Positions 1 to 64,000 of a DNA stretch of 64,000 nt are shown piece after piece (position 1 is the stretch's first letter; each line of letters starts with the position of its first letter). A program made the translations under genes and the position numbers. Under the pieces are notes generated by a model. That model made no database searches. It had not been told where the DNA came from and saw only the letters and a program-made list of their open reading frames with translations. This DNA is from Candidatus Leucobacter sulfamidivorax. Its GTDB lineage: Bacteria; Actinomycetota; Actinomycetes; Actinomycetales; Microbacteriaceae. The stretch is from NCBI GenBank assembly GCA_016771945.1, contig QZLF01000003.1, forward strand, positions 803,454 through 867,453, written 5' to 3'.

Positions 1-1066
<1,066 letters not shown>

Positions 1067-1068
<2 letters not shown>

Positions 1069-1094
1069 TTTAGTCGAGGGGAGGATCGCGTCAA
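1067..1094 (-). promoter_or_regulatory. dnaK promoter
   Basis: On the minus strand a -35 TTGACG (1094-1089) is followed after 16 nt by a -10 TAAACT (1072-1067). The -10 shares bases with the proximal HAIR operator, so HspR binding would block polymerase. The start site would fall about 90 nt upstream of the dnaK ATG, leaving a long leader. Confidence 0.75.
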
Positions 1095-1110
1095 GTCCGC
1101 ACGGCGAAAA

Positions 1111-1131
1111 CTTGAGCTGCTTGGACTCAAC
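1111..1131. promoter_or_regulatory. HAIR operator 2 (HspR binding site)
   Basis: CTTGAGC-N7-ACTCAAC is a second HAIR copy with two mismatches to the consensus, placed upstream of the -35 box and centred 63 bp from the first copy. Two sites about six helical turns apart suggest cooperative HspR binding. Confidence 0.8.
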
Positions 1132-1185
1132 TCTCAGTTTTCATTCCGTCATCCCGAACTCGGGACACATGCCCGCGACGTCGCG

Positions 1186-1947
1186 TCACTCGTCGTCGGG
1201 GCGACGCGGATCCTCTCCCGGCTCGGGCTTCTCCGGATCCTCGGGAAGCCTGATCGCCCCCGTGCTCACCGCCTCGTCGATGGCCGCCTCGACCTGGCGC
1301 TGGCGACGCAGTCGGATGCGGCTGAGGGCGCGCTGCTCGGGCAGGCTCCAGCCGAAGCGCACCGCGAGCAGGCGCAGCACGGCGGTCACCACGACGCAGG
1401 CGATGCCCGCCGCGAGCACCGGCAGATCGAATGCGAGCATGGTGAGCAGCACCGCGATGCCACCCATGGACGCCACCGCGTAGAAGGAGCCGACGTGCAT
1501 GAGGGCGATCGGGATGTTCAGCATCACATCGCGCATGACGCCGCCCCCGACCGCCGAGATGGTGCCGATGAAGAGGGAGGGCACGACGGGCATCCCCATC
1601 GCGAGCGCCTTGGTGGCGCCGATCGCGCCGAACATGCCGATGCTGAGCGCGTCGAGCAGCGTCACCGCCGGGTCGAGCCGTTGGAAGAGGCGCGGCAGGA
1701 GCATGCCGACGAACGCGGCGAGCGTCGCGGTGATCAGGTAGTAGTTGCTCGAGAACGCGGCCGGGGTGACCCCGAGCAGGATGTCGCGCAGGAAGCCGCC
1801 GCCGATGCCCGTGGCGATGCCGACGATCGCGACGCCGAGCAGGTCGAGGCGCTTGAAGCCCGCGGCGAAGAGGGCCCCCTGCAGGCTGCCCACGGCCACG
1901 GCGGAGAGATCCGCCGCCAGCGGCACGGTGAAGGTTCCGTCGAGCAT
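1186..1947 (-). CDS. TRIC/UPF0126 family membrane protein
   Basis: A 253-residue integral membrane protein of the trimeric intracellular cation channel (UPF0126, YicG/YadS) family; bacterial members are described as cation channels or glycine-type transporters. Two homologous halves each carry the Gly-rich signature: GIGGGFLRD at residues 47-55 and GGGVMRDV about 85 residues later. About seven hydrophobic segments are followed by a charged cytoplasmic tail rich in Arg, Pro and Asp. The ATG at 1947 is preceded by an AGGAGGAG ribosome site; the reading frame stays open further upstream without a comparable signal. It is convergent with nothing and sits downstream of the TetR gene, 74 nt away. 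Confidence 0.88.
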   Translation of the reverse strand: MLDGTFTVPLAADLSAVAVGSLQGALFAAGFKRLDLLGVAIVGIATGIGGGFLRDILLGVTPAAFSSNYYLITATLAAFVGMLLPRLFQRLDPAVTLLDALSIGMFGAIGATKALAMGMPVVPSLFIGTISAVGGGVMRDVMLNIPIALMHVGSFYAVASMGGIAVLLTMLAFDLPVLAAGIACVVVTAVLRLLAVRFGWSLPEQRALSRIRLRRQRQVEAAIDEAVSTGAIRLPEDPEKPEPGEDPRRPDDE

Positions 1948-2021
1948 GAGTCGCTCCTCCTCCTCTCGGCGACGCCGCGTCACGGTCGAGCGGGACCGCA
2001 GGCCGGGCGCCGGGAGAACAT

Positions 2022-2567
2022 TCAGGCCTCGGTGATGGCGGCGCGGATCAGCTGCCTGATCTCGTCGTCGCTGAGCCCGTGGTCGAAGACGGCCCGCTGC
2101 AGCAGGGCGCCGTCCCAGATCAGTTCCAGCTTCGTGGCCGTCGCATCGTCGACCACGTGCGCGAGCGAGCTCTTGACCTCCTTGGACCACGACTTGACGA
2201 GATCCGCGAAGTCAGGGTTCCGCGCCGCTTCGGAATACAGGGTGAGGACGAGCACGGTGTCCTGCTCGTCGGTGCTCATCGCCTCGATGACGCGGAACAC
2301 GGCCTCGACCAGTTCGTCCTTCGTCGACACTTCCCTGAGCTTCTTGCGATACCTCTTCTCGACCTTCTTGACGAAATGCGCGAACGACTCGAGCAGCAGA
2401 TCGTTGAAATCGTCGAAGTGGTAGCTCGCCGTGCCGAGGGACATGCCCGCCTCGGTGACGACCCGGCGATAGGAGACGGAGGCGATGCCGCTGGCGGCCG
2501 CGACGCGAAGGGTCGCTTCCATCAGGGCGACCCGCGTGTGGGCCGAGCGTGCATTCGTCTTCGCCAT
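2022..2567 (-). CDS. TetR/AcrR family transcriptional regulator
   Basis: A helix-turn-helix repressor of about 181 residues. The N-terminal DNA-binding domain includes the TetR-like recognition segment GMSLGTASYHF preceded by ASVSYRRVVTEA. The C-terminal part is a helical ligand-binding domain without recognisable pocket residues. An in-frame alternative ATG at 2636 would add 23 residues; neither start has a good ribosome site. It is the last gene after eutH, the SDR and the LLM monooxygenase on the same strand, so it probably regulates that operon, perhaps through the palindrome at 6091-6109 (inference). The effector is unknown. Confidence 0.85.
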   Translation of the reverse strand: MAKTNARSAHTRVALMEATLRVAAASGIASVSYRRVVTEAGMSLGTASYHFDDFNDLLLESFAHFVKKVEKRYRKKLREVSTKDELVEAVFRVIEAMSTDEQDTVLVLTLYSEAARNPDFADLVKSWSKEVKSSLAHVVDDATATKLELIWDGALLQRAVFDHGLSDDEIRQLIRAAITEA

Positions 2568-2724
2568 GGCGTCTCTGGAAACCTCGATCCGAAGCGCGGT
2601 GAGCACGTCCCGCCGCTGCTCGCACTCCGAGGCCATAGTATCGGTCGGGATCGGCCGTCGCGGCGCAGCCGGCCGCGACGGGAAGGCGCAGCGGCCGCGC
2701 CGGGGCCCGGCCGCCGCGCACTCC

Positions 2725-4002
2725 TCAGATGCTCGGTCGCACCTCCTGCTCCGCCTCGAGGGGATTTTCGCCCTCGAGCTCCGATGCGACGTCGACCCCC
2801 GCGGCGATGTCCTGCTGCTCGAGCCGCTTCGCGAAGGGCACCGCGAGCCAGAGCGCGATGAGCGCGCCGACGATGCCGCCGCCGATCTTGCCGAGGATCA
2901 TCGCGACGATCATGTTCGGCTGGAACGCGGCGGTGAATGCGAGGTAGTCGCCCAGCGCGAAGCCGGCCGACGCGGAGAAGGCGATGGTCATCACCTTGTG
3001 CTTCGCCGGCATCAGCGCCACGATGCGGAAGAGCGCCAGGACGTTCGTCGCGCCCGCGAGGTACCCCGCGACGACCGACTCCGAGTGGCTCTCGCCGCCG
3101 CGCCCGGCCTTCCGCAGGATCCACCCGACGAGCTTGCGCAGGCCGTAGATCATCGGGAACGCGCCGGCGAGCATGACCGCGATGTAGCCGACCACCTCGA
3201 GGGCGCGGAACTGGTTCTCCTCGTCGGCGATGAACGGCTGCAGCGGCCAGGAGCCGAAGAGCATCGAGAACACGCCCGTGAAGTACTCCACGACGTTGAG
3301 CGCCATCGACACCGTGGTCACGTACAGGATCACCTTGCCGAAGACGAGGAACGCCTTCACCGTGAAGCCCTGGAAGAATCGCAGCAGCACCGCGAGCACG
3401 GCCATCAGGATCACGAGCGGCACGAGGTTCAGGAGCACCTCGCCGAACGACAGGTCGAACGGCCGGGTCCCCGGGCTCGTCGTGTCGAGCCCCTCGCGCA
3501 GCGGCACGCCGGTCTGCATGAGGATGAGCGACATGAAGAACGACGCGAAGGGGATCGACAGCAGACCCGACATGGTGCCGAGCGCCATGTACTTGTGGTC
3601 CGCCTTCCGCAGCATCGCGAGACCCACCGGGATCGAGAAGGCGATCACCGCCCCCGAGGTGAGGCTCACCGTGAAGGCCTGGATCCACGCGCCGTGGCTC
3701 CCCGCGATGTCGAGCGAGAGCGCGTAGGCGCCCTGGTCGCTCGGCAGCAGTGTGCTGATCGCGATGGAGGGATCGGAGTGCATCCACAGGTACAGCGGAC
3801 CCACCGTGCCCTCGATCAGCGGGACGAGCAGGGGGATGATCCCCATCATCCCGGCGACCGGGATGAAGATGTGCCCCATGGTGAGGATGCCCTCTTTGAA
3901 TTCGACGGCGTACCCCGACTTCGGGATGAACATGTAGGCGAACGCCCCGACGAGCAGGAACGCCATCATGATCCAGATGATGATCTGACCGAGAAGCTCC
4001 AT
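2725..4002 (-). CDS. eutH: EutH-type ethanolamine transporter
   Basis: A 425-residue polytopic membrane protein with about ten to eleven hydrophobic segments, slightly longer than enterobacterial EutH (about 408). Residues line up with EutH throughout: the segment ending PSIAISTLLPSDQGAYALS corresponds to the EutH segment containing PSMFAGTLLACDMGGF. IAFSIPVGLAML, YMALGTMSG and GFALGDYLAF also match. EutH imports or facilitates diffusion of protonated ethanolamine. No ethanolamine ammonia-lyase (EutBC) or microcompartment gene is present nearby, so the amine probably feeds another route or the substrate is a related amino alcohol. The ATG at 4002 has a GGAAGGAGAGAG ribosome site and follows the SDR gene by 20 nt. 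Confidence 0.87.
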   Translation of the reverse strand: MELLGQIIIWIMMAFLLVGAFAYMFIPKSGYAVEFKEGILTMGHIFIPVAGMMGIIPLLVPLIEGTVGPLYLWMHSDPSIAISTLLPSDQGAYALSLDIAGSHGAWIQAFTVSLTSGAVIAFSIPVGLAMLRKADHKYMALGTMSGLLSIPFASFFMSLILMQTGVPLREGLDTTSPGTRPFDLSFGEVLLNLVPLVILMAVLAVLLRFFQGFTVKAFLVFGKVILYVTTVSMALNVVEYFTGVFSMLFGSWPLQPFIADEENQFRALEVVGYIAVMLAGAFPMIYGLRKLVGWILRKAGRGGESHSESVVAGYLAGATNVLALFRIVALMPAKHKVMTIAFSASAGFALGDYLAFTAAFQPNMIVAMILGKIGGGIVGALIALWLAVPFAKRLEQQDIAAGVDVASELEGENPLEAEQEVRPSI

Positions 4003-4022
4003 CGCTCTCTCCTTCCCCGTGC

Positions 4023-4799
4023 CTAGCGCCCGGCCAGCAGGGCGCCGTCGATGAGCACCTCGGCGCCGCTGATGTACGAGGCGTCGTCGGAGGCGAGGAA
4101 CGCGACGGTCGGGGCGATCTCCTCCGGGCCGGCGAAGCGGCCCATCGGGATGGTGGCGAGCACCGCCTCCTCGACTCCTTCGCCGAGCCCGGCGAACTCG
4201 TCGCGCATCATCTGCGTGTCGATGTAACCGGGGTGGATGCTGTTCACGCGAATCCCTTCCGGGGCGTAGGTCACCGCCCCCGACTTCGTCATCAGCGTGA
4301 CCGCGCCCTTCGACGCCATGTAGCTGATGTACCCCGAGGCGCCCACGAGCCCGAAGATGCTCGAGGTGTTGACCACCGACGCGTGCGCGCTCTTGCGCAG
4401 CAGCGGGATCATGGTGCGGTAGGAGAGGAAGATGCTCTTCTGGTTGATGTCGATCGTACGCTGCCAGGCGGCCTCGGTGGTGTTCACCGCGTCGTGCACG
4501 TCGGCGAGGATCCCGGCGTTGTTGACCAGGATGTCGAGGCGGCCCTCCGCCGCGTCGATCCGTGCGGCGACCTCCTCCCAGTTCGCGAGCGAGCTCACGT
4601 CGAGCACGAGGAAGCGGACGTCGAGCCCGAGCCCCCTGAGCCGCTCCTCGGTCTCGCGCCCCGCCGTCGCGTTGACGTCGGCGCAGTAGACGCGCGCGCC
4701 TTCCCGCGCGAGGCGTTCGGTATGGGCCGCGCCCTGTCCGCCGGCGCCGCCGGTCACCAGGGCGATGCGCCCCGCGAGGCGCTGTGTCAGATCGGTCAT
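4023..4799 (-). CDS. SDR family NAD(P)-dependent oxidoreductase
   Basis: A 258-residue classical short-chain dehydrogenase. The cofactor motif TGGAGGQGAAHTERLA sits near residues 17-32, with a following acidic residue (ADVN) that favours NAD over NADP. NNAG is near residue 92 and the catalytic YxxxK is read as YMASK around residue 160. It ends with the usual GAEVLIDGALL segment. A ribosome site AAAGGAG precedes the ATG. It lies between the LLM monooxygenase and eutH on the same strand and probably oxidises an alcohol product or substrate of the pathway; the substrate cannot be read from the sequence. Confidence 0.92.
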   Translation of the reverse strand: MTDLTQRLAGRIALVTGGAGGQGAAHTERLAREGARVYCADVNATAGRETEERLRGLGLDVRFLVLDVSSLANWEEVAARIDAAEGRLDILVNNAGILADVHDAVNTTEAAWQRTIDINQKSIFLSYRTMIPLLRKSAHASVVNTSSIFGLVGASGYISYMASKGAVTLMTKSGAVTYAPEGIRVNSIHPGYIDTQMMRDEFAGLGEGVEEAVLATIPMGRFAGPEEIAPTVAFLASDDASYISGAEVLIDGALLAGR

Positions 4800-4839
4800 T
4801 GTTGCTCCTTTGCGATGGGGTGTTCGAGTGGGTCGCGCA

Positions 4840-5925
4840 TTACTGCGCGGGGTTCAGGTGGGCCAGCCGGGGCGCGACCTCGGTGCCGAGCAGTTCGAAG
4901 TTGCGGCGGTAGGCCTCGGGGTCGTCGGAGTACTCGTAGCCGAAGGAGATGAGGGTTCCGAAGCCGCCGACCTCGTGGTACAGCCGCTCGATCTTCTCGG
5001 CGACGGTGTCGGGGGACCCCACGATGAGCAGGTTGTCGACCATCCACTCCACGGTGAGCTCGCTGTCGGGGATCGTGCCGCCCGTCAGGAATTGGCCGAT
5101 GCCCAGCTCGATGAAGTTGTCGAGGTTGTAGTCGCGCCAGGTGCTCCCCATCCCGCCCTCGAGCACCAGGCGACGGGCCTCCTCATCGGTGTCGGCGACG
5201 AAGGTGTCGCGGCAGACCTTCCAGTTCGCGCGCGAGGGCTCATGCCCCGCGGAGGACGCGGCGTCCGCATAGGTGCCCCAGTGCTCCTTGAGGATGCTGT
5301 TGTGCACCTGCTGGCTCAGCGGGAAGAAGCCCCGTCGGCCGGCCGTGGCCAGCGTCGGCGATTTCGCCTGCATGCCCGTCATGATGGCGGGGATGCGCTC
5401 GCGCTTCGGCTTCAGGTGCGGGCCCTTGAACGAGTCGTCCCACGCCGGCATGTCGGCGGTGAAGTACTCGCCCTCGATCTTGAAGGGGATGTCCCGGTAC
5501 AGGATCGCGTCGACGATGTCGAGCGCCTCGTTCATCATCCGAGGGTTGTTGACCCCGGTGCCGAAGAGCTGGGCGTCGCTCGGGTAGGCGCCCGGCGCGA
5601 ATCCCGCGATGTATCGACCGTGGGTCATATGGTCGAGCCACATGATGCGATGGGCGAGCGCCACCGGGTTGTGATACGGCAGCAGGTGGGCGGCGGCGCC
5701 CAGGTGGATTCTCTCGGTGCGCTGCGAGGCGGCCGCGATCATCAGGTCGGGCGCGGGGCTCGGCTCGGTGCCGAGGGTGTAGTGCTCGGCGAAGTACGCC
5801 TCGTCGAGGCCGTATCGATCCGCCCATTCGGTGACCTGCAGATCCCACTCGATGACGTCCTCCACGCTGCGCCTTCCCGCGGTGTAGCCGGTGGCGTAGG
5901 GGACGTTGAAGATTCCGAATTTCAT
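4840..5925 (-). CDS. LLM class (luciferase-like) flavin-dependent oxidoreductase
   Basis: A 361-residue bacterial-luciferase-fold protein that would use reduced FMN and oxygen. Features of the family include the N-terminal beta strand MKFGIFNVPYATG, the AYFAEHYT loop near residue 45 and RIHLGAAAHLLPYHNPVALAHR with ARYMTHGR-like LDHMTHGRYIAGFAPG in the middle. IVGSPDTVAEKIERLYHEVG follows near the C-terminus. It is the first gene of the operon containing the SDR, eutH and TetR genes. Members of this group hydroxylate or oxidatively cleave C-N, C-S or ring carbonyl substrates; which one applies here is not decidable. No flavin reductase is adjacent. Confidence 0.9.
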   Translation of the reverse strand: MKFGIFNVPYATGYTAGRRSVEDVIEWDLQVTEWADRYGLDEAYFAEHYTLGTEPSPAPDLMIAAASQRTERIHLGAAAHLLPYHNPVALAHRIMWLDHMTHGRYIAGFAPGAYPSDAQLFGTGVNNPRMMNEALDIVDAILYRDIPFKIEGEYFTADMPAWDDSFKGPHLKPKRERIPAIMTGMQAKSPTLATAGRRGFFPLSQQVHNSILKEHWGTYADAASSAGHEPSRANWKVCRDTFVADTDEEARRLVLEGGMGSTWRDYNLDNFIELGIGQFLTGGTIPDSELTVEWMVDNLLIVGSPDTVAEKIERLYHEVGGFGTLISFGYEYSDDPEAYRRNFELLGTEVAPRLAHLNPAQ

Positions 5926-6090
5926 GGTGTGCGTTTACCTTTCTCTGGGGTGCTCCCGGAAGGAGAGCGTTGGGGAACGGCGGCGGGGTCCGGCTCGGCC
6001 GTGCCGGACCGCTCGGGCCTTGGTGAAGCGGTCATCTGCGGAACCTCTCTGTTCGCGGTTCGTCCTCGAAATAATTTCAGACGTTTGTTT

Positions 6091-6109
6091 CGTACGAGTT
6101 TCTCGCACG
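6091..6109. promoter_or_regulatory. Operator-like palindrome upstream of the LLM operon
   Basis: CGTACGAG-TTT-CTCGCACG is an 8-3-8 inverted repeat with one mismatch. It lies just downstream of the promoter at 6118-6146, the expected position of a repressor site. Flanking direct repeats ACGTTTGTTT (6081-6090) and ACGTTCGTTC (6107-6116) may extend it. The TetR protein at 2022-2567 is the obvious candidate binder. Confidence 0.6.
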
Positions 6110-6117
6110 TTCGTTCT

Positions 6118-6146
6118 AAGATAAATATCGCGCCTCCCGGTGTCAA
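6118..6146 (-). promoter_or_regulatory. Sigma-70-type promoter of the LLM-SDR-eutH-tetR operon
   Basis: On the minus strand a consensus -35 TTGACA (6146-6141) is followed after exactly 17 nt by TATCTT (6123-6118). Transcription would run into the operator-like palindrome and then the LLM oxidoreductase gene, giving a leader of nearly 190 nt. Confidence 0.78.
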
Positions 6147-6203
6147 GGGATCCGTTCAGAGCCCGGCTACCCCGGAGCCGCCCGGGTGGGCTATGTTGAC
6201 CCC

Positions 6204-7541
6204 ATGAGCGAGACGACGACGCCCGCTGCACCGGAGGCCGAGCCCGAGTCGGGGCCGGGAGCCTCACCCGGGGCCGCACCGGCGAAGAAGCGCACGGTGT
6301 TCGCCTGGTCGCTCTGGGACTGGGGGTCGGCCTCGTTCCAGGCCGTCGTCACGACCTTCGTCTTCACCGTCTACCTCACGAGCGCGGCCTTCGGGCCCGA
6401 GCACGAGACTTCGGCCGCACTCGGCACCGCGCTGCTGATCGCCGGGATCGTCGTCGCGCTCTTCGCGCCCGTGATCGGGCGCCTCACCGACGCGGCCGGG
6501 CGCCGCAAGACCTGGCTCGGCATCAACACGGCGATCACCGTCGCCTGCACCGCGCTCATGGTGTTCGTCGCGCCGGCCCAGCAGTTCCTCGTCTTCGGCC
6601 TCGTGCTGCTCGCGATCGGCAACATCGCCTTCGAGTTCGCGAGCGTCACCTACAACGCGATGCTCAACCAGGTCTCGACGAACGCGAACGTCGGCAAGAT
6701 CTCGGGCTTCGGCTGGGGTATGGGCTACCTCGGCGGCATCGTGCTGCTCGCGCTGATCCTCGTCGGCTTCGTCTTCCCCGACCCCGGATGGTTCGGGGTG
6801 CCGCACGCCGACGGCTGGAACATCCGCACCGCGATGGTGCTCGCCGCGCTCTGGTTCGGCGTCTTCGCCGTGCCCGTCTTCTTCGCGGTGCCCGAGATCA
6901 AACCCGCCGACCCGGCGGGCACCCGGCCGCGCGGGATCCTCTCCGCCTACGGGGACATCTTCCGCAGCATCGGCGGGCTCTGGAAGACCACCCGGAAGAC
7001 CCTCTACTTCCTCATCGCGAGCGCGGTGTTCCGCGACGGCCTCGCCGGCGTCTTCACCTTCGGCGGAGTGGTGGCCGCGCTCAGCTTCGGCTTCGAGCCC
7101 TCGACGGTGATCGTCTTCGCGATCGCCGCGAACGTCGTCGCCGGCCTCGCAACGATCGGCGCCGGGCTGGTCGAGGACCGCGTAGGCGCGAAGGCGGTGA
7201 TGATCCTCTCGCTCGTGCTCATGGTGATCTGCGGGCTGGTGCTCTTCATCCTCGCGCCCCTCGGCGCATGGGTGTTCTGGACGTTCGGCCTCGTGCTCTG
7301 CATCTTCGTCGGCCCCGTGCAGTCCGCGTCGCGGACCTTCCTCGCCAGGCTCATCCCGCCGGGGCGCGAGGGCGAGATCTTCGGACTCTACGCCATGACG
7401 GGTCGCGCGGTCTCCTTCCTCGCGCCCGCGGCGTTCACGGCCGCCGTCGCGCTCGGCGGAGCGACGATCTACGGCATCCTCGGCCTCGTGCTCGTGCTGC
7501 TCGCCGGGCTGCTGCTCCTCGTCCCGCTGCGGGGGAAGTAG
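6204..7541 (+). CDS. MFS transporter, UMF1/Atg22-like
   Basis: A 445-residue major facilitator with twelve hydrophobic segments, a Pro/Glu-rich N-terminal tail and the opening VFAWSLWDWGSASFQ, which is typical of the UMF1 (vacuole effluxer Atg22-like) family. A loop-2 motif GRLTDAAGRRKTWLG is present near residue 95. The substrate is unknown. A GTG at 6186 would add six residues, but TATGTT at 6192-6197 lies exactly 6 nt before the ATG at 6204. That favours a leaderless mRNA starting at this ATG. It is divergent from the LLM operon. Confidence 0.9.
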   Translation: MSETTTPAAPEAEPESGPGASPGAAPAKKRTVFAWSLWDWGSASFQAVVTTFVFTVYLTSAAFGPEHETSAALGTALLIAGIVVALFAPVIGRLTDAAGRRKTWLGINTAITVACTALMVFVAPAQQFLVFGLVLLAIGNIAFEFASVTYNAMLNQVSTNANVGKISGFGWGMGYLGGIVLLALILVGFVFPDPGWFGVPHADGWNIRTAMVLAALWFGVFAVPVFFAVPEIKPADPAGTRPRGILSAYGDIFRSIGGLWKTTRKTLYFLIASAVFRDGLAGVFTFGGVVAALSFGFEPSTVIVFAIAANVVAGLATIGAGLVEDRVGAKAVMILSLVLMVICGLVLFILAPLGAWVFWTFGLVLCIFVGPVQSASRTFLARLIPPGREGEIFGLYAMTGRAVSFLAPAAFTAAVALGGATIYGILGLVLVLLAGLLLLVPLRGK

Positions 7542-7573
7542 CAGTCCACATCCTCACCCGGCGCGGTCGAGTC

Positions 7574-7617
7574 GTCGCGGATGTGCAGTTCGCGGCCCCG
7601 AACGACACTTCCGCGAC
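7574..7617. repeat. Intergenic imperfect palindrome
   Basis: Arms 7574-7592 and 7599-7617 pair at 16 of 19 positions around a 6-nt loop, with the outer eight bases GTCGCGGA/TCCGCGAC perfect. It follows the MFS stop codon by about 30 nt and may terminate that gene, but no U-tract follows. Confidence 0.55.
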
Positions 7618-7673
7618 AACTGAGCGGTCTCGTTCGGGCAGGAGCGCGCCGTGGCTCACAGTATCCTGGCGGG

Positions 7674-8951
7674 GTGCCCCGTCCCGCTCTCAGCCCCGAA
7701 CAGCTCGCCGTGTTCGAGCGGATCGAACACACCCGCGAGCACGTCTTCGTCACGGGACGCGCGGGCACGGGCAAGAGCACGATCCTGAACCACCTGGCCT
7801 ACGAGACGAGCAAGATCATCGCGGTCTGCGCGCCGACCGGGGTCGCCGCGCTCAACGTGGGTGGCCAGACGATCCACTCGCTGCTGCGCCTGCCCACCGG
7901 GGTGATCGCGGACCACGAGCTCGAGCAGCCCGCCGAGCTGAAGAAGATGCTCGCCGCGATCGACACGCTCGTGATCGACGAGATCTCGATGGTCTCCGCC
8001 GATCTCATGGATGCGATCGACCGCTCGCTCAGGCAGGCGCGAGGCAAGAAGCACGACCCCTTCGGCGGGGCGCAGATCATCATGTTCGGCGACCCCTACC
8101 AGCTGCCGCCGGTGCCGCCGCGCGACCCGCACGAGCGCGCCTACTTCGAGGACACCTACCGCTCGCTCTGGTTCTTCGACGCCCGGGTCTGGCGCGACTC
8201 GCCCATGACCGTGATCGAGCTCACGGAGGTGCACCGGCAGCGCGACGACCGCTTCAAGCAGATCCTGACCGCCGTGCGCCACGGCGAGGTCACGGCGGAT
8301 CAGGCCGAGGAGCTCAACGCGGCCGGCGCCCGGCCGGCGCCCGACGACGTCATCACGCTCGCGACCACGAACGCGACGGTCGCGCGCATCAACGCGGATC
8401 GCCTGGCCCGCATCACGGGCGAGCCCCTGCGGGCGGTGGCCGAGATCAACGGGGAGTTCCGCGAGAACACCTACCCGGCCGACGAGGTGCTGCAGCTGAA
8501 GCCCGGGGCGCAGGTGATGTTCCTGCGCAACGACCCGGACGGGCGCTGGGTGAACGGGACGATCGGCACGGTCTCGCGCATCTCGGGCACCGTCTGGGTC
8601 GAGGTGGGCGACGAGGAGTTCGAGGTCGAGCCGACCGTCTGGGAACGGCACCGCTACCGCTACGACGCCGAGACGAAGAAGCTCGAGAAGGAGGTCGTGG
8701 CCGAGTTCGAGCAATTCCCGCTGCGGCTCGCCTGGGCGGTGACCGTGCACAAGTCGCAGGGGCACAGCTACGACGCGGCGGTGATCGACCTCGGGCCGCG
8801 GGCGTTCAGCGCGGGTCAGAGCTACGTCGCCCTCAGCCGGATCCGCTCGCTCGAGGGCCTCTACCTGCGGCGGCCGCTGCAGCCGCGCGACGTGATCGTC
8901 GACCCCAACGTCGCGCGGTTCATGCACGACGCGCTCGGCCGGAGCACTTGA
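7674..8951 (+). CDS. PIF1/RecD-like ATP-dependent DNA helicase
   Basis: A 425-residue superfamily 1B helicase. Walker A GRAGTGKST lies near residues 22-30, Walker B LVIDEISM near 97-104, and a FGDPYQLPPV motif III near 138. The C-terminal UvrD_C_2-type segment AVTVHKSQGHSYD and YVALSRIRSLEGLYL lies around residues 355-400. Members act in recombination, repair or replication restart. The GTG at 7674 is preceded by TATCCT with a 6-nt gap, a leaderless arrangement; a longer in-frame reading to 7581 has no start signal. It is convergent with the ABC transporter operon. Confidence 0.9.
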   Translation: MPRPALSPEQLAVFERIEHTREHVFVTGRAGTGKSTILNHLAYETSKIIAVCAPTGVAALNVGGQTIHSLLRLPTGVIADHELEQPAELKKMLAAIDTLVIDEISMVSADLMDAIDRSLRQARGKKHDPFGGAQIIMFGDPYQLPPVPPRDPHERAYFEDTYRSLWFFDARVWRDSPMTVIELTEVHRQRDDRFKQILTAVRHGEVTADQAEELNAAGARPAPDDVITLATTNATVARINADRLARITGEPLRAVAEINGEFRENTYPADEVLQLKPGAQVMFLRNDPDGRWVNGTIGTVSRISGTVWVEVGDEEFEVEPTVWERHRYRYDAETKKLEKEVVAEFEQFPLRLAWAVTVHKSQGHSYDAAVIDLGPRAFSAGQSYVALSRIRSLEGLYLRRPLQPRDVIVDPNVARFMHDALGRST

Positions 8952-8990
8952 CAGGCGCGGGCAGGCGCGGAGGATCCGGGACCCGCTGAA

Positions 8991-9018
8991 CGGCCCGCTG
9001 CGGAGCCGGAGCGGGCCG
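8991..9018. terminator. Bidirectional terminator hairpin
   Basis: A perfect 9-bp stem CGGCCCGCT/AGCGGGCCG with a 10-nt loop sits between the convergent helicase and ABC transporter genes. It lacks a clear T-run on either side. Confidence 0.6.
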
Positions 9019-9038
9019 CGGAACCGGCGGGCGCACCC

Positions 9039-11714
9039 CTACGGCATCGGCACGAGGCCCTCGCTGTGGGCCCGGTTGTAGGCGATCCGCATCCTCCGTC
9101 GCTCCTCCCGGCCCTCCGGGTGATCCGCCGGCGTCGCCCCGAGCAGCCGCTTCGTGTAGGGATGGCTCGGGTGCTCGAACAGCTCCTCCGTCTCGGCGAG
9201 CTCGACGAGCCTGCCGGAGCGCATCACCGCGATGCGGTCGGAGATGTTGCGCACGAGACCGAGGTCGTGCGCGATGAAGAGGTAGCTGATCCCGGTCTCC
9301 GCCTGGAGCTCCGCGAGCAGCTCGATGATCTGCTGCTGCGTGAGCAGGTCGAGCGCGCTGACCGCCTCGTCGCACACGACGAGCTTCGGCCGCAGCACGA
9401 GCGCACGGGCGATCGCGACGCGCTGCTGCTGTCCGCCCGAGAGCTCGGAGGGGCGCCTGCCGAGATGGCTCGTCGTCAGGCCGACCTGGGCGAAGGCCTC
9501 CTCCGCCCGGTGCTCGCGCTCGGCCCGGTCGCCGATCCCGTGCCGGGCGAGCGCCGCCGTCAGCGAGTAGGAGACGGGGTGGTGGGGGTTCAGCGACATC
9601 GAGGGGTCCTGGAAGACCGCCTGCACGCGGCGCCGGTAGGCGAGCGGCGTGCGGTGCCCGAAGGTCGTGACGTCGGTGCCCTCGAACTCGACCGCACCGC
9701 CGGCGATCGGCAGCAAGCGCAGGATCGCGCGTCCGGTCGTCGACTTGCCGGAGCCCGACTCCCCGACGAGCCCGAGGGTCTCCCCCTCCGCGATGTCGAA
9801 GCTCACCCCCTCCACGATGAGCGGCGGCTTCGCCCCGAACGGGCCGGCCGTGCCGTAGGTGAGCGCGAGATCGCGCACGCTCAGGAGCGGCGCGTCCTCC
9901 CGCGGCGCGGGCGGACCCGGCTCGGCGTCTCCGCCCGCGGCCCCCTCCGCCACGTGCAGCACCGGGTTGGCGGCCAGCAGCCGCTCCGTGTAGGGGTGCT
10001 GCGGGCGATCGAAGAGCTCCCACACCCCGCTGGTCTCGACGATCTCGCCCTGGTACATCACCACTGCGCGGTCGCACGCCTCGGCGACGACGCCCAGGCC
10101 GTGCGTGATGAACAGGATGCTGAGCCCCATCTCGTCGCGCAGCTCGAGCAGCAGGTCGAGCACCTGCGCCTGCGTCGTGACGTCGAGGGCGCTCGTCGCC
10201 TCGTCGGCGATGATGAGCTCGGGGTTCGAGGCGATCGCGATCGCGATCGCGACGCGCTGCGCCATGCCGCCCGAGAACTGATGCGGGTAGTCGCGGATCC
10301 GCTTCTCGGCGCCCGTCACGCCGACGCGGGTGAGCAGCTCGATCGCTCGGGCGCGGGCCTCGGACCTCGACAGCTTCGCGTGCGTGCGCAGCGTCTCCGT
10401 CAGCTGCTTGCCCACGGTGTGCACCGGGGAGAGCGACGCCATCGGGTCCTGGAAGACCGCGGCCATGCGCTTGCCGCGGATGGCCCGCAGATCCCGCTCG
10501 CCGAGGCCCGCGATGTCCCGGCCGTCGAGCAGGATCTGCCCGCGCGAGATGCCGATGCCCGGCTGCATGAGGCCGAGGATCGCCCGGGCAAGGGTCGACT
10601 TGCCCGATCCCGACTCGCCGAGCAGCCCCACGATCTCGCCCCGAGCGATGCCGAGGTTCACGCCCCGCACGAGCGGCGTGACGCCCGAGGAGGTGTTCAG
10701 CACGACCTCGAGGTCGCGCACCTCGAGCACGGGCGCGTCCGCCTGCGCATCCGCCGCCGTCGCGGCGCGGGCCTGCTGCTTCGCCACCCGGCGCCGCACG
10801 GGCTTCACGCGCTTGCGCGCCTCACCGGCAAGCGCGTCGTTGATGCCGTCGCCGATCATGTTGAAGGAGAGCACGGTGAGCACGATCGCGATGCCAGGCG
10901 GGATCGCGAGGAACGGCTGGACCGCGAGCTTCGCGGCCGCGGTGCCGAGCATGCCGCCCCAGGTCGACACGCTCGACTCGAGCCCGATGCCGAGGAAGCT
11001 CAGCATCGACTCGATGATGATCGCCGAGCCGGTGAGGATCGCGCCCTGGATGACGAGCGGACCGATCAGGTTCGGCAGGATCTGACGGAAGAGGATCGCG
11101 ACCTCCCGCAGCCCCGACACCTTCGCGGCGTCGATGTAGGGCTTGCCGCGCTCGGCCATCGTGATGGCGCGCGTCATCCGGGCGAAGTTCATCGCGAAGA
11201 CGAAGCCGATCGCGAGCATGAGCGCGCCGAGCCCGCGGCCGAGGATCGCGATCACGGCGAAGGCGACCAGCATGCCGGGCAGCGCGTCGAGGATGTCGAC
11301 GAAGCGGGTGCCGACGCGATCCCACCAGCCGCCGCGGTAGCCGAGCAGCAGGCCGATCGGCACCCCGATGAGCATGGCGATGAGCACCGAGCCGATGCCC
11401 ATGACGAGCGCGATGCGGGCGCCGTAGATGAGTCGGCTCAGCACGTCGCGGCCGTTGTCGTCGGTGCCGAGCCAGTGCTCGGCGGTGGGCCCGAGCAGGA
11501 TGGCGTCGCTCGAGAAGTTGTTCTCGATCGGGTCGTAGGGGGCGAGGAAGCCTGCGAAGACGGCGCAGATCACCACGATGCCGATCCAGACGAACGACAG
11601 GACCGTCGCGGGTTGACGCACGAGGCGCGCAACGAAACGGCCGCCGGTGCGCGTCCGCTTCTCCGCGGGCTGCAGACCGAGAACCTCGGTCCTCGGGGGT
11701 GCGGGAGCGCTCAC
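9039..11714 (-). CDS. Peptide/nickel-type ABC transporter: DppC permease fused to DppD and DppF ATPases
   Basis: An 891-residue triple fusion. Residues 1-300 form a DppC-type permease with about six membrane segments and the EAA-like loop AAKVSGLREVAILFRQILPN. Residues about 320-590 form a first ATPase (Walker A GESGSGKST, signature FSGGMAQRVAIA, Walker B LIIADEATSALD). Residues about 610-891 form a second (GESGSGKST, ELSGGQQQRVAIA, LVVCDEAVSALD). A Gln/Ala-rich linker joins permease and first ATPase. The GTG at 11714 overlaps the stop of the upstream permease gene (GTGA). With the neighbouring permease and lipoprotein it forms a complete importer. The family carries peptides, nickel complexes or small organic solutes; the catabolic context suggests an aromatic or opine-like solute. 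Confidence 0.93.
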   Translation of the reverse strand: MSAPAPPRTEVLGLQPAEKRTRTGGRFVARLVRQPATVLSFVWIGIVVICAVFAGFLAPYDPIENNFSSDAILLGPTAEHWLGTDDNGRDVLSRLIYGARIALVMGIGSVLIAMLIGVPIGLLLGYRGGWWDRVGTRFVDILDALPGMLVAFAVIAILGRGLGALMLAIGFVFAMNFARMTRAITMAERGKPYIDAAKVSGLREVAILFRQILPNLIGPLVIQGAILTGSAIIIESMLSFLGIGLESSVSTWGGMLGTAAAKLAVQPFLAIPPGIAIVLTVLSFNMIGDGINDALAGEARKRVKPVRRRVAKQQARAATAADAQADAPVLEVRDLEVVLNTSSGVTPLVRGVNLGIARGEIVGLLGESGSGKSTLARAILGLMQPGIGISRGQILLDGRDIAGLGERDLRAIRGKRMAAVFQDPMASLSPVHTVGKQLTETLRTHAKLSRSEARARAIELLTRVGVTGAEKRIRDYPHQFSGGMAQRVAIAIAIASNPELIIADEATSALDVTTQAQVLDLLLELRDEMGLSILFITHGLGVVAEACDRAVVMYQGEIVETSGVWELFDRPQHPYTERLLAANPVLHVAEGAAGGDAEPGPPAPREDAPLLSVRDLALTYGTAGPFGAKPPLIVEGVSFDIAEGETLGLVGESGSGKSTTGRAILRLLPIAGGAVEFEGTDVTTFGHRTPLAYRRRVQAVFQDPSMSLNPHHPVSYSLTAALARHGIGDRAEREHRAEEAFAQVGLTTSHLGRRPSELSGGQQQRVAIARALVLRPKLVVCDEAVSALDLLTQQQIIELLAELQAETGISYLFIAHDLGLVRNISDRIAVMRSGRLVELAETEELFEHPSHPYTKRLLGATPADHPEGREERRRMRIAYNRAHSEGLVPMP

Positions 11715-12658
11715 TGGGGCCTCGCCTTCGGGTTGATGATGCCGTAGCAGATGTCGACGATCAGGTTCACGGCGATGATGAGCACGGCGACGACGAGCAC
11801 CGTGCCCTGCACGACCGGGAAGTCGCGGCCGATGACCGCGTTGAGCAGCAGCGTGCCGACGCCGGGGAACGAGAACACCCGCTCCATGACGAGGCTCGTG
11901 CCGAAGAGGATCGACACGGCGAGGGCGCTTGCGGCGAGCACCGGCACCATCGCGTTCTTGAGGGCGTACACCCAGATGATGCGCCGCCGGGGGACGCCGG
12001 CCGCGGTGAGGGTGTCGGCGTAGCGCGAGGCGAGCGCCGCCGCGACCGCCGTGCGGGTCTGCCGCGCGATGAGCGCCGACGCACCCGCGCCGAGCGCGAG
12101 GGCGGGGAGGATCAGGCCGCGGATCCACGCGCCCGGATCCTGCGTCGGCGGCGCCCAGGCGACGACCGGTGCGATGCCGAGCTGGATGACGAACACCACG
12201 ATGAGGATCAGGCCGAGCCAGAACTCGGGCACCGACTGCAGCAGCGAGGTGAAGGCGGTGACGCCGCGGTCGACCGGGCGCCGCGCATGGGTGCCGGCGA
12301 GCACGCCGAGGCCGATGCCGATGAGCATGGCCACGATCAGACCGCCGACCACGAGCGAGAGGGTCGCGGGCAGGCGCTCCGCGATGAGCTCGGTGACCGG
12401 GCGGCCGCTCTGCAGGGAGACCCCGAGGTCGCCCTGCAGAGCGGCGCCGACCCAGTCGCCGAGCCGCACGAAGAACGGCCGGTCGAGCCCCAGCTCGGCC
12501 TCGACGCGGGCGATGGCCTCGGGGTTCGCTCCCGCGTCGCCGAGGATCATCGCCGCGGCGCTGCCGGGGATGAGGTAGACCAGCAGGAACACCAGCGCGG
12601 AGACGATGAGCAGCTGCGGCACCACGAGCAGGAGGCGCGTGCCGATGAGTTTCAGCAT
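11711..12658 (-). CDS. DppB-type ABC transporter permease
   Basis: A 315-residue inner-membrane permease of the dipeptide/nickel transporter class with about six membrane segments. The N-terminal MLKLIGTRLLLVVPQLLIVS and the PGSAAAMILGDAGANPEAI periplasmic stretch are typical. The EAA loop reads YADTLTAAGVPRRRIIWVYALKNAM in part around residue 210. A ribosome site GAGGGGGAG precedes the ATG. It follows the solute-binding protein gene by about 100 nt and overlaps the permease-ATPase fusion by four bases, consistent with one transport operon. Confidence 0.94.
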   Translation of the reverse strand: MLKLIGTRLLLVVPQLLIVSALVFLLVYLIPGSAAAMILGDAGANPEAIARVEAELGLDRPFFVRLGDWVGAALQGDLGVSLQSGRPVTELIAERLPATLSLVVGGLIVAMLIGIGLGVLAGTHARRPVDRGVTAFTSLLQSVPEFWLGLILIVVFVIQLGIAPVVAWAPPTQDPGAWIRGLILPALALGAGASALIARQTRTAVAAALASRYADTLTAAGVPRRRIIWVYALKNAMVPVLAASALAVSILFGTSLVMERVFSFPGVGTLLLNAVIGRDFPVVQGTVLVVAVLIIAVNLIVDICYGIINPKARPQ

Positions 12659-12757
12659 GTCTCCCCCTCTCGGGCGTTCTTCGCTCGTGGTGCCATCGGC
12701 GTGCTCCTCGCTTCTCGGTCGGCGGTGCGTTCGGGGCGGTGCGTTCCGCGCGGGCGC

Positions 12758-14308
12758 CTAGGCGCCGGCGGGGCGGATCGCGCGGTAGTCGATCAGGTTC
12801 TGCTCCCAGACCTGGACCGCCGGCTGGACGTCCGTCACGGTATCGATGTTGAAGGCGATGATCTCATCCGAGGCGAAGTGACTGCACGTGAGCGCCTCGT
12901 CGGAGATCTGCTTCATGACCGCGGCCCACTTGTCGTTCGCCTCGGGCGAGCCGCCGGCGGCCTGGGCCTGGCCCGCGAGCGCCTTCAGCTCCTCGCTGAC
13001 GTACTTCGAGGGGTTCGCAGGGGCGGTGTCCGAGAACCAGGCGCCGTACCAGTCGGCGGGCGTGATCTGCGGGTTGTTGCCGAGCGCGATGGCGTACTGG
13101 CCGCTGTTCCAGGTCGAGAGGTACTGCGCCATGTCGAGCTCCTGCATCGTGATGTTCACGTTCGGCAGCTTGTTCATCTGGTCGACGCGGATCTGGATCT
13201 CCTGCTTGTTGAACGGGGCCGCCCCGATCTGCGCCTCGATGGTCGGCTCGCCGAGCTCCTCCCAGAGCTCGAGCGCCGCGTCGAGGTCGCCCTGGAAGCC
13301 GGTGATCTCGGGGTTGTAGCCCGGCTCGCCCTCGACGAAGTGCTGGTCGTGCGCCTCGCCGCCGCCGAGCTCGGCCACGACCTCGGCGTCCATCGCGAGG
13401 CACAGCGCCTGCCGCACCTGCTCGTCGCCGAAGACGCCGCCGGGTGCGCGATCGATGAAGTTGATGTTGTTGCGGATCGCCGGGTAGTCGAAGTAGTCGA
13501 CGTTCGCGGCGGAGTCGAAGCGGGGCAGCTCGTCCGGCTCGGTGTCGGTCACGTCGATGTCGCCCGCGAGCAGGGCCGCGGTCGCGGCGGTGTCGTCGGC
13601 GATGGCGAAGAGCTCGACGTTCGCGAAGCCCGGCTTCTCTCCCCAGTAGTCGGCGAACTCGGCGAAGTACATCTTCGATCCGCTCGTCGACTGCGCCTCG
13701 TCGTAAGCCCAGGGGCCGGTGCCCACCGGGTTCGTCTTGATCGAGCCGTCGGCGATCGCGGCCGGCGAGCCCATCGGCAGGTTGCGCTGGCTCAGCAGCG
13801 CGAGGAAGGTGCCGTAGGGTCGGGTGAAGTTGAAGGTCACCGTGTACTCGCCGTCGGCGACGACCGATTCGACGCCGGCCTTGAGCGGACCGCCGAACTG
13901 CCCGCCCACGACGTCGCGCACGTACTCGACGTTCGCGACGACCGCCTCGGCGTTGAACGGGGTGCCGTCGTGGAACACCACGTCGTCCCGCAGCTGCAGC
14001 GTGAGCGAGGTGGCGCCCTCGCCGAAGGTCCACTCGGTCGCGAGGTTCGGCAGGATCGTGCCGTCCTTCTGGCGCAGCACGAGCGTCTCGTAGGGGATGC
14101 GCATGGTGCCGGGCTCCATCTGCTGCGAGCCGGGCTCCCAGCTCTGCGGCAGCGCGCCCCAGTTCACGCGCAGCGTATCGCTCACCGCGGCCGAGGCGCC
14201 GCCGCCCGATTCGGCGGGCGCGGATCCACCGCTGCAGCCGGCGAGCAGCAGGCCGGCGATGCCGAGCGGCACGACGGCTTTCAACAGGGTCTTCTTCGTG
14301 TTCTTCAT
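12758..14308 (-). CDS. ABC transporter substrate-binding lipoprotein (SBP family 5)
   Basis: A 516-residue extracellular solute receptor anchored by lipid. The signal peptide MKNTKKTLLKAVVPLG is followed by a lipobox LLLAGC with Cys25 as the lipidated residue. The family-5 body shows segments such as LTLQLRDDVVFHDGTPFNAEAV near residue 100 and NPVGTGPWAY near 190. The ATG at 14308 has an AGGAGG ribosome site. It lies between the FAH hydrolase and the two transporter genes on the same strand, so it probably captures the substrate that the catabolic enzymes process. A Gly/Ser/Ala linker follows the lipobox. Confidence 0.94.
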   Translation of the reverse strand: MKNTKKTLLKAVVPLGIAGLLLAGCSGGSAPAESGGGASAAVSDTLRVNWGALPQSWEPGSQQMEPGTMRIPYETLVLRQKDGTILPNLATEWTFGEGATSLTLQLRDDVVFHDGTPFNAEAVVANVEYVRDVVGGQFGGPLKAGVESVVADGEYTVTFNFTRPYGTFLALLSQRNLPMGSPAAIADGSIKTNPVGTGPWAYDEAQSTSGSKMYFAEFADYWGEKPGFANVELFAIADDTAATAALLAGDIDVTDTEPDELPRFDSAANVDYFDYPAIRNNINFIDRAPGGVFGDEQVRQALCLAMDAEVVAELGGGEAHDQHFVEGEPGYNPEITGFQGDLDAALELWEELGEPTIEAQIGAAPFNKQEIQIRVDQMNKLPNVNITMQELDMAQYLSTWNSGQYAIALGNNPQITPADWYGAWFSDTAPANPSKYVSEELKALAGQAQAAGGSPEANDKWAAVMKQISDEALTCSHFASDEIIAFNIDTVTDVQPAVQVWEQNLIDYRAIRPAGA

Positions 14309-14388
14309 GGGACGCCTCCTCGCGTCTGCTGCGGTGCGGGCACCGCGTGGGTGGGTGGGGGATCGGATGGATCGGTCGGTCGTGCGGT

Positions 14389-15273
14389 TCAGTCGGGCGC
14401 CACCACCCGGTTCTCGATGGCGCCGAGGCCCTCGATCTCGGCGCGCACGATGTGGCCGGGCTTCAGGAAGGCGCCCGTCGGCGCGCCGATGCCCGAGGGC
14501 GTGCCGGTCGCGATGAGGTCGCCGGGCATGAGCGTCATCACGGTGGTGAGCTCGGCGATCTGCGCGGCGATGCCGTGGATCATGTCGTCGGTGCGATGCG
14601 ATTGCCGCACCTCGCCGTCGACCGTGAGCGTCATCAGCAGGGCCTCGGGATCCGGCACCTCGTCGGCCGTCGTGATCCACGGCCCGATGGGCCCGTGGGT
14701 GTCGAAGGACTTGCCGAGGGTGAAGGTGGGCGAGCGCTGCTGCAGCCAGTCGCGCACGGAGACGTCGTTCGCCACGAGGTAGCCGGCGATGACCTCGTGC
14801 GCGCGCTCGGCCGGTACGTCGCGGCAGCGCTCGCCGATGACGACGCCGAGCTCGATCTCGTAGTCGAGCGCGTCGGAGACCGCGGGCTTCACGATGTCGT
14901 CGAAGGGCCCGGCGATGCACGAGACCTGCTTGTTGAACCAGATCTGGTGCTCGGGGACGGGGATCCCGGCCAGTCTGGCCTCCTCCGCGTGCTCGCGGTA
15001 GTTCATGCCGATGGCGAGGTACTTCTGCGGGTCGTCGATCGGCGCCTCGAGCCTCACCTCGGCGAGGGGGGAGCGCTCGCCCTCGGCCGCCGTGATCTCG
15101 GCACGCCGCTCGGGCAGTTCCTCCAGCAGCCGTCGCATCGAGGCGCCGGGGCCGCCGAGCCCGGGCAGGCCCGAGAGGTCGACGATCTCGCCGGCGTCGA
15201 TCTCGCCGGCGCTCATCTCGATCCTGCCGAGCCGCACGGGCCCGTCGCCGATCCGGAATCTCGCAAGCTTCAC
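14389..15273 (-). CDS. Fumarylacetoacetate hydrolase family protein
   Basis: A 294-residue FAH-fold enzyme. The family acts on C-C bonds or isomerises ring-cleavage products such as 2-hydroxyhepta-2,4-diene-1,7-dioate. Visible family segments are YLAIGMNYREHAEEA near residue 80, DYEIELGVVIG (metal-binding acidic residues) near 130, and MTLMPGDLIATGTPSGIG near 255. The short N-terminal domain starts MKLARFRIGDGPVRLGRI. The GTG at 15273 has a GGAGGAGG ribosome site and overlaps the upstream stop (GTGA). In this cluster it most likely processes the dioxygenase product, as HpaG does in homoprotocatechuate catabolism (inference). Confidence 0.92.
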   Translation of the reverse strand: MKLARFRIGDGPVRLGRIEMSAGEIDAGEIVDLSGLPGLGGPGASMRRLLEELPERRAEITAAEGERSPLAEVRLEAPIDDPQKYLAIGMNYREHAEEARLAGIPVPEHQIWFNKQVSCIAGPFDDIVKPAVSDALDYEIELGVVIGERCRDVPAERAHEVIAGYLVANDVSVRDWLQQRSPTFTLGKSFDTHGPIGPWITTADEVPDPEALLMTLTVDGEVRQSHRTDDMIHGIAAQIAELTTVMTLMPGDLIATGTPSGIGAPTGAFLKPGHIVRAEIEGLGAIENRVVAPD

Positions 15274-15752
15274 GCGTCCTCCTCCCGGCCCGCCGCGTGC
15301 TGCGAGGGCAGCGCGCCCCACACCCGATCACCGTAGGGGGTCATCTGGAAGCTCACGAACCTCCAGCGGCCGTCGCCGGCCCGACGCAGCACCTGCGTCA
15401 CCTCCCCGGAGAGGGTGCGCTCGCCCCCGCCCGGGGCCTTCATGCGGTTCGTGATCGGGCCGGTGACGATCGCGACCTCGTCGCCGATCAGTCGCACGAG
15501 CAGATCCCCGCGGGTGATCTCGAGGTACACCCCTCGGGTGGCGACGTGCTCGAGCAGCAGCGCCTTCGTGTGCGCCTCGCCGGGGGCGTGTACGTGGACG
15601 AGCGCGTCGTCGAACAGCGCGTCGAGCGCCTCGAGGTCCTTCGCGATGAGCGCCCTCTGGCGCGCGGTCTCGGCGGCGAGCACGGCCTCGCGCACCTCGC
15701 CCGCGGCGACGGTCACGGCGCTCGGTGCGCTCGACGCACGCGGCGCGCTCAC
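15270..15752 (-). CDS. SnoaL/NTF2-like family protein
   Basis: A 160-residue protein with the cone-shaped NTF2-like fold (DUF4440/SnoaL type). It has an N-terminal helix VREAVLAAETARQRALIAKD, a LDALFDDALVHVHAPGEAHTK segment and strands LVRLIGDEVAIVTGPI and RWRFVSFQMTPY. Such proteins serve as isomerases, hydratases, dehydratases or ring-hydroxylase small subunits. A catalytic role cannot be read from the sequence. It overlaps both neighbours by four bases (GTGA at each side), so it is tightly coupled to the FAD monooxygenase and the FAH hydrolase. Confidence 0.86.
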   Translation of the reverse strand: MSAPRASSAPSAVTVAAGEVREAVLAAETARQRALIAKDLEALDALFDDALVHVHAPGEAHTKALLLEHVATRGVYLEITRGDLLVRLIGDEVAIVTGPITNRMKAPGGGERTLSGEVTQVLRRAGDGRWRFVSFQMTPYGDRVWGALPSQHAAGREEDA

Positions 15753-17023
15753 GCCGCCTCCCAGGTGCGGAAGCCGCTCGAGAAGGTGTCGTGCCCCTCC
15801 CGCAGCGGCTGCCCGACGAGCCGGTGGTAGTTGCTGAAGATCTCGTCTGCCTCGGCGAGCGGCAGCACCTCCTCGATCTGCTCGGGGGCCTCGAGGGGCT
15901 TCCCCTCCGTGCGCTCGGCCACCATGCGCCGCACGACCTCGTAGCCCTCGCCGCGCATGTTCATGACGATGCGGTTGACGGGTTCGCGGCGCAGAACGTC
16001 GTAGGCGACGAAGGCCTCGTGCGGGTCCGCGTGCGTGGCCAGCTGCGCGGCGATCACGCCGGCGTCGAGGATCGCCTGGCAGACGCCGTTGCCGCCGCGC
16101 GGATACATCGCGTGCGCCGCATCGCCGAGCAGCGCGACGCGCCCGTCGACCCAGGTGTCGAGCGGATCATGGCGGATGAGCGGGAAGAGGTAGACCTCGC
16201 GCGCATCGCGGATGAGCTGCTGGATGTCGATGAAGTCGATGTCGACGCTCTCGTAGAGCGGAAGGATGTCGTCGACGGTGCCGAGCTGGTTCCAGTCCTC
16301 GATCGTCTCCTCGGCCTCGACCTCGACGACCCAGTTGACGAGCTGCTTGCCCGTGCCCTCGAAGTCGTCCGCGATGGGGTAGACCACCATGGACGAGATG
16401 CGCGGATCGCCGATGTGCAGGATCGTGTGCCCGTCGCGGAAGGGCTCGCGCAGGGTCGTGCCGCGGTACATCGTGATGCCCGAGTAGTGGGGCTTCGCGA
16501 GGTCGGGGTGCATCTGCCGGCGCGCCGCCGACTTGATGCCGTCGACCGCGATCACGGCGCCGTGCCGCACCTCCTCGGTGCTGCCGTCGGCGCGCTCGAT
16601 GCGCAGGGTCACTCCGTGCTCGTCCTGCTCGTAGCCGACGACCGGCGCGTTCAGCACGACGGCGTCCTCGCCGAGCCGCTCGAGCACCTTGCGGTAGAGG
16701 AACATCTGCAGGTAGCCGCGGTGCACGAAGCGCTGCTCGTGCTCGTAGCCCATGTGCACACCGCACTTCTCGGCGTAGATCTCCTGCCCGAAGTGGTTGT
16801 AGAAGATCGAGTCGACCGCGTCGACCGACATCGCCCGGAACTCGTCGAGCAGCCCGAGCTCCTCGATCTCCTTGACGCCGTAGACCTTGATGTCGACGCC
16901 GACGCCGAGCGGCTTCAGCTCGGGCACCGCCTCGTAGATCTTCGCGGGGATGCCCTGCTGGTGCAGGCGCAGCGCGGTGACGAGGCCACCGGGGCCGGCT
17001 CCGATGATGGCGATGTCGTGCAT
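15749..17023 (-). CDS. FAD-dependent aromatic monooxygenase (PhzS-like)
   Basis: A 424-residue class A flavoprotein hydroxylase. The FAD motif IIGAGPGGLVTAL spans residues 6-18 and the second FAD motif GDAAHAMYPRGGNG lies near residues 308-321. The sequence resembles phenazine monooxygenase PhzS: PLGVGVDIKVYGV, HRGYLQMFLYR, SGITMYRGTT, SSMVVYPIAD and KQLVNWVVEV align in order. It would use NAD(P)H and O2 to hydroxylate, or oxidatively decarboxylate, an aromatic carboxylate in the cytoplasm. The ATG at 17023 follows a GAGAG purine stretch; the dienelactone hydrolase gene lies 59 nt upstream on the same strand. Confidence 0.92.
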   Translation of the reverse strand: MHDIAIIGAGPGGLVTALRLHQQGIPAKIYEAVPELKPLGVGVDIKVYGVKEIEELGLLDEFRAMSVDAVDSIFYNHFGQEIYAEKCGVHMGYEHEQRFVHRGYLQMFLYRKVLERLGEDAVVLNAPVVGYEQDEHGVTLRIERADGSTEEVRHGAVIAVDGIKSAARRQMHPDLAKPHYSGITMYRGTTLREPFRDGHTILHIGDPRISSMVVYPIADDFEGTGKQLVNWVVEVEAEETIEDWNQLGTVDDILPLYESVDIDFIDIQQLIRDAREVYLFPLIRHDPLDTWVDGRVALLGDAAHAMYPRGGNGVCQAILDAGVIAAQLATHADPHEAFVAYDVLRREPVNRIVMNMRGEGYEVVRRMVAERTEGKPLEAPEQIEEVLPLAEADEIFSNYHRLVGQPLREGHDTFSSGFRTWEAA

Positions 17024-17082
17024 GGGGTGCTCTCTCTTCGGTGGGGAATGGATCGGGGGTGCGTCCGACGCGGGGGCGCCGC

Positions 17083-17841
17083 TCAGCCGCCCGGGGGCGG
17101 GTCGGCGAGCACCTCGCGCAGGAAGCGCGCGGTGGCCTGCCACGCCCGCTCGGCGTTGCGCGGGTGGTACTGGAAGAGCTCGGGTCTCGGCGAGTGCGCG
17201 GCGCGGCGGCTCGTGAATGCGTGCACGGTGCCGCTGTAGAGGTTCAGCTCCCAGTCGACGCCCGCACCGGTCATGGCCGCCTTCAGCCGCTGCCAGTGCT
17301 CCGGCGCCGCCATCGGGTCCTCGGCGCCGGTGCAGACGAGGACGGCGGGGGCCGCCGCGGAACCGGCGGCGACCGCCGACCAGTCGAAGTCGACGAGGTC
17401 GAGACCGGCGTGGATGCCCACGACGCCGCGCACGCGGCCGCCGGTGCGGGCGTATTCGAGCACCGAGGATCCGCCGAAGCAGTAGCCGAGGCCGACGAGC
17501 GCCTCGCCGTCGATCTCGGGCTGCGCCGCGGCGATCTCGTGGGCGAGTGCGACGCGCGCGATCCACCGCTCTCGATCCGAGACCATCGCGCCGATGAGCG
17601 GGCCGATCTCGGCGTCGCTGCCGGGGGTCAGTCGCTCGCCCCACATGTCGGCGGCGAACACCGCGAAGCCCAGCTCGGCGATGCGGCGGGCATGCGCGAG
17701 CATCTCGTCGCCCAGGCCGAAGGCGTCGTGGATCAGCACGACCGCGGGCAGGCCCTCGGCGCCGACGGGGGCACAGACGAGCCCCACCAGGCGGTCGTCG
17801 CCGTGTGCGTATTCCACGTCCCTCAGGGCGATCTCGGTCAT
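17083..17841 (-). CDS. Dienelactone hydrolase family protein
   Basis: A 252-residue alpha/beta hydrolase. The nucleophile elbow reads GYCFGGSSVLEY with the Cys nucleophile typical of carboxymethylenebutenolidase. The acidic residue is in TGAEDPMAAPEHW and the His in GTVHAFTSR. The oxyanion region HDAFGLGDEML lies near residue 38. It could open a lactone formed during ring degradation. The ATG at 17841 has an AAGGAGGAATG ribosome site. It is the first gene of the minus-strand arm and is read from the promoter at 17873-17901. Confidence 0.92.
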   Translation of the reverse strand: MTEIALRDVEYAHGDDRLVGLVCAPVGAEGLPAVVLIHDAFGLGDEMLAHARRIAELGFAVFAADMWGERLTPGSDAEIGPLIGAMVSDRERWIARVALAHEIAAAQPEIDGEALVGLGYCFGGSSVLEYARTGGRVRGVVGIHAGLDLVDFDWSAVAAGSAAAPAVLVCTGAEDPMAAPEHWQRLKAAMTGAGVDWELNLYSGTVHAFTSRRAAHSPRPELFQYHPRNAERAWQATARFLREVLADPPPGG

Positions 17842-17872
17842 CGGGCATTCCTCCTTGAATGTCTGAATCAGG

Positions 17873-17901
17873 ATCGTACGCATAATCGCACACGATTTCA
17901 A
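17873..17901 (-). promoter_or_regulatory. Promoter of the minus-strand catabolic operon
   Basis: TTGAAA (17901-17896) is followed after 17 nt by TACGAT (17878-17873) on the minus strand. The operator-like motif ATCGCACACGAT lies inside the spacer, so a bound repressor would occlude polymerase. Confidence 0.7.
17885..17896. promoter_or_regulatory. Operator-like motif 1 in the divergent catabolic promoter
   Basis: ATCGCACACGAT is a near-palindrome (arms ATCGC/ACGAT) shared with a second copy at 17958-17969. Read on the minus strand its context is TGAAATCGTGTGCGATTA, close to TGAAATCGTACACGATAA at the other copy. The GntR protein at 20836-21507 is the likely binder. Confidence 0.62.
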
Positions 17902-17957
17902 GCGCGATCCTGAATCCGAGGCCGATTCGTCACCTGCGACTTGATTTCGCGCGTGAA

Positions 17958-17969
17958 ATCGTACACGAT
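17958..17969. promoter_or_regulatory. Operator-like motif 2 in the divergent catabolic promoter
   Basis: ATCGTACACGAT is a perfect ATCGT-AC-ACGAT palindrome centred 73 bp from motif 1, about seven helical turns. It overlaps the likely -10 region of the amidohydrolase gene (TTGATT at 17941-17946, CACGAT at 17964-17969). Confidence 0.62.
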
Positions 17970-18064
17970 AAGAGGCGGCAGTAGTCGCTCTCAGTCGCGG
18001 GCCCCGCGGGCATGAGGGATCGGACTCCACTTCATATCGCAGCGAAGCACTGAAGGAGTGCCCC

Positions 18065-19114
18065 ATGACCGTCGTCGACATCAACATCCACCACCTGCCC
18101 GAGGATCTCTTCACGAACGAGAAGATCCTGAACGGCTTCCTGAACAGCGCTCCCCGCGGCTTCGGCGAGATCGCGAGCGTCATCACCATGGAGAACGGCA
18201 AGAAGCAGCTGATCCTCGAGAAGCCGAAGGGCTACCAGAACCTCAACTACGTCGAGGGCGACTACTCGGTGCAGTCCAAGCTCGCCGCGATGGACGAGGC
18301 CGGCGTCGACTACGGCGTCATGCGCGTGCCGGTGTGGCAGGAGTGGCTGGGCCTCGAGACCTGCAAGGCGGTCAACGACAACGCCGCCGAGATCGTGGCG
18401 AGCTCGGGCGGCCGCCTCTTCGCGACCGCCTGCGTCCCGCCGTGGGGCGGCAAGGAGAACGTCTACGAGCTCGAGCGCTGCGTGAAGGAGCTCGGCGCCG
18501 TCGGCGTGCAGCTCGCCTGCCACTACGGGCAGCTCTACCTCGACGACGAGGTGTTCGAGCCGTACCTGAAGGTCATCGAGAGGCTCGACATCCCCGTCGT
18601 CGTGCACCACACCCCGCTGCCGGTCGAGTACAAGTCGGTCATCGACTACACGAACCTGCGCCGCGAGTTCGGCCGCGTCGTCGACCAGGGCGTCGCCGTC
18701 GGCCGCGAGCTCTTCAGCGGCATGTTCGACCGCATGCCGGGCCTCCGCTTCATCCATACGATGATGGGCGGCAACTGGTTCGCGAACACCGCGCTGCTCA
18801 CGCCGCACGCGCCCCGCAAGGCCGAGGCCATGCACAGGCTCGATCCCACGGGCGGCGAGAAGATCCAGCAGTACCTGCGCGAGAACATCTTCTTCGACAT
18901 GACCCACCCCCACTCCTGGGGCAAGGACCAGGTCGAGGCGGCCCTCAAGATCAACGGCGCCGACCACTACCTCTTCGGCTCGTCGTTCCCGGTGTTCTAC
19001 AGCTGGATGGGGCAGGGCGTCGACTTCGTGAAGAACGAGCTCGAGATCAGCGAGGCGGATCGCGAGCTCGTCCTCTCGGGCAACGCCAAGCGCCTCTTCG
19101 CCCTGCCCGTCTGA
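18065..19114 (+). CDS. Amidohydrolase family protein (ACMSD-like), altered metal ligands
   Basis: A 349-residue TIM-barrel protein of the amidohydrolase-2 family, whose members decarboxylate or hydrate ring-cleavage products (ACMSD, gamma-resorcylate decarboxylase). The N-terminal metal motif, usually D-x-H-x-H, reads DINIHHLP, so the first His is Asn. VVVHHTPLP and RFIHTMMGG supply the later His positions. The C-terminal GTDYP-type motif reads LFGSSFPVF, replacing the catalytic Asp by Ser. The ATG at 18065 has a GAAGGAG ribosome site. It is divergent from the dienelactone hydrolase operon and is followed 11 nt later by the DUF3500 gene. A decarboxylase or hydratase with altered metal use, or a non-catalytic role, are both possible. 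Confidence 0.88.
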   Translation: MTVVDINIHHLPEDLFTNEKILNGFLNSAPRGFGEIASVITMENGKKQLILEKPKGYQNLNYVEGDYSVQSKLAAMDEAGVDYGVMRVPVWQEWLGLETCKAVNDNAAEIVASSGGRLFATACVPPWGGKENVYELERCVKELGAVGVQLACHYGQLYLDDEVFEPYLKVIERLDIPVVVHHTPLPVEYKSVIDYTNLRREFGRVVDQGVAVGRELFSGMFDRMPGLRFIHTMMGGNWFANTALLTPHAPRKAEAMHRLDPTGGEKIQQYLRENIFFDMTHPHSWGKDQVEAALKINGADHYLFGSSFPVFYSWMGQGVDFVKNELEISEADRELVLSGNAKRLFALPV

Positions 19115-19125
19115 ACGGAGCGGCG

Positions 19126-20419
19126 ATGACCCAGCAGAACGACATCGACGACTTCTTCTCGAGCGACCGGGTCTCGGGTCGCGAGCAGGCGGTCGAGCTC
19201 GACTCGACGAGCTACCGCGAGCACCTCATCGACCTGGACGATCCCCTGCTCGCGGACGTCCGCGGCATGAACTACGAGGAGTTCACGGCGGATCGCTACC
19301 GGGCCGACTTCCTGCGCGAGCTGCTCGACTTCTGGAAGGGCCTCTACGACGAGCCGTTCGTCGGGGTGACCGCCGACGGCACCGTGCGAGAGGGGCTCTA
19401 TCGGCTCCCCGCCGCGGCGGAGCCCGATCCGGCGTCGACGATCGCCGCCGAGCGCCTGCTCGCGCTGCTCTCCGAAGAGGAGCGGGGGCGGATCGCCTAC
19501 CCGCTCGACGCGCCCGAGTGGCGGGGCTGGTCCAACCCGGAGTTCGTGTTCTTCCGCAACGGGCTGCGCCTCGAGGATCAGCGCGAGGAGGTCGTGCGGG
19601 CGATCCTCGCCGTGGTCGAGGCCTCGCTCAGCCCGCAAGGGTACGAGCGGGCCTGCGAGGCGATGGACCTCAACGGCTATCTCGGCGAGCTCACCTCCCT
19701 GCCGACGATCATGAACAACCGCTCGTACTGGTTCTCGATCTTCGGCGAGCCGTCGGCGACCGAGCCCTGGGGCTGGCAGCTCTTCGGGCACCACCTGGCG
19801 CTCAACTTCGTCACCGTGGGCGGACGCGACGTGATCGCCCCCGTGTTCATCGGCGCGGAGCCGGCCCTCTCCGATGGCGAGCGCCCGCCGCTCTTCGACG
19901 CGCGCGAGCGCGTCGCGATCCGCCTCGGCGAGTCGCTGACCCCCGCCCAGCGCGAGCGCGCCGTCGTGTACCGCTCGGTGCTCGACCCGACGATGCCCGA
20001 GGGGCGGCTGCACCCGGCGGACGAACGGCATCTCGCGGGGGCCTTCCGCGACAACCGCGTGATCCCGTACGAGGGGATCCGCGCGAGCGAGCTCGACGAC
20101 GCGCAGCGGGCGCTGCTGCGCGAGATCGTCGCCGACTTCCTGCTGCTCTTGCGCGAGGATCAGCGCGAGGCGACGCTCGCCGACTACGACGCGCATGTCG
20201 ACGACACCTGGTTCAGCTGGTACGGCGCGACCGACGGCTCACAGCCCTTCTACTTCCGCATCCAGAGCCCGGTGCTGCTCGCCGAGCTCGACCATCATGC
20301 GGGGGTCTGGCTGAACAATCGGCTGCCTGCGCGCTTCCATGTGCACGACGCTGCGCCTGCCGAACGGCGGCGACTACGCGAAGGCGCATCTCGCCGCGTG
20401 GCGGGCGCGCGGAGGCTAG
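19126..20419 (+). pseudogene. DUF3500 family protein, frameshifted near the C-terminus
   Basis: The reading frame from ATG 19126 encodes a DUF3500-type protein of unknown function. Characteristic text includes YWFSIFGEPSATEPWGWQLF, GHHLALNFVTVGGRDVIAP and a late HHAGVWLNNRLPARFHVH. Just after HVH, at 20341-20352, the frame changes. The +1 frame continues LRLPNGGDYAKAHLAAWRARGG and stops at 20419, which fits the family ending, whereas the original frame runs on into non-family sequence overlapping the opposite RidA gene. Two missing bases (CACG instead of CACACG) would explain it. This may be a genuine mutation or a sequencing error; without it the protein would be about 431 residues. A GGAG ribosome site precedes the start. 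Confidence 0.82.
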
Positions 20420-20436
20420 TCGCCGATCCGCCCGGC

Positions 20437-20823
20437 TCAGTCGGGCAGCACCGCGACGAGCTCGGCGTGCACGAGCGCTCCCCCGTCGAGGGTCGCCGCC
20501 AGCACCATGCGCGCGGGGCGATCCTCCTCGTCGGGGAACATCGCCGCCCACTCCCGGTTGAGCGCCTCGCGGTCCCGGTACTCCGCGAGGTGGAAGGTCA
20601 TCTTCACGATGTCGTCGGTGCTGCCGCCCACGACCCGCATGAGCTCGCGCACATGGGCGAAGACGTTGGCCAGCTGCGCGTCGAGGCCCTCGGGCAGCTC
20701 ATGGGTGACGGGATCGCGCCCGACCAGCACACCCGTATGCAGCTGCGAGCCGATGCGGCAGGCGACGGGAATGGGGTTCGCGTGGGCGAAGCCCTCGAGG
20801 TGGATGCTCTGTCTGCGCGGCAC
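20437..20823 (-). CDS. RidA family (Rid/YER057c/UK114) protein
   Basis: A 128-residue trimeric enamine/imine deaminase-type protein. The family Arg is present in EDRPARMVLAATL near residue 102, and LVHAELVAVLP ends the fold. The TGVLVGRDPVTHELPEGLDAQ stretch matches the usual N-terminal region. RidA proteins hydrolyse reactive 2-aminoacrylate-like enamines or imines, and related subfamilies catalyse defined deaminations in catabolic pathways. The gene lies 12 nt downstream of the GntR regulator on the same strand and converges with the DUF3500 gene. Confidence 0.92.
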   Translation of the reverse strand: MPRRQSIHLEGFAHANPIPVACRIGSQLHTGVLVGRDPVTHELPEGLDAQLANVFAHVRELMRVVGGSTDDIVKMTFHLAEYRDREALNREWAAMFPDEEDRPARMVLAATLDGGALVHAELVAVLPD

Positions 20824-20835
20824 TGCGGATCCTCG

Positions 20836-21507
20836 CTACTCGGCCGTCGCGGCCAGCTGCGCCTCGTCGTGGCTCAGCACGGCGTTCAGCGTGCGCACCT
20901 CGTGCTCCCTGACGGCGGTCTCGATCGTCTCGGCGTCGGCGCCCGACTCGATCAGGTCGATGAGCGCCTCGTGCTCGCCGATCGACGCCACGGCGCGACC
21001 GGGCGCGTACCAGAAGGCGGAGCGACGGATGATGTCCATGCGGGTCCACTCCGCGTGCACCATGGCGAAGAGCCGCTCGTCGTCGCAGCGGGAGCAGAGG
21101 TGCTCGTGGAACTGGCGGTTGAGGGCGCCGAAGCGCGTGGTGTCGAAGCCCTCGAGCGCCTCGGTCATCGCACGGTTCAGCTCGCGCGCCTTCGCGATGT
21201 CGGCCTCGGTGAAGTGCTCGGCGGAGAGCGCGGTTGCGAGCCCCTCGAGCCTCGCGAGCAGACGGATCGTGCGCTTCCAGGAGTCGGTGTCGAAGGTCTT
21301 CACGAGCGCGCCGACGTTCGGCACGATGTCGACCCAGCCCTCGGCCTCGAGGCGACGCAGCGACTCCCGCCACGGCACGGAGCTGATGCCGTGCTCGCGC
21401 CCGAGCTGGTCGATGACGAGACGGTACCCGGGGCCGTAGGTGCCATCCATGATGCGGGCCTTCAGAATGTCGTAGGCCTGCTCGGACTTCGTCTTGACCT
21501 TGGTCAC
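20836..21507 (-). CDS. GntR family regulator, FadR/FCD type
   Basis: A 223-residue regulator: a winged helix at residues about 5-70 with SEQAYDILKARIMDGTYGPG and SVPWRESLRRLEAEGWV, then an all-helical FCD effector domain carrying RQFHEHLCSRC and a late AIEHEAL-like IGEHEALIDLIESG. The domain commonly binds a metal and a carboxylate ligand. The GTG at 21507 has an AGAGGAG ribosome site; the frame remains open upstream without a better start. It is next to RidA and flanks the catabolic genes. A TGAAAT-containing sequence at 21583-21598 in its own upstream region resembles the operators at 17885 and 17958, suggesting autoregulation. Confidence 0.92.
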   Translation of the reverse strand: MTKVKTKSEQAYDILKARIMDGTYGPGYRLVIDQLGREHGISSVPWRESLRRLEAEGWVDIVPNVGALVKTFDTDSWKRTIRLLARLEGLATALSAEHFTEADIAKARELNRAMTEALEGFDTTRFGALNRQFHEHLCSRCDDERLFAMVHAEWTRMDIIRRSAFWYAPGRAVASIGEHEALIDLIESGADAETIETAVREHEVRTLNAVLSHDEAQLAATAE

Positions 21508-21595
21508 GCCGGGCTCCTCTGTCTCCGCGACGGCCCGCTCGGCGGGACGCCGCCACATTCGCGGACGCGCCGCGCTGTGTAGATCATATCGAATT

Positions 21596-22576
21596 TCACA
21601 CAGGATCGTGGGCTTCCGCAGGATCTTCGACATCGCCCGGCACGCGGACCCCGTCGTCGCCCGCACCGCTGCGGCCGTCGGCCTCGATCGCCCGGAGCAG
21701 GCGCGCGAGGGCCGCGTCGCCCCGGGCTCCCCGGCGCGCGAGGGCGAGGGCGCCCAGGGGCGGCGGTTCGGGCACGAGCCTGCGCACCGTCACGTCGAAG
21801 CGGGCGAGGCTCGCCCGGTCGGGATCGGGCAGGATCGCCGCCGCGAGCCCGGACTCGACGAGCGGCAGGCTCGTCTGGATGGTCGGCGCGGTGTCGACGC
21901 GCTCGGGCACGACCCCGTGCCGCCGCAGCAGCGCCTCCACCGCCTCGGGCAGGCTCGGCACCGCGGCCATCCGCCGCGGCAGCACGAGGCGCCGGCCGTT
22001 CAAGGCCCCGATGGGCAGCGGATCCGCCACCGCTTCCTCGTCCGGCGGCAGCACGGCGACCAGCGGCACCTCGCCCCAGTCGACGATCTCGAACTCGTCG
22101 CGGTGGCGGCGCGCGAAGCGGCCCGGGTCCTCCACCACGATCGCAGCCAGGTCGGCCCTGCCCTGCTGCAGCAGGTCGAGCGCGGTCCAGGGCGGCGGAT
22201 CGACGAGGCCGACCTCGACGTCGGGCGCCTCGGCGGCGTAGGCGCGCAGCAGCCGCGGCAGGCGGTGCCACATGAGCACGGGCACCGCGGCGATCGTCAG
22301 CGACCCCGCGAGGCCCTCGCCGTAACGGCGGATGGTTCGCGCGATCTCGTCCACGTCGCCCAGCACCCTGGCCGAGGCATCGAGCAGGTAGCGCCCCGCG
22401 CTCGTCGGCTCGACCCCGCGCGGAGAGCGCACGAGCAGCGGCACCCCGAGCTCGGTCTCGAGCCGTCCGATCGCGACGCTCAGCGACGGCTGCGAGAGGC
22501 GCAGCGCCGCGGCGGCGGCCGTCAGCGATCCCGCCTCGACCACGGCGGAGAAGTAGCGCAGCACCCGCAGTTCCAT
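21596..22576 (-). CDS. LysR family transcriptional regulator
   Basis: A 326-residue LysR protein. The N-terminal helix-turn-helix reads LRYFSAVVEAGSLTAAAAAL and LSQPSLSVAIGRLETELG; the C-terminal part is a periplasmic-binding-protein-like effector domain. The ATG at 22576 gives the standard LysR N-terminus; a second in-frame ATG at 22588 would add four residues. The C-terminal tail beyond about residue 295 is Gly/Asp-rich. It is divergent from the HpaD-like dioxygenase gene, with a LysR-type palindrome between them at 22603-22619, so it probably activates that gene in response to a pathway intermediate. Confidence 0.9.
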   Translation of the reverse strand: MELRVLRYFSAVVEAGSLTAAAAALRLSQPSLSVAIGRLETELGVPLLVRSPRGVEPTSAGRYLLDASARVLGDVDEIARTIRRYGEGLAGSLTIAAVPVLMWHRLPRLLRAYAAEAPDVEVGLVDPPPWTALDLLQQGRADLAAIVVEDPGRFARRHRDEFEIVDWGEVPLVAVLPPDEEAVADPLPIGALNGRRLVLPRRMAAVPSLPEAVEALLRRHGVVPERVDTAPTIQTSLPLVESGLAAAILPDPDRASLARFDVTVRRLVPEPPPLGALALARRGARGDAALARLLRAIEADGRSGAGDDGVRVPGDVEDPAEAHDPV

Positions 22577-22588
22577 GATTTCAATCAT
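22575..22588. promoter_or_regulatory. Palindrome overlapping the lysR start
   Basis: ATGATT-TC-AATCAT is a perfect 6-2-6 palindrome whose ends coincide with the two possible ATG starts of the LysR gene. It could be an autoregulatory site or simply reflect the codons Met-Ile-Glu-Ile-Met. Confidence 0.4.
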
Positions 22589-22602
22589 ATCGAGGGCCTT
22601 GA

Positions 22603-22619
22603 CATAGTTTCAGACTATG
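22603..22619. promoter_or_regulatory. LysR-type box upstream of the dioxygenase gene
   Basis: CATAGT-N5-ACTATG is a perfect inverted repeat that contains the T-N11-A pattern (ATAG-N7-CTAT) of LysR regulators. A TTGACA hexamer starts at 22599 and overlaps it. It lies between the divergent lysR and dioxygenase genes. Confidence 0.6.
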
Positions 22620-22697
22620 GAGCTGCCAGTCATTCCGGGGCTTCACCCCGGCGATCCGCCGCCGCATGATGGTGACATCCGACACGAAGGAGCTCCG

Positions 22698-23693
22698 ATG
22701 CTGCCCGTCACCAACCCGAACCCCGAATTCGCGATCACCCGTGCGAGCCACGTCTCGCTCGGGGTGACCGATCTCGAGAAGAGCCGCGACTTCTACCGCG
22801 ACGTCGTCGGGCTCGTCGTCACCGCCGAGACCTCCGATAGCGTCTACATGCGCGGTCTCGAGGAGGCGGCGCACCACAGCCTCGTGCTCGAGCGCTCCTC
22901 CGAGGCCAAGGCGCACCGCGTCGGCCTGCGGGTGCGCAGCGACGAGGACATCGTGGCGGCCGAGCGCGTGTTCAAGGCGGCGGGCATCGAGCACCGGCGG
23001 GTCGAGCGCGAGCACCAGGGGCCCACTCTGCAGTTCCGCGATCCGGTGGGCACGCTCATGGAGTTCACCTCGTCGATGGACGTCGTGGAGCGCAAGATGC
23101 AGCGCTTCGACGAGTTCGTCGCCGGGGCGCCGCAACGCCTCGACCACTACCAGGTCGTCACCTACGACGTGCAGACCGCGACCGATTTCTGGACGGGACT
23201 CGGCATGCGCATGAGCGAGTACACCGCGACCGACGGCAGCGACGAGCTCTGGGGCTCGTGGATGGAGGTCAAGGGCAACACCCACGACCTCGTGTTCACG
23301 AACGGGCGCGGGCCGCGCCTGCACCACTTCGCCTACGCCGTGCCCGACGGGGCCTCCCTGCTGCACGCCGCCGACGTCGCGGGGGCGCTCGGCGCGGGCG
23401 ACGAGATCGACCGCGGCCCCGGTCGCCACGGCATCTCGAATGCGCTCTTCCTCTACCTGCGCGACCCCGACCAGCACCGGGTGGAGCTGTTCAACACCCA
23501 CTACCAGTTCATCGACCTCGAGACGCCGCCGATCCGCTGGGATCTCAGCGACTCGCGCCGCGCGCAGCTGTGGGGCATGCCGGCCTCGAACCGGTGGTTC
23601 TTCGAGGCGAGCGAGTTCCCCGGCGAGGAGGTGAACGAGCCGCTGCTGCAGGCGAGCCCCGAGACGCTCGAGGCCTACCTGGGGCTGCACTAG
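22698..23693 (+). CDS. Extradiol ring-cleavage dioxygenase (3,4-dihydroxyphenylacetate 2,3-dioxygenase-like)
   Basis: A 331-residue type I extradiol dioxygenase with two vicinal-oxygen-chelate modules. It resembles the Fe/Mn homoprotocatechuate 2,3-dioxygenase of Brevibacterium: HVSLGVTDLEKSRDFYRDVVGL, RLDHYQVVTYDV (first His ligand), LHHFAYAV (second His) and HRVELFNTHY (Glu ligand) occur in order. GPGRHGISNALFLYLRDPD and IRWDLSDSRRAQLWG also match that enzyme. It would cleave a catecholic ring next to the diol. The ATG at 22698 has an AGGAG ribosome site; an upstream in-frame ATG at 22617 lacks one and lies inside the LysR box. It is divergent from lysR. Confidence 0.92.
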   Translation: MLPVTNPNPEFAITRASHVSLGVTDLEKSRDFYRDVVGLVVTAETSDSVYMRGLEEAAHHSLVLERSSEAKAHRVGLRVRSDEDIVAAERVFKAAGIEHRRVEREHQGPTLQFRDPVGTLMEFTSSMDVVERKMQRFDEFVAGAPQRLDHYQVVTYDVQTATDFWTGLGMRMSEYTATDGSDELWGSWMEVKGNTHDLVFTNGRGPRLHHFAYAVPDGASLLHAADVAGALGAGDEIDRGPGRHGISNALFLYLRDPDQHRVELFNTHYQFIDLETPPIRWDLSDSRRAQLWGMPASNRWFFEASEFPGEEVNEPLLQASPETLEAYLGLH

Positions 23694-23729
23694 CCGCGAG
23701 CGGCGGGAGCAGCGCCCAGGGGGCGAGGC

Positions 23730-24320
23730 TCAGCCCTTCTTGGCCTTGGCGGCGGCCTTCGCGGCGCGCTTCGACTCGCGCACGAGCAGAAGGGTCTCGG
23801 GCGAGACGATGTCGGCGACGCTGCGGTGGCTGCCCTCCGCGCCGTAGGGCGCGGAGGCCTCGCGCCAGCCCGCGCCGTCGAAGCCGCACTGCTTGCCGAG
23901 CAGGGCGAGGAAGATCCTCGCCTTCTGCTCGCCGAAGCCGGGAAGGCCCTTCAGGCGCTTCAGCACGGTCGGGCCGTCGGGCTCTCCCTCGGTCCAGATC
24001 GCGGCGGCGTTCCCGCCCCAGTCGTCGAGGACGGTCTGCGCGAGCGACTGCACGCGGGCCGCCATCGATCCGGGGAAGCGGTGCACGGCAGGGCTCTGCT
24101 TGAAGAGCTCCGCGAAGGCCTCGGGTTCGGCGCCGGCGATGGACTCGGCGTCGAAGGAGCTTGCATTCAGAGAGCTCAGCCGCTGCTTGATCTTGAGCGG
24201 GCCCGCGAAGGCGAGCTCCATCGCCACCTGCTGGTCCAGCAGCATGCCGATCAGCAGCGCGAGCGGATCGTCGGTGAGCAGTTCGTTGGCCGCGGCGTCG
24301 TCGGTGAGGTAGAGCGTCAT
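23730..24320 (-). CDS. HhH-GPD family DNA glycosylase-like protein
   Basis: A 196-residue protein of the HhH-GPD base-excision superfamily. The N-terminal part reads LLIGMLLDQQVAMELAFAGP. The helix-hairpin-helix is LKRLKGLPGFGEQKARIFLALLG around residues 120-142, in which the usual glycosylase Asp downstream of the hairpin is not obvious (KQCGFDGAGW follows). It ends in a Lys/Ala-rich tail. DNA damage recognition is likely; the target base is unknown. The ATG at 24320 follows CAGACT with a 6-nt gap. The first 22 nt around this start are duplicated at the GNAT gene start at 27478-27499. Confidence 0.86.
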   Translation of the reverse strand: MTLYLTDDAAANELLTDDPLALLIGMLLDQQVAMELAFAGPLKIKQRLSSLNASSFDAESIAGAEPEAFAELFKQSPAVHRFPGSMAARVQSLAQTVLDDWGGNAAAIWTEGEPDGPTVLKRLKGLPGFGEQKARIFLALLGKQCGFDGAGWREASAPYGAEGSHRSVADIVSPETLLLVRESKRAAKAAAKAKKG

Positions 24321-24386
24321 GGCCTCAGTCTGCCAGGGCGGGGCGCTGTCATCCACCCCCGCCCGGCACACTGATCCGCGGGACGT

Positions 24387-24974
24387 TCAGCTCACGGAGG
24401 CGAGCAGCTGCTCGGCGGGCAGGAGCGCCTTCTGGATGTGGGCGTGGAACGCGCCGAGCCAGCTCACCAGGAACTCGCGAGTGCCGTCGTCCGTGATCTC
24501 GCCGTCCTCGGTGATCAGGCCGGGACGATCCTGCAGGTAGCCCTCGGGCTGCGCGAGGGTCGGGGCCGCGAGGAAGGAGAGCACGCCGCGCACGTGCTGC
24601 TGCGCGACCGCGGTGCCGATCGAGCCTGGCGAGGTCCCGATGACCGCCGCGGGCTTCCCGTCGAAGGAGTTGGTGCCCCAGGGCCGGCTCGCCCAGTCGA
24701 GCGCGTTCTTCACGCCGGCGGGCATGGAGCGGTTGTACTCCGGCGTGACGATGATCACGCCGTCAGCCGCCTCGATGCTCCGCTTGAGCGCGGTGCCGAC
24801 CTCCGGGTAGTCCTCGTCGAAGTCGTAGTTGTAGAGGGGGAGGTCCCTGATCGGGATCTCCGTGAGGCTGAGCTCCGCGGCAGGCGCGAGACGGCTCAGC
24901 GCGCGGAAGAGCTTCCGGTTGATCGACTTCTCGGACAGGCTGCCGACGAGCACGCCAACGTTGTATACGGTCAT
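24387..24974 (-). CDS. NADPH-dependent FMN reductase family protein
   Basis: A 195-residue flavodoxin-like quinone/azo reductase. The FMN phosphate loop reads GSLSEKSINRKL near residues 11-22 and the family signature TPEYNRSMPAGVKNALDWASRP lies at residues 77-98 (split by the flavin-binding Tyr-Asn). GTSPGSIGTAVAQQHVR follows. It reduces flavin or quinones with NAD(P)H. A GAGGAGA ribosome site precedes the ATG. The MarR gene is about 90 nt upstream on the same strand, and pirin is divergent beyond it, suggesting a MarR-controlled quinone or electrophile stress response. Confidence 0.93.
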   Translation of the reverse strand: MTVYNVGVLVGSLSEKSINRKLFRALSRLAPAAELSLTEIPIRDLPLYNYDFDEDYPEVGTALKRSIEAADGVIIVTPEYNRSMPAGVKNALDWASRPWGTNSFDGKPAAVIGTSPGSIGTAVAQQHVRGVLSFLAAPTLAQPEGYLQDRPGLITEDGEITDDGTREFLVSWLGAFHAHIQKALLPAEQLLASVS

Positions 24975-25066
24975 GTGATTCTCCTCATGGGTGATGGTGG
25001 TGACGACCGTGCGGGTGCTGTGGTGCCGTGGCGCGCGGGATCCCTGTCGGGACGGGTGGTGAAGGG

Positions 25067-25570
25067 CTAGAGCTCGTCCTCGATATCCGTGGTGACGATC
25101 GAGCCGAGATGGTCGCGGAGCGCCGTCGCGGCGGAGCCGATGGCCTCCAGCTGCTCGGCGGAGAGCGCGTCGACGAAGAACTCGCGGATGTCGCGCAGAT
25201 GCGGCACCGAGCCGCGGCGGAACTGCCGCAGGCCGTCCTCGGTGAGCACGATCAGCGAGCCGCGGCTGTCCTCCGGGCAGCGCTCGCGGCGGATCAGCTC
25301 GCGCTTCTGCATCCGGCCCAGGTGGTGCGAAAGGCGGCTGCGATCCCAGCCGATGTGCGCGGCGAGCTCGGAGGAGCGCATCGTGCGATCCTTCGCCTCG
25401 CTCAGCGCCAGCATCACCGCGTAGTCCGCATTGGAGAGCCCCGACTCGGACAGGAGGCGGGCGCCCATCACGCGGTGCAGCAGCTGCGAGGTCTCGAGAT
25501 AGTCGCGCCAGACGCGCAGCTCGCGCTGCGACGGCAGACGCCGAGCCGACGATCGCGTCGCTGCACTCAT
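25067..25570 (-). CDS. MarR family transcriptional regulator
   Basis: A 167-residue winged-helix repressor. The recognition region is SSELAAHIGWDRSRLSHHLGRMQKRELI, followed by the wing RERCPEDSRGSLIVLTEDG. Flanking helices form the dimer interface. The start at 25570 has an AGGAGGTG ribosome site. Two identical 12-bp palindromes directly upstream (25590-25601 and 25618-25629) are likely its operators and would control both this gene with the FMN reductase and the divergent pirin gene. The inducer is probably a phenolic or quinone-type compound (inference). Confidence 0.93.
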   Translation of the reverse strand: MSAATRSSARRLPSQRELRVWRDYLETSQLLHRVMGARLLSESGLSNADYAVMLALSEAKDRTMRSSELAAHIGWDRSRLSHHLGRMQKRELIRRERCPEDSRGSLIVLTEDGLRQFRRGSVPHLRDIREFFVDALSAEQLEAIGSAATALRDHLGSIVTTDIEDEL

Positions 25571-25589
25571 GCGCGCACCTCCTATTTGC

Positions 25590-25601
25590 TTGACATGTCA
25601 A
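25590..25601. promoter_or_regulatory. MarR operator copy 1
   Basis: TTGACATGTCAA, a perfect palindrome, begins 20 nt upstream of the marR start and doubles as a TTGACA -35 hexamer on both strands. An identical copy lies 28 bp away. Confidence 0.75.
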
Positions 25602-25617
25602 CCATACTGAATGATGA

Positions 25618-25629
25618 TTGACATGTCAA
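25618..25629. promoter_or_regulatory. MarR operator copy 2
   Basis: A second exact TTGACATGTCAA. Outer bases of the two copies (GC before copy 1, GC after copy 2) make the whole 25588-25631 region symmetric, so two dimers may bind side by side over the divergent promoters. Confidence 0.75.
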
Positions 25630-25688
25630 GCAAAACGGCGGCGTGAGATGCTTGATCGTGATCACGCGAGCGAGAGGAGAGGGCTCCG

Positions 25689-26684
25689 ATGACGAATCTC
25701 GACCCGCACCCGAGCCTGTCCACGCTGCAGCCCGGCCAGCCCTGCACCGCGATCGAAGTGCTCGAGCCGCGCGAGGTGCCGCTCGGGGGCCTGCGCGCCA
25801 TGACCGTCTACCGCACGCTTCCGCAGCGCCGGCGCTCGCTGGTCGGCGCCTGGTGCTTCTTCGACCACTACGGCCCGGACGACGTCGCCGCGACAGGCGG
25901 CATGCAGGTGCCGCGCCACCCCCACACCGGGCTGGCCACCGTGTCCTGGATCTTCACCGGGCGGATCGACCACCTCGACTCCGGCGGCAACGCCGCAGCC
26001 GTCGTCCCCGGCGAGCTGAACCTCATGATCGCGGGAGCCGGGATCACCCACCAGGAGATCAGCAGCCCGGACACCTCGGTGCTGCACGGCGTCCAGCTCT
26101 GGTACGCCCTGCCCGAGGAGACGAGGTTCGGCGAGAACCGCTTCGAGCACTACGTCCCCGATCCCGTCGCGCGCCCGGGCGCCACGGTCCGCGTGTTCAT
26201 CGGGGACCTGCTCGGCTCCGCCTCGCCGGTCGACACCGGGACTCCTCCGCTGCTCGGCGCGGAGCTCCTACTGGAGCCGGGAGCTTCGATCCGGCTGGAC
26301 GTCCGACGGGACTTCGAGCATGCCGTACTCGCCGAGAACGCGGACATCACGGTGAACTCGATTCCCGCGCCGCACCGCTCCCTCGCGTACGTACCGCCGG
26401 GATCGGACGCGCTCGAGATCGCGGCCGGGGAGGCGGGCGCACGCGTGATCCTGCTCGGCGGCGTGCCGCTCGGCGAGCAGATCGTGATGTGGTGGAACTT
26501 CATCGGGCGCGACCACGACGAGATCGTCCGGTACCGCCGCCGGTATCAGGCCGAGATGGGCTTCGAGGCCGCGCACCCCGACGACGCGGGAGAGCCCGCC
26601 CTGTTCGGCGACTTCCCCGCCGGGCAGCCCGCGCCGCTCCCGGCGCCCCCGCTCCCCATCTCGCGGCTCCTGCCGCGGAAGTGA
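25689..26684 (+). CDS. Pirin family protein
   Basis: A 331-residue bicupin. The metal-binding motif of the first cupin is in HPHTGLATVSWIFTGRIDHLDS near residues 77-98 (split: HPHTGLATV, then IDHLDSGGN), followed by GAGITHQEISS with the later His and Glu. The C-terminal cupin region includes VILLGGVPLGEQIVMWWNF, typical of the family. Bacterial pirins have quercetinase activity or modulate metabolic enzymes; this one is divergent from marR and an FMN reductase. That fits a response to quinones or phenolics. The ATG has a GAGAGGAGAG ribosome site. A Pro-rich tail ends the protein. Confidence 0.93.
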   Translation: MTNLDPHPSLSTLQPGQPCTAIEVLEPREVPLGGLRAMTVYRTLPQRRRSLVGAWCFFDHYGPDDVAATGGMQVPRHPHTGLATVSWIFTGRIDHLDSGGNAAAVVPGELNLMIAGAGITHQEISSPDTSVLHGVQLWYALPEETRFGENRFEHYVPDPVARPGATVRVFIGDLLGSASPVDTGTPPLLGAELLLEPGASIRLDVRRDFEHAVLAENADITVNSIPAPHRSLAYVPPGSDALEIAAGEAGARVILLGGVPLGEQIVMWWNFIGRDHDEIVRYRRRYQAEMGFEAAHPDDAGEPALFGDFPAGQPAPLPAPPLPISRLLPRK

Positions 26685-26771
26685 GCGGGCGTGGAAGCGA
26701 CTTCGGTGCGTCGGCGATCCCGCCGCCCCGGCCTCATCTCAGTGGCAAGCCGCCAGACGTCGCTGAACACG

Positions 26772-26827
26772 TGTTTGACCATTGCACACCTGCTATCGCG
26801 CGATAACTCGTGCGCAACGGTCAAACA
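26772..26827. repeat. Dispersed palindromic element, copy A
   Basis: A 56-bp region symmetric around a perfect TATCGCGCGATA core (26794-26805). The ends TGTTTGACC and GGTCAAACA pair exactly and the intervening bases pair mostly. It lies between the convergent pirin and GNAT genes. A related sequence occurs at 53005-53065. A terminator role is possible for this copy. Confidence 0.65.
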
Positions 26828-26876
26828 GATGTGCAGCGAGCTGTGCCTGAGCGGTGGGACCTTCGCCACGGAACCA

Positions 26877-27482
26877 CTACGCGGTTCGCACCAGGTGGCG
26901 GGCCACCCGGGTCTCGAGAGCGAGGCGCACGGCGGGCCACTCCGAGACGATGATCGAGAACACGACGGCGTCGCGGACGTAGCCGGCGGGCATCCGCTGC
27001 TGCGAGCGCAGGATCCCGTCCTGCTTCGCTCCGAGCCTCGCGATGGCCTCGCGCGAGCGGTGATTGTGGAAGTCGGTGCGGAACTCGACCGCGGGGCAGC
27101 CCCACACCTCGAAGGCGTGCTGCAGCAGCAGCAGCTTCGACTCGGGATTCGTGCCCGTGCCCTGCGCGCCCGCCGCGTTCCAGGTCGAGCCGATCTCGAC
27201 GCGCGGGGTGTCGTGGTCGATGTTCATGAACGTCGTCATGCCGATGATGCGCCCCGTGTCGGCGCGGCGCGTCGTGAATGGGAGCATGCTCCCCCGGCGC
27301 TGCAGCTCGAGGCGGCGCTCGATCTCGGCCTCCATGCCCTCGGGCTCGGGGATGCGCGTGTACCAGAGGCTCCACAGCTCGCCGTCGCGCACCGCCTCGA
27401 CGAGGCCGTCACGGTGCTCGTGAGCCAGGGGCTCGAGCGTCACGAGACGTCCGGCGAGCACGCCCGGATGCTGGAGGGTCAT
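26877..27482 (-). CDS. GNAT family N-acetyltransferase
   Basis: A 201-residue RimJ/RimL-like acetyltransferase. It begins with LAGRLVTLEPLAHEHRDGL, has the central strand GRIIGMTTFMNID and the acetyl-CoA region EIGSTWNAAGAQGTGTNPESKLLLLQHAFE. The ending VEFRTDFHNHRSREAIARLGAKQDG is typical. The substrate is unknown. The start at 27482 follows CAGACT with a 6-nt gap, and that -10 lies in the final codons of rmuC. The 22 nt around the start are identical to those at the HhH-GPD gene. Confidence 0.92.
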   Translation of the reverse strand: MTLQHPGVLAGRLVTLEPLAHEHRDGLVEAVRDGELWSLWYTRIPEPEGMEAEIERRLELQRRGSMLPFTTRRADTGRIIGMTTFMNIDHDTPRVEIGSTWNAAGAQGTGTNPESKLLLLQHAFEVWGCPAVEFRTDFHNHRSREAIARLGAKQDGILRSQQRMPAGYVRDAVVFSIIVSEWPAVRLALETRVARHLVRTA

Positions 27483-27486
27483 GGCC

Positions 27487-29106
27487 TCAGTCTGCCAGGC
27501 CGGAGGCGCCGTCCTCCACCCGGTCTCCCACCCCGGCCTCCACTCCGTCTTCCATCCGGTCTTCCACGCCGTCTTCCACCCCGGATTCGATCGCGGCCTC
27601 GACCCCGGAGCCCGCCCCCGCGAGCTCGGGGAACACCTCGTCGAGCAGCGCGTCGCCGCCCGCGCCGAGCTCGAGCGTCTCGACATCGCGCAGCTTGCGC
27701 TCCACGGCCCGCGTGCGGCGGCCGGCCTCGCTGACGGTGTTCTGAGCGGTCTGCAGCTGCTTGCCGAGCTTCTCCCACACCTGGCCGTACTTCTGGAACT
27801 CGGCCTTCGCGGCGCTCAGCACCTTCCACACCTCGCTGCTGCGCTTCTCGATGGCGAGCGTGCGGAAGCCCATCTGCAGGCTGTTGAGCAGCGACATCAG
27901 GGTGGTCGGCCCGGCGACCGCGACGCGGTGCTCGTTGTGCAGGCGGCTGACGAAGCCGGGCCGGCGCATGACCTCGGCGAAGAGCCCCTCGGTGGGCAGG
28001 TACATGATGCCGAAGTCGGTCGTGTGCGGAGGCTCGACGTACTTCGCCGCGATGAGCTTCGCCTGCGCGAGCACGGCCCGCTCGATGTCGCGTCCGGCCG
28101 CCTCGATCGCGACCGGGTCCCCGGCCTCCTGCGCCGCGAGCAGACGCTCGTAGTCCTCCTGCGGGAACTTCGAGTCGATCGGCAGCCACACGGGCGCCTC
28201 CCCGGCTCCGTTCCCAGCCCCGGCCCCGGCCCCGGGCAGCTTCACCGCGAACTCGACGCGCTCGTTCGATCCGGGCAGCGTGGCGACGTTCTCGGCGTAC
28301 TGCTCGGGTGTGAGCACGTCCTCGAGCTGGCGGGCGAGCTGCACCTCGCCCCAGCCACCCCGGCTCTTCACGTTCGTGAGCACGCGCTTGAGGCCGCCGA
28401 CGTCCGAGGCGAGCGTCTGCATCTCGCCGAGCCCCTTCTGCACCTGCTCGAGGCGCTCGCTCACGAGCGAGAACGACTCGCCGAGCCGCTTCTCGAGGGT
28501 GCCCTGGAGCTTCTCGTCGACGGTCTCCCGCATCTTCTCGAGCTTCGCCTCGTTGCCCTCGCGCATCTTCTCGAGCTCTTCGCGCAGGGTCTGCCGCAGC
28601 TCGTTCTGCTTCGCCGTGTTCGCATCGGTCAGCGCCTGGATGCGCTTGGCGTTCTCGTCGAGCGAGGTCTTGAGCGTGCCCTGCAGCTTCTCGTCGACCG
28701 TCGCGCGCACCTGCTCGAGCTTCGCCTCGTTCTCACCGCGCAGCACGTCGAAGCGCTGTTCGAGCGTCGCCTTCAGCTCCGACTGGGACTTGCCGAGCGC
28801 CTCGCTCAGCTCTCGACCGGCCGTCGCCCGCGCCTCGCGCTCGCGGGCCAGCTCGGCCGCCTGCGCCTCGCTCGCCGCGCGCAGCCTCTCGTCGGTCTGC
28901 TGCTGGGACTCGAGCACGGTCTGCCGCAGTTCGATCCGCTGCGCCTGCATGTCCTGCCGCACGAGGCCGACCTGCCCCTGGAGCTCCTGGCGGATCTCCG
29001 CGGGCGATCCGCCCCCCTGCGCACCGCGGCGCAGCAGCACCACGACGAGCACCCCCGCGCTGAGCAGCAGGTTCAGCACCACGAGCACCAGCAGGATCGC
29101 TTCCAT
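27487..29106 (-). CDS. rmuC: DNA recombination protein RmuC homologue
   Basis: A 539-residue protein: an N-terminal membrane anchor (ILLVLVVLNLLLSAGVLVVV), a long coiled coil from about residue 35 to 240 rich in Glu, Gln and Arg, then the RmuC nuclease-like domain. That domain includes GGWGEVQLARQLEDVLTPEQY, PIDSKFPQEDYERLL and FGIMYLPTEGLFAEV. RmuC limits inversions between short inverted repeats. The last about 35 residues are a degenerate Glu/Asp/Val/Gly repeat encoded by a short tandem array at about 27508-27600. Its stop lies 5 nt before the GNAT start. Confidence 0.93.
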   Translation of the reverse strand: MEAILLVLVVLNLLLSAGVLVVVLLRRGAQGGGSPAEIRQELQGQVGLVRQDMQAQRIELRQTVLESQQQTDERLRAASEAQAAELAREREARATAGRELSEALGKSQSELKATLEQRFDVLRGENEAKLEQVRATVDEKLQGTLKTSLDENAKRIQALTDANTAKQNELRQTLREELEKMREGNEAKLEKMRETVDEKLQGTLEKRLGESFSLVSERLEQVQKGLGEMQTLASDVGGLKRVLTNVKSRGGWGEVQLARQLEDVLTPEQYAENVATLPGSNERVEFAVKLPGAGAGAGNGAGEAPVWLPIDSKFPQEDYERLLAAQEAGDPVAIEAAGRDIERAVLAQAKLIAAKYVEPPHTTDFGIMYLPTEGLFAEVMRRPGFVSRLHNEHRVAVAGPTTLMSLLNSLQMGFRTLAIEKRSSEVWKVLSAAKAEFQKYGQVWEKLGKQLQTAQNTVSEAGRRTRAVERKLRDVETLELGAGGDALLDEVFPELAGAGSGVEAAIESGVEDGVEDRMEDGVEAGVGDRVEDGASGLAD

Positions 29107-29172
29107 CGTCTTCCCCGTTCCACGAGTTCGAGTACGGGAACGACACTACCGAGGACCTCCGACAACGAGGGC

Positions 29173-29682
29173 TCAGGCGGTCAGCGCCGCCTCGATGGCC
29201 GCGCGCAGCTCGGGATCCTCGGGCGTCGTCGCGGAGCGGAAGCGCGTCACCGACGGCGATTCGGGATCGCTCCCCACCACGAACTTCTCGAAGTTCCAGC
29301 GCACGATGCCGGCGGAGCCGGAGGGATCCTTCGCCTGCCGCAGCTCGCGGTAGAGCGGCTCGACGCCGCGCCCGTTCACGCGGCCCTTGGCGAGCAGCGG
29401 GAAGGTCACCCCGTAGTTGAGCGAGCAGAACTCGGCGATCTCGGCGTCGTCGCCCGGCTCCTGGAAGAGGAACTGGTTGCACGGCATGCCGACCACGGCG
29501 AGCCCGCGCGGCCCGAACTCGCGGTGCAGCTGCTCGAGGCCCGCGTACTGCGGCGTGAAGCCGCACTTCGAGGCGACGTTGACGACGAGCGCGGCGCCGG
29601 GCGCCAACTCGCCGAAGCGACGGGTCTCCCCGCCGGGCAGGTGCACCTCGATCTCGCGCAGCGGTTGCGGTGACTCGGCCAT
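29173..29682 (-). CDS. Glutathione peroxidase family protein
   Basis: A 169-residue thiol peroxidase. The peroxidatic Cys40 lies in NVASKCGFTPQY, Gln in NQFLFQEPG near residue 76 and Trp in RWNFEKFVVG near 130 complete the catalytic tetrad. The second Cys in VVGMPCNQF may be the resolving residue for thioredoxin-linked turnover, usual in bacteria. The ATG at 29682 has an AGGAGG ribosome site; an upstream in-frame start lacks one. It is a cytoplasmic peroxide defence enzyme downstream of the MarR gene. Confidence 0.94.
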   Translation of the reverse strand: MAESPQPLREIEVHLPGGETRRFGELAPGAALVVNVASKCGFTPQYAGLEQLHREFGPRGLAVVGMPCNQFLFQEPGDDAEIAEFCSLNYGVTFPLLAKGRVNGRGVEPLYRELRQAKDPSGSAGIVRWNFEKFVVGSDPESPSVTRFRSATTPEDPELRAAIEAALTA

Positions 29683-29799
29683 GATCCTCCTGACGGTCCG
29701 ACGGACCTGTTGCGGCGAGGGCCCGGGCGCGAACGCCCGACCCCTCCATCGTCCCACCGAGCCGCCGCGGTGTCGACCGCGGCCTGCGCAGGACGCGGT

Positions 29800-30306
29800 T
29801 CAGCGCCCGGCGCCCCCTCGCCCGGCACCGGGCCACGCCGCTGCGAAGCGCTCGAGCAGGGCAGCGAACTGCCGCCGCTCGGCATCGCTGAACCCGGCGA
29901 GGGCCTCTCCGACCGCGGCGCTCCGATCTTCGCGCGCGCGCCGCACCAGCGCGCGCCCCTCGTCGGTCAGCAGAGTGCGGATCTTGCGCGCATCCTCGGC
30001 ATCCGCCTCGCGCCGCAGGAGTCCCAGCTCGACTCCCTGCGCGACCAGGCGGGAGGCCCGAGGCTGATCCACGCCCACGCGCTCGGCGATCTCGCTCACG
30101 CCGAGCGGATCCTGCTCCGCCGCGAGCATGGCGAGCAGACGCACGAGCGCCGGTCCGCCCGCGCCCCGGCGATCCGGCCGTCCCTCATGGAGAGGATGCC
30201 GCCGCCCGCGCGCGTGCAGCCGGTCTCGCGGAGGCATCGGCCTCCCCTGCCACCGCAGGCGGGCCAGCGCCTCTGAGATCTGCTCGACGGGATCGGTTTC
30301 GCGCAT
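29800..30306 (-). CDS. MarR family transcriptional regulator
   Basis: A 168-residue winged-helix protein. The helix-turn-helix region reads GVSEIAERVGVDQPRASRLVAQGVELGLL with the wing RREADAEDARKIRTLLTDEG. An Arg/Pro-rich N-terminal stretch of about 50 residues precedes it. The ATG at 30306 follows TAGAAT with exactly 6 nt, so it is probably leaderless. A perfect 8-4-8 inverted repeat at 30323-30342 lies directly upstream and is the likely operator for this gene and the divergent small protein gene. Confidence 0.9.
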   Translation of the reverse strand: MRETDPVEQISEALARLRWQGRPMPPRDRLHARGRRHPLHEGRPDRRGAGGPALVRLLAMLAAEQDPLGVSEIAERVGVDQPRASRLVAQGVELGLLRREADAEDARKIRTLLTDEGRALVRRAREDRSAAVGEALAGFSDAERRQFAALLERFAAAWPGAGRGGAGR

Positions 30307-30322
30307 ACCCAGATTCTACATT

Positions 30323-30342
30323 TGCATGTCGCTTGACATGCA
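30323..30342. promoter_or_regulatory. Operator between divergent marR and the Gly/Arg-rich gene
   Basis: TGCATGTC-GCTT-GACATGCA is a perfect inverted repeat. It covers the spacer/-35 zone of the leaderless marR promoter (TAGAAT at 30318-30313) and includes a TTGACA hexamer reading towards the gene at 30400. Confidence 0.7.
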
Positions 30343-30399
30343 TCGCATCACATGTCACACTACATATACATGTATTATTACAAGCAATGGAGAGTGAAC

Positions 30400-30804
30400 A
30401 TGAACACGCATGACCCCCAGAACCACACCCGCCATCACGACACCGAGCAGGATCCGCGGCCTCACCTCGCGCGGCGGATCCGCCTCGTGAGCCGACTGAT
30501 GCGCGCCGAGATGCACCGCGCCCTCCCCACCGAGCAGGCGCCCACGCGCAGCGAGGTCAAGGCCGCCGCGCGCGCCGTCGAGGATCGCGCAGCCGAGGCG
30601 CTCTCCCCGGAGGAGCTGGCCACCGTCCTCGCGGCGCTCGACAAGATCGCCGACGCCTTCGGCGGTCGCGACGCGCTGCCCTATCGCGAGCATCGCGGGC
30701 ATCGCGGTTTCGGCCCGCGCGGCTTCGGGCGCGGCGGCTTCGGGCGGGGCGGCGAACGCGGCTTCGGGCCGCATCACCTCCGCCAGGGGCACCCTCGCTA
30801 CTGA
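30400..30804 (+). CDS. Small protein with Gly/Arg/Phe-rich tail
   Basis: A 134-residue protein of unknown function. The N-terminus is His/Asp-rich, followed by a helical segment RRIRLVSRLMRAEMHRALP and VEDRAAEALSPEELATVLAALD. The final third is a GFGRGGFGRGG-type low-complexity tail with His residues. Such tails are often disordered and may bind metals or nucleic acids. The ATG at 30400 has a GGAGAG ribosome site. It is divergent from marR with a shared operator, so it is presumably MarR-controlled. Some MarR-linked genes in actinobacteria have similar Gly/Arg tails, but I do not recognise a named family. Confidence 0.75.
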   Translation: MNTHDPQNHTRHHDTEQDPRPHLARRIRLVSRLMRAEMHRALPTEQAPTRSEVKAAARAVEDRAAEALSPEELATVLAALDKIADAFGGRDALPYREHRGHRGFGPRGFGRGGFGRGGERGFGPHHLRQGHPRY

Positions 30805-30908
30805 GGCCGGAGCCCGGCCGGTGCAATCCGCCGGCCGGGTGCGCGGTCGGGAGCTCGGCCGGTGCCCGGGCCCGCCCCGCGGCGCCCGAACCCCGGCCTG
30901 CTCGCAGC

Positions 30909-30948
30909 ACTCGGCCGGACGAGATCCGAGGAACTCGTCCGGCCGAGT
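30909..30948. terminator. Strong stem-loop between convergent genes
   Basis: A perfect 15-bp stem (30909-30923 with 30934-30948) and 10-nt loop lie between the small protein gene and the ABC permease gene. It can terminate both transcripts, though no T-run follows. Confidence 0.72.
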
Positions 30949-31001
30949 CGCGGCATCCGGGTGAGGAGCAGCCGCGGAACGCTCAGGCGGGGGAAGCGCG
31001 C

Positions 31002-31712
31002 CTACCGGACCGCCGTCCGGCGCATGCACAGCCAGGTGCCGAGCAGCGCGACCACGGCGGCGGCGATCGCGCCCAGGGCGAGCGTCCCCTCGGTCATGGC
31101 CGCGAAGATCTCGCCGAAGTAGGGCACCAGCAGCAGGATCGCGATGGCGAGCACGAGCCCCAGCGCGAGCCCCAGGATGGTCGGACCCTTCGCCCCGAAG
31201 CGCACCCAGATCGCGCCGAAGACACCGCCGATCGAGAGGCACAGGAAGGTGCCGATGAGGACTGTGAGGAACAGCTGCAGCGGATTGCCTGCGCCGAAAG
31301 CGTAGATGTCGAGCACGTAGAGGCCGAGGAACCAGTGGTTCGTCAAGAGCTCGAGGCCCAGCAGCGCGAGCATCACGAGCGCGATGTAGGCCGACTGGAT
31401 CAGATTCGCGAGCGCGGTGCCGGCCACGAAGGCGCGGCGGGTCGTGCCGAGCGCGAGGGCGAAGGGGAAGGTCGTCGAGACGGCCTGCACACCCAGGTAG
31501 ATGAGGAAGCCGGGCAGCGACCACACCATGCCCATGTTCATACGGGCGCCCACGACGTAGTCGGCCGAACCCGGGTCGCTCCCGGCGCGCTGGATCGCGA
31601 GCACGATGATGACCGAGATCACCATGACGATCCCGAGAATGTAGAGCGGGACTGCGAATGTGACGTCCGGCTTGTTCATCTGCAGTCGGGTCACCTTGGC
31701 GATGCGGTTCAT
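31002..31712 (-). CDS. ABC transporter permease subunit
   Basis: A 236-residue membrane protein with six hydrophobic segments and Asn/Arg-rich cytoplasmic N-terminus (MNRIAKVTRLQMNKPDV). No conserved permease motif is evident, as usual for partners of YtrB-type ATPases. It overlaps the ATPase gene by four bases (ATGA) and ends the GntR-ATPase-permease operon. The substrate is unknown; related Ytr/Bcr systems respond to cell-wall antibiotics. Confidence 0.85.
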   Translation of the reverse strand: MNRIAKVTRLQMNKPDVTFAVPLYILGIVMVISVIIVLAIQRAGSDPGSADYVVGARMNMGMVWSLPGFLIYLGVQAVSTTFPFALALGTTRRAFVAGTALANLIQSAYIALVMLALLGLELLTNHWFLGLYVLDIYAFGAGNPLQLFLTVLIGTFLCLSIGGVFGAIWVRFGAKGPTILGLALGLVLAIAILLLVPYFGEIFAAMTEGTLALGAIAAAVVALLGTWLCMRRTAVR

Positions 31713-32686
31713 GAGCGGGCCCCCTTCCGGGCGAGGTCTTCGGAGTCGATCTCTTGCGCCCCGCCGGAGCCGCGATCGGCTCCGGGAGCATGGCCGAGCG
31801 AAGCGTCGCTTTGCTCCGAGTGGCCGGCTCCATACGCTGCGACGAGGTCCTGCAGACTGACCTGCCCGAGCTCGAGATCGCTCGAGGCCGCCGCCGCGCG
31901 ATCTTCGGCACTCACGCGGCCCTCGATGACGTAGCTCGCGAGCCCGCCGATCCGGTGCTTCCTGAGCACCCGACGCCCGGCGGCGTAGCGTTCGACCTCC
32001 CCCTCCCGGCCGGAGACCTGGTGGGCGAGGCCGCGCAGCTCGTCGACCTCGGCGTCCTGGACGACGCGACCGCGGTCCAGGATCACCACCCGCTCGAGCA
32101 GCCGATCCATCTCGTCGATCAGGTGCGTCGAGAGCACGATGGTGCGCGGATGCGCCTGGTAGTCGCGCAGCAGCACGTCGTAGAAGTAGCCGCGCGCGGT
32201 GGCGTCGAGGCCGAGGTAGGGCTCGTCGAAGAAGGTGATCGGCGCCCGCGAGGCGAGTCCGAGCACGATGCCGAGCGCCGAGAACTGGCCGCGCGAGTAT
32301 TTCTTGATCACGGTCTTGCGCGGGATCCGGAACAGCTCGACCAGCTCATCGGCCAGCTCCTGGCTCCAGTTCGGGTAGAAGACCCGGGCCGCGCGCAGCG
32401 CGTGGTGCAGCCTGTAGTCGTCGGGGTAGCGCTGATTGTCGCGGATGAAGCAGAGCTGCTCGAGCACCCGGGCGTGCTCGAAGGGCGTCTCGCCCAGCAC
32501 GCGCACCTCGCCGGAGCTCGGGCGATCCTGCGCCGTCGCGAGCGACATGAACGTGGTCTTGCCCGCGCCGTTGCGGCCGAGCAGGCCGGTGATGGTGTTC
32601 TCGTGGATCCGCACCGTGACGTCGTCGAGCGCCCGGGTCTCCCCGTGCACCCGCGTCAGTCCGCGGGTCTCGATGGCGATGGTCAT
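31709..32686 (-). CDS. ABC transporter ATP-binding protein (YtrB-like)
   Basis: A 325-residue ATPase. Walker A is GRNGAGKTT near residues 37-45, the signature is the variant YSRGQFSALGIVLGLA near residue 132, and Walker B is ITFFDEPYLGLD near 152-163, followed by the STHL switch. Replacement of LSGGQ by YSRGQ is common in YtrB-type exporters. A long C-terminal extension of about 90 residues ends Ser/Gly/Asp-rich. It overlaps both the GntR gene and the permease gene by four bases. Confidence 0.93.
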   Translation of the reverse strand: MTIAIETRGLTRVHGETRALDDVTVRIHENTITGLLGRNGAGKTTFMSLATAQDRPSSGEVRVLGETPFEHARVLEQLCFIRDNQRYPDDYRLHHALRAARVFYPNWSQELADELVELFRIPRKTVIKKYSRGQFSALGIVLGLASRAPITFFDEPYLGLDATARGYFYDVLLRDYQAHPRTIVLSTHLIDEMDRLLERVVILDRGRVVQDAEVDELRGLAHQVSGREGEVERYAAGRRVLRKHRIGGLASYVIEGRVSAEDRAAAASSDLELGQVSLQDLVAAYGAGHSEQSDASLGHAPGADRGSGGAQEIDSEDLARKGARS

Positions 32687-33045
32687 GATTCACCTGTTTC
32701 TGTCTCGATGAGGCGGATCACCTCGGCCCGGTCGAGACCGAGCGTCCGTGCTTCCGCCAGGAGCGGGTGGACGAAGCTCTGAACGAAGCCGTCCCGCCGT
32801 TCCGCGGCGATGCGGCCCTTCGCGCCCTCGGCGACGAACATGCCGATGCCGCGACGCTTCACGAGGATCTCCCGTTCGGCGAGCAGGTTCACCGCCTTGC
32901 CGGCCGTGGCCGGGTTGATGCGCAGATACGCCGCGAGCTCGTTGGTCGAGGGCACCTGCTCGCCCTCGGCGTAGACGCCGCGCAGGATCTCGTCGGAGAT
33001 CGTCTCGGCGAGCTGCAGGAAGATGGGCCGGGTGTCGTCGAACAC
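32683..33045 (-). CDS. GntR family regulator, YtrA subfamily
   Basis: A 120-residue winged-helix protein with the short C-terminal dimer helices of the YtrA group. The DNA-binding region is FLQLAETISDEILRGVYAEG, PSTNELAAYLRINPATAGKA and VNLLAEREILVKRRGIGMFV. It heads the ABC operon, as YtrA does. The 24-bp palindrome at 33091-33114, lying over the -10 box, is its likely operator and implies autorepression. Confidence 0.93.
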   Translation of the reverse strand: MFDDTRPIFLQLAETISDEILRGVYAEGEQVPSTNELAAYLRINPATAGKAVNLLAEREILVKRRGIGMFVAEGAKGRIAAERRDGFVQSFVHPLLAEARTLGLDRAEVIRLIETETGES

Positions 33046-33090
33046 TCTTCACCTCGTTTCCGGATCTCGCCTCAGCTTATTCGCTTCAGT

Positions 33091-33114
33091 GGTTCATTAC
33101 TTCACTAATGAACC
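33091..33114. promoter_or_regulatory. YtrA-type operator
   Basis: GGTTCATTA-CTTCAC-TAATGAACC is a perfect 9-6-9 inverted repeat. Its outer arm shares four bases with the -10 box of the ABC operon promoter. Confidence 0.82.
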
Positions 33115-33139
33115 TAGACACCCCGAAGGGGTCTGTCAA
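33111..33139 (-). promoter_or_regulatory. Promoter of the GntR-ABC operon
   Basis: On the minus strand TTGACA (33139-33134) is followed after 17 nt by TAGGTT (33116-33111). The downstream operator palindrome overlaps the -10. Confidence 0.78.
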
Positions 33140-33154
33140 CCCCTCTCCTGAATT

Positions 33155-33250
33155 CGACCGGGCTGCGCCGCGCCGCGCCGCACCAACCGCACCGCACCAA
33201 CCGCGCCGCGCCGCGCTCCACCTCACCCCGCCCCGCCGCACCCCCCTGCG
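33155..33250. repeat. Low-complexity CCGCGC/CCGCACCAA repeat tract
   Basis: Short imperfect repeats of CCGCGC and CGCACCAACCGC on the plus strand, almost free of T, fill the gap between the ABC operon promoter and the IS110 element. No gene is seen in it. It could be slippage DNA or the target zone of the insertion. Confidence 0.6.
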
Positions 33251-33281
33251 CCGCGATAGACGATATGGGGGTGGTCACCCC

Positions 33282-33397
33282 TTGACAGGACTGGGGCCCC
33301 GACTCGCATGATCGGTGGTTACCAGCCCTCGTTCCAGTAACTGAAGTCTTGGAGCAACGAGGGGCTGGCCTATCACCAGTCGAGATTGGAGGCCCCA
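33282..33397 (+). ncRNA. Candidate IS110 bridge RNA region
   Basis: IS110-group elements express a structured bridge RNA from the non-coding left end that specifies target and donor DNA. Here TTGACA at 33282-33287 could start transcription. CCAGCCCTCGTTCC (33322-33335) can pair with 33351-33368 with small bulges just before the transposase start. The internal loops that would carry guide bases are not identified. Assignment rests on position and one stem only. Confidence 0.35.
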
Positions 33398-34483
33398 GTG
33401 TTCCCTTATCGTACGTTCATCGGCCTGGACGTGCACGCACGATCTGTGGTCGCGCACGCGATCAATATTGATGCCGAGCAACCTGTCCGGAAGAAGTTCC
33501 CCTACGACCCGTTCCAGGTCATCGAGTGGGCGCGCACGCTGCCCGGCCCGACCACGGTTGTCTACGAGGCCGGCCCGACCGGATACGACCTCGCCCGCCA
33601 CTTCAGTGATGCCGGGATCGAGTGCGTGGTCGCGGCCCCCTCGAAACTGCAACGCCCGACCGGGGATCGGGTGAAGACCGATGCCCGTGACGCGGCACAC
33701 CTCGCGAAACTCCTCCAGCTCGGACAGATCGTCCCGGTCGCGATCCCCACGATCACGGCCGAAACCGCGAGGGATCTCGTGCGCGCCCGGGAAGACTGCC
33801 GACACGATCTCATGGCGGCCAGGCATCGCCTCTCAAAGCTCCTCCTCCGGCACGGGTACGTGTACGACAGCACCACCTGGACACAGAAACACCTCGCCTG
33901 GTGCCGGGCACACCGGACCGGGACCCCCGCCTACACAGCGGCATTCGATGCCGCCTACGAGACCGTCGAGCAGACCCTGACCCGCAGAACACGGCTCGAT
34001 GCCGCGATCAAGGAGATGGCAGCGGATTCCGAGTTCACCCCGGTGGTGCATCGGCTCGGGTGCCTGCGCGGGATGGGCACGCTCACCGCGTTCGCTCTCA
34101 CTGTCGAGATCGGCGACTGGGACCGGTTCACCGGCAAGACCATCGGCTCCTATCTCGGCCTCGTTCCGTCGGAGTATTCGACCGGTGGATCGCGCAGGCT
34201 CGGAGCGATCACGAAGACCGGCAACTCTCACGCCCGCAGGCTGCTGGTCGAAGCGGCCTGGCATCATCGACGCGAGTACCGTCCCGGCTATTCGCCCTCG
34301 CTGGAGAAGCGTCTCGCGCTCGCGTTCCCGGCCGCACGAGCGCGCGGGCAGGTCGGGAACGAGCGGCTGCACCGGCAATGGGTGCGTCACACCGTCCGTC
34401 GGAAGAAGAGCACGGTCGCCTGTGTCGGGATCGCGAGAGAACTCGCGGGCTGGTGCTGGTCCCTCGCGACGCTCACCGAGTGA
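33398..34483 (+). CDS. IS110 family transposase
   Basis: A 361-residue DEDD-type recombinase. The N-terminal RuvC-like domain has the first Asp in FIGLDVHARS near residue 10, Glu in VVYEAGPTGYDLARH near 57 and further acidic residues in RVKTDARDAAHLAKLL near 97. The C-terminal transposase_20 domain contains LRGMGTLTAFALTVEIGDW and LGLVPSEYSTGGSRRLGAITKTGN, which carries the catalytic Ser region. The GTG at 33398 follows GGAGG by 5 nt; a TTG at 33386 is an alternative. Full length, no frameshift, so possibly active. Confidence 0.94.
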   Translation: MFPYRTFIGLDVHARSVVAHAINIDAEQPVRKKFPYDPFQVIEWARTLPGPTTVVYEAGPTGYDLARHFSDAGIECVVAAPSKLQRPTGDRVKTDARDAAHLAKLLQLGQIVPVAIPTITAETARDLVRAREDCRHDLMAARHRLSKLLLRHGYVYDSTTWTQKHLAWCRAHRTGTPAYTAAFDAAYETVEQTLTRRTRLDAAIKEMAADSEFTPVVHRLGCLRGMGTLTAFALTVEIGDWDRFTGKTIGSYLGLVPSEYSTGGSRRLGAITKTGNSHARRLLVEAAWHHRREYRPGYSPSLEKRLALAFPAARARGQVGNERLHRQWVRHTVRRKKSTVACVGIARELAGWCWSLATLTE

Positions 34484-34729
34484 CCGGCCGCCCAGAGACT
34501 GCCGGCCTGCCCGTGAACGAGGGTGCGGGGCCTACGAACACGTGGAGTGACCCACTCTTGCACTATGAGCAGCCGATACCGGTGACGCTCGCGAATAGAC
34601 CGTGGCACCGCTCCACTCGCACGTTTCGCCCTGCGGTACCCAACCCACGCATATCAGTCTGATCGTGTAAACGTCGGAAAGACACGTCAGGCCCAGGATC
34701 CCCCTTTCAGGGGTCCGGCCGGTAGAACT

Positions 34730-34768
34730 GGAACGATCCGAGCGGCTGTACACCTCTCGGATCGTTCC
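34730..34768. terminator. Stem-loop, terminator-like
   Basis: GGAACGATCCGAG (34730-34742) pairs perfectly with 34756-34768 across a 13-nt loop. No gene ends immediately before it, so it may be part of an element end or a relic terminator. Confidence 0.5.
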
Positions 34769-34854
34769 ACCATGCTTACTTGACAAACACAACCACATAT
34801 CAGTGCAGGCGTTGTCGTCCAGCCGCGGGTGGAGCAGCATCGAGGGCACTATTG

Positions 34855-34970
34855 CGGGGGGAGGGAGAGGGGAGCTTAAGAGAAGGGGAAGGTCGAGGGC
34901 GAGAGGAGGGGAGGGCGAGGGCGCCCGGGAGCGGAAGAGAAGGAAGGCGGAAGAGAAGGAAGAAAGGGCG
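34855..34970. repeat. Polypurine tract
   Basis: The plus strand is almost pure G/A; between 34861 and 34970 I count about 14 pyrimidines in 110 bases. The transcript reading out of the YCII gene on the other strand would be C/U-rich and G-poor here, resembling a Rho-utilisation site. Confidence 0.7.
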
Positions 34971-34979
34971 GGCCGGCGC

Positions 34980-35330
34980 TCAGGGCCGCTGCGCCGAGGG
35001 CAGGCACTCCCGCACCTCGACCGGGGCGCCGACCCCGGCGGCGAGCGCCGCGGCGATCTCATGCGCGCGCTCAGGATCGGAGACCCGGACCACCCAGACG
35101 CGCTCGAGGGGCAGGCCCCCGGCGTTCAGCCACGCCTCGCGCGCCGCGCCGCCCGGCTCGACCACGACCGCGTTCACCTCGGAGGCGAGCACCTCGGTCC
35201 AATCCAGCTCGGAGCCGCTCGTCAGCTCGTCCTCGAAGCGCGCGAGGAAGGCGGCGACCTCCTCGACCCGCTCGGGAGGCGTCGCGTGCACGTCCTCCTC
35301 GCGACCGTGGAGCAGCAGCATGTAGCGCAT
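34980..35330 (-). CDS. YCII-related family protein
   Basis: A 116-residue ferredoxin-like-fold protein. It begins MRYMLLLHGREEDVHATPPERV and has the FEDELTSGSELDWTEVL helix and WVVRVSDPERAHEIAAAL strand-helix typical of the YCII/DGPF group often linked to ECF sigma factors. No sigma factor is adjacent. Function is unknown. The ATG has a GAGGAGGG ribosome site. Confidence 0.86.
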   Translation of the reverse strand: MRYMLLLHGREEDVHATPPERVEEVAAFLARFEDELTSGSELDWTEVLASEVNAVVVEPGGAAREAWLNAGGLPLERVWVVRVSDPERAHEIAAALAAGVGAPVEVRECLPSAQRP

Positions 35331-35463
35331 CGGATCCCTCCTCGTTCGGAAGTCGCGGGGGCCGGCACCGCCCGCGCCCGTCTGCTCTCATCGTGGCACG
35401 CGTCGCCCAACCTGTCGAGCGGCCCGCCTGCGCCCCTGCCCGCGGCCGGGCTACAGTGGAGCC

Positions 35464-35982
35464 ATGGCGCTGATCATCCCCTTCAACGGCAAGCACCCGC
35501 AGGTCGATCCGACGGCGTGGATCGCGCCGAACGCGACCCTGATCGGCGACGTGCGCATCGGCCCGGGCGCGAGCGTCTGGTTCGGCACCGTGCTGCGCGC
35601 CGACGGCGACTACATCGAGCTCGGCGAGGGCAGCAACCTGCAGGACAACGTCGTCGTGCACACCGACGAGGGCGCCCCGACCGTCGTCGGCGCCGGTGTG
35701 GGCGTGGGCCACCTCGCCCTGCTGCACGGCACCCGGGTCGGCGAGGGGTGCCTGATCGGCATGGGCGCGAAGCTGCTGAGCTTCTCGAGCATCGGCGACG
35801 GCGCCTTCGTGGCTGCGGGGGCCCTCGTCCTCGAGGGCCAGCAGGTCGAGGCCGGGCACCTCGTCGCCGGTGTGCCCGCCAAGGACCGCGGGCCCATGAA
35901 CGCGGAGATGGCCGAGCGGGTCCGCAGCAACGCCGATCACTACCGCGAGCTCGCGGCCTCCTACCGCGACGCCGGGATCTGA
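35464..35982 (+). CDS. Gamma carbonic anhydrase family protein
   Basis: A 172-residue left-handed beta-helix trimer protein. Hexapeptide repeats run from IAPNATLIGDVRIGPGASVWFG through the middle. The metal His ligands are in VVVHTDEGAPT and GVGHLALLHGTRV (positions near 64, 81 and 86). A C-terminal helix follows. Members bind Zn/Fe and may hydrate CO2, though many have unproven activity. The ATG at 35464 follows TACAGT by 6 nt, a leaderless arrangement. The threonine aldolase gene starts 4 nt after the stop. Confidence 0.93.
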   Translation: MALIIPFNGKHPQVDPTAWIAPNATLIGDVRIGPGASVWFGTVLRADGDYIELGEGSNLQDNVVVHTDEGAPTVVGAGVGVGHLALLHGTRVGEGCLIGMGAKLLSFSSIGDGAFVAAGALVLEGQQVEAGHLVAGVPAKDRGPMNAEMAERVRSNADHYRELAASYRDAGI

Positions 35983-35986
35983 GTCG

Positions 35987-37045
35987 ATGAACGGCACCGC
36001 CGAGAACGCCGCCCACCGCTCCTTCGCCTCCGACAACTACGCGGGTGTGCACCCCGAGGTGCTCGCGGCCATCGCCGAGGCGAACGTCGGCCACGCCCCC
36101 GCCTACGGGGCGGACCCCTGGACCGCCCGCTTCGGCGAGCTCGCGCGCGAGCTCTTCGGGGACGAGGCCGAGGCCTTCCCGGTCTTCAACGGCACCGGCG
36201 CCAACGTGCTCTCGCTGCAGGCCGCCCTGCCCCGCTGGGGCGCGGTGGTCTGCGCCGAGACGGCGCACATCCACTGCGACGAAGGCGGTGCGCCCGAGAA
36301 GATGGGCGGGATCAAGCTGCTCACCGTGCCGACGCCGGACGGCAAGCTGACCCCGGAGCTCGTCGAGCGCCAGGCCTGGGGCTGGGGCGACGAGCACCGC
36401 GCGCAGCCGCTCGCCGTCTCGATCTCGCAGACCACCGAGCTCGGCACCCGCTACACGCCCGACGAGGTGCGTGCGCTGGCCGAGCACGCCCACGCGCACG
36501 GCATGATCCTGCACATGGACGGCTCGCGCCTCGGCAACGCCGCCGCCCGCCTCGGCTGCCCGCTGGCCGCGATCACCTCGGACGCCGGGGTCGACGTGCT
36601 GAGCCTCGGCGGCACGAAGAACGGCCTGCTGGGGGCCGAGGCCGTCGTCGCGATCCGCCCCTCCGCCGCCCCGGGCCTGCCCTACCTGCGCAAGCTGAAC
36701 ATGCAGCTCGGCTCGAAGATGCGCTTCATCTCCGCGCAGCTGCTCGCGCTCTACGAAGGCGACCTCTGGTTGCGCTCGGCGGCCCACGCGAACGCGATGG
36801 CGGATCGCCTGAGCAGCGGCATCGTCGCCCTCACCGGCAGCGGCACGGTGCCGGGGCTCGCCCTCGCCCAGCCGACCGAGTCGAACGCCGTCTTCGCGGC
36901 GATGCCGCATGCGGTGCGGGAGCGCGCCCGCGAGCGTTTCCGCTTCTACGACTGGCCGGGCGACGACTCCCTCGTGCGCCTCATGTGCGCCTTCGACACG
37001 ACGCCCGACGACGTGGACGAGCTGCTGGCCGCGATCGCCGGCTGA
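35987..37045 (+). CDS. ltaE: Low-specificity threonine aldolase
   Basis: A 352-residue PLP enzyme that cleaves threonine or allo-threonine to glycine and acetaldehyde. It starts with RSFASDNYAGVHPEVLAAI, has FNGTGANVLSLQA near residue 67, and carries the Schiff-base Lys in LSLGGTKNGLLGAEA near residue 208. HMDGSRLGNAAARLG precedes it. The gene is 4 nt behind the carbonic anhydrase gene and lacks its own clear ribosome site, suggesting coupled translation. It converges with lysE. Confidence 0.94.
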   Translation: MNGTAENAAHRSFASDNYAGVHPEVLAAIAEANVGHAPAYGADPWTARFGELARELFGDEAEAFPVFNGTGANVLSLQAALPRWGAVVCAETAHIHCDEGGAPEKMGGIKLLTVPTPDGKLTPELVERQAWGWGDEHRAQPLAVSISQTTELGTRYTPDEVRALAEHAHAHGMILHMDGSRLGNAAARLGCPLAAITSDAGVDVLSLGGTKNGLLGAEAVVAIRPSAAPGLPYLRKLNMQLGSKMRFISAQLLALYEGDLWLRSAAHANAMADRLSSGIVALTGSGTVPGLALAQPTESNAVFAAMPHAVRERARERFRFYDWPGDDSLVRLMCAFDTTPDDVDELLAAIAG

Positions 37046-37058
37046 GCCCGCGGCTCGC

Positions 37059-37673
37059 TCAGACCCCGAGGCCCCCGAACACGAGGCGCGCCGCGATGAT
37101 CACCATCACCGCCGCCACGCACCAGTCGAGCACCTGCCAGGCGCGCGGCGTCGCGAAGAAGCGGGTGAGCGCCCGGGCGCCGTAGCCGAGCAGCGCGAAC
37201 CAGCCGACGCTCGCGATCGCGCCGCCGAGCAGGAACCACCACCGCTCGGGATCGCCCTGCGCGTTGCCCACCGAACCCATGAGCACCATCGTGTCGAGAT
37301 AGACGTGCGGGTTCAGGTAGGTGATCGCGAGGCACGCCAGCACGGTCTTGCGCAGCGGGGTGCGCGCACCGTCCGCGGCGACGAGCGCCTCCGGCCGCAG
37401 CGCCCGCCGCACCGCACCGAATGCGTACCAGAGCAGGAACGCGACCCCGCCCCAGCGGATGATCTCGAGCACGACCGGCGCGCGCTCGACCACGAGGCCG
37501 ATCCCCGCGACGCCGAGGAGCTCGAGCAGGGCATCGGTGAGGCCGCAGATGAGCACGACCGGCAGCACGTGCTCGCGGCGGATGCCCTGCTGCAGCACGA
37601 AGGCGTTCTGCGCGCCGATCGCGACGATCAAGGAGAGACCGGTGCCGAGACCGAGGAGCACCGAGGTGAGCAT
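37059..37673 (-). CDS. lysE: LysE/ArgO family amino acid exporter
   Basis: A 204-residue membrane protein with about five to six hydrophobic segments. The N-terminal signature LSLIVAIGAQNAFVLQQGIRREHV is characteristic of LysE, which exports lysine and arginine. TYLNPHVYLDTMVLMG lies mid-protein. The ATG at 37673 follows TAGCGT with a 7-nt gap. It is divergent from a LysG/ArgP-type regulator, the classic pair that prevents basic amino acid overload. Confidence 0.94.
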   Translation of the reverse strand: MLTSVLLGLGTGLSLIVAIGAQNAFVLQQGIRREHVLPVVLICGLTDALLELLGVAGIGLVVERAPVVLEIIRWGGVAFLLWYAFGAVRRALRPEALVAADGARTPLRKTVLACLAITYLNPHVYLDTMVLMGSVGNAQGDPERWWFLLGGAIASVGWFALLGYGARALTRFFATPRAWQVLDWCVAAVMVIIAARLVFGGLGV

Positions 37674-37758
37674 GACTACGACGCTAGAGGCCGGGCGGGG
37701 CGATCCGCACATTCAGCGTGCCTCATCTTGCTGATGCTTCATTAGCTATTCTTAAGGA

Positions 37759-38661
37759 GTGGATCTGCCGGTCGAGCACCTCGCCACCTTCGCCGCCATC
37801 GTCGACGAGGGCAGCTTCGAAGGCGCCGCTCGCAGGCTGCACATCACCCCCTCGGCCGTGAGCCAGCGGGTCAAGGCGATGGAGCAGCGCGTCGGATCCG
37901 TGCTCGTGCAGCGCAGCCGCCCCGTCGAGGTCACGCAGGCCGGCGCCACCGTGCTGCGCCTGGCCCGGCAGCTGGAGCGCCTCGTCGACGACGCCGCCCG
38001 CGAGCTCGGGGGCGGATCCGCCGGCGCGATCCTGCCCATCGTCGTCAACGCGGACTCGCTCGCCACCTGGTTCGTACCCGCCCTCGCGAGAGCCGCCCGG
38101 GAGACGGGCGCGCAGTTCGAGGTGATCCGCTCCGACGAGACCCTGTCGACCGAGCGACTGCGGCGGGGCGAGGCCATCGCTGCCCTCACCGCGACCAAGG
38201 AGCCCGTACCCGGCTGCACGAGCACCCGCATCGGCACCGACCGCTACCGCGCCTGCGCGGCCCCCGACTTCGCGGCCGAGCACTTCTCCGACGGGGTGAC
38301 CGCCGAGGCGCTGGGCTCCGCGCCGATGCTCGAGTTCGACCGTCACGACGTCTTCCAGCAGCGCTTCGTGCGCCGGGTCACGCGCACCCGGGTGGATCCG
38401 CCCCGCCACTACGTCCCCTCCTCCGCGGAGTTCATGCGCGCCATCGAGCTCGGCATGGGCTGGGGCATGGTGCCGGAGCTGCAGTGCCGGGACGCGCTCG
38501 CGGAGGGGAGGCTCGTCGAGATCGGCGCGCGATCCACCATCGAGATCTCGCTGTACTGGCAGCGCTGGAACCTGCGCTCCCCGGTGCTCGACCGTCTCTC
38601 GGCCGTCATCGCGGAGGAGGCCGCCGCCGCCCTGACGCGGCGGCAGCCGCGCAGCCCCTAA
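37759..38661 (+). CDS. lysG: LysR family regulator, ArgP/LysG type
   Basis: A 300-residue regulator. The helix-turn-helix segment is FEGAARRLHITPSAVSQRVKAM, followed by VGSVLVQRSRPVEVTQAG, diagnostic of the ArgP/LysG branch. The effector domain ends ISLYWQRWNLRSPVLDRL. The GTG at 37759 follows TATTCT by 6 nt, indicating a leaderless transcript. Divergence from lysE strongly supports control of lysine/arginine export. Confidence 0.93.
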   Translation: MDLPVEHLATFAAIVDEGSFEGAARRLHITPSAVSQRVKAMEQRVGSVLVQRSRPVEVTQAGATVLRLARQLERLVDDAARELGGGSAGAILPIVVNADSLATWFVPALARAARETGAQFEVIRSDETLSTERLRRGEAIAALTATKEPVPGCTSTRIGTDRYRACAAPDFAAEHFSDGVTAEALGSAPMLEFDRHDVFQQRFVRRVTRTRVDPPRHYVPSSAEFMRAIELGMGWGMVPELQCRDALAEGRLVEIGARSTIEISLYWQRWNLRSPVLDRLSAVIAEEAAAALTRRQPRSP

Positions 38662-38686
38662 GCTCGGAGGGTCGGAAGGAGACCGG

Positions 38687-39607
38687 ATGGCCGGAGTGCT
38701 GCACGGCTTCGTGCTCATCCTCGTGGTGATCGGCGCCGGCTACCTCGCGGCGCGCTTCGGCGTCGTGCAGGGCGATCAGCGGCGCGTGCTCAACAACGTC
38801 GCCTTCTACGTGGCCACCCCGGCGCTGCTGTTCGCGGTGCTCTACGACAGCGACCCGGCCATCATGCTCTCGCCCGTGATCATCGTGACCACGCTCGCGG
38901 CCGTGGCGGTCGCTGCCGCCTACCTGATCGCCTCCCGGCTCTGGTTCAAGCAGGACCTCGCGACCGTCACCCTCGGCGCGACCACCACCTCCTACGTCAA
39001 CTCGAACAACCTCGGCCTGCCGGTCGCCATCTACATCCTGGGCGACGCGGCCTACGTCGCGCCGCTCATGCTCGTGCAGCTCATCATCTACACCCCCGTG
39101 ATCCTCGCGATCCTCGAGGCGACCCGCGGCAACGGCAAGGGCGCGCTGCGGGCCATCGTGCGTGCCGTCACCAACCCCATCATCATCGCCTCCGTGCTCG
39201 GCTTCGTCTTCGCCCTGTTCGAGGTCCCGATGCCCGGCCTGCTGCTCGAGCCGATCGAGATGATCGGCGCCGCGGCGATCCCCATGATCCTCATGAGCTT
39301 CGGGGTCTCGCTACGGGGCCAGCGCGCGCTGCAGCCCGGCAGCGGGCGGAAGGCCGTGCTCGTCGCGACGGCGCTCAAGGTGCTCGGGATGCCCGCGGTC
39401 GCGCTGGGGCTCTCCTTCGCCTTCGGGCTCGACCCGCACGAGACCTTCATCGCGACGACGATCGCCGCGCTGCCCACCGCGCAGAACGTCTACAACTATG
39501 CGGCGACGTACCGGAAGGCGGAGACGCTCGTGCGCGACACGGTGTTCCTCACGACCTTCGCCTCTCTGCCCGTGATCGCCGCCGTCGCCTGGCTGTTCGC
39601 GGGGTAG
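38687..39607 (+). CDS. AEC family transporter
   Basis: A 306-residue auxin-efflux-carrier-type membrane protein with ten hydrophobic segments. Typical parts are IGAGYLAARFGVVQGDQRRVLNN, SYVNSNNLGLPVAIYILGD and IGAAAIPMILMSFGVSLRG. The family moves carboxylates such as malate or auxin-like acids; the substrate here is unknown. An AAGGAG ribosome site precedes the ATG. It follows lysG by 25 nt and may be cotranscribed. Confidence 0.92.
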   Translation: MAGVLHGFVLILVVIGAGYLAARFGVVQGDQRRVLNNVAFYVATPALLFAVLYDSDPAIMLSPVIIVTTLAAVAVAAAYLIASRLWFKQDLATVTLGATTTSYVNSNNLGLPVAIYILGDAAYVAPLMLVQLIIYTPVILAILEATRGNGKGALRAIVRAVTNPIIIASVLGFVFALFEVPMPGLLLEPIEMIGAAAIPMILMSFGVSLRGQRALQPGSGRKAVLVATALKVLGMPAVALGLSFAFGLDPHETFIATTIAALPTAQNVYNYAATYRKAETLVRDTVFLTTFASLPVIAAVAWLFAG

Positions 39608-39664
39608 CGCGGTGCGGGGCCGGATCGCGACCGGATCGCGGATCCACCGCGCAGCTGTGCGCCG

Positions 39665-40114
39665 CTACGCGCCGGTCGTGAAGACCGCGTCGGAGTCGTC
39701 GAGGCGCAGCGCGCGGATCAGCTCGGCCGCGTGGTCGGTCGAGATCACGACCCGCGCGAAGTCGTCGAACTCGCCGGCCCGGCCCGGGGCGCCGTCGGCG
39801 TCGGCTCCGCCCGGGGCGTCCTCCGGCTCCGCCTCCTCCCGCGCGAAGTCGAGCACCACCGCGGGCTTGCCGCTGCGCACGGCCGCGAACTCGCGGCCGC
39901 CGAGACCGCGCCAGGTGCCGAGGGCGAGCTTGCCGGGCAGATGCGCCCCCGGCGAGCGCACGCCGCGCAGCCACACCCACGGATCGTCGGTGATGAGGGC
40001 CGACGTGATCGCGGCGCGGTCGAGCACCAGATCCCTGCGGCGCAGGGCGAGCGCCTTCTCCGCGGCACTCAGGCGGATCACCACTCGGTCGGGGTAGACC
40101 GCAACACTCGCCAT
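39665..40114 (-). CDS. Conserved hypothetical protein
   Basis: A 149-residue soluble protein of unknown function. It opens ASVAVYPDRVVIRLSAAEKALALRR, which looks like the strands of a PH-like barrel, and includes HLPGKLALGTWRGLGGREF and a Gly/Ala/Asp-rich linker near residue 105. It has no recognised catalytic motif. Actinobacterial homologous small proteins with PH-like barrels are common. The ATG at 40114 follows CAGGAT with 7 nt. A start three codons upstream is also possible. Confidence 0.75.
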   Translation of the reverse strand: MASVAVYPDRVVIRLSAAEKALALRRRDLVLDRAAITSALITDDPWVWLRGVRSPGAHLPGKLALGTWRGLGGREFAAVRSGKPAVVLDFAREEAEPEDAPGGADADGAPGRAGEFDDFARVVISTDHAAELIRALRLDDSDAVFTTGA

Positions 40115-40250
40115 GACCCCCATCCTGCCAGGAGGCGCAGCGCGCGTCATGCGAGCGCGCCGAAGGCGCCGAATCGTTATGGGCGGGTGCGCGCCGCACC
40201 TCCGTGTGCCGAGCGCCGCCCTGCCGGGCCGCCGGTCGAGCCCCCGAGCC

Positions 40251-40312
40251 GGAATCGGGGTCGCTTCGGGCGGGCATCTCGCCGTATAACCGCCCGAAGC
40301 GACCCCGACTCC
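40251..40312. terminator. Long stem-loop downstream of hemD
   Basis: Arms 40251-40273 and 40290-40312 match at 22 of 23 positions with a 16-nt loop; two more base pairs extend the base. It lies between the hemD stop and the start of the hypothetical gene in the otherwise gene-free 40115-40418 interval. It may terminate hemD transcription, although it is longer than a normal terminator. Confidence 0.65.
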
Positions 40313-40418
40313 GGTGGGAAGGGGGAGGGGCGAGGGAGGGAGCGCGCGCGGCCAGGGTACCGGGCCGGGTCGGACGCGGATCGAACCCCGGGCCGGGGGC
40401 CGGGATCGGATACCGGCG

Positions 40419-41204
40419 TCAGTCGAGCATGTCGCTCTGATCGATGACCGATTCGACGGTCTGGATCAGCGCGCGCTTCACCTCGGAGTCCCGGTGCTCG
40501 GGATCGTGGCGCAGGCCGGCCGCCTCGGCCTCCTCGTGGGTGTGGGGGCCGACGCAGGCGACCACCGTGCCCTCGGGGAGGTTCGGGAACTGCGTCGCGA
40601 CCTCGTGCGCGATGCGCGGCGAGGCCACGAGCAGGGCGTTGATGCGCCCCGACTCGACGTCCTCTCGGATGCGCACCGCCGCCGGCACGCCGATGGTGCG
40701 GTAGGCGACGACCTGGGTCACATCGTGCCCCCTGCGGATGAGTCCCTCGGTGAGCACCGGCTTCGCGACGTCGGAGCGCAGCGTGAGCACCTTGAGCACC
40801 TCGCCGGAGTCGATCTCCGGCCAGGCCTCGAGCAGCCCGACCGGGGTGTTGTTCTTCTGGCCGGGGGTGCGGCTCACCTGGTACCCCGCGGCGGCGAAGG
40901 CCGCGGCGGTCGCCTCGCCGACGGCGGCGACGCGCGTGCCGCTCGGGATCACGGCGTGATGATGCGCCAGCACGTCGACCACGGTCGCACTCGTACCGGT
41001 GATCCAGTCGTAGTAGCCGGCCTCGAGCAGATGGAGCGCTTCGACGAGCCGGTCCTCCTCGCTCGTGTGCGCGAAGTCGATGAGCGGGGCGACGACGGTG
41101 CTGGCACCCTGATCGCGCAGCGCTCTCGCGACGAGATCCCCCCAGGTGCCCCCGCGGGGCACGAGCACCCGCAAACCGCTGAGCGGTTTCACCTGAGCCG
41201 TCAT
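40419..41204 (-). CDS. hemD: Uroporphyrinogen-III synthase
   Basis: A 261-residue two-domain enzyme that cyclises hydroxymethylbilane with inversion of ring D in tetrapyrrole synthesis. It opens LSGLRVLVPRGGTWGDLVARAL, has ITGTSATVVDVLAHH and a conserved-looking AVGEATAAAFAAAGY near residue 100, and VVAYRTIGVP and VASPRIAHEVATQFP in the second half. Overall conservation in this family is low. No other heme gene is adjacent. GAGAAT lies 7 nt before the ATG. Confidence 0.86.
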   Translation of the reverse strand: MTAQVKPLSGLRVLVPRGGTWGDLVARALRDQGASTVVAPLIDFAHTSEEDRLVEALHLLEAGYYDWITGTSATVVDVLAHHHAVIPSGTRVAAVGEATAAAFAAAGYQVSRTPGQKNNTPVGLLEAWPEIDSGEVLKVLTLRSDVAKPVLTEGLIRRGHDVTQVVAYRTIGVPAAVRIREDVESGRINALLVASPRIAHEVATQFPNLPEGTVVACVGPHTHEEAEAAGLRHDPEHRDSEVKRALIQTVESVIDQSDMLD

Positions 41205-41290
41205 GGACCCTATTCTCGTCCTGCGCCGCGCCCGATGCAAAACAGGGCGCTCCGCCGCTGATAACGTGGCCGAACCGTGACCTCGTCCGA

Positions 41291-41554
41291 TCAGTCGAAG
41301 GCGCGGGCCACCCGACGCGCGATGCCCCAGACCGCGAGGCCCGCGACGGCGGCGACGGCCGCGACTCCGACCGCGAAGCCGAGCGGGTTCTCCCGCTTGG
41401 TGCGCGCGATGCGCCTCCGGGTGCGCTCCATCGAGTCGTCGATGCGCTGCGCGTAATCGAGCCGCTCGCGCAGCTGCCCGAGCGTGTCGTACAGCTCCGC
41501 ACGGGCCCGCTGGGCCTCGAGCACGCCGGGATCGGGCTTGCTTCCGCCGCTCAT
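41291..41554 (-). CDS. DUF3618-type membrane protein
   Basis: An 87-residue protein. It has an N-terminal helix LEAQRARAELYDTLGQLRERLDY with the pattern of DUF3618, an Arg-rich region, and one C-terminal membrane segment FAVGVAAVAAVAGLAVWGI. It overlaps the holin-like gene by four bases (ATGA). The set YtxH-like, holin-like and DUF3618 recurs in actinobacteria and is thought to act at the envelope; the exact role is unknown. Confidence 0.82.
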   Translation of the reverse strand: MSGGSKPDPGVLEAQRARAELYDTLGQLRERLDYAQRIDDSMERTRRRIARTKRENPLGFAVGVAAVAAVAGLAVWGIARRVARAFD

Positions 41555-41991
41555 CGCCAGTTCCCCTTCTCGCCGGCCTGCGGCATGTGGGCCGAGGCGT
41601 TGAAGCGCACATCCGCGAACGCCCCGAGATCCTCCTCGACGCGATCGATGGTCTCCTCCGGCACGGGGATGCCCCGCTTGATGAGGGCGATGCCGGCCAT
41701 GATCGCGGCCGCGGCGAGCAGCAGCAGACCGGCGGCCACGACGAGGGCGGAGAGCCACACCGGCCACACCACGGCGATGCCCGCGACCGCCGCCGCGACG
41801 AGGCACGCGATCGCGAAGAAGAGGAAGAAGAGCGCTACGACGATCGCCAGCAGGCCGATGCCGGCCCGCTTGGCCTTCGCGGCGATCTCGCGCTTCGCGT
41901 TCTGATACTCGGCCTTGGCGAGTGCGAGGAGCTGCTGCGGAAGCCGCGCGAGCAGCTCGAAGGTGCCCGCCTGGCCGTCCCGGCGGCTCAT
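41551..41991 (-). CDS. Phage holin family/holin-X-like membrane protein
   Basis: A 146-residue protein with an amphipathic N-terminal region (LLALAKAEYQNAKREIAAKAKRAG) and two long hydrophobic segments (IGLLAIVVALFFLFFAIACLV and LSALVVAAGLLLLAAAAIMAG). The family name derives from similarity to holins, but chromosomal actinobacterial members are not phage genes. It overlaps both neighbours by four bases. Confidence 0.84.
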   Translation of the reverse strand: MSRRDGQAGTFELLARLPQQLLALAKAEYQNAKREIAAKAKRAGIGLLAIVVALFFLFFAIACLVAAAVAGIAVVWPVWLSALVVAAGLLLLAAAAIMAGIALIKRGIPVPEETIDRVEEDLGAFADVRFNASAHMPQAGEKGNWR

Positions 41992-42485
41992 TCCCCGTCC
42001 CCGTCGCCCGACGCGCGCGCGGCGCGGTCGGCCGCCGCAGTGCCGCTCTTCGCCTTGCTCTTCGACGACGACTGCGCACTCCGCGAGGAGCCGCGCGCAG
42101 TCGATTTCGCGGGGGCTTTCGCCGTCTTCGCTGTCTTCGCGGATCCGTCGGCGGCCTCGGCGTCGACTTCATCCGCCGAGTCAGCCCCATCGTCTGCGTC
42201 GGCGTCGCGAGAGCTCGCTTTCGAGGCGGCCTCGCGCGGCTTCCCCGCGGCCTGCTCGGACAGCTTGCCGAGCAGCTGGGCACCCAGCTTGCGGGCGGCC
42301 TGCTTGACCTCGTCGGCGCGCTCGTCGACGGCGTCGCGCACGACGTGCACGCCGCGCTGCACCGGCTCGGTGTTCCAGATCCGCTGGGCGCCGCGCTTGA
42401 TCTGCTCGTAGCGTTCGCGCCCGGCCCGGGTGCCCAGCACGTAGCCGACCGCCGCTCCCAGCAGGAATGCGATCTTGCCCTTCAT
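41988..42485 (-). CDS. YtxH-like protein with Ala/Lys/Ser-rich tail
   Basis: A 165-residue protein. The N-terminus MKGKIAFLLGAAVGYVLGTRAGRERY is the YtxH-type membrane helix with the GTRAGRERY motif. A helical middle follows. The C-terminal 80 residues are disordered, alternating Asp-rich and Lys/Ser/Ala-rich blocks. It is the first gene of a three-gene overlapping set. A GGAGG ribosome site precedes the ATG. The role may be envelope stress or anchoring. Confidence 0.84.
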   Translation of the reverse strand: MKGKIAFLLGAAVGYVLGTRAGRERYEQIKRGAQRIWNTEPVQRGVHVVRDAVDERADEVKQAARKLGAQLLGKLSEQAAGKPREAASKASSRDADADDGADSADEVDAEAADGSAKTAKTAKAPAKSTARGSSRSAQSSSKSKAKSGTAAADRAARASGDGDGE

Positions 42486-42660
42486 CTCTTGCCTCCAGAC
42501 CGGCGAGCCCAGCCGCCTCCGTCGTATCGCTCCAGCCTACAACCGAATTCCGGCGAGGTATATGCCGCGATCGAAATATGAACCGGAATCCCAGGCTGAC
42601 GCACCGCTCGGGCCGCGTCAACCCCCTGGACGGAGCCTCGCCCGACGCGCTAAGGGGGCG

Positions 42661-43974
42661 TCAATCGGCCAGGCCGAGCAGCCGCCGGCGCAGTTCCACC
42701 GCGCCATGATGCGCCGCATCCAGTGCCGCGGACAGGTCGTCGCCGTGCAGCGCACGGCCGACGACGAGCAGTTCGGGCTCCCTGTCGGAGAGCGCCTGTC
42801 TCGCAGCGCTCTCCAGCTCGCGCTCCTCCACGGTGCAGTAGGCCGCCGCGCGGGTCTCGATCGACCACTCGGCGTCGGGGGCCGGGCTCGCGCCGGCCTC
42901 CGCCAGCCAGCTGTCGAGCAGCGCCACCGGATTGGCCCTGAGCACCGGCGCCCCTGCCTCGAACCGCGCGCTGCTGAACCGGGCCCGGCCTCCGGCGAGG
43001 CGCAGAGACCAGACAGCGGCCTTCGCCTGCCGCGGATCGCCGACGTCGCGCACGGCGACCGCCCCCTCCGGCAGCCACTCGGGCCGATCAATGCCGATCG
43101 AGGCATGTATCCGCAGCCGCGCGGGTGCGACGGCCTCGAGAAAAGCCGCGAAGGGACTCTCCTGGGGGTCGGGAGGGCAGTCGACGACCGCCGCACGAGC
43201 CTGCAGCGCGCTCCCGTCCTCGAAGCGGAGGCTCCAGCCCCCGTCCTCCAGCCGCCCGGCGCCGGTGAGGGGGGAGGCGGCGAATTCGACCCCGTACAGG
43301 CCCAGGCGCTCGACCATGGCCTCGCGCAGCGCCTCCCATCCCGCTTCGGGCGCGATCCGCGTCTCGCGCCCGGCGTGCCGCTCGGAGTAGGCGAGCGCCG
43401 CCGCGGTGAGCGAGCCGGTTCTGGTAAGGGCCTCGTTCAGCCCCGGCGCGGCGATCGCCACCTCGACCTCGGTCGCGTCCGCACCGTAGCGTTCGCGCAG
43501 CTGCGGAGCGGTCAGCGTGCCGAGCACCGCCGAGCCGAGCCGCTTCTTCACGAGTACGCCGAGGCTCCGGGTCTTCCCGACCGTCAGCACGGGCGCCAGG
43601 CGATCGCGGTACGCGCGCAGCGCGCCGCCGTTGCCTATCGCCGCGATGGTCTCGGCCGCGAGCGGCACCGCGGGGATCCCCCACACCTCGGGCTCGGGCC
43701 GCCGGCACCAGGCACCGGAGCGCCCGAGCAGCATCGTCGCCTCGGGTGGCACCGCCCGGGGCGCGAGCTCGGGGCGCGCGGCGCCGCCGGCGCCGGGGAG
43801 GCCCGCGGCCATCCGCTCGAGAAGCCTCGCGACGCCGCCCTCGTGGTCGAGCTCTCCGGCGGCGTCCTCTTCGCCGGCGCGCTCGAGCACGGCGACCCGG
43901 AGACCGACCTCGGCGAGATCGAGCGCGGTCTGCAGCTCGGGCAGCCCGCTCCCGACGACGACCGCGTCGATCAC
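42661..43974 (-). CDS. FAD/NAD(P)-binding oxidoreductase (phytoene desaturase/PPOX-like)
   Basis: A 437-residue flavoprotein of the amine oxidase/carotenoid desaturase superfamily. The dinucleotide motif AVVVGSGLPELQTALDLAEVGLRVAVLE spans residues 4-31 in two parts (VVGSGLPEL, then VAVLER). Here the third position of the GxGxxG motif reads Pro-Glu, a deviation from the usual Gly. The C-terminal FAD-contact reads LLVVGRALHGDDLSAALDAAH. Substrate is unknown. The GTG at 43974 overlaps the CPBP gene stop. Confidence 0.83.
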   Translation of the reverse strand: MIDAVVVGSGLPELQTALDLAEVGLRVAVLERAGEEDAAGELDHEGGVARLLERMAAGLPGAGGAARPELAPRAVPPEATMLLGRSGAWCRRPEPEVWGIPAVPLAAETIAAIGNGGALRAYRDRLAPVLTVGKTRSLGVLVKKRLGSAVLGTLTAPQLRERYGADATEVEVAIAAPGLNEALTRTGSLTAAALAYSERHAGRETRIAPEAGWEALREAMVERLGLYGVEFAASPLTGAGRLEDGGWSLRFEDGSALQARAAVVDCPPDPQESPFAAFLEAVAPARLRIHASIGIDRPEWLPEGAVAVRDVGDPRQAKAAVWSLRLAGGRARFSSARFEAGAPVLRANPVALLDSWLAEAGASPAPDAEWSIETRAAAYCTVEERELESAARQALSDREPELLVVGRALHGDDLSAALDAAHHGAVELRRRLLGLAD

Positions 43975-45182
43975 GACCGCGGCTCCTGCGGTGCCTGCGT
44001 CTCGGCCGCGCTCGGCTGGGCTGTGCTCGGGTCGGCCGCGCTCGGGTCGGCCGCGCTCGGATCGGCCGCAATCGGGAAACCGGCGGCCGGGTCGCGCTCC
44101 TCCACGAGGTCGACGCGCATGCGCACGCCGTCGCGCCGCCGGAAGTCGCGATCCACCCACCACCCGTAGAAGGCGAAGCCGATCATCGCGGCGATCGCGG
44201 AGCCGAGGTTCCCGCCGTCCGACGCCTGAGCAGTGCCGCCGAGGCCGAAGACCATGAAGCCGAAGGCCACGAGGTTGTTCACGACGTGCAGGCTGATCGC
44301 CGCCTCGATGCCGCCGGTGCGCCAGCTCAGCCAGGCGGCGACGACGCCCATGCCGGCCACCGAGATCCACCCCCACACGTCGTAGAAGTGGGAGAAGGCG
44401 AAGGCCAGGGCGCTGACCGCGATGGGCAGCCAGGGACCGCGCACGAAGCGGGCGAACGCCGACGCGCCCCTCGCGCCACCGAACCACGCACCGAGGGACT
44501 GCACGAGCGCGCCGCGGTAGGCGACCTCTTCGGCGGTGGACTGGATCGGCACCAGCAGCAGCACGATCAGTCCCGACCACAGCGCGGCCGACATGTCGAT
44601 CTCGGAGGGCGCGAAGAGTTCCTCCCCGGAGCCGCCGGTCACCGCCCAGCCGATCCCGATGCCGACGACGTTCATGACGACGAGCGTCGCGACCGCGGGA
44701 AGCAGGGTCCGCCCGATCCACCGCCAGCGGATGCGCAGGGCGACCGACCACACCCTCCCCATCGGCCGCAGGCCGACGCTCAGCATCGCGAGCAGCACCG
44801 CGGGCAGGATCAGCGCGACCGAGCCGAGGGACAGCAGCATCGAGATCGGCTTCTGCGTGTCGAGCAGCAGTGCGCTCATGGCCGAGAGATCGGTGAGGTC
44901 CAGCATGCCGGACTCGATCAGGTAGGGCATGAAGGGCATCGTCCACGCCGTCGAGAGCGTGAAGTAGTAGACGACCCCGAGCACGCCCACCAGCAGCGGC
45001 TTCCACCAGCGATAGCGCGGGGCCCCCCGGAGCAGCTGATGATATTCCAGCGGCCGGGTCTCGACCCAGCGCGTCGGCCGCTCGGGCCTCGCCCATGCCC
45101 AGGCGGGATCGGCCGCCCCCACTGACGGGTCGGGCGACTTCGCCGCGGGATCGGGCGATCCGGGGTTCTGGCCGGCGCTCAT
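43971..45182 (-). CDS. CPBP family intramembrane metalloprotease
   Basis: A 403-residue membrane protein with about eight hydrophobic segments. The protease motifs are complete: STAEEVAYRGAL (EExxxR) near residue 220, FAFSHFYDVW (FxxxH) near 265 and LHVVNNLVAFG (HxxxN) near 305. The N-terminus is Pro/Asp/Ala-rich and the C-terminus repeats AADPS three times. Bacterial members process prenylated or bacteriocin-like substrates or give immunity. It sits between GlyRS and the FAD oxidoreductase on the same strand, 8 nt after glyQS stops. Confidence 0.92.
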   Translation of the reverse strand: MSAGQNPGSPDPAAKSPDPSVGAADPAWAWARPERPTRWVETRPLEYHQLLRGAPRYRWWKPLLVGVLGVVYYFTLSTAWTMPFMPYLIESGMLDLTDLSAMSALLLDTQKPISMLLSLGSVALILPAVLLAMLSVGLRPMGRVWSVALRIRWRWIGRTLLPAVATLVVMNVVGIGIGWAVTGGSGEELFAPSEIDMSAALWSGLIVLLLVPIQSTAEEVAYRGALVQSLGAWFGGARGASAFARFVRGPWLPIAVSALAFAFSHFYDVWGWISVAGMGVVAAWLSWRTGGIEAAISLHVVNNLVAFGFMVFGLGGTAQASDGGNLGSAIAAMIGFAFYGWWVDRDFRRRDGVRMRVDLVEERDPAAGFPIAADPSAADPSAADPSTAQPSAAETQAPQEPRS

Positions 45183-45190
45183 GGCATCCC

Positions 45191-46576
45191 CTAGGCGCCG
45201 CGCAGGCGCTCCGCGAGGAACGCGTGCAGTTCGCCTCGCGGCACGCGCACCTGCTCCATGGTGTCCCGCTCGCGCACGGTCACCGCGTCGTCGTCGAGCG
45301 AGTCGAAGTCGACCGTGACGCAGAACGGCGTGCCGATCTCGTCCTGGCGGCGGTAGCGGCGGCCGATGGCGCCGGCGTCGTCGAAGTCGATGTTCCAGTC
45401 CTCGCGAAGATCCTGCGCGATCTCGCGGGCGAGCGGCGAGAGGCGCTCGTTGCGGCTGAGCGGCAGCACCGCGGCCTTGATCGGCGCGAGGCGCGGGTCG
45501 AGGCCGAGCACGGTGCGGGTGTCGGTGCCGCCCTTGGCGTTCGGCACCTCCTCCTCGCGGTAGGCGTCGACGAGGAACGCCATCACCGAGCGGGTGAGGC
45601 CGGCCGCGGGCTCGATCACGTACGGGGTGTAGCGGCGATCCGCCGCCTGATCGTAGAACGACAGGTCCTTGCCCGAGTGCTTCGAGTGGGTCGTGAGGTC
45701 GAAGTCGGTGCGGTTCGCGATGCCCTCGAGCTCGCCCCACTCGCTGCCGGTGAACTCGAAGCGGTACTCGATGTCGGCGGTGCGCTTCGAGTAGTGCGAC
45801 AGCTTCTCCTGCGGATGCTCGTAGAAGCGGAGGTTGGCCGGATCGATGCCGAGGCCGACGTACCACGACATCCGCTCGTTCATCCAGTACTCCTGCCACT
45901 CCTCGTCGGTGCCCGGCTCGACGAAGAACTCCATCTCCATCTGCTCGAACTCGCGGGTGCGGAAGATGAAGTTGCCCGGCGTGATCTCGTTGCGGAAGCT
46001 CTTGCCGATCTGCGCGATGCCGAACGGGGGCTTCATGCGCGCCGACTGCAGCACGTTCGCGAAGTTCACGAAGATGCCCTGCGCGGTCTCGGGGCGCAGG
46101 TAGTGCAGGCCCGCCTCGTCGTCGACGGGGCCCAGGTAGGTCTTCAGCAGGCCCGAGAAGGCGCGCGGCTCGGTCCACTGGCCACGGGTGCCGCAGTTCG
46201 CGCACACGATCTCGGCGAGGCCGCCCTCGGGCGCGCGGCCCTTCTTCTCCTCGAAGGCCTCGATGAGGTGGTCCTCGCGGTAGCGGCGGTGGCACTGCAG
46301 GCACTCGACGAGCGGATCGCTGAAGACCTCGACGTGGCCCGAGGCCTCCCAGACCTGCTTCGGCAGGATCACGCTCGAGTCGATGCCGACGACGTCGTCG
46401 CGGCGCTGCACCATCGACTTCCACCACTGGCGCTTGATGTTCTCCTTGAGCGCGGTGCCGAGGGGGCCGTAGTCCCAGGCGGATCGCGATCCGCCGTAGA
46501 TCTCACCGGCCTGGAAGACGAAGCCGCGGTGGCGGGCGAGGGCGATGACCTTGTCGAGGCGGGACTGTTCGGCCAT
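45191..46576 (-). CDS. glyQS: Glycine--tRNA ligase, single-chain type
   Basis: A 461-residue class II synthetase charging tRNA-Gly. Motif 2 is [20 protein letters not shown] near residue 195 and motif 3 is [14 protein letters not shown] near 320. The early [23 protein letters not shown] is diagnostic of the alpha2 GlyRS, split as GEIYGG and AWDYGPLG. Length matches actinobacterial GlyRS. Four Cys ([10 protein letters not shown] and [11 protein letters not shown]) near residues 95 and 145 may bind Zn. Confidence 0.97.
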
Positions 46577-46658
46577 AGTGCTGTGAACTCCAAGGGGCTG
46601 GTCGGGAACTTTGGATCGCGCGCGAGCGCATTACCGACCAATTCTAGCCCGGGAGCGG

Positions 46659-47012
46659 CTACCGCTTCGGCTTCGGCTGCCTGGACTGCTTCGGCTTCTT
46701 GGGTCTCGGCGCGGGAAGCGCCGCGGCGGTCGCATCGATGAGGCCCGCGAGCCAGTCGCGATCCTCCCATCGGTCGCCGCCGATCCGGAAGTACATCTTC
46801 GATCCCGGGTAGGCCGGCGCCTCGTCGGGTTCGCCGATGTAGGCGCGCCCGGACTCGGTGGGCTTCACGTAGAGCTCGTCGTCGCAGACGAAGGCCACCG
46901 GCTTCTCGTCGCAGTAGAGGCAGTACTCCCCGAACATCTTGCGCGTGCCGATGTTCGGCAGCGCCGTCAGCTGATCGACGAGGAACTCGACCGTCTCCGC
47001 TCGCGTGCTCAT
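46659..47012 (-). CDS. TfoX/Sxy N-terminal domain protein
   Basis: A 117-residue protein with the TfoX N-terminal fold: GTRKMFGEYCLYCDEKPVAFVC near residue 22, LYVKPTESGRAYIGEPDEAPAY, then SKMYFRIGGDRWED. The C-terminus is Lys/Pro-rich. TfoX regulates competence in gammaproteobacteria, but the actinobacterial role is unknown. TAGGGT lies 6 nt before the ATG, so it is probably leaderless. Confidence 0.9.
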   Translation of the reverse strand: MSTRAETVEFLVDQLTALPNIGTRKMFGEYCLYCDEKPVAFVCDDELYVKPTESGRAYIGEPDEAPAYPGSKMYFRIGGDRWEDRDWLAGLIDATAAALPAPRPKKPKQSRQPKPKR

Positions 47013-47102
47013 GCGCCTACCCTACGCCCGCAGAGGCCCTGCGGCCTCGGGTAGTGTCTTCGGAGAAACCGTGAATGCCGGGGACAGGATCAGGAGAACG
47101 CC

Positions 47103-47870
47103 TTGGACGAACGCACCACTTCACCGGTGATCGCGCAGCAGCTGCAGCACCGCTCGGTGCGCAAGTACCTGGACGAGCCCGTGACGGACGCGCAGCTCGA
47201 GGCGATCATCGGGGCGGCGCAGCGCGCCTCGACCTCGTCGAACCAGCAGGTGTGGTCGGTCGTCGCGGTGCGGGACGCGGATCGCAAGCAGCGCATCGCG
47301 GATGCCGTCGGAGGCTTCGACTACGTCGCCCTCGCCCCCGTCCTCCTCGTCTGGGTCGCAGACCTCGCCCGCGCCGAGGAGCTCATCCGCGCGCAGGGAG
47401 TCGAGCCGGAAGCGCTCGACTACATGGAGGTCACCCTGCTCGCCGCGCTCGACACGGGCATCGCCGCGCAGAACGCGCTGCTCGCCGCGGAGTCGCTCGG
47501 GCTCGGCGGGCTGTTCGTCGGCGGCATCCGCAACAATCCCGCAGCGGTGTGCGCCGAGCTCGGGCTGCCGCGCCGCGCCTTCCCCGTGGTCGGCATGCCC
47601 ATCGGGGTGCCCGACCCCGCGGAGGGCACCGGCATCAAGCCCCGGCTCCCGCTCGAGGGCGTGCTGCACCACGAGCAGTACGACACCGAGCGCTGGCGCG
47701 AGGCCACCGCGGCCTACGAGGAGAGCTACCGCGACTACTTCGAGAGCCAGGGCGTGCCGAACCGCAGCTGGGCACGCACCGTCGCCGGGCGACTCGGCCC
47801 CGTGAAAGGCCTGAAGGGCCGTCACACCATGCGCGAGTCGCTGCGGGCGCAGGGCTTCGAGTCGAAGTAG
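47103..47870 (+). CDS. NADPH-dependent nitroreductase/flavin reductase (NfsA/FRP-like)
   Basis: A 255-residue FMN-dependent oxidoreductase. The FMN-binding start is LQHRSVRKYLDEPVTDAQLEAI and AAQRASTSSNQQVWSVVAVRD follows. LAAESLGLGGLFVGGIRNNP is the central helix and loop, and GMPIGVPDPAEGTGIKPRLPLEGVLHHEQY is the NfsA-type lid. It reduces nitroaromatics, quinones or flavins with NADPH. The TTG at 47103 has an AGGAG ribosome site. Basic residues near the C-terminus contact NADPH in the family. Confidence 0.92.
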   Translation: MDERTTSPVIAQQLQHRSVRKYLDEPVTDAQLEAIIGAAQRASTSSNQQVWSVVAVRDADRKQRIADAVGGFDYVALAPVLLVWVADLARAEELIRAQGVEPEALDYMEVTLLAALDTGIAAQNALLAAESLGLGGLFVGGIRNNPAAVCAELGLPRRAFPVVGMPIGVPDPAEGTGIKPRLPLEGVLHHEQYDTERWREATAAYEESYRDYFESQGVPNRSWARTVAGRLGPVKGLKGRHTMRESLRAQGFESK

Positions 47871-47913
47871 GCGCCGCACCCGATGCCGCTGACGGCATCG
47901 GGGCATCGCAGCG

Positions 47914-48876
47914 CTACGGGATGAGGATCAGCTTGCCCGTGGTGCCGCGGCTCGCGAGCGCGCGGTGAGCATCGGCGGCCTCCGCGAGCGGGAAGCGCCC
48001 GCCGATGCTCACCCGCAGCGCGCCGGAGCCGACCGCGGTGAAGAGATCGCGGTAGCGCCCCTCGCGCTCCTCAGGAGTGCGCATGAAGTGGGGCAGGCCC
48101 GGCCGGGTGACCGAAAGGGATCCGCCGGCGTTGAGGCGCTGCAGGTCGAAGGGCGGCACGGGGCCGCTCGATCCGCCGAAGAGCACCAGCTCGCCGCGCA
48201 CGCGCAGCGACTTCAGCGAATCGTCGAAGGTATCCTTGCCGACGCCGTCATAGGCCACGGCCACGCCCTCGCCGCCGGTGAGCTCCCGCACCCGATCCGC
48301 GAATCCCTCGTACGCCATCGACTCGGCCGCGCCGGCCTCCAGGCTGAGCCGCCGCTTCTCGTCGGTCGACGCCGTCGTCAACACGCGGATGCCGCGCGCC
48401 GCGAGCAGCTGGGTCAGCAGCAGACCGACCCCGCCGGCGCCGGCGTGCAGCAGCACCGTGTCGCCGGCCTCGGCACGAGCCACCGAGTTCGCGAGGTAGT
48501 GGGCGGTGCAGCCCTGCAGGGCCAGCGCCGCGGCGGTCTCGAGGTCGATCCCGTCGGGCACCCGCGCCACGTCGGACGCGGCCGCCACGAAGCGGTCGGC
48601 ATAGCTCCCCCGAGCCGCGACCGTGACGACGCGATCGCCCGGCTCGATGCCGAGCACGCCCTCGCCCACCGCCACGACGGTGCCCGCCGCCTCGGTTCCC
48701 GGGGTGAAGGGGAGCGGCACGGTATAGACCCCGCTGCGCTGGTAGAGCTCGATGAAGTTGACACCCACTGCGGCCGTCTCTACGAGGATCTCGTGGGACT
48801 CGATCGCGGGATCCGCGACCTCCTTCACCGCCAGGACCTCGGGGCCCCCGGCCTGCTCCATGACGATCGCGCGCAT
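47914..48876 (-). CDS. NADPH:quinone oxidoreductase, QorA-like
   Basis: A 320-residue zinc-free medium-chain reductase. The N-terminal part reads MRAIVMEQAGGPEVLAVKEV, then GVNFIELYQRSGVYTVPLPFTPG, typical of QOR. The NADPH motif is LLHAGAGGVGLLLTQLLAARG near residue 145. It reduces quinones by one electron. The ATG at 48876 has an AGGAGTGG ribosome site. It converges with the nitroreductase gene, 43 nt apart. Confidence 0.94.
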   Translation of the reverse strand: MRAIVMEQAGGPEVLAVKEVADPAIESHEILVETAAVGVNFIELYQRSGVYTVPLPFTPGTEAAGTVVAVGEGVLGIEPGDRVVTVAARGSYADRFVAAASDVARVPDGIDLETAAALALQGCTAHYLANSVARAEAGDTVLLHAGAGGVGLLLTQLLAARGIRVLTTASTDEKRRLSLEAGAAESMAYEGFADRVRELTGGEGVAVAYDGVGKDTFDDSLKSLRVRGELVLFGGSSGPVPPFDLQRLNAGGSLSVTRPGLPHFMRTPEEREGRYRDLFTAVGSGALRVSIGGRFPLAEAADAHRALASRGTTGKLILIP

Positions 48877-49076
48877 CTGCACCACTCCTGTTCCGCTCGA
48901 CTGCTCGACTCGTTCTCGGCTCGCGATCGCATATGCTCCGCGAGAAATCGCTCCCGGCGTGGCCGTGCGCCCGCCGCCCCACCATTCTCCCAGCACGAAC
49001 CGCGGGCCGCGCCGGCGTCGTCCCGATTCGCGGGACACGGCGAGGTCGCGCGGGACCGCCGCGGCGGGCGAGGCCT

Positions 49077-50075
49077 TCAGCGGGACAGGTCCACCAGGTT
49101 CTCCGGGTGCTCGCCCCGGCGCATGCGCTCGACCTGCCGATGCAGCAGCCGCGCCATGCGCGGCACGTACGCGGTCGAGTCGCCACCGACGTGCGGGCTC
49201 ACGATCAGCCCCGGGCAGCTCCAGAGGGGGTGCCCCTCCGGAAGTGGCTCGGGATCGGTGACGTCGAGGGCGGCGCGCAGGCGGCCCGAGTTCAGCTCGG
49301 CCATGAGCGCGTCCGTGTCGACGACGGCGCCCCGGGCGACGTTCACGAGCAGCGCCCCGTCGGGCATCGCGGCGAGCGCGGCCGCGTCGATGAGCCCCCG
49401 GGTCCCGGCGTCGAGCGGCACCCCGACGATCACGATCTCCGCCTCGGCCAGCGCCTCGTGCAGGCGATCCATGCCGAGCACGGGCACGGGCTCGCCCCCG
49501 GGGCCCGCCTCGCTCCGCGCGGTGCGCGCGATCCGCGTCACCGACGTCTCGAAGCCCACGAGGCGCGCGTCGATCGCCTTGCCGACGCCCCCGTAGCCGA
49601 CGATCAGCACCCGGCGATCGGCGAGGCTCGGCCGCATGGCCGGCCGCTCCCATACCCCGCGGTCGCCGCTGCGCACGAAGTCGGCGATGCCCCGCTGCGC
49701 GACGAGGGCGAGCGCGATCGCGAGCTCGGCGGTGGAGGCCTCGTGCACGGACGCGGCGTTCGCGAGGGGGATCCCCTCCGGCAGGTAGTCGGCGACGCGG
49801 TCGTAGCCGATCGACTGCCACTGCACGAGACGCACCTGCACGCCCTCGAGCCTGGCCAGGCGCCTCGGCCCGCCCCAGTACGGAGGCATGACGATGTCGA
49901 AGGCCTCGTGCGGAGGCGGCCCGTCGAGGTCCCACGTCACGAGGCGCGCGCCCGGCACCTCGCCGATCGCGGCGGCCAGGCCCGCGTCGTTCGGGATCGA
50001 GACGAGCAGATCCTCGTCCCGCGAAGCGTTCGCAGCGGCGTTCATTGCGGAGTTGGCATCGGCGGATCCATCCAT
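49077..50075 (-). CDS. D-2-hydroxyacid dehydrogenase family protein
   Basis: A 332-residue NAD(P)-dependent dehydrogenase. The Rossmann motif VLIVGYGGVGKAIDARL lies near residue 160. The catalytic Arg is in LVNVARGAVVDTDAL, Glu in DVTDPEPLPEGHP and His in IVSPHVGGDST. The substrate could be glyoxylate, hydroxypyruvate or another 2-oxoacid. TAGACT lies 6 nt before the ATG at 50075, so it is probably leaderless. It is divergent from the hydrolase at 50171. Confidence 0.93.
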   Translation of the reverse strand: MDGSADANSAMNAAANASRDEDLLVSIPNDAGLAAAIGEVPGARLVTWDLDGPPPHEAFDIVMPPYWGGPRRLARLEGVQVRLVQWQSIGYDRVADYLPEGIPLANAASVHEASTAELAIALALVAQRGIADFVRSGDRGVWERPAMRPSLADRRVLIVGYGGVGKAIDARLVGFETSVTRIARTARSEAGPGGEPVPVLGMDRLHEALAEAEIVIVGVPLDAGTRGLIDAAALAAMPDGALLVNVARGAVVDTDALMAELNSGRLRAALDVTDPEPLPEGHPLWSCPGLIVSPHVGGDSTAYVPRMARLLHRQVERMRRGEHPENLVDLSR

Positions 50076-50170
50076 GCCCCGAGTCTATTGAAACCGCCTT
50101 CCGCTGCGGGTCTGCGAGTGGGCCGAAGCCGGCGGCTGCGGCGGACCCCCTCGACGGGCAGAATGGGTGG

Positions 50171-51061
50171 ATGAGCAAGGACACACCCGCGGAGGGGCCG
50201 ATCCGGTTCGAGTACACCGACGCCCACGGCATCGAGATCTTCGCGTACGAGTGGCGGGCCTCCGAGCCCGTCGGCGTCGTGCAGATCGCGCACGGCATCG
50301 GCGAGTACGCGCTGCGCTACGATCGCTTCGCCCGTGCGCTCGTCGCGGCGGGCTTCACCGTCTACGCGGACGATCACCGCGGACACGGCGAGACCGGCCG
50401 CGCTCAGCACCACGGCGATCTCTCCCTGCTCGGCAGGCTCGGCCCCGGCGGCCTGCGCGCGGCCGAGGCCGCGATCCTGCAGCTCACCGCCATCGCGCGG
50501 AAGCGCCACCCCGGCCTGCCGCTCGTCATGTTCGGGCACTCGTGGGGATCGCTCATGACCCAGCGGATCCTGAACCGCGAGCCCCGCGCCTTCGACGCCG
50601 TCGTGCTCTCGGGCACCGCCTTCCGCACGCCGCGCTTCATGGAGAGCGGCGACCTCAACGCGCACTGGAAGACGCCGGGCCCGGACGGCGGCGAGCCGAA
50701 CGGCTTCGAGTGGCTGAGCCGGGACCCTGCGATCTCCGAGCGCTTCGTCGCGGATCCGCTGTGCTTCGAGGCCGACATCCTGAAGCTCTTCGGCCTCGCC
50801 GACGGGCTCAGACTCTTCGGCACCCCTGCGGCGGGGCTCGCGCCCAAGGTGCCGATCCTGATCATCGGAGGGAGCGAGGATCCGCTCAGCCGGGGCGACG
50901 GCCGGCGCCGGCTCGCCGAGGCCTACCGGAAGCGGGGCGTGCACGATGTGACGGTGCGCGAGTACCCCGAGGCCAGGCACGAACTGCTCAACGAGATCAA
51001 TCACGAGGAGGCCACGGCCGAGATCATCACCTGGATGCTCGAGCACATCGGCGAGGGCTGA
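50171..51061 (+). CDS. Alpha/beta hydrolase, monoacylglycerol lipase-like
   Basis: A 296-residue serine hydrolase. The opening FEYTDAHGIEIFAYEWRAS and VVQIAHGIGEYALRYDRFARAL match the monoglyceride lipase group. The nucleophile is in VMFGHSWGSLMTQRI near residue 120, Asp in IIGGSEDPLSRGDGR near 240 and His in EARHELLNEINH near 270. It likely hydrolyses lipid or small esters. CAGAAT lies 6 nt before the ATG; a longer in-frame reading upstream has no start signal. Confidence 0.93.
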   Translation: MSKDTPAEGPIRFEYTDAHGIEIFAYEWRASEPVGVVQIAHGIGEYALRYDRFARALVAAGFTVYADDHRGHGETGRAQHHGDLSLLGRLGPGGLRAAEAAILQLTAIARKRHPGLPLVMFGHSWGSLMTQRILNREPRAFDAVVLSGTAFRTPRFMESGDLNAHWKTPGPDGGEPNGFEWLSRDPAISERFVADPLCFEADILKLFGLADGLRLFGTPAAGLAPKVPILIIGGSEDPLSRGDGRRRLAEAYRKRGVHDVTVREYPEARHELLNEINHEEATAEIITWMLEHIGEG

Positions 51062-51079
51062 TCCGGCTAGCCTGGACCC

Positions 51080-52156
51080 ATGAGCACGCACCACGGAGAA
51101 TACAAGGTTCCGGGCGGAAAGCTGGTCGTCGTCGACTTCGAGGTCGATGGCGCGGATGCAGGATCGGCCGGCGCCATCTCGGGCTTCAGCCTCTCGGGCG
51201 ACTTCTTCCTCGAGCCCGACGACGTGCTCGTCAGCATCAACGGCGCGGTCAACGGGCTGCCCGCCGACACGACCATCGAATGGGTCGCCTCGGCCGTGCA
51301 ATCCGCGCTGCCGACGGGCGCGCAGCTGCTCGGCATCACCCCCGAGGCCGTGGGCGTCGCCGTGCGCCGCGCGCTCACGGGCGCGGCCCAGTGGCGCGAC
51401 TACGACTGGAGCATCCTGCGCAGCCGCGCGATCTCGCCCATGCACAACGCGGCCCTCGACGAGGCGCTCACCGCCCAGGTCGGGCGCGGCGAGCGCGGGC
51501 CGACCCTGCGCATCTGGGAATGGGACCGGCCGGCCGTCATCATCGGCAGCTTCCAGTCGGTGCGCAACGAGGTCGACGAGGCCGAGCTCGGGGCGCGGGG
51601 CGCGCAGCTCGTGCGCCGCATCTCCGGCGGCGGCGCCATGTTCATGGAGCCCGAGGCCTGCATCACCTACTCGCTCTACGCTCCCGGCGAGCTCGTGCAG
51701 GGGATGGGCTTCGCCGACTCCTACGCCTTCCTCGACGAGTGGGTGCTCGAGGCGCTGCGCTCGCTCGGCATCGACGCCGTCTACAAGCCCCTCAACGACA
51801 TCACGAGCCCGCTCGGCAAGATCGGCGGGGCCGCGCAGAAGCGGCTCTCCTCCGGCGCGGTGCTGCACCACGTCACGATGGCCTACGACATGGACGCCGA
51901 CGCGATGACGCGGGTGCTGCGCATCGGCCGGGAGAAGCTGAGCGACAAGGGCACCACGAGCGCGCAGAAGCGCGTGGATCCGCTGCGCAGTCAGACCGGC
52001 CTGCCCCGCGAGGCGATCGTCGAGCGGATGCTCGAGGTGTTCGTGCAGCGGCACGGGGGCACTCCGGCCGAACTCGACGAGGCGGCGTACGCGGAGGCCG
52101 AGCGCCTCGTCGACGAGAAGTTCTCGACGGAGGGGTGGATCCGCCGCGTGCCCTGA
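51080..52156 (+). CDS. Lipoate--protein ligase with N-terminal LplB-like domain
   Basis: A 358-residue protein. Residues 8-100 look like the lipoate ligase accessory domain (YKVPGGKLVVVDFEVDG, SGDFFLEPDDVLVSINGAVNG), which in E. coli LplA is C-terminal and in Thermoplasma a separate protein. Residues 105-358 form the catalytic domain: RIWEWDRPAVIIGSFQSVRNEVD, RRISGGGAMFMEP and LNDITSPLGKIGGAAQKR, the latter with the lipoyl-AMP Lys. It attaches lipoate or octanoate to 2-oxoacid dehydrogenase subunits. TAGCCT lies 6 nt before the ATG. Confidence 0.92.
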   Translation: MSTHHGEYKVPGGKLVVVDFEVDGADAGSAGAISGFSLSGDFFLEPDDVLVSINGAVNGLPADTTIEWVASAVQSALPTGAQLLGITPEAVGVAVRRALTGAAQWRDYDWSILRSRAISPMHNAALDEALTAQVGRGERGPTLRIWEWDRPAVIIGSFQSVRNEVDEAELGARGAQLVRRISGGGAMFMEPEACITYSLYAPGELVQGMGFADSYAFLDEWVLEALRSLGIDAVYKPLNDITSPLGKIGGAAQKRLSSGAVLHHVTMAYDMDADAMTRVLRIGREKLSDKGTTSAQKRVDPLRSQTGLPREAIVERMLEVFVQRHGGTPAELDEAAYAEAERLVDEKFSTEGWIRRVP

Positions 52157-52185
52157 GCGGGCCCCGCGGGCGGCGGCGCGTACGC

Positions 52186-52287
52186 GCCTATCTCAGCGCC
52201 GTGCCTCGCACCGCGTCGGTGCCTATTTCAGCGCCGTGCCCCGCACCGCACCCGGTCTACTTCAACGCGGTGCCCCACACCGCGTCG
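52186..52287. repeat. Three tandem about 35-bp repeats including the dtxR 3' end
   Basis: Units at 52186-52220, 52221-52256 and 52257-about 52287 share CTTCAGCGC/GGTGCCCCGCACCGC-type text. The third is the 3' end of the DtxR gene itself, encoding TDAVWGTALK and the stop, so the two downstream copies duplicate that end including the stop codon, with several substitutions. Confidence 0.78.
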
Positions 52288-52934
52288 GTGGCGGATCGGC
52301 CCAGCGCCAGGGCCACCCCGGTCTCGGCGACCACGACCTCGATCGAGTCCGAGTACGGAGCGCCCGCCCGGGTGTCGAGCACCGTGCCGACGCCGACACC
52401 GTGCTCTTCGAGGTGCTGCAGCAGCAGCGGATCCTCATCGGCGATGCGCTCGACGCGCACGCGCGAGCCGAGCGGGATCTCAGTGAGCAGCGTCGCGTCG
52501 GGCTGCACCACCTCGCCGTCGACGCTCGGGATCGGGTCGCCGTGCGGATCCCGCGTCGGGAAGCCCAGGTGCTCGTCGATGCGATCGATCATGAAGTCGG
52601 AGACCGCATGCTCGAGCGCCTCGGCCTCGTCGTGCACCTGATCCCAGCGATAGCCGAGGGTCGTCACGAGGAACGACTCGATGAGCCGATGCCGCCGCAC
52701 CATTGCGACCGCGTAAGTGCGCCCCTCCGGGCTCAGCGTGATGGATCCGTAGGGCGTGTGCTCGAGCAGACCCTGGTCGGCCAGGCGCCGCACCGCCTCG
52801 GAGGCGGTCGACAGGCGCACCCCCGCCCGCTCGGCGAGCGTCGAGAGCGTCACGGCCTCGTCAGACCACTCCTGAAGGGTCCAGACCGCCTTCAGGTAGT
52901 TCTGGCTGCTCGCCGAGAGCTCCGAGACCGACAC
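52257..52934 (-). CDS. DtxR/MntR family metal-dependent regulator
   Basis: A 225-residue iron- or manganese-responsive repressor. The N-terminal winged helix includes LSTLAERAGVRLSTASEAVRRL and GLLEHTPYGSITLSPEGR. The dimer/metal domain has VRRHRLIESFLVTTLGYRWDQVHDEAEALEHAVSD, with the His/Glu ligands of the family. A C-terminal SH3-like domain ends the protein. The GTG at 52934 follows TAGGCT with 7 nt. Specificity for Fe or Mn cannot be decided. A tandem duplication of its 3' end lies downstream. Confidence 0.93.
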   Translation of the reverse strand: MSVSELSASSQNYLKAVWTLQEWSDEAVTLSTLAERAGVRLSTASEAVRRLADQGLLEHTPYGSITLSPEGRTYAVAMVRRHRLIESFLVTTLGYRWDQVHDEAEALEHAVSDFMIDRIDEHLGFPTRDPHGDPIPSVDGEVVQPDATLLTEIPLGSRVRVERIADEDPLLLQHLEEHGVGVGTVLDTRAGAPYSDSIEVVVAETGVALALGRSATDAVWGTALK

Positions 52935-53004
52935 GGCCGCAAGCCTAGCAGCCGGTTTCCGGGCGATTCCGGCGAAGGACATTCGGCACGGTCCTCCAAG
53001 CCGC

Positions 53005-53065
53005 CGTTGCACACGCGTTGCACCGCTGCACACGCAATATCGCGTGAGACAACGCGTGTGCAACG
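53005..53065. repeat. Dispersed palindromic element, copy B
   Basis: Perfect 16-bp inverted repeats (53005-53020 and 53050-53065) flank a 29-nt loop that itself contains CACGC/GCGTG symmetry around AATATC. Parts such as TTGCACAC and ATATCGCG recur in copy A at 26772-26827. It lies between the DCC gene stop and the dtxR promoter. Confidence 0.68.
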
Positions 53066-53083
53066 AGGAGCGAGGATCGGGCC

Positions 53084-53572
53084 TCAGACCGCGGGGGCGG
53101 GAATCGCGCAACTGCCGGGACCCGCGGACTCTCCGCAGTCGCGGGGATCCCGCGAGCACCACGGGGTCGTGCCGCGCAGCCGGTACCGGTTCTCGGCAAC
53201 CCAGACGTAGGCGCGATCCGCCAGGCGGCCGAGCGGCGGCACCCGGTAGAGGGCCGTCGCGAGGCGCACGCCCGAGGCGGCATCGAGCGCGCGGGCGACC
53301 GCCGCGGCGCCGCGATAGCGGATCGGCTGAGCATCGTCGTCGGTCCCCGCCTCCGCGCGGACGGGCGCTTCGAAAGCCCACGCGGCCTGACGCGCCTGCT
53401 CCTCCGTGAGGCCGAAGCGCTCGAGCACGCCCGGGCGCTGGAACGGGTGGAACGTCACCCGCCCCTTGCGGTCGAGCAGCAGCACGCGGTACGCGACGCG
53501 CGTGCAGAAGCCGCAGCCCCCGTCGAACACGACATCGACCGGCGCGCGGCGCGATGATCGAAAGGTCTTCAC
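53084..53572 (-). CDS. DCC family thiol-disulfide oxidoreductase-like protein (DUF393)
   Basis: A 162-residue protein. The signature DGGCGFCTRVAYRVLLLDRKG near residues 15-35 contains the CxxC pair. TFHPFQRPGVLERFGLTEEQARQAAW follows, then an AAAVARALDA segment. The DCC family is predicted to be thioredoxin-like, with unknown substrate. The GTG at 53572 follows GACAAT with 6 nt; a GTG six codons upstream is possible. The C-terminus is Cys- and Pro-rich (CSRDPRDCGES). Confidence 0.88.
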   Translation of the reverse strand: MKTFRSSRRAPVDVVFDGGCGFCTRVAYRVLLLDRKGRVTFHPFQRPGVLERFGLTEEQARQAAWAFEAPVRAEAGTDDDAQPIRYRGAAAVARALDAASGVRLATALYRVPPLGRLADRAYVWVAENRYRLRGTTPWCSRDPRDCGESAGPGSCAIPAPAV

Positions 53573-53608
53573 TCCTCCATTGTCTCGCACATCCGCGATG
53601 CGCGTCGG

Positions 53609-54082
53609 CTACTTCCCCCGCAGCAGCTGCTCCGTGCGATAGGGCACGAGTCTGCGCATGACAATGCCGGTCTCGGTGCGGGTGATCCCCTCGATCGCGA
53701 GGATCACCCCGGCGATGCGGTAGAGGTCGTCGGCATCCCGGGCCACGACCTGGATGATCAGATCGGCGGCCCCCGCGATCCCGAGCACCTCGAGCACCTC
53801 GGGGATCGCCGCCAGCTGCTCGCCGACCTCGGCGAGGTCGCGCTGCAGCACGGTCGCCATCACGCTGGCCCGCAGGGGGTAGCCGAGGAAGGCCGGGTCG
53901 ATCCGGTGCTCGAAGCCGTGGATCGAGCCCTCCTCGGCGTAGCGGGCGAGGCGCGAGCGCACGGTGTTGCGGGCGAGCCCCGTGCGATTCGCGAGCATGA
54001 GCCCGGTGGCGTCGGGGTCGTCGACCAGCGCGCCGAGCAGGGCCCGATCGATACGGTCCGCGGTGCGGCTCGGTGTGCTCAC
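53609..54082 (-). CDS. Lrp/AsnC family transcriptional regulator
   Basis: A 157-residue regulator. The N-terminal helix-turn-helix is DRALLGALVDDPDATGLMLANRTGLARNTVRSRLARYAEEG in two parts. The ligand-binding RAM domain runs from about residue 75 (VMATVLQRDLAEVGEQLA) to the end. The GTG at 54082 has a GGGAG stretch about 9 nt upstream; the frame continues upstream without a signal. It is divergent from the AceE-like gene, with palindromes between them, so it probably controls that gene in response to an amino acid or 2-oxoacid. Confidence 0.92.
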   Translation of the reverse strand: MSTPSRTADRIDRALLGALVDDPDATGLMLANRTGLARNTVRSRLARYAEEGSIHGFEHRIDPAFLGYPLRASVMATVLQRDLAEVGEQLAAIPEVLEVLGIAGAADLIIQVVARDADDLYRIAGVILAIEGITRTETGIVMRRLVPYRTEQLLRGK

Positions 54083-54118
54083 GATGCTCGTCTCCCTACG
54101 TCTTCGATGCACTGATAT

Positions 54119-54143
54119 GAGCATAATGCTCAGAATTTTTCTG
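54119..54143. promoter_or_regulatory. Tandem palindromes between lrp and the AceE-like gene
   Basis: GAGCAT-A-ATGCTC (54119-54131) is a perfect palindrome directly joined to CAGAA-TTT-TTCTG (54131-54143). The AT-rich core resembles Lrp/AsnC boxes. They are the only AT-rich symmetric sites in this divergent promoter. Confidence 0.6.
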
Positions 54144-54224
54144 CTTCTTGCGTTCAGTGTACTGCCGTGTTTGCATAGGGCACCAGGCGGCGCACGTGCG
54201 CCGTCACCGATGAGAGGAGCGATC

Positions 54225-56630
54225 GTGGGCAGATCGCTGGCGCCGGGGATCGACGGGAACCGGATCGACGGAAGCACCGCCGCCGGAAGCACGGCCGACG
54301 GAAGCACCGGGCAGGCCGGCCGTGCACCGAGCCGCGACGCCGTGCTGAAGGAGATCGAGCGCAAGGTGCTGTGGCTCTCGACGGGCATCGTGCACCACGC
54401 CAACCGGGTGCGCCCCAACCGCTCGGGCCTCAAGGTGGGCGGCCACCAGGCCTCGACCGCCTCGCTCGCCACGATCATGACGTACCTCTGGTTCGAGCGG
54501 CTCACCGCCGCCGACCGCGTCTCGGTGAAGCCGCACGCCTCGCCGGGCCTGCACGCGATCGAGTACATCCTGGGCCAGCTCGACGAGAAGTGGCTGACGA
54601 CCCTGCGCGAATTCGGCGGCCTGCAGAGCTACCCGAGCCGGCGCAAGGATCCGATCCCCGCCGACTACTCCACCGGTTCGGTCGGCCTCGGGCCGACCGC
54701 CCCCATCTGGGCCGCCATCGCGCGGCGCTACGTCGGCGGCTTGAACGGCGAGGCCGAGCTGGGCCGCCAGTACTGCCTGCTCGGAGACGCGGAGCTCGAC
54801 GAGGGCGCCATCTGGGAGGCGGTGCTCGACCCGCAGGTGAAGGACCTCGGCGAGATCGTGTGGATCGTCGACCTCAACCGCCAGTCGCTCGACCGCGTGC
54901 TGCCGCACAACTCGGCGAGCCGCTTCGAGGGCTTCTTCGAGGCGGCCGGCTGGCAGGTCATCGTGGCGAAGTACGGCGACGCGGCCGAGGCCCTCTTCGC
55001 CGAGCCCGGCGGCGAGCTGCTGCGGGCGCGCATCGACGACATGTCGAACCCCGAGTACCAGCGCCTGCTGCGCTGCACCATCGACGAGCTGCGCGAGCGC
55101 CTGCCGGGCGAGGGCCCCGATTCGGCGGCCCTGCGATCCTTCATCTCCACCGTGGACGACGCTCGGCTGAACGCCGCGTTCCACGGTCTCGGCGGACACG
55201 ACTTCGGCGCGATCCGCCGGGCCTTCGACGCGATCGACGACAGCCGGCCGACGGTGATCCTCGCCTACACGCTGAAGGGCTACGGCCTGCCGACCGAGGG
55301 GCACCCGCAGAACCACTCCTCGCTGCTGACCGTCGAGCAGTACGAGGAGCTCGCGGCCGGGCTGGGCGAGGATCCGTCGCATCCCTGGCAGCGTTTCGCT
55401 CCCGAGTCGGCGGCCGGCCGCCTCAGCGCGCAGGTCGCCGACCGGCTCACTCGCGAGCCGGTCGCCCAGCATCCGCTGGCGAACGTGCCGACCGACTTCG
55501 GTCGCACCCCCACGGGAGCTGCGACCACGCAGGCCGCGCTCGGGCGCGCGCTGCTCGACCTCACACGGGCGGCCCCCGGGATCGCCGAGCGCGTCGTGAC
55601 CGTGAGCCCGGACGTGAGCTCGAGCACGAACCTCGCCGGCTGGATCAACAAGGTCGGCGTGTGGTCGATCGCCGAGCAGCCGGACTGGTTCTCCGACGAC
55701 GGCGAGACCCTCATGCACTGGCGCCAGCGCCCGAGCGGCCAGCACATCGAGCTGGGCATCGCCGAGGCGAACCTGGTGGGTCTCATCGGCGAGCTGGGCA
55801 CGACGTGGGATCGCTGGGGCGAGCCGCTGATCCCGATCGGCACCATCTACGATCCCTTCGTGGAGCGCGCGCTCGAGCCGTGGTCGTACGGCATGTACGC
55901 CGGCGGGCAGTCGATCCTCATCGGCACGCCCTCGGGCGTGACGCTCGCCCCCGAGGGCGGCGCGCACCAGTCGATCAAGACCCCGTCGATCGGCCTCGAG
56001 CAGCCGGAGTGCATCTCGTACGAGCCGGCCTTCGTCACCGACGTCGAGTGGACGCTGCTGAGCGCCATCTCGCAGATCGGGCGGCCCGGAGGACGATCCG
56101 CCTACTTCCGCCTGTCGACGCGGCCGGTGGATCAGCGCCTGGCCGAGATCCCCGAGGACCCGGCGGCGCGGGAGCGCCGGCGCCGGCAGTGCATCGCGGG
56201 CGGCTACCTGCTGCGCAAGGCCTCGGCTCCCGGCGGCCCCGCGGCGACGATCGTGACGATGGGAGCCATGGTGCCCGAGGCGCTCTCGGCCCACGCCCGG
56301 CTCGCAGGCATGGGCATCGACGCCGACGTGGTCTGCCTGACGAGCCCCGGATTGATCTTCGAGGCCCTGCAGGCGCGGAACGGTCAGGACGCCGACGGCG
56401 AGCCGTGGATCCTCGATCAGATCTTCCCGGCCGAACGCGCGGCGCCGATGGTGACCGTCATCGACGGCCACCCGCACACGCTCTCGTTCCTGTCGAACAT
56501 CAACCGCGTGCCCGCCCGCAACCTGGGCGTCACCCGCTTCGGCCAGTCGGGCGACCTCGAAGAGGTCTACGCCTACCACGGCATCGACGTCGAGAGCATC
56601 ATCAGAGCGACGATGGACCTCGTCGGCTGA
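54225..56630 (+). CDS. AceE/transketolase-like thiamine diphosphate enzyme
   Basis: An 801-residue E1-type enzyme, somewhat shorter than AceE (about 890). The ThDP motif reads YCLLGDAELDEGAIWEAVLD with the distal NRQSLDRV near residues 185-225, the AceE variant of GDG-N. The middle Pyr domain and the C-terminal TK_C domain (VVCLTSPGLIFEALQARNG, VTVIDGHPHTL) are complete. It may decarboxylate a branched or aromatic 2-oxoacid or pyruvate. An AGAGGAG ribosome site 5 nt before GTG 54225 sets the start; ATG 54210 is an alternative. A serine/glycine-rich N-terminal stretch has repeated GST motifs. It is divergent from an AsnC-type regulator. Confidence 0.88.
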   Translation: MGRSLAPGIDGNRIDGSTAAGSTADGSTGQAGRAPSRDAVLKEIERKVLWLSTGIVHHANRVRPNRSGLKVGGHQASTASLATIMTYLWFERLTAADRVSVKPHASPGLHAIEYILGQLDEKWLTTLREFGGLQSYPSRRKDPIPADYSTGSVGLGPTAPIWAAIARRYVGGLNGEAELGRQYCLLGDAELDEGAIWEAVLDPQVKDLGEIVWIVDLNRQSLDRVLPHNSASRFEGFFEAAGWQVIVAKYGDAAEALFAEPGGELLRARIDDMSNPEYQRLLRCTIDELRERLPGEGPDSAALRSFISTVDDARLNAAFHGLGGHDFGAIRRAFDAIDDSRPTVILAYTLKGYGLPTEGHPQNHSSLLTVEQYEELAAGLGEDPSHPWQRFAPESAAGRLSAQVADRLTREPVAQHPLANVPTDFGRTPTGAATTQAALGRALLDLTRAAPGIAERVVTVSPDVSSSTNLAGWINKVGVWSIAEQPDWFSDDGETLMHWRQRPSGQHIELGIAEANLVGLIGELGTTWDRWGEPLIPIGTIYDPFVERALEPWSYGMYAGGQSILIGTPSGVTLAPEGGAHQSIKTPSIGLEQPECISYEPAFVTDVEWTLLSAISQIGRPGGRSAYFRLSTRPVDQRLAEIPEDPAARERRRRQCIAGGYLLRKASAPGGPAATIVTMGAMVPEALSAHARLAGMGIDADVVCLTSPGLIFEALQARNGQDADGEPWILDQIFPAERAAPMVTVIDGHPHTLSFLSNINRVPARNLGVTRFGQSGDLEEVYAYHGIDVESIIRATMDLVG

Positions 56631-56638
56631 AGACGGCT

Positions 56639-56674
56639 GACTCGTCCCGGGTTGTGCCCGACCCGGGACGAGTC
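56639..56674. terminator. Terminator hairpin after the AceE-like gene
   Basis: A perfect 14-bp stem (56639-56652 with 56661-56674) and 8-nt loop begin 8 nt after the stop codon. A weaker hairpin follows at about 56715-56757. Confidence 0.78.
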
Positions 56675-56868
56675 GGCGGCGCTCCTCGGGTACGTCCCAG
56701 GGCCCGGAGGGCGAGGATTCCCCGGTCGGACGATCTCCGGCCGGGGATTCCCTGTTCTCGCGCGCTCCGGGAGACGCCGCCTCTCTACCCGCCTGCGAGC
56801 AGTCGCGCAAGGGGCTCTTCCCGCCTGTCGTATCGCGGCACAATTGGAGGCCGACGAAAGGACACGCG

Positions 56869-57105
56869 ATGAGCATCAAGCAGGACGTGAAGAAGGCCGC
56901 CAAGGCCACCGACTGGAACCCGATGAAGACCCTGCACGGCTGGGGCGTGCGCAGCTCGCACGCCTACACGCTCGGCCTGGTCGCGCTGGGGCTCTCCGTG
57001 GTGACCTCCATCTTCATGAGCAGTGACAGCCGCCGGGCGCGCATCGGCGCCGTACTCGCTCCGACTCTGCTCACGATCGGACTGGGGCTCAAGAACGAGG
57101 AGTGA
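56869..57105 (+). CDS. Small membrane protein
   Basis: A 78-residue protein of unknown function with a Lys-rich cytoplasmic N-terminus (MSIKQDVKKAAKATDWN), two hydrophobic segments (LGLVALGLSVVTSIF and IGAVLAPTLLTIGLG) and a charged C-terminus. AAAGGAC is a plausible ribosome site. It stands alone between the AceE-like gene and other small genes. Confidence 0.75.
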   Translation: MSIKQDVKKAAKATDWNPMKTLHGWGVRSSHAYTLGLVALGLSVVTSIFMSSDSRRARIGAVLAPTLLTIGLGLKNEE

Positions 57106-57198
57106 GCACTGACGCGTCGTGCGGAGCGGAGGCGGCCCATTGCCCGGTGGCAGCGGGCCGAGCCCCCGCTCCTTCTGTTCGGCGCATATGATCGGCCC

Positions 57199-57390
57199 AT
57201 GGTCAAACTGTTCAGCTGGCGCAAGGACGTCGACAAGTCCGTCGAGTGGAGCACTCGGAAGAGCTTCACGATCAGCCTCAAGAAGGATCCCGAGCCCGCG
57301 GTCGATCCTGAGCTCGCGGCCGATTCCGAGCCCGCAGCCGATTCCGAGCCCGGGATCGAGCAGCAGCCGCGGGAAGAGGGCGAGCGGTAG
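57199..57390 (+). CDS. Small Glu/Asp-rich hypothetical protein
   Basis: A 63-residue protein. A basic N-terminal half (MVKLFSWRKDVDKSVEWSTRK) is followed by imperfect repeats of DPEPA/DSEPA. TATGAT lies exactly 6 nt before the ATG, a good leaderless start. Coding-like sequence continues in another frame after the stop (57393-57608), so the gene may be a shortened version of a longer one. Confidence 0.55.
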   Translation: MVKLFSWRKDVDKSVEWSTRKSFTISLKKDPEPAVDPELAADSEPAADSEPGIEQQPREEGER

Positions 57391-57392
57391 CG

Positions 57393-57608
57393 GGAATCCC
57401 GCTGTCGTCGGAGTACACGATCCATCGCGACGACGCCTCGGATCCCCCGGCGCGATCCGCCGACAATCCGGTCGGCGGATGGTACGGGCGGAGGAAGGGA
57501 TTCCGCGGCCGCTTCGCGATGTATCTGCCGTCCCTGCTCGAAGCCCTCGGACTCGTCGAGCTCGAGCACCACGCGCGCAACAACCGCATCAGGCCCGCGT
57601 CGCGTTGA
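57393..57608 (+). pseudogene. Coding-like fragment without a start
   Basis: In the frame ending at TGA 57606-57608 the sequence has high G/C third positions and reads plausible protein (SSEYTIHRDDASDPPARSAD, YGRRKGFRGRFAMYLPSLLE, LVELEHHARNNRIRPASR), yet has no ATG/GTG/TTG start before an internal ATG. It follows the small ORF at 57199 in a different frame. A frameshift joining them, or decay of a larger gene, would explain it. Confidence 0.45.
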
Positions 57609-57663
57609 CGCGGAGACACCCGCACTCCATAACCGGGCTCACTCGGGCCACTAGGCTCTCCAC

Positions 57664-57942
57664 ATGGCCGAGACCCGGGGAGACAACCGCGCGTACCACC
57701 TGGCAGCCCTGGCCGCGGGTGTCATCGCGATCGTCGTGACGTTCGCCGTACACGGAGGCATCCCCGGGTACTTGATCTACATCGCGGTCGGGGTGATTGC
57801 GGCGATCATTGGGCACATGGCGATCCGCCGACGCGGACCGCTGTTGTGGGCTGCGATCGTCGGGCTGATCCTGTCCTACCTCGAGCTGATCCTCGCCCTG
57901 GGGCTCCTCACTGTGCGACTCACCCGCATCTTCGCCGGTTGA
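57664..57942 (+). CDS. Small membrane protein with two to three hydrophobic segments
   Basis: A 92-residue protein of unknown function. Hydrophobic segments are LAALAAGVIAIVVTFAVH, LIYIAVGVIAAIIGHMAI and LLWAAIVGLILSYLELIL. TAGGCT lies 6 nt before the ATG, so it is probably leaderless. The layout resembles DUF4190-like membrane proteins, but I cannot assign it. Confidence 0.72.
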   Translation: MAETRGDNRAYHLAALAAGVIAIVVTFAVHGGIPGYLIYIAVGVIAAIIGHMAIRRRGPLLWAAIVGLILSYLELILALGLLTVRLTRIFAG

Positions 57943-58104
57943 GTGGCCCGCCGTGGGCGTTAGGAGTCGAGCAGGCCTGCTCTGGAGCCCGTAAGGCCGG
58001 AGCACCGCAGCACTATAGACCTTCGGGACGCGATTGGCCACGCCCTGGTGACAGCCTCCTGACGCGAGGAGCCTGGAGTCCTCATCGACCCCGAGGAGGA
58101 TATC

Positions 58105-58359
58105 GTGACCAACCGCGATGAAGCCCACCGGCACGGCGAGGCCGTCCCGCAGAAGCCGATCGACTACGGGAATTCACCCGAATCCGTCGAGTACCCGGAG
58201 AAGCCGATCACCTATGGGGATTCGCGCGATCGCGAGGAGTCGCCGGAGCATCAGTGGGTGGGGCCGGAATCGAACCCGGCGGCAGCGGGCGACGACGATC
58301 CGAATGCGGACTGGATCGGGCCGGACTCGAATCCTGCCTCCGGCAACTCCGACGAATAG
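58105..58359 (+). CDS. Small acidic protein with internal repeats
   Basis: An 84-residue protein of unknown function, very acidic and probably disordered. Two internal duplications are visible: KPIDYGNSPES against KPITYGDSRDR, and WVGPESNPAAAG against WIGPDSNPASG. The GTG start has a strong GAGGAGG ribosome site 8 nt upstream. It ends just before a perfect terminator hairpin. Confidence 0.72.
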   Translation: MTNRDEAHRHGEAVPQKPIDYGNSPESVEYPEKPITYGDSRDREESPEHQWVGPESNPAAAGDDDPNADWIGPDSNPASGNSDE

Positions 58360-58365
58360 ACGAAC

Positions 58366-58390
58366 AGGCCCCTGCCTGCGGCAGGGGCCT
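58366..58390. terminator. Terminator hairpin between the acidic protein gene and tRNA-Tyr
   Basis: AGGCCCCTGC/GCAGGGGCCT is a perfect 10-bp stem with a 5-nt loop. It can end both the plus-strand gene and the minus-strand tRNA transcript. Confidence 0.8.
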
Positions 58391-58394
58391 GGAG

Positions 58395-58476
58395 TGGCGG
58401 GTGAGGGATTCGAACCCCCGTAGGCATAGCCAGCTGATTTACAGTCAGCCCCCTTTGGCCACTCGGGTAACCCGCC
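58395..58476 (-). tRNA. tRNA-Tyr (GTA)
   Basis: The minus strand folds as a type II tRNA of 82 nt with a long variable arm. Acceptor GGCGGGT pairs with ACCCGCC, the anticodon loop CTGTAAA gives anticodon GTA, and GGTTCGAATCC is the T arm. CCA is not encoded. Confidence 0.96.
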
Positions 58477-58543
58477 GTCGGCCGCGACAAGCACGACCAG
58501 CTAGCAAGCATACCGGGAAGGCCGGAGGAACGAAAATCACCGA

Positions 58544-61500
58544 TCACGCGCCGGGCGCCGAGCGCTCGTCGAGCTCGGCGATCCACTCCTCGAGGCCGGC
58601 CGGCGGGGACAGCAGCCCGTAGCGGTGCGCGGTGATCGAGATCGACTGCTCGCGCAGGAAGGCGAGCAGTTCGACCGGCCCCGCCATGGTGACGGGCTCG
58701 GCCCACACCGCGACCCGGCTCTGCCCGCCGAGCCACTCCGCGGTGCGCACCGCGTCGCCGCCGATGAGCCGCACGCGCGACTCGAGCGCCGGACCCTGGC
58801 CAGGGCCCGAGCCCGAGCCGCCGCCGGATCCGCCGTCCGACCCTGCCGCGCTCGCCTCGACGGCGATGCGCTCGAGCCAGTCGTCGTCGCGTTCGAGCGA
58901 CACGGGGATGCCCTGCGAGGCGAGGAAGTCGGCGAGCTCACGCGGCAGCACCGCCCCCGTCGACACCGTCACCGGGGCGCGCACGAGCAGCGCCGCTGCG
59001 AGCACCCGGACGAGAGCCGCGAGCGGAGCCCGCTCCGCCAGTCGTATCTGTGTCGCCACCGGCCACCGCCGCAGCAGGTTGCGCTCCACGCCGAGCCCGA
59101 TCTCGTCGTGCACCCGCCCGAGCGTCGTGCGCCAGCTCAGCGCGTCGCTGAGCGCGGCCCGCCGCACCCGGTCGAAGCTCTCGTAGTCGAGCATCTGCTG
59201 GGCGGCCTCGATCAGCACCTGCACCTCGGGGTCGAGCCCGCGCAGGTGCAGCGTGCCGCTCGGCGTGCCCTCGCGCAGCTCCCACGAGCCGAGGGTCACC
59301 AGACGGCTCGGTCCACCGGCCAGCGTCTGCACCCCCATGCCGGCGTCGCCCCAACCGCCGCCCGGCAGGCGCTCGATGCGCTCGGGGCCGGTCGGCCGCC
59401 CCACGACGAGCGACGCGGCACGCGTGCGCTCGAGCCAGGGGATCAGCTCCTCGGGTGCTCCGGCGTGCAGGGCCGCGACGCCTCCCCCGCCGAGCTCGCG
59501 CTGCAGTTCGAGCGCCTCGTCGAGCGTGCGCGCCGTGATGACGCCGATCACCGGCATGCCGGCCGCATCCCGCCAGAACCGGGCATCGCGGCGCAGCCCG
59601 GTGCGGACGCCGGGACGCCACAGCCTGCCGCCCTCGCCCTCGCCCTCACCGTCGCCACCGTCCAGGCACTCGGGCTGCACGAGCCATTCCTCGCCGCTGT
59701 CGAGCTCGGTCAGCGCGCGCTGCCCCGCCTCGCCGGGCGGCTGCGGCAGCGGGCCGATGCCGAATGCGAGCGGATCGCCGTCGCCGGGGGCGGCCGTGTC
59801 GCCCGGGCGGATCCCGCGCACCGCATCGGCCAGGCGCAGCCGGAAGCGGCGCGACCTCGCCGCGCTGCCGAAGACGATGAGCACGCGCGCGGATCGGGCG
59901 CTCCCCGCGCCCGTGCCGAACGCCGAGCGCACCGCGTCCTCTGCCGCGGCGGCGGGGTCCGCGGTCGGCGCGACGAGCACGGTGCCGGGCGCGCGGAACC
60001 TGCCCTCGACCCGCAGATCGGGGCGGCGGCGGATCAGGCCGAGGGCGGTGTCGCGACTGCCCAGCACGAGCGCGCGGTCCACTCGCGGATCGGCGGCGAG
60101 CGCAGCGGCCTCGTCGTCGGCTGCGGGAACGAGGCCGACCAGGCCGGCGGGCAGACCGGCCGCCTGCCACTCCTCGATGAGCGCGACGGAGGAGCCCATG
60201 AGCCCCGGATCCACGGCCAGCACCACGGCGGATCCCGCGGCGAGCGCCGCGAGGACGGCCTCCGCCCGCTCGTCGAGAGGCACCCCGGCCTCGGCCACGA
60301 CGAGGGCGAGGCGATCCGGCCGGAAGTCCGCACCGCGCACCGCTCCGATCCCCTCCGCGAGCTGCCCGAGGTAGCGGGCGGCGTCGATGGCGCCGTTCAC
60401 CGCAGCGTCGATCGCCGGCACCGGGTCTCCGGTCTCGACGGCGACGGCCTCGAAGAGGCGGTCACGGGCGGCCGCGGGCGAGAGCGCGAGCCGTCGCAGC
60501 CGCACCGCGCGCTCGCGCGGGGCCTGCGCCCGCCACGGCTCGGCCGCGGCGAGGGCCTGGTCGACGGTCGATGCGGGATCCGCGTCCTCGACAGTGGGCT
60601 CCTCGTCGGCCGCGCTCCCGGCCGCGCGGCTCGCCGCGGCCCGTGCGAGCAGACGGCGCACCCAGGCGCGGTTCTCCGCCGGCACGGCGTCCGTGTCGGG
60701 CTCGTTCGCGAAGCCGGAGCCGGAGACGACCGGCACCCGCAGCGGCGGACCCGCGGGCGCGACGGCGATCTCGCCGGTCTCGGCCCGGCTGAGGCCGAGG
60801 ACCGCAGCGGTGAGGCCGCCCGTGTCCAGACGCTCGGGATCGGCCGGGGGCCGGTAGAAGAGGGCGCTGTCGCGCTCGCTGGGATCCCACTCCCTCGCGC
60901 GCAGCTGCACGCGGTGCGGGGTGGGGAACGGCGTCGCGGAGAGCGCCGCGGCGGTGCGGAACGCGGCGCGCTCGGCGACGAGCACCGCGGGTTCGAGCGG
61001 GTTCTCGGGCTGCTCGTCCCCGGCCTCGGCGCGGACGGCCCCGACCAGTTCGGCGGATCGCGCGAGCGCCGACTCGGGATCCGCCGCCTCCGCAGCGAGG
61101 GCGAGCAGCAGCTCGACGGCCCCGGCGAACTCCCGCGGGGGTACGAGCGGCAGCAGCAGGCGCACCCTCCGCCCCTCCCGGGCGAGCGCATCGGCGAGGG
61201 CCGATGCCGTGCCGGCCCGCAGCTGCACCGCGAGGTCGTCGCCGAGCCCTCGCACCTCTGCGAGCTCGACGGCTGCCGCCAGCAGGTGCGGATCCTCGCT
61301 CGCGGCCACGGGCACCACCGTCCCGGAGGGCGCGTCGAGCACCAGCCCGACGAGGCGCAGCCACTGCGCCGCCTGCTCGGCCCGGGTGTCGAGCGTCGGC
61401 ACAGCCAGCCCGCTCAGCACCGAGGCGATCCGCTCGCGCGCCGCGATGCCGCCCACGACGACCGCGAGCTCCAGCGGAGCACCGCCTTCGGCGACCCGCT

Positions 61501-62476
61501 GCCCCGCCCAGCGGATCAGGCGCTCGGCGATGGCCCGCGACTCCGGCAGCTCGGCGAGCAGCTGCGCACCAACTCCAAGTCCGTCGAGCGCCGGGTCGGC
61601 GAGCGCGCGAACGATGATCTCGGGCACCAGACGGGCGCCGCGGAAGTCGCTCGGGGCGAAGACGAGCACGGTGCCGTGATCGCGAGCGGCCTCGAGCACC
61701 GGACGCAGGGCGAGCGCCGCCGCCTCCGCGTCGGCGTCGAGCGACCAGTCGCCACCCGGTGCGATGCGCGCGGGGTCGACGGCGAGGTGCGTCACCGACG
61801 GCTCCGCGGCGAGCCCCGCGAGCCGGGCGAGCTCGATCTCGACCCCGACCGGGCCGAGCACGGGATCTCCGGACGAGAGCAGCACGGTGGTGAAGCCGGC
61901 CTTCTCTCCCGCGGCGAGCGCCTCGCGCAGCTCGCCCAGCCGCCCCTCTCGCGTCGTCTCGTCGGGCGTGCGCACCGAGAGCACGAGGTGCGCGACGCGG
62001 TCGCGCAGCCAGCGGCGGGCGACGGGCAGCACCGCCCAGGGCAGCCCCAGGGAGGCGAGGCCGCCGGCTCGCACGGCCAGTCGGTCCCGCGCCGGCAGTG
62101 ATGGGGGCAGCTGCCGGGAGGCCTCGCGCAGGGCGAGCGCCGCCGCGAAGGGATCCCCCTCCCCTGCTATCGACTCGAGGAGTCGCCGGGTGAAGTCGAA
62201 GCCCTCCGCGTCCCGGCGCACCCCGGCCAGCAGGTCGGGTCTGTCCTCTCCCGATGCGGGCGCGTCGCCCGGCTCACCCGGAGGGTCGGCGAGCCAGGCG
62301 TCCACCCGCGCCTCGGCTCGCTCCGTCCAGGCCCGTTCGGCCCGATCATCCACGGCCGCGCCGTCCTCGCGAAGATGCTCCTCGGGAGAGCCCTCGTCGG
62401 CAGAGCGCTCCTCGGCGTGGGCGTGCTCGGGCCGGACACCCTCGGAGTCGTCAGGTTCGCCGCGATCCACCGCCAT
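58544..62476 (-). CDS. PutA-like bifunctional proline dehydrogenase/P5C dehydrogenase homologue, probable pseudoenzyme
   Basis: An uninterrupted 1310-residue protein with the layout of PutA: an acidic N-terminal tail, a PRODH-like barrel (about 85-480), an ALDH-like P5C dehydrogenase domain (about 560-1060) and a C-terminal extension. By recalled alignment the active sites are altered. The LVRRLLEN Arg pair reads ELLLALAAE, and the SIKLSAL Lys region reads THLAVDP. The ALDH Cys motif GQRCSA reads GSARSAR, and the ETGG Glu is absent (RFRAPG). TACAGT lies 6 nt before the ATG, so it is probably leaderless. It may be a structural or regulatory relic, or bind proline, flavin or NAD without catalysis. 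Confidence 0.8.
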   Translation of the reverse strand: MAVDRGEPDDSEGVRPEHAHAEERSADEGSPEEHLREDGAAVDDRAERAWTERAEARVDAWLADPPGEPGDAPASGEDRPDLLAGVRRDAEGFDFTRRLLESIAGEGDPFAAALALREASRQLPPSLPARDRLAVRAGGLASLGLPWAVLPVARRWLRDRVAHLVLSVRTPDETTREGRLGELREALAAGEKAGFTTVLLSSGDPVLGPVGVEIELARLAGLAAEPSVTHLAVDPARIAPGGDWSLDADAEAAALALRPVLEAARDHGTVLVFAPSDFRGARLVPEIIVRALADPALDGLGVGAQLLAELPESRAIAERLIRWAGQRVAEGGAPLELAVVVGGIAARERIASVLSGLAVPTLDTRAEQAAQWLRLVGLVLDAPSGTVVPVAASEDPHLLAAAVELAEVRGLGDDLAVQLRAGTASALADALAREGRRVRLLLPLVPPREFAGAVELLLALAAEAADPESALARSAELVGAVRAEAGDEQPENPLEPAVLVAERAAFRTAAALSATPFPTPHRVQLRAREWDPSERDSALFYRPPADPERLDTGGLTAAVLGLSRAETGEIAVAPAGPPLRVPVVSGSGFANEPDTDAVPAENRAWVRRLLARAAASRAAGSAADEEPTVEDADPASTVDQALAAAEPWRAQAPRERAVRLRRLALSPAAARDRLFEAVAVETGDPVPAIDAAVNGAIDAARYLGQLAEGIGAVRGADFRPDRLALVVAEAGVPLDERAEAVLAALAAGSAVVLAVDPGLMGSSVALIEEWQAAGLPAGLVGLVPAADDEAAALAADPRVDRALVLGSRDTALGLIRRRPDLRVEGRFRAPGTVLVAPTADPAAAAEDAVRSAFGTGAGSARSARVLIVFGSAARSRRFRLRLADAVRGIRPGDTAAPGDGDPLAFGIGPLPQPPGEAGQRALTELDSGEEWLVQPECLDGGDGEGEGEGGRLWRPGVRTGLRRDARFWRDAAGMPVIGVITARTLDEALELQRELGGGGVAALHAGAPEELIPWLERTRAASLVVGRPTGPERIERLPGGGWGDAGMGVQTLAGGPSRLVTLGSWELREGTPSGTLHLRGLDPEVQVLIEAAQQMLDYESFDRVRRAALSDALSWRTTLGRVHDEIGLGVERNLLRRWPVATQIRLAERAPLAALVRVLAAALLVRAPVTVSTGAVLPRELADFLASQGIPVSLERDDDWLERIAVEASAAGSDGGSGGGSGSGPGQGPALESRVRLIGGDAVRTAEWLGGQSRVAVWAEPVTMAGPVELLAFLREQSISITAHRYGLLSPPAGLEEWIAELDERSAPGA

Positions 62477-62594
62477 ACGCCCACTGTAAAGGCGGGGCCC
62501 GCGTTCGCGGCAGAAGGCGCGCGAACGACCGGGACCCCCGTCACCCGCCGCCGCGATGACAAGCGGGTGGAGGGCTGGCGACGAGAGCGGGCGG

Positions 62595-63659
62595 TTACGC
62601 CGCGACGATCGGCGGAACGCCGGCCAGCGCCGCGAGGAAGCGGTCGTTCATCTCGGGGCTGCCGATCGTCACGCGGAGCCCCTCCCCCATGAAGGCCCGC
62701 GCGACCACGCCGTGCTCCCGCAGCGCCGCATCGATCTCCCCCGTGCGCTCACCCGCGCGCAGCCACACGAAGTTGCCCTGCGAATCCAGCACCGACCAGC
62801 CGGCCTCGCGCAGGCCCGCGAGCACCCGACCCCGCTCCGCGACGACGAGGCGCACCCGCGCGTCGAGCTCCTCCTGCGCATCGAGCGACGCGATCGCCGC
62901 CGCCTGGGCGAGCGCGCTCACCCCGAAGGGCACCGCGACCCGGCGCAGATTCGCCGCCACCGGCTCCCGCGCGACCGCGTAGCCGATCCTCAGGCCCGCG
63001 AGGCCGTAGGCTTTGGAGAAGGTGTGCAGCACCGCGACGTTCTCGTGGCGCCGGAAGAAGTCGAGCCCGTCCACCGCATCGGGGTCGTCGCCGAACTGCG
63101 TGTAGGCCTCGTCGATCACGACGAGCACGTCCTTCGGCACGTCCGCGAGGAAGCGCTCGAGCTCGTCGCGGCGGATCACCGCACCCGTCGGGTTGTTCGG
63201 CGTGCAGAGCAGGATCAGCCGGGTGCGGTCGGTGACCGCCGCCGCCATCGCCGGCAGGTCGTGGCGCTCATCCGCGGTGAGCGGCACGCCGACCGCGGTC
63301 GCGCCGGAGATCTGCACCAGGATCGGATAGGCCTCGAAGGACCGCCACGCGAAGATCACCTCGTCGCCCTCGCTCGCGCTCGCATTGACGAGCTGCGCGG
63401 CGACCTCGACCGAGCCGGCTCCCACGGCGACCTCGGCCGGCCGCACCCCGAGGTGCTCGGCGATGCGGTTCACGACCGCGGCGGCCGACATGTCGGGGTA
63501 GAAATGGAAGCTGCCGAGCTGCTCGCCCACCACCCGCGCGACCGACTCGAGCGGCGGGTAGGGATTCTCGTTCGACGAGAGCTTGACGGCGTTCGGGATC
63601 GACTTGCCCTGCACGTACAGGGGCAGCTGCTCGACGGCAGCCCGCTGCTTCACACCCAC
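62595..63659 (-). CDS. hisC: Histidinol-phosphate/aromatic aminotransferase family protein
   Basis: A 354-residue class I/II PLP aminotransferase. [17 protein letters not shown] is the N-terminal substrate arm, [18 protein letters not shown] is central, and the PLP Lys lies in [19 protein letters not shown] near residue 220. It transfers amino groups between glutamate and imidazole-acetol phosphate or aromatic 2-oxoacids; actinobacterial genomes often carry a second, aromatic-type copy. The GTG at 63659 overlaps the PEBP stop by one base; an in-frame GTG lies two codons later. No other his gene is near. Confidence 0.93.
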
Positions 63660-64000
63660 TACGCCGCGCCGCCGAACTCGCCGGTGGCGACGAGGATGCC
63701 GCGCGCGAGCACGGCGTCGCGCATGAGGAAGCCGAGCACGGCGGGGGTCGCCTGCGGGTCCACCTCGATGCGGTCGACGTTCAGCGCGTGCACGACGAAC
63801 CAGTAGTGGTGCACCCCGGTCCCCTCGGGGGGACCCGCTCCGATGAACTCAGAGGCGCGCAGCTCGTTCGGCATGGTGATCGCGCCCTCCGGCAGCAGCC
63901 CGGCGGCGGGATCGCCGGCGTTCGCGTCGAGACTCGTCGCGCCCGCCGGGATGTTCGCGACCGCCCAGTGCCAGAAGCCCGAGCCGGTGGGCGCGTCGGG
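63659..64000 (-). CDS. YbhB/YbcL (PEBP) family protein, C-terminal part
   Basis: The N-terminus lies beyond the right edge; 113 codons are visible. The text [10 protein letters not shown] and [21 protein letters not shown] and [10 protein letters not shown] match the Raf-kinase-inhibitor-like/PEBP fold, with the conserved GP.P.GTG.H phosphate-binding stretch. Bacterial members bind phospholipid head groups or small anions, with unknown role. It overlaps the aminotransferase gene by one base and reads in the same direction. Confidence 0.9.

Follow-up and report, generated by a model that had tools for sequence, protein, structure and literature searches.

The window, by which we mean the whole stretch of 64,000 nucleotides that was analysed, carries on its minus strand an uninterrupted frame of 1310 codons at positions 58544-62476, hereafter P0001. 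The GC contents of its three codon positions (0.84/0.57/0.91) are gene-like compared with the 71% GC of the window. Pfam places a Pro_dh domain at residues 235-450 (E 1.1e-10) and an Aldedh domain at residues 627-1051 (E 5e-30), both above the Pfam cut-offs, and the best relative in the PDB is 5UX5, the PutA of Corynebacterium freiburgense (E 2.8e-85). The Pfam and PDB matches thus give a proline dehydrogenase (PRODH)-like domain followed by an aldehyde dehydrogenase (ALDH)-like domain in one chain, which is the order of PutA, and P0001 is a PutA homolog across both domains. The homology to 5UX5 covers the PRODH-like barrel, the ALDH-like domain and the C-terminal region, although parts of the linker and of the C-terminal region do not align. 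An N-terminal ribbon-helix-helix, a feature of trifunctional PutA, was not found among the Pfam hits of P0001 with E up to 1. The features of the locus are the following.

58544..62476 (-), degenerate PutA paralog P0001, 1310 aa (open frame, Pfam and PDB matches)
58577..59296 (-), C-terminal region, residues ~1061-1300, with constraint at least equal to that of active-type PutA, as defined below (identity comparison)
59234..59251 (-), LHLRGL motif, residues 1076-1081 (49/49 Leucobacter orthologs)
59297..60598 (-), ALDH-like domain, residues ~627-1060, catalytic residues lost (Pfam Aldedh)
59897..59899 (-), Ala860 where E. coli has the ALDH catalytic Cys C917 (ortholog and 5UX5 alignments)
59999..60001 (-), Arg826 where E. 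coli has the ALDH catalytic Glu E883 (ortholog and 5UX5 alignments)
60662..60949 (-), interdomain linker, residues ~510-605, containing TGGLTAAVLGL (LTxxVLxL in 49/49 orthologs)
61037..61939 (-), PRODH-like barrel, residues ~180-480, catalytic residues lost (Pfam Pro_dh; strands and helices alternate in the model)
61097..61102 (-), Ala459-Leu460 where E. coli has the substrate-binding Arg-Arg pair R555 R556 (ortholog and 5UX5 alignments)
61775..61777 (-), Asp234 where E. coli has the PRODH active-site Lys K329 (ortholog and 5UX5 alignments)
61997..62326 (-), N-terminal arm region, residues ~51-160 (the 5UX5 match starts at residue 51)
62595..63659 (-), aminotransferase, NCBIfam PRK03321 / hisC-like, upstream of P0001 with a gap of ~118 bases (family match)
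63662..64000 (-), YbhB/PEBP-like gene, truncated at the end of the contig (family match)

In alignments with the PutA of E. coli K-12, P0001 has the letters D, A, L, A, L, A, L, R and A at K329, D370, Q404, R431, Y540, R555, R556, E883 and C917, respectively. We take these nine to be catalytic or site positions of E. coli PutA, and each has the expected letter in the E. coli sequence. Proteins in which all nine are intact are called active-type here, a label given by sequence only. At the matching positions 5UX5 retains all of the Lys, Arg pair, Glu and Cys, none of which the Leucobacter protein has; the profile alignment between the two is free of gaps around these residues and agrees in its pairing with the E. 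coli alignments. The first-pass annotation, which had reported that these residues are replaced and that GQRCSA and ETGG have become GSARSAR and RFRAPG, was right on each point. A functional role of the PRODH active-site Lys and of the Arg-Arg pair is described in PMC6017737.

The same losses are found in close relatives, as that annotation had proposed to check: across 49 aligned Leucobacter orthologs, the Lys is never retained, nor are the Arg pair, the Glu or the Cys. These residue counts cover 49 of 54 Leucobacter genomes and leave out three with split frames (G012, G021 and G032) and two cut by contig ends (G036 and G046); the row L187, which is in a wrong frame in the main ortholog alignment, enters no count. 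At the old PRODH Lys position, 48 of the 49 have Asp and one has Glu. A Cys within 8 columns of the catalytic Cys column was found in none of the 49, and six have no Cys anywhere after residue 60 of the frame as read. A Glu does lie within 4 columns of the catalytic Glu column in 47/49 orthologs (two positions upstream of the site in P0001), but a nearby Glu without a Cys would not bring back ALDH chemistry. The view that P0001 is a still-active PutA with merely misaligned catalytic residues could invoke this Glu and the Pro_dh and Aldedh matches above the Pfam cut-offs, but it is hardly credible in the face of several concordant alignments and of orthologs that have neither the Lys nor the Arg pair nor a Cys near the site.

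An ortholog of P0001 was present in all 54 Leucobacter genomes searched, and 49 of these have a frame long enough for full alignment, with ~47-60% identity to P0001. The NG86 dN/dS values across 13 close pairs range from 0.04 to 0.23. The P0001 family in Leucobacter is maintained by purifying selection across species, and the earlier description of an intact, selected double pseudoenzyme holds. The split frames in 3/54 genomes, which may be real breakage or assembly errors, are what a decaying, functionless pseudogene would have in its favour. However, such decay is very improbable, since the selection data, the 54/54 presence, the 49 fully alignable frames and the retention of LHLRGL in 49/49 speak strongly against it.

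A strong PRODH hit besides the P0001 ortholog was found in 45/54 Leucobacter genomes, and all 33 of these other proteins that were read have the nine residues intact. As to the earlier question of whether relatives carry a separate active PutA, most of them have at least a candidate for one. In the remaining nine, which include three single-contig genomes (G001, G015 and G025) and the genome of the window, no other strong PRODH hit was found. P0001 might be a partner subunit that binds and tunes the active PutA, in the way of the trypanosome prozyme, a catalytically dead paralog of AdoMet decarboxylase that stands beside the active enzyme (PMC5201418). The Leucobacter protein resembles prozyme in being a dead paralog alongside an active enzyme, as the second PRODH hit in most genomes allows. 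However, the prozyme family is unrelated to PutA, and the Leucobacter protein persists where an active paralog was not found. A role solely as partner of an active PutA is weakened by the 9/54 genomes that have the dead paralog but yielded no second strong PRODH hit; moreover, the other PutA, where located, lies elsewhere in the genome. We regard the partner reading as quite unlikely. Among open PubMed Central papers, judged by title and the start of the abstract, we found none on a PutA pseudoenzyme.

In 7 genomes, sequence constraint was compared between the P0001 ortholog and the second, active-type PutA (21 pairs). Identity among the orthologs was lower than among active-type PutA at residues 60-160 (0.58 versus 0.82), in the barrel (0.53 versus 0.85), in the ALDH-like domain at 625-1000 (0.60 versus 0.82) and at residues 1001-1060 (0.64 versus 0.89). 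In contrast, it was higher in the linker (0.69 versus 0.65; higher in 17/21 pairs), where the linker of the other PutA is shorter, leaving fewer columns and a weaker comparison, at residues 1061-1145 (0.70 versus 0.66; 14/21 pairs) and at residues 1146-1205 (0.68 versus 0.55; 18/21 pairs), and equal at residues 1230-1290 (0.76 versus 0.76; higher in 10/21 pairs). The linker and the C-terminal region have taken over constraint that formerly lay on the active sites. In both active-type groups 301 columns are invariant; the Leucobacter orthologs keep 86 of them and have lost 117, among these the PWNF, KPA and ExFG segments, which are NAD-binding in ALDH. Purifying selection still acts on the barrel, which has acquired the near-invariant charged residues E215, R218, D234, E336, R420 and R439.

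These new residues, the acidic residue (Asp or Glu) that occupies the former Lys position in 49/49, and dN/dS values well under 1 would fit a neofunctionalised enzyme with a new active site and different chemistry in the barrel or the ALDH-like domain. However, conservation is lower in the catalytic domains than elsewhere in the protein (barrel identity 0.53 across the 7 genomes), and many columns invariant in active-type PutA have been lost from them. We regard a new enzyme as rather unlikely. P0001 would instead keep a PutA-like fold and act through its linker and C-terminal surfaces as a binding scaffold or regulator. Two AlphaFold models from six-row alignments had mean pLDDT values of 60.0 and 58.8, too low for mapping conserved surfaces. 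Foldseek placed 5UX5 first for both models, with TM-scores of 0.33-0.48, and bacterial ALDH16 (PDB 6MVR, 6MVS and 6MVU) at ranks 3-5 for the model of the C-terminal half. ALDH16, whose second ALDH-like domain is non-catalytic, is not known to have a PRODH-like domain. The title of 6MVU names C295, an active-site Cys of bacterial ALDH16, whereas P0001 is without a catalytic Cys.

Gene neighbourhoods were counted at loci for which 7 kb or more of upstream sequence was available. All three parts of a TrpX-type amino-acid importer lie upstream on the same strand at 28/42 Leucobacter loci, compared with 2/15 other degenerate loci, where the association is thus rare, and 0/20 active-type loci. The corresponding counts for an aminotransferase are 16/42, 0/15 and 0/20. 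A complete importer was not found at 14/42 Leucobacter loci, nor in any of the 8 tree rows from the subclade to which the window belongs (1.5 to 8.0 kb upstream covered), six of which have the aminotransferase. Many orthologs are preceded on their own strand by the importer and/or the aminotransferase, and the Leucobacter protein therefore most likely serves amino-acid uptake and transamination, possibly of aromatic amino acids. The first-pass annotation had proposed a scaffold, sensor or regulator of proline metabolism. That class of function stays the most likely one, for a pathway other than proline metabolism: a role in proline metabolism in particular is not supported, given the 9/54 genomes in which no other strong PRODH hit was found and the frequent importer and aminotransferase neighbours. 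Judged from its sequence and neighbourhood, the protein in Leucobacter is on balance probably a dedicated non-catalytic scaffold or regulator of amino-acid uptake.

We refer to the paralog group of P0001 as PutA2. In a family tree of 64 chosen rows, built by a quick method without bootstrap and with an outgroup that does not form one side of any branch, catalytic residues of PutA2 were lost five times, four of these losses being required by well-supported branches; here, any change among the nine residues counts as degenerate. The nearest active-type kin of P0001 are PutA2 proteins of other Microbacteriaceae genera (for example L045, L153 and L193), which often share LHLRGL and the linker segment with it but, unlike P0001, have the nine residues intact and the importer or aminotransferase upstream in 0/20 loci. 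The other degenerate PutA2 (L155, L187, L188, L196, L241, L244, L247, L253 and L254) are the same paralog and have likewise lost the PRODH Lys. Most of them have lost fewer of the nine residues than P0001, L241 nearly as many, and L187, L196, L247 and L254 keep the ALDH Cys that P0001 has lost. LHLRGL occurs in 49/49 Leucobacter, 17/22 other degenerate and 31/39 active-type PutA2, compared with 0/19 PutA1 and 0/14 PutA of other families; the degenerate lineages g31, g35 and g49 are without it. The LTxxVLxL linker is present in 22/39 active-type PutA2. With a Leucobacter-based profile, 27/396 genomes of the order matched at E 1e-230, a threshold that would miss less similar degenerate forms, and all belong to the family of the window. 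Apart from the genome of the window, 26 genomes matched; in 11 of them (L226 and L228-L237) the nine residues were read from this search and are of active type, and for several of the remaining 15 the reading came from loci found in earlier searches.

Many active-type PutA2 from other genera already carry the linker segment and LHLRGL, so a non-enzymatic second role may have preceded the loss of catalysis, which would have followed once another PutA handled proline breakdown. A Fisher test gave 15/16 versus 11/42 with all 42 active-type PutA2 genomes of the sample (p 3e-6; a hand count uncorrected for kinship, with the degenerate copies of G202, G210, G252, G259, G296 and G303 left out) and 15/16 versus 3/23 with only the active-type PutA2 genomes most similar to P0001 (p 4.6e-7). 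Our tentative proposal, as one possible history, is that PutA2 was still an enzyme when it gained its non-enzymatic role, together with the new linker segment and the C-terminal module bearing LHLRGL, and that it then repeatedly shed catalysis where another PutA covered proline, apparently losing the PRODH Lys first. In Leucobacter it would have become a genus-wide, non-enzymatic part of amino-acid uptake and transamination that is kept even without another PRODH.

These observations carry a warning for annotation: P0001 exceeds the Pfam cut-offs for both proline dehydrogenase and aldehyde dehydrogenase, and proline catabolism could therefore be wrongly credited to genomes such as that of the window, in which no second PRODH was found. 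More broadly, the Leucobacter protein is a case of a large two-domain enzyme losing both active sites within a single chain, and sister genera show intermediate stages. Because there are repeated losses in one family together with such intermediates, it becomes testable which came first, the second role or the loss of catalysis.

The PutA2 gene at the edge of the window, which encodes the PutA paralog P0001, has an uninterrupted frame covering both PutA domains, proline dehydrogenase (PRODH) and aldehyde dehydrogenase-like (ALDH):

58544-62476, minus strand: PutA2 gene (P0001), 1310 residues, no internal stop
P0001 residues 235-450: Pro_dh domain (Pfam, E 1.1e-10)
P0001 residues 627-1051: Aldedh domain (Pfam, E 5e-30)

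The closest solved structure is 5UX5, the PutA of Corynebacterium freiburgense (E 2.8e-85, rising to E 4.8e-168 with a 24-row profile). The best 25 of 27 NCBIfam matches were ALDH and PutA models plus one unrelated model, far under their cut-offs. The gene lies close to the end of contig C3, which is also the window end. A tRNA-Tyr gene (anticodon gta; 58394-58476, minus strand), the sole tRNA detected in the window, is located immediately 3' of it, and an antisense ORF of 1158 codons (58625-62101, plus strand) is probably a high-GC shadow frame.

The first-pass annotation held that the Arg pair and Lys of PRODH and the Cys and Glu of ALDH are replaced, and the alignments with both E. coli PutA and 5UX5 bear this out. 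At the positions of E. coli PutA K329, D370, Q404, R431, Y540, R555, R556, E883 and C917, the aligned letters of P0001 are D, A, L, A, L, A, L, R and A, and active-type PutA of the family Microbacteriaceae, defined by these nine residues being intact, has KDQRYRREC. This readout was reproduced with a second row set; the profile alignment to 5UX5 shows no gaps near the PRODH Lys, the Arg pair or the ALDH Glu and Cys, and its pairing is identical to that with E. coli PutA. In passages of PMC6017737 and PMC13155685, the PRODH Lys is described as binding the proline carboxylate and as the residue that an inactivator cross-links to flavin N5; the helix 8 motif Tyr-x-x-Arg-Arg is described as binding the substrate. 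Close relatives share the losses, as the annotation had suggested checking: in all 49 aligned Leucobacter orthologs the Lys is replaced (by D in 48, by E in 1), and the Arg pair, ALDH Glu and ALDH Cys are each retained in none. The isolated survivors among the nine are D370 in 2, R555 in 4 and R556 in 1. Of 301 reference columns that are at least 95% invariant in both active-type groups (39 PutA2, and 17 of the other group, PutA1), the Leucobacter protein retains 86 and has lost 117, in each case in at least 90% of the 49 rows. With mean pLDDT values of 60.0 and 58.8, the two structure models are too weak for residue placement; a barrel and an ALDH-like core are compatible with them.

A PutA2 ortholog was found in 54/54 Leucobacter genomes. 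The residue counts cover 49 of these; the frame is split in G012, G021 and G032, which is either real or an assembly error, and cut by contig ends in G036 and G046. NG86 dN/dS values for 13 close ortholog pairs were 0.04-0.23. Mean pairwise identities of degenerate PutA2 were compared with those of the active-type other PutA in the same 7 Leucobacter genomes. PutA2 was lower over the whole protein (0.60 vs 0.79), in the arm (0.58 vs 0.82), the barrel (0.53 vs 0.85), ALDH residues 625-1000 (0.60 vs 0.82) and residues 1001-1060 (0.64 vs 0.89). The values for linker 505-605 were 0.69 vs 0.65, the shorter linker of the other PutA giving fewer columns, and those for residues 1061-1145, 1146-1205 and 1230-1290 were 0.70 vs 0.66, 0.68 vs 0.55 and 0.76 vs 0.76. 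PutA2 as a whole thus evolves faster, with the linker and C-terminal region excepted: constraint has shifted away from the active sites.

The annotation asked whether relatives carry a separate active PutA. A second strong Pro_dh match (E up to 1e-30) was present in 45/54 Leucobacter genomes, and the nine residues were intact in all 33 of the 45 proteins that were read; the other nine genomes (G000, G001, G015, G022, G025, G035, G042, G046 and G052) have no strong match elsewhere. Completeness is 94% for G000, the window's own genome, and at least 98% for five of the nine. Since these nine genomes keep a degenerate PutA2, the dead paralog does not depend on a live one. Short frames of 389-409 aa with moderate Pro_dh matches (E 2e-17 to 4e-19) in G043 (contig C4), G033 (C11) and G016 (C6) are perhaps separate monofunctional PRODHs. 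Outside Leucobacter, another strong PRODH match occurs in 15/16 genomes with degenerate PutA2 vs 11/42 with active-type PutA2, there as a second copy (Fisher p 3e-6, hand-counted and uncorrected for kinship). The sole exception among the 16, G187, has no strong PRODH whatsoever; in this 2.1 Mb genome, with degenerate PutA2 at locus L183, a Pro_dh search at E up to 1e-20 gave no match.

A quick maximum-likelihood tree built from 64 selected rows requires five switches between active-type and degenerate (any change at the nine residues), and starred branches force four of these. One degenerate clade (support 99) unites the Leucobacter rows with eight other genus codes (L149, L150, L151, L155, L183, L195, L196, L210, L239, L246 and L247); the remaining degenerate groups, with the switches read as losses, are g17 (L241, L244), g49 (L253), g31 (L254) and g35 (L187, L188). 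Because the PRODH Lys is absent from 27/27 degenerate rows and the ALDH Cys persists in L196, L187, L247 and L254, the sequences suggest that the PRODH site goes before the ALDH site, an order that is not demonstrated for most lineages. Genus g35 displays two degenerate stages, L187 retaining the ALDH Cys and L188 having Pro there; by-eye names give both loci an Lrp-like and an arginine-catabolism-like neighbour.

The motif LHLRGL was found in 49/49 Leucobacter and 17/22 other degenerate proteins (fragment L240 being among the five without it), in 31/39 active-type PutA2, and in 0/19 PutA1, 0/3 unplaced active-type and 0/14 other-family proteins. The linker motif LTxxVLxL was found in 49/49, 18/22 and 22/39 of the first three groups, respectively, and in none of the last three. 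Their presence in active-type proteins suggests that these modules preceded catalytic loss in part of the family. LHLRGL is no general cause of loss, as g49, g31 and g35 have lost residues and lack it.

Neighbours were counted only at loci where 7 kb or more of upstream sequence is available (42 Leucobacter, 15 other degenerate, 20 active-type). A complete three-part TrpX-type ABC importer lies upstream on the same strand in 28/42, 2/15 and 0/20 of these, respectively, its closest part at most about 1.2 kb away in 28/42 Leucobacter loci; the corresponding counts are 16/42, 0/15 and 0/20 for an aminotransferase and 27/42, 3/15 and 3/20 for a YbhB-like gene. NCBIfam and Pfam name the neighbours TrpX-like (under the NCBIfam cut-off), BPD_transp_2, ABC_tran and PRK03321/hisC-like aminotransferase. 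According to PMC9382623, TrpX of Streptococcus suis is part of a tryptophan uptake system. Two importer cassettes in tandem precede PutA2 at L102, L103, L117 and L140, and partly at L116, L119 and L144. In the window, an aminotransferase is immediately upstream, and no importer was seen in the about 1.5 kb before the contig stops; in its subclade, 6/8 rows have the aminotransferase and 0/8 the importer within the 1.5-8.0 kb visible upstream.

Pseudoenzymes are known, as is PutA; no PutA pseudoenzyme was found among open PubMed Central papers searched by title and start of abstract. Most likely, P0001 is a PutA-shaped, non-catalytic protein that would bind partners via its linker and C-terminal region, and in Leucobacter it would most likely be tied to amino-acid uptake or transamination.
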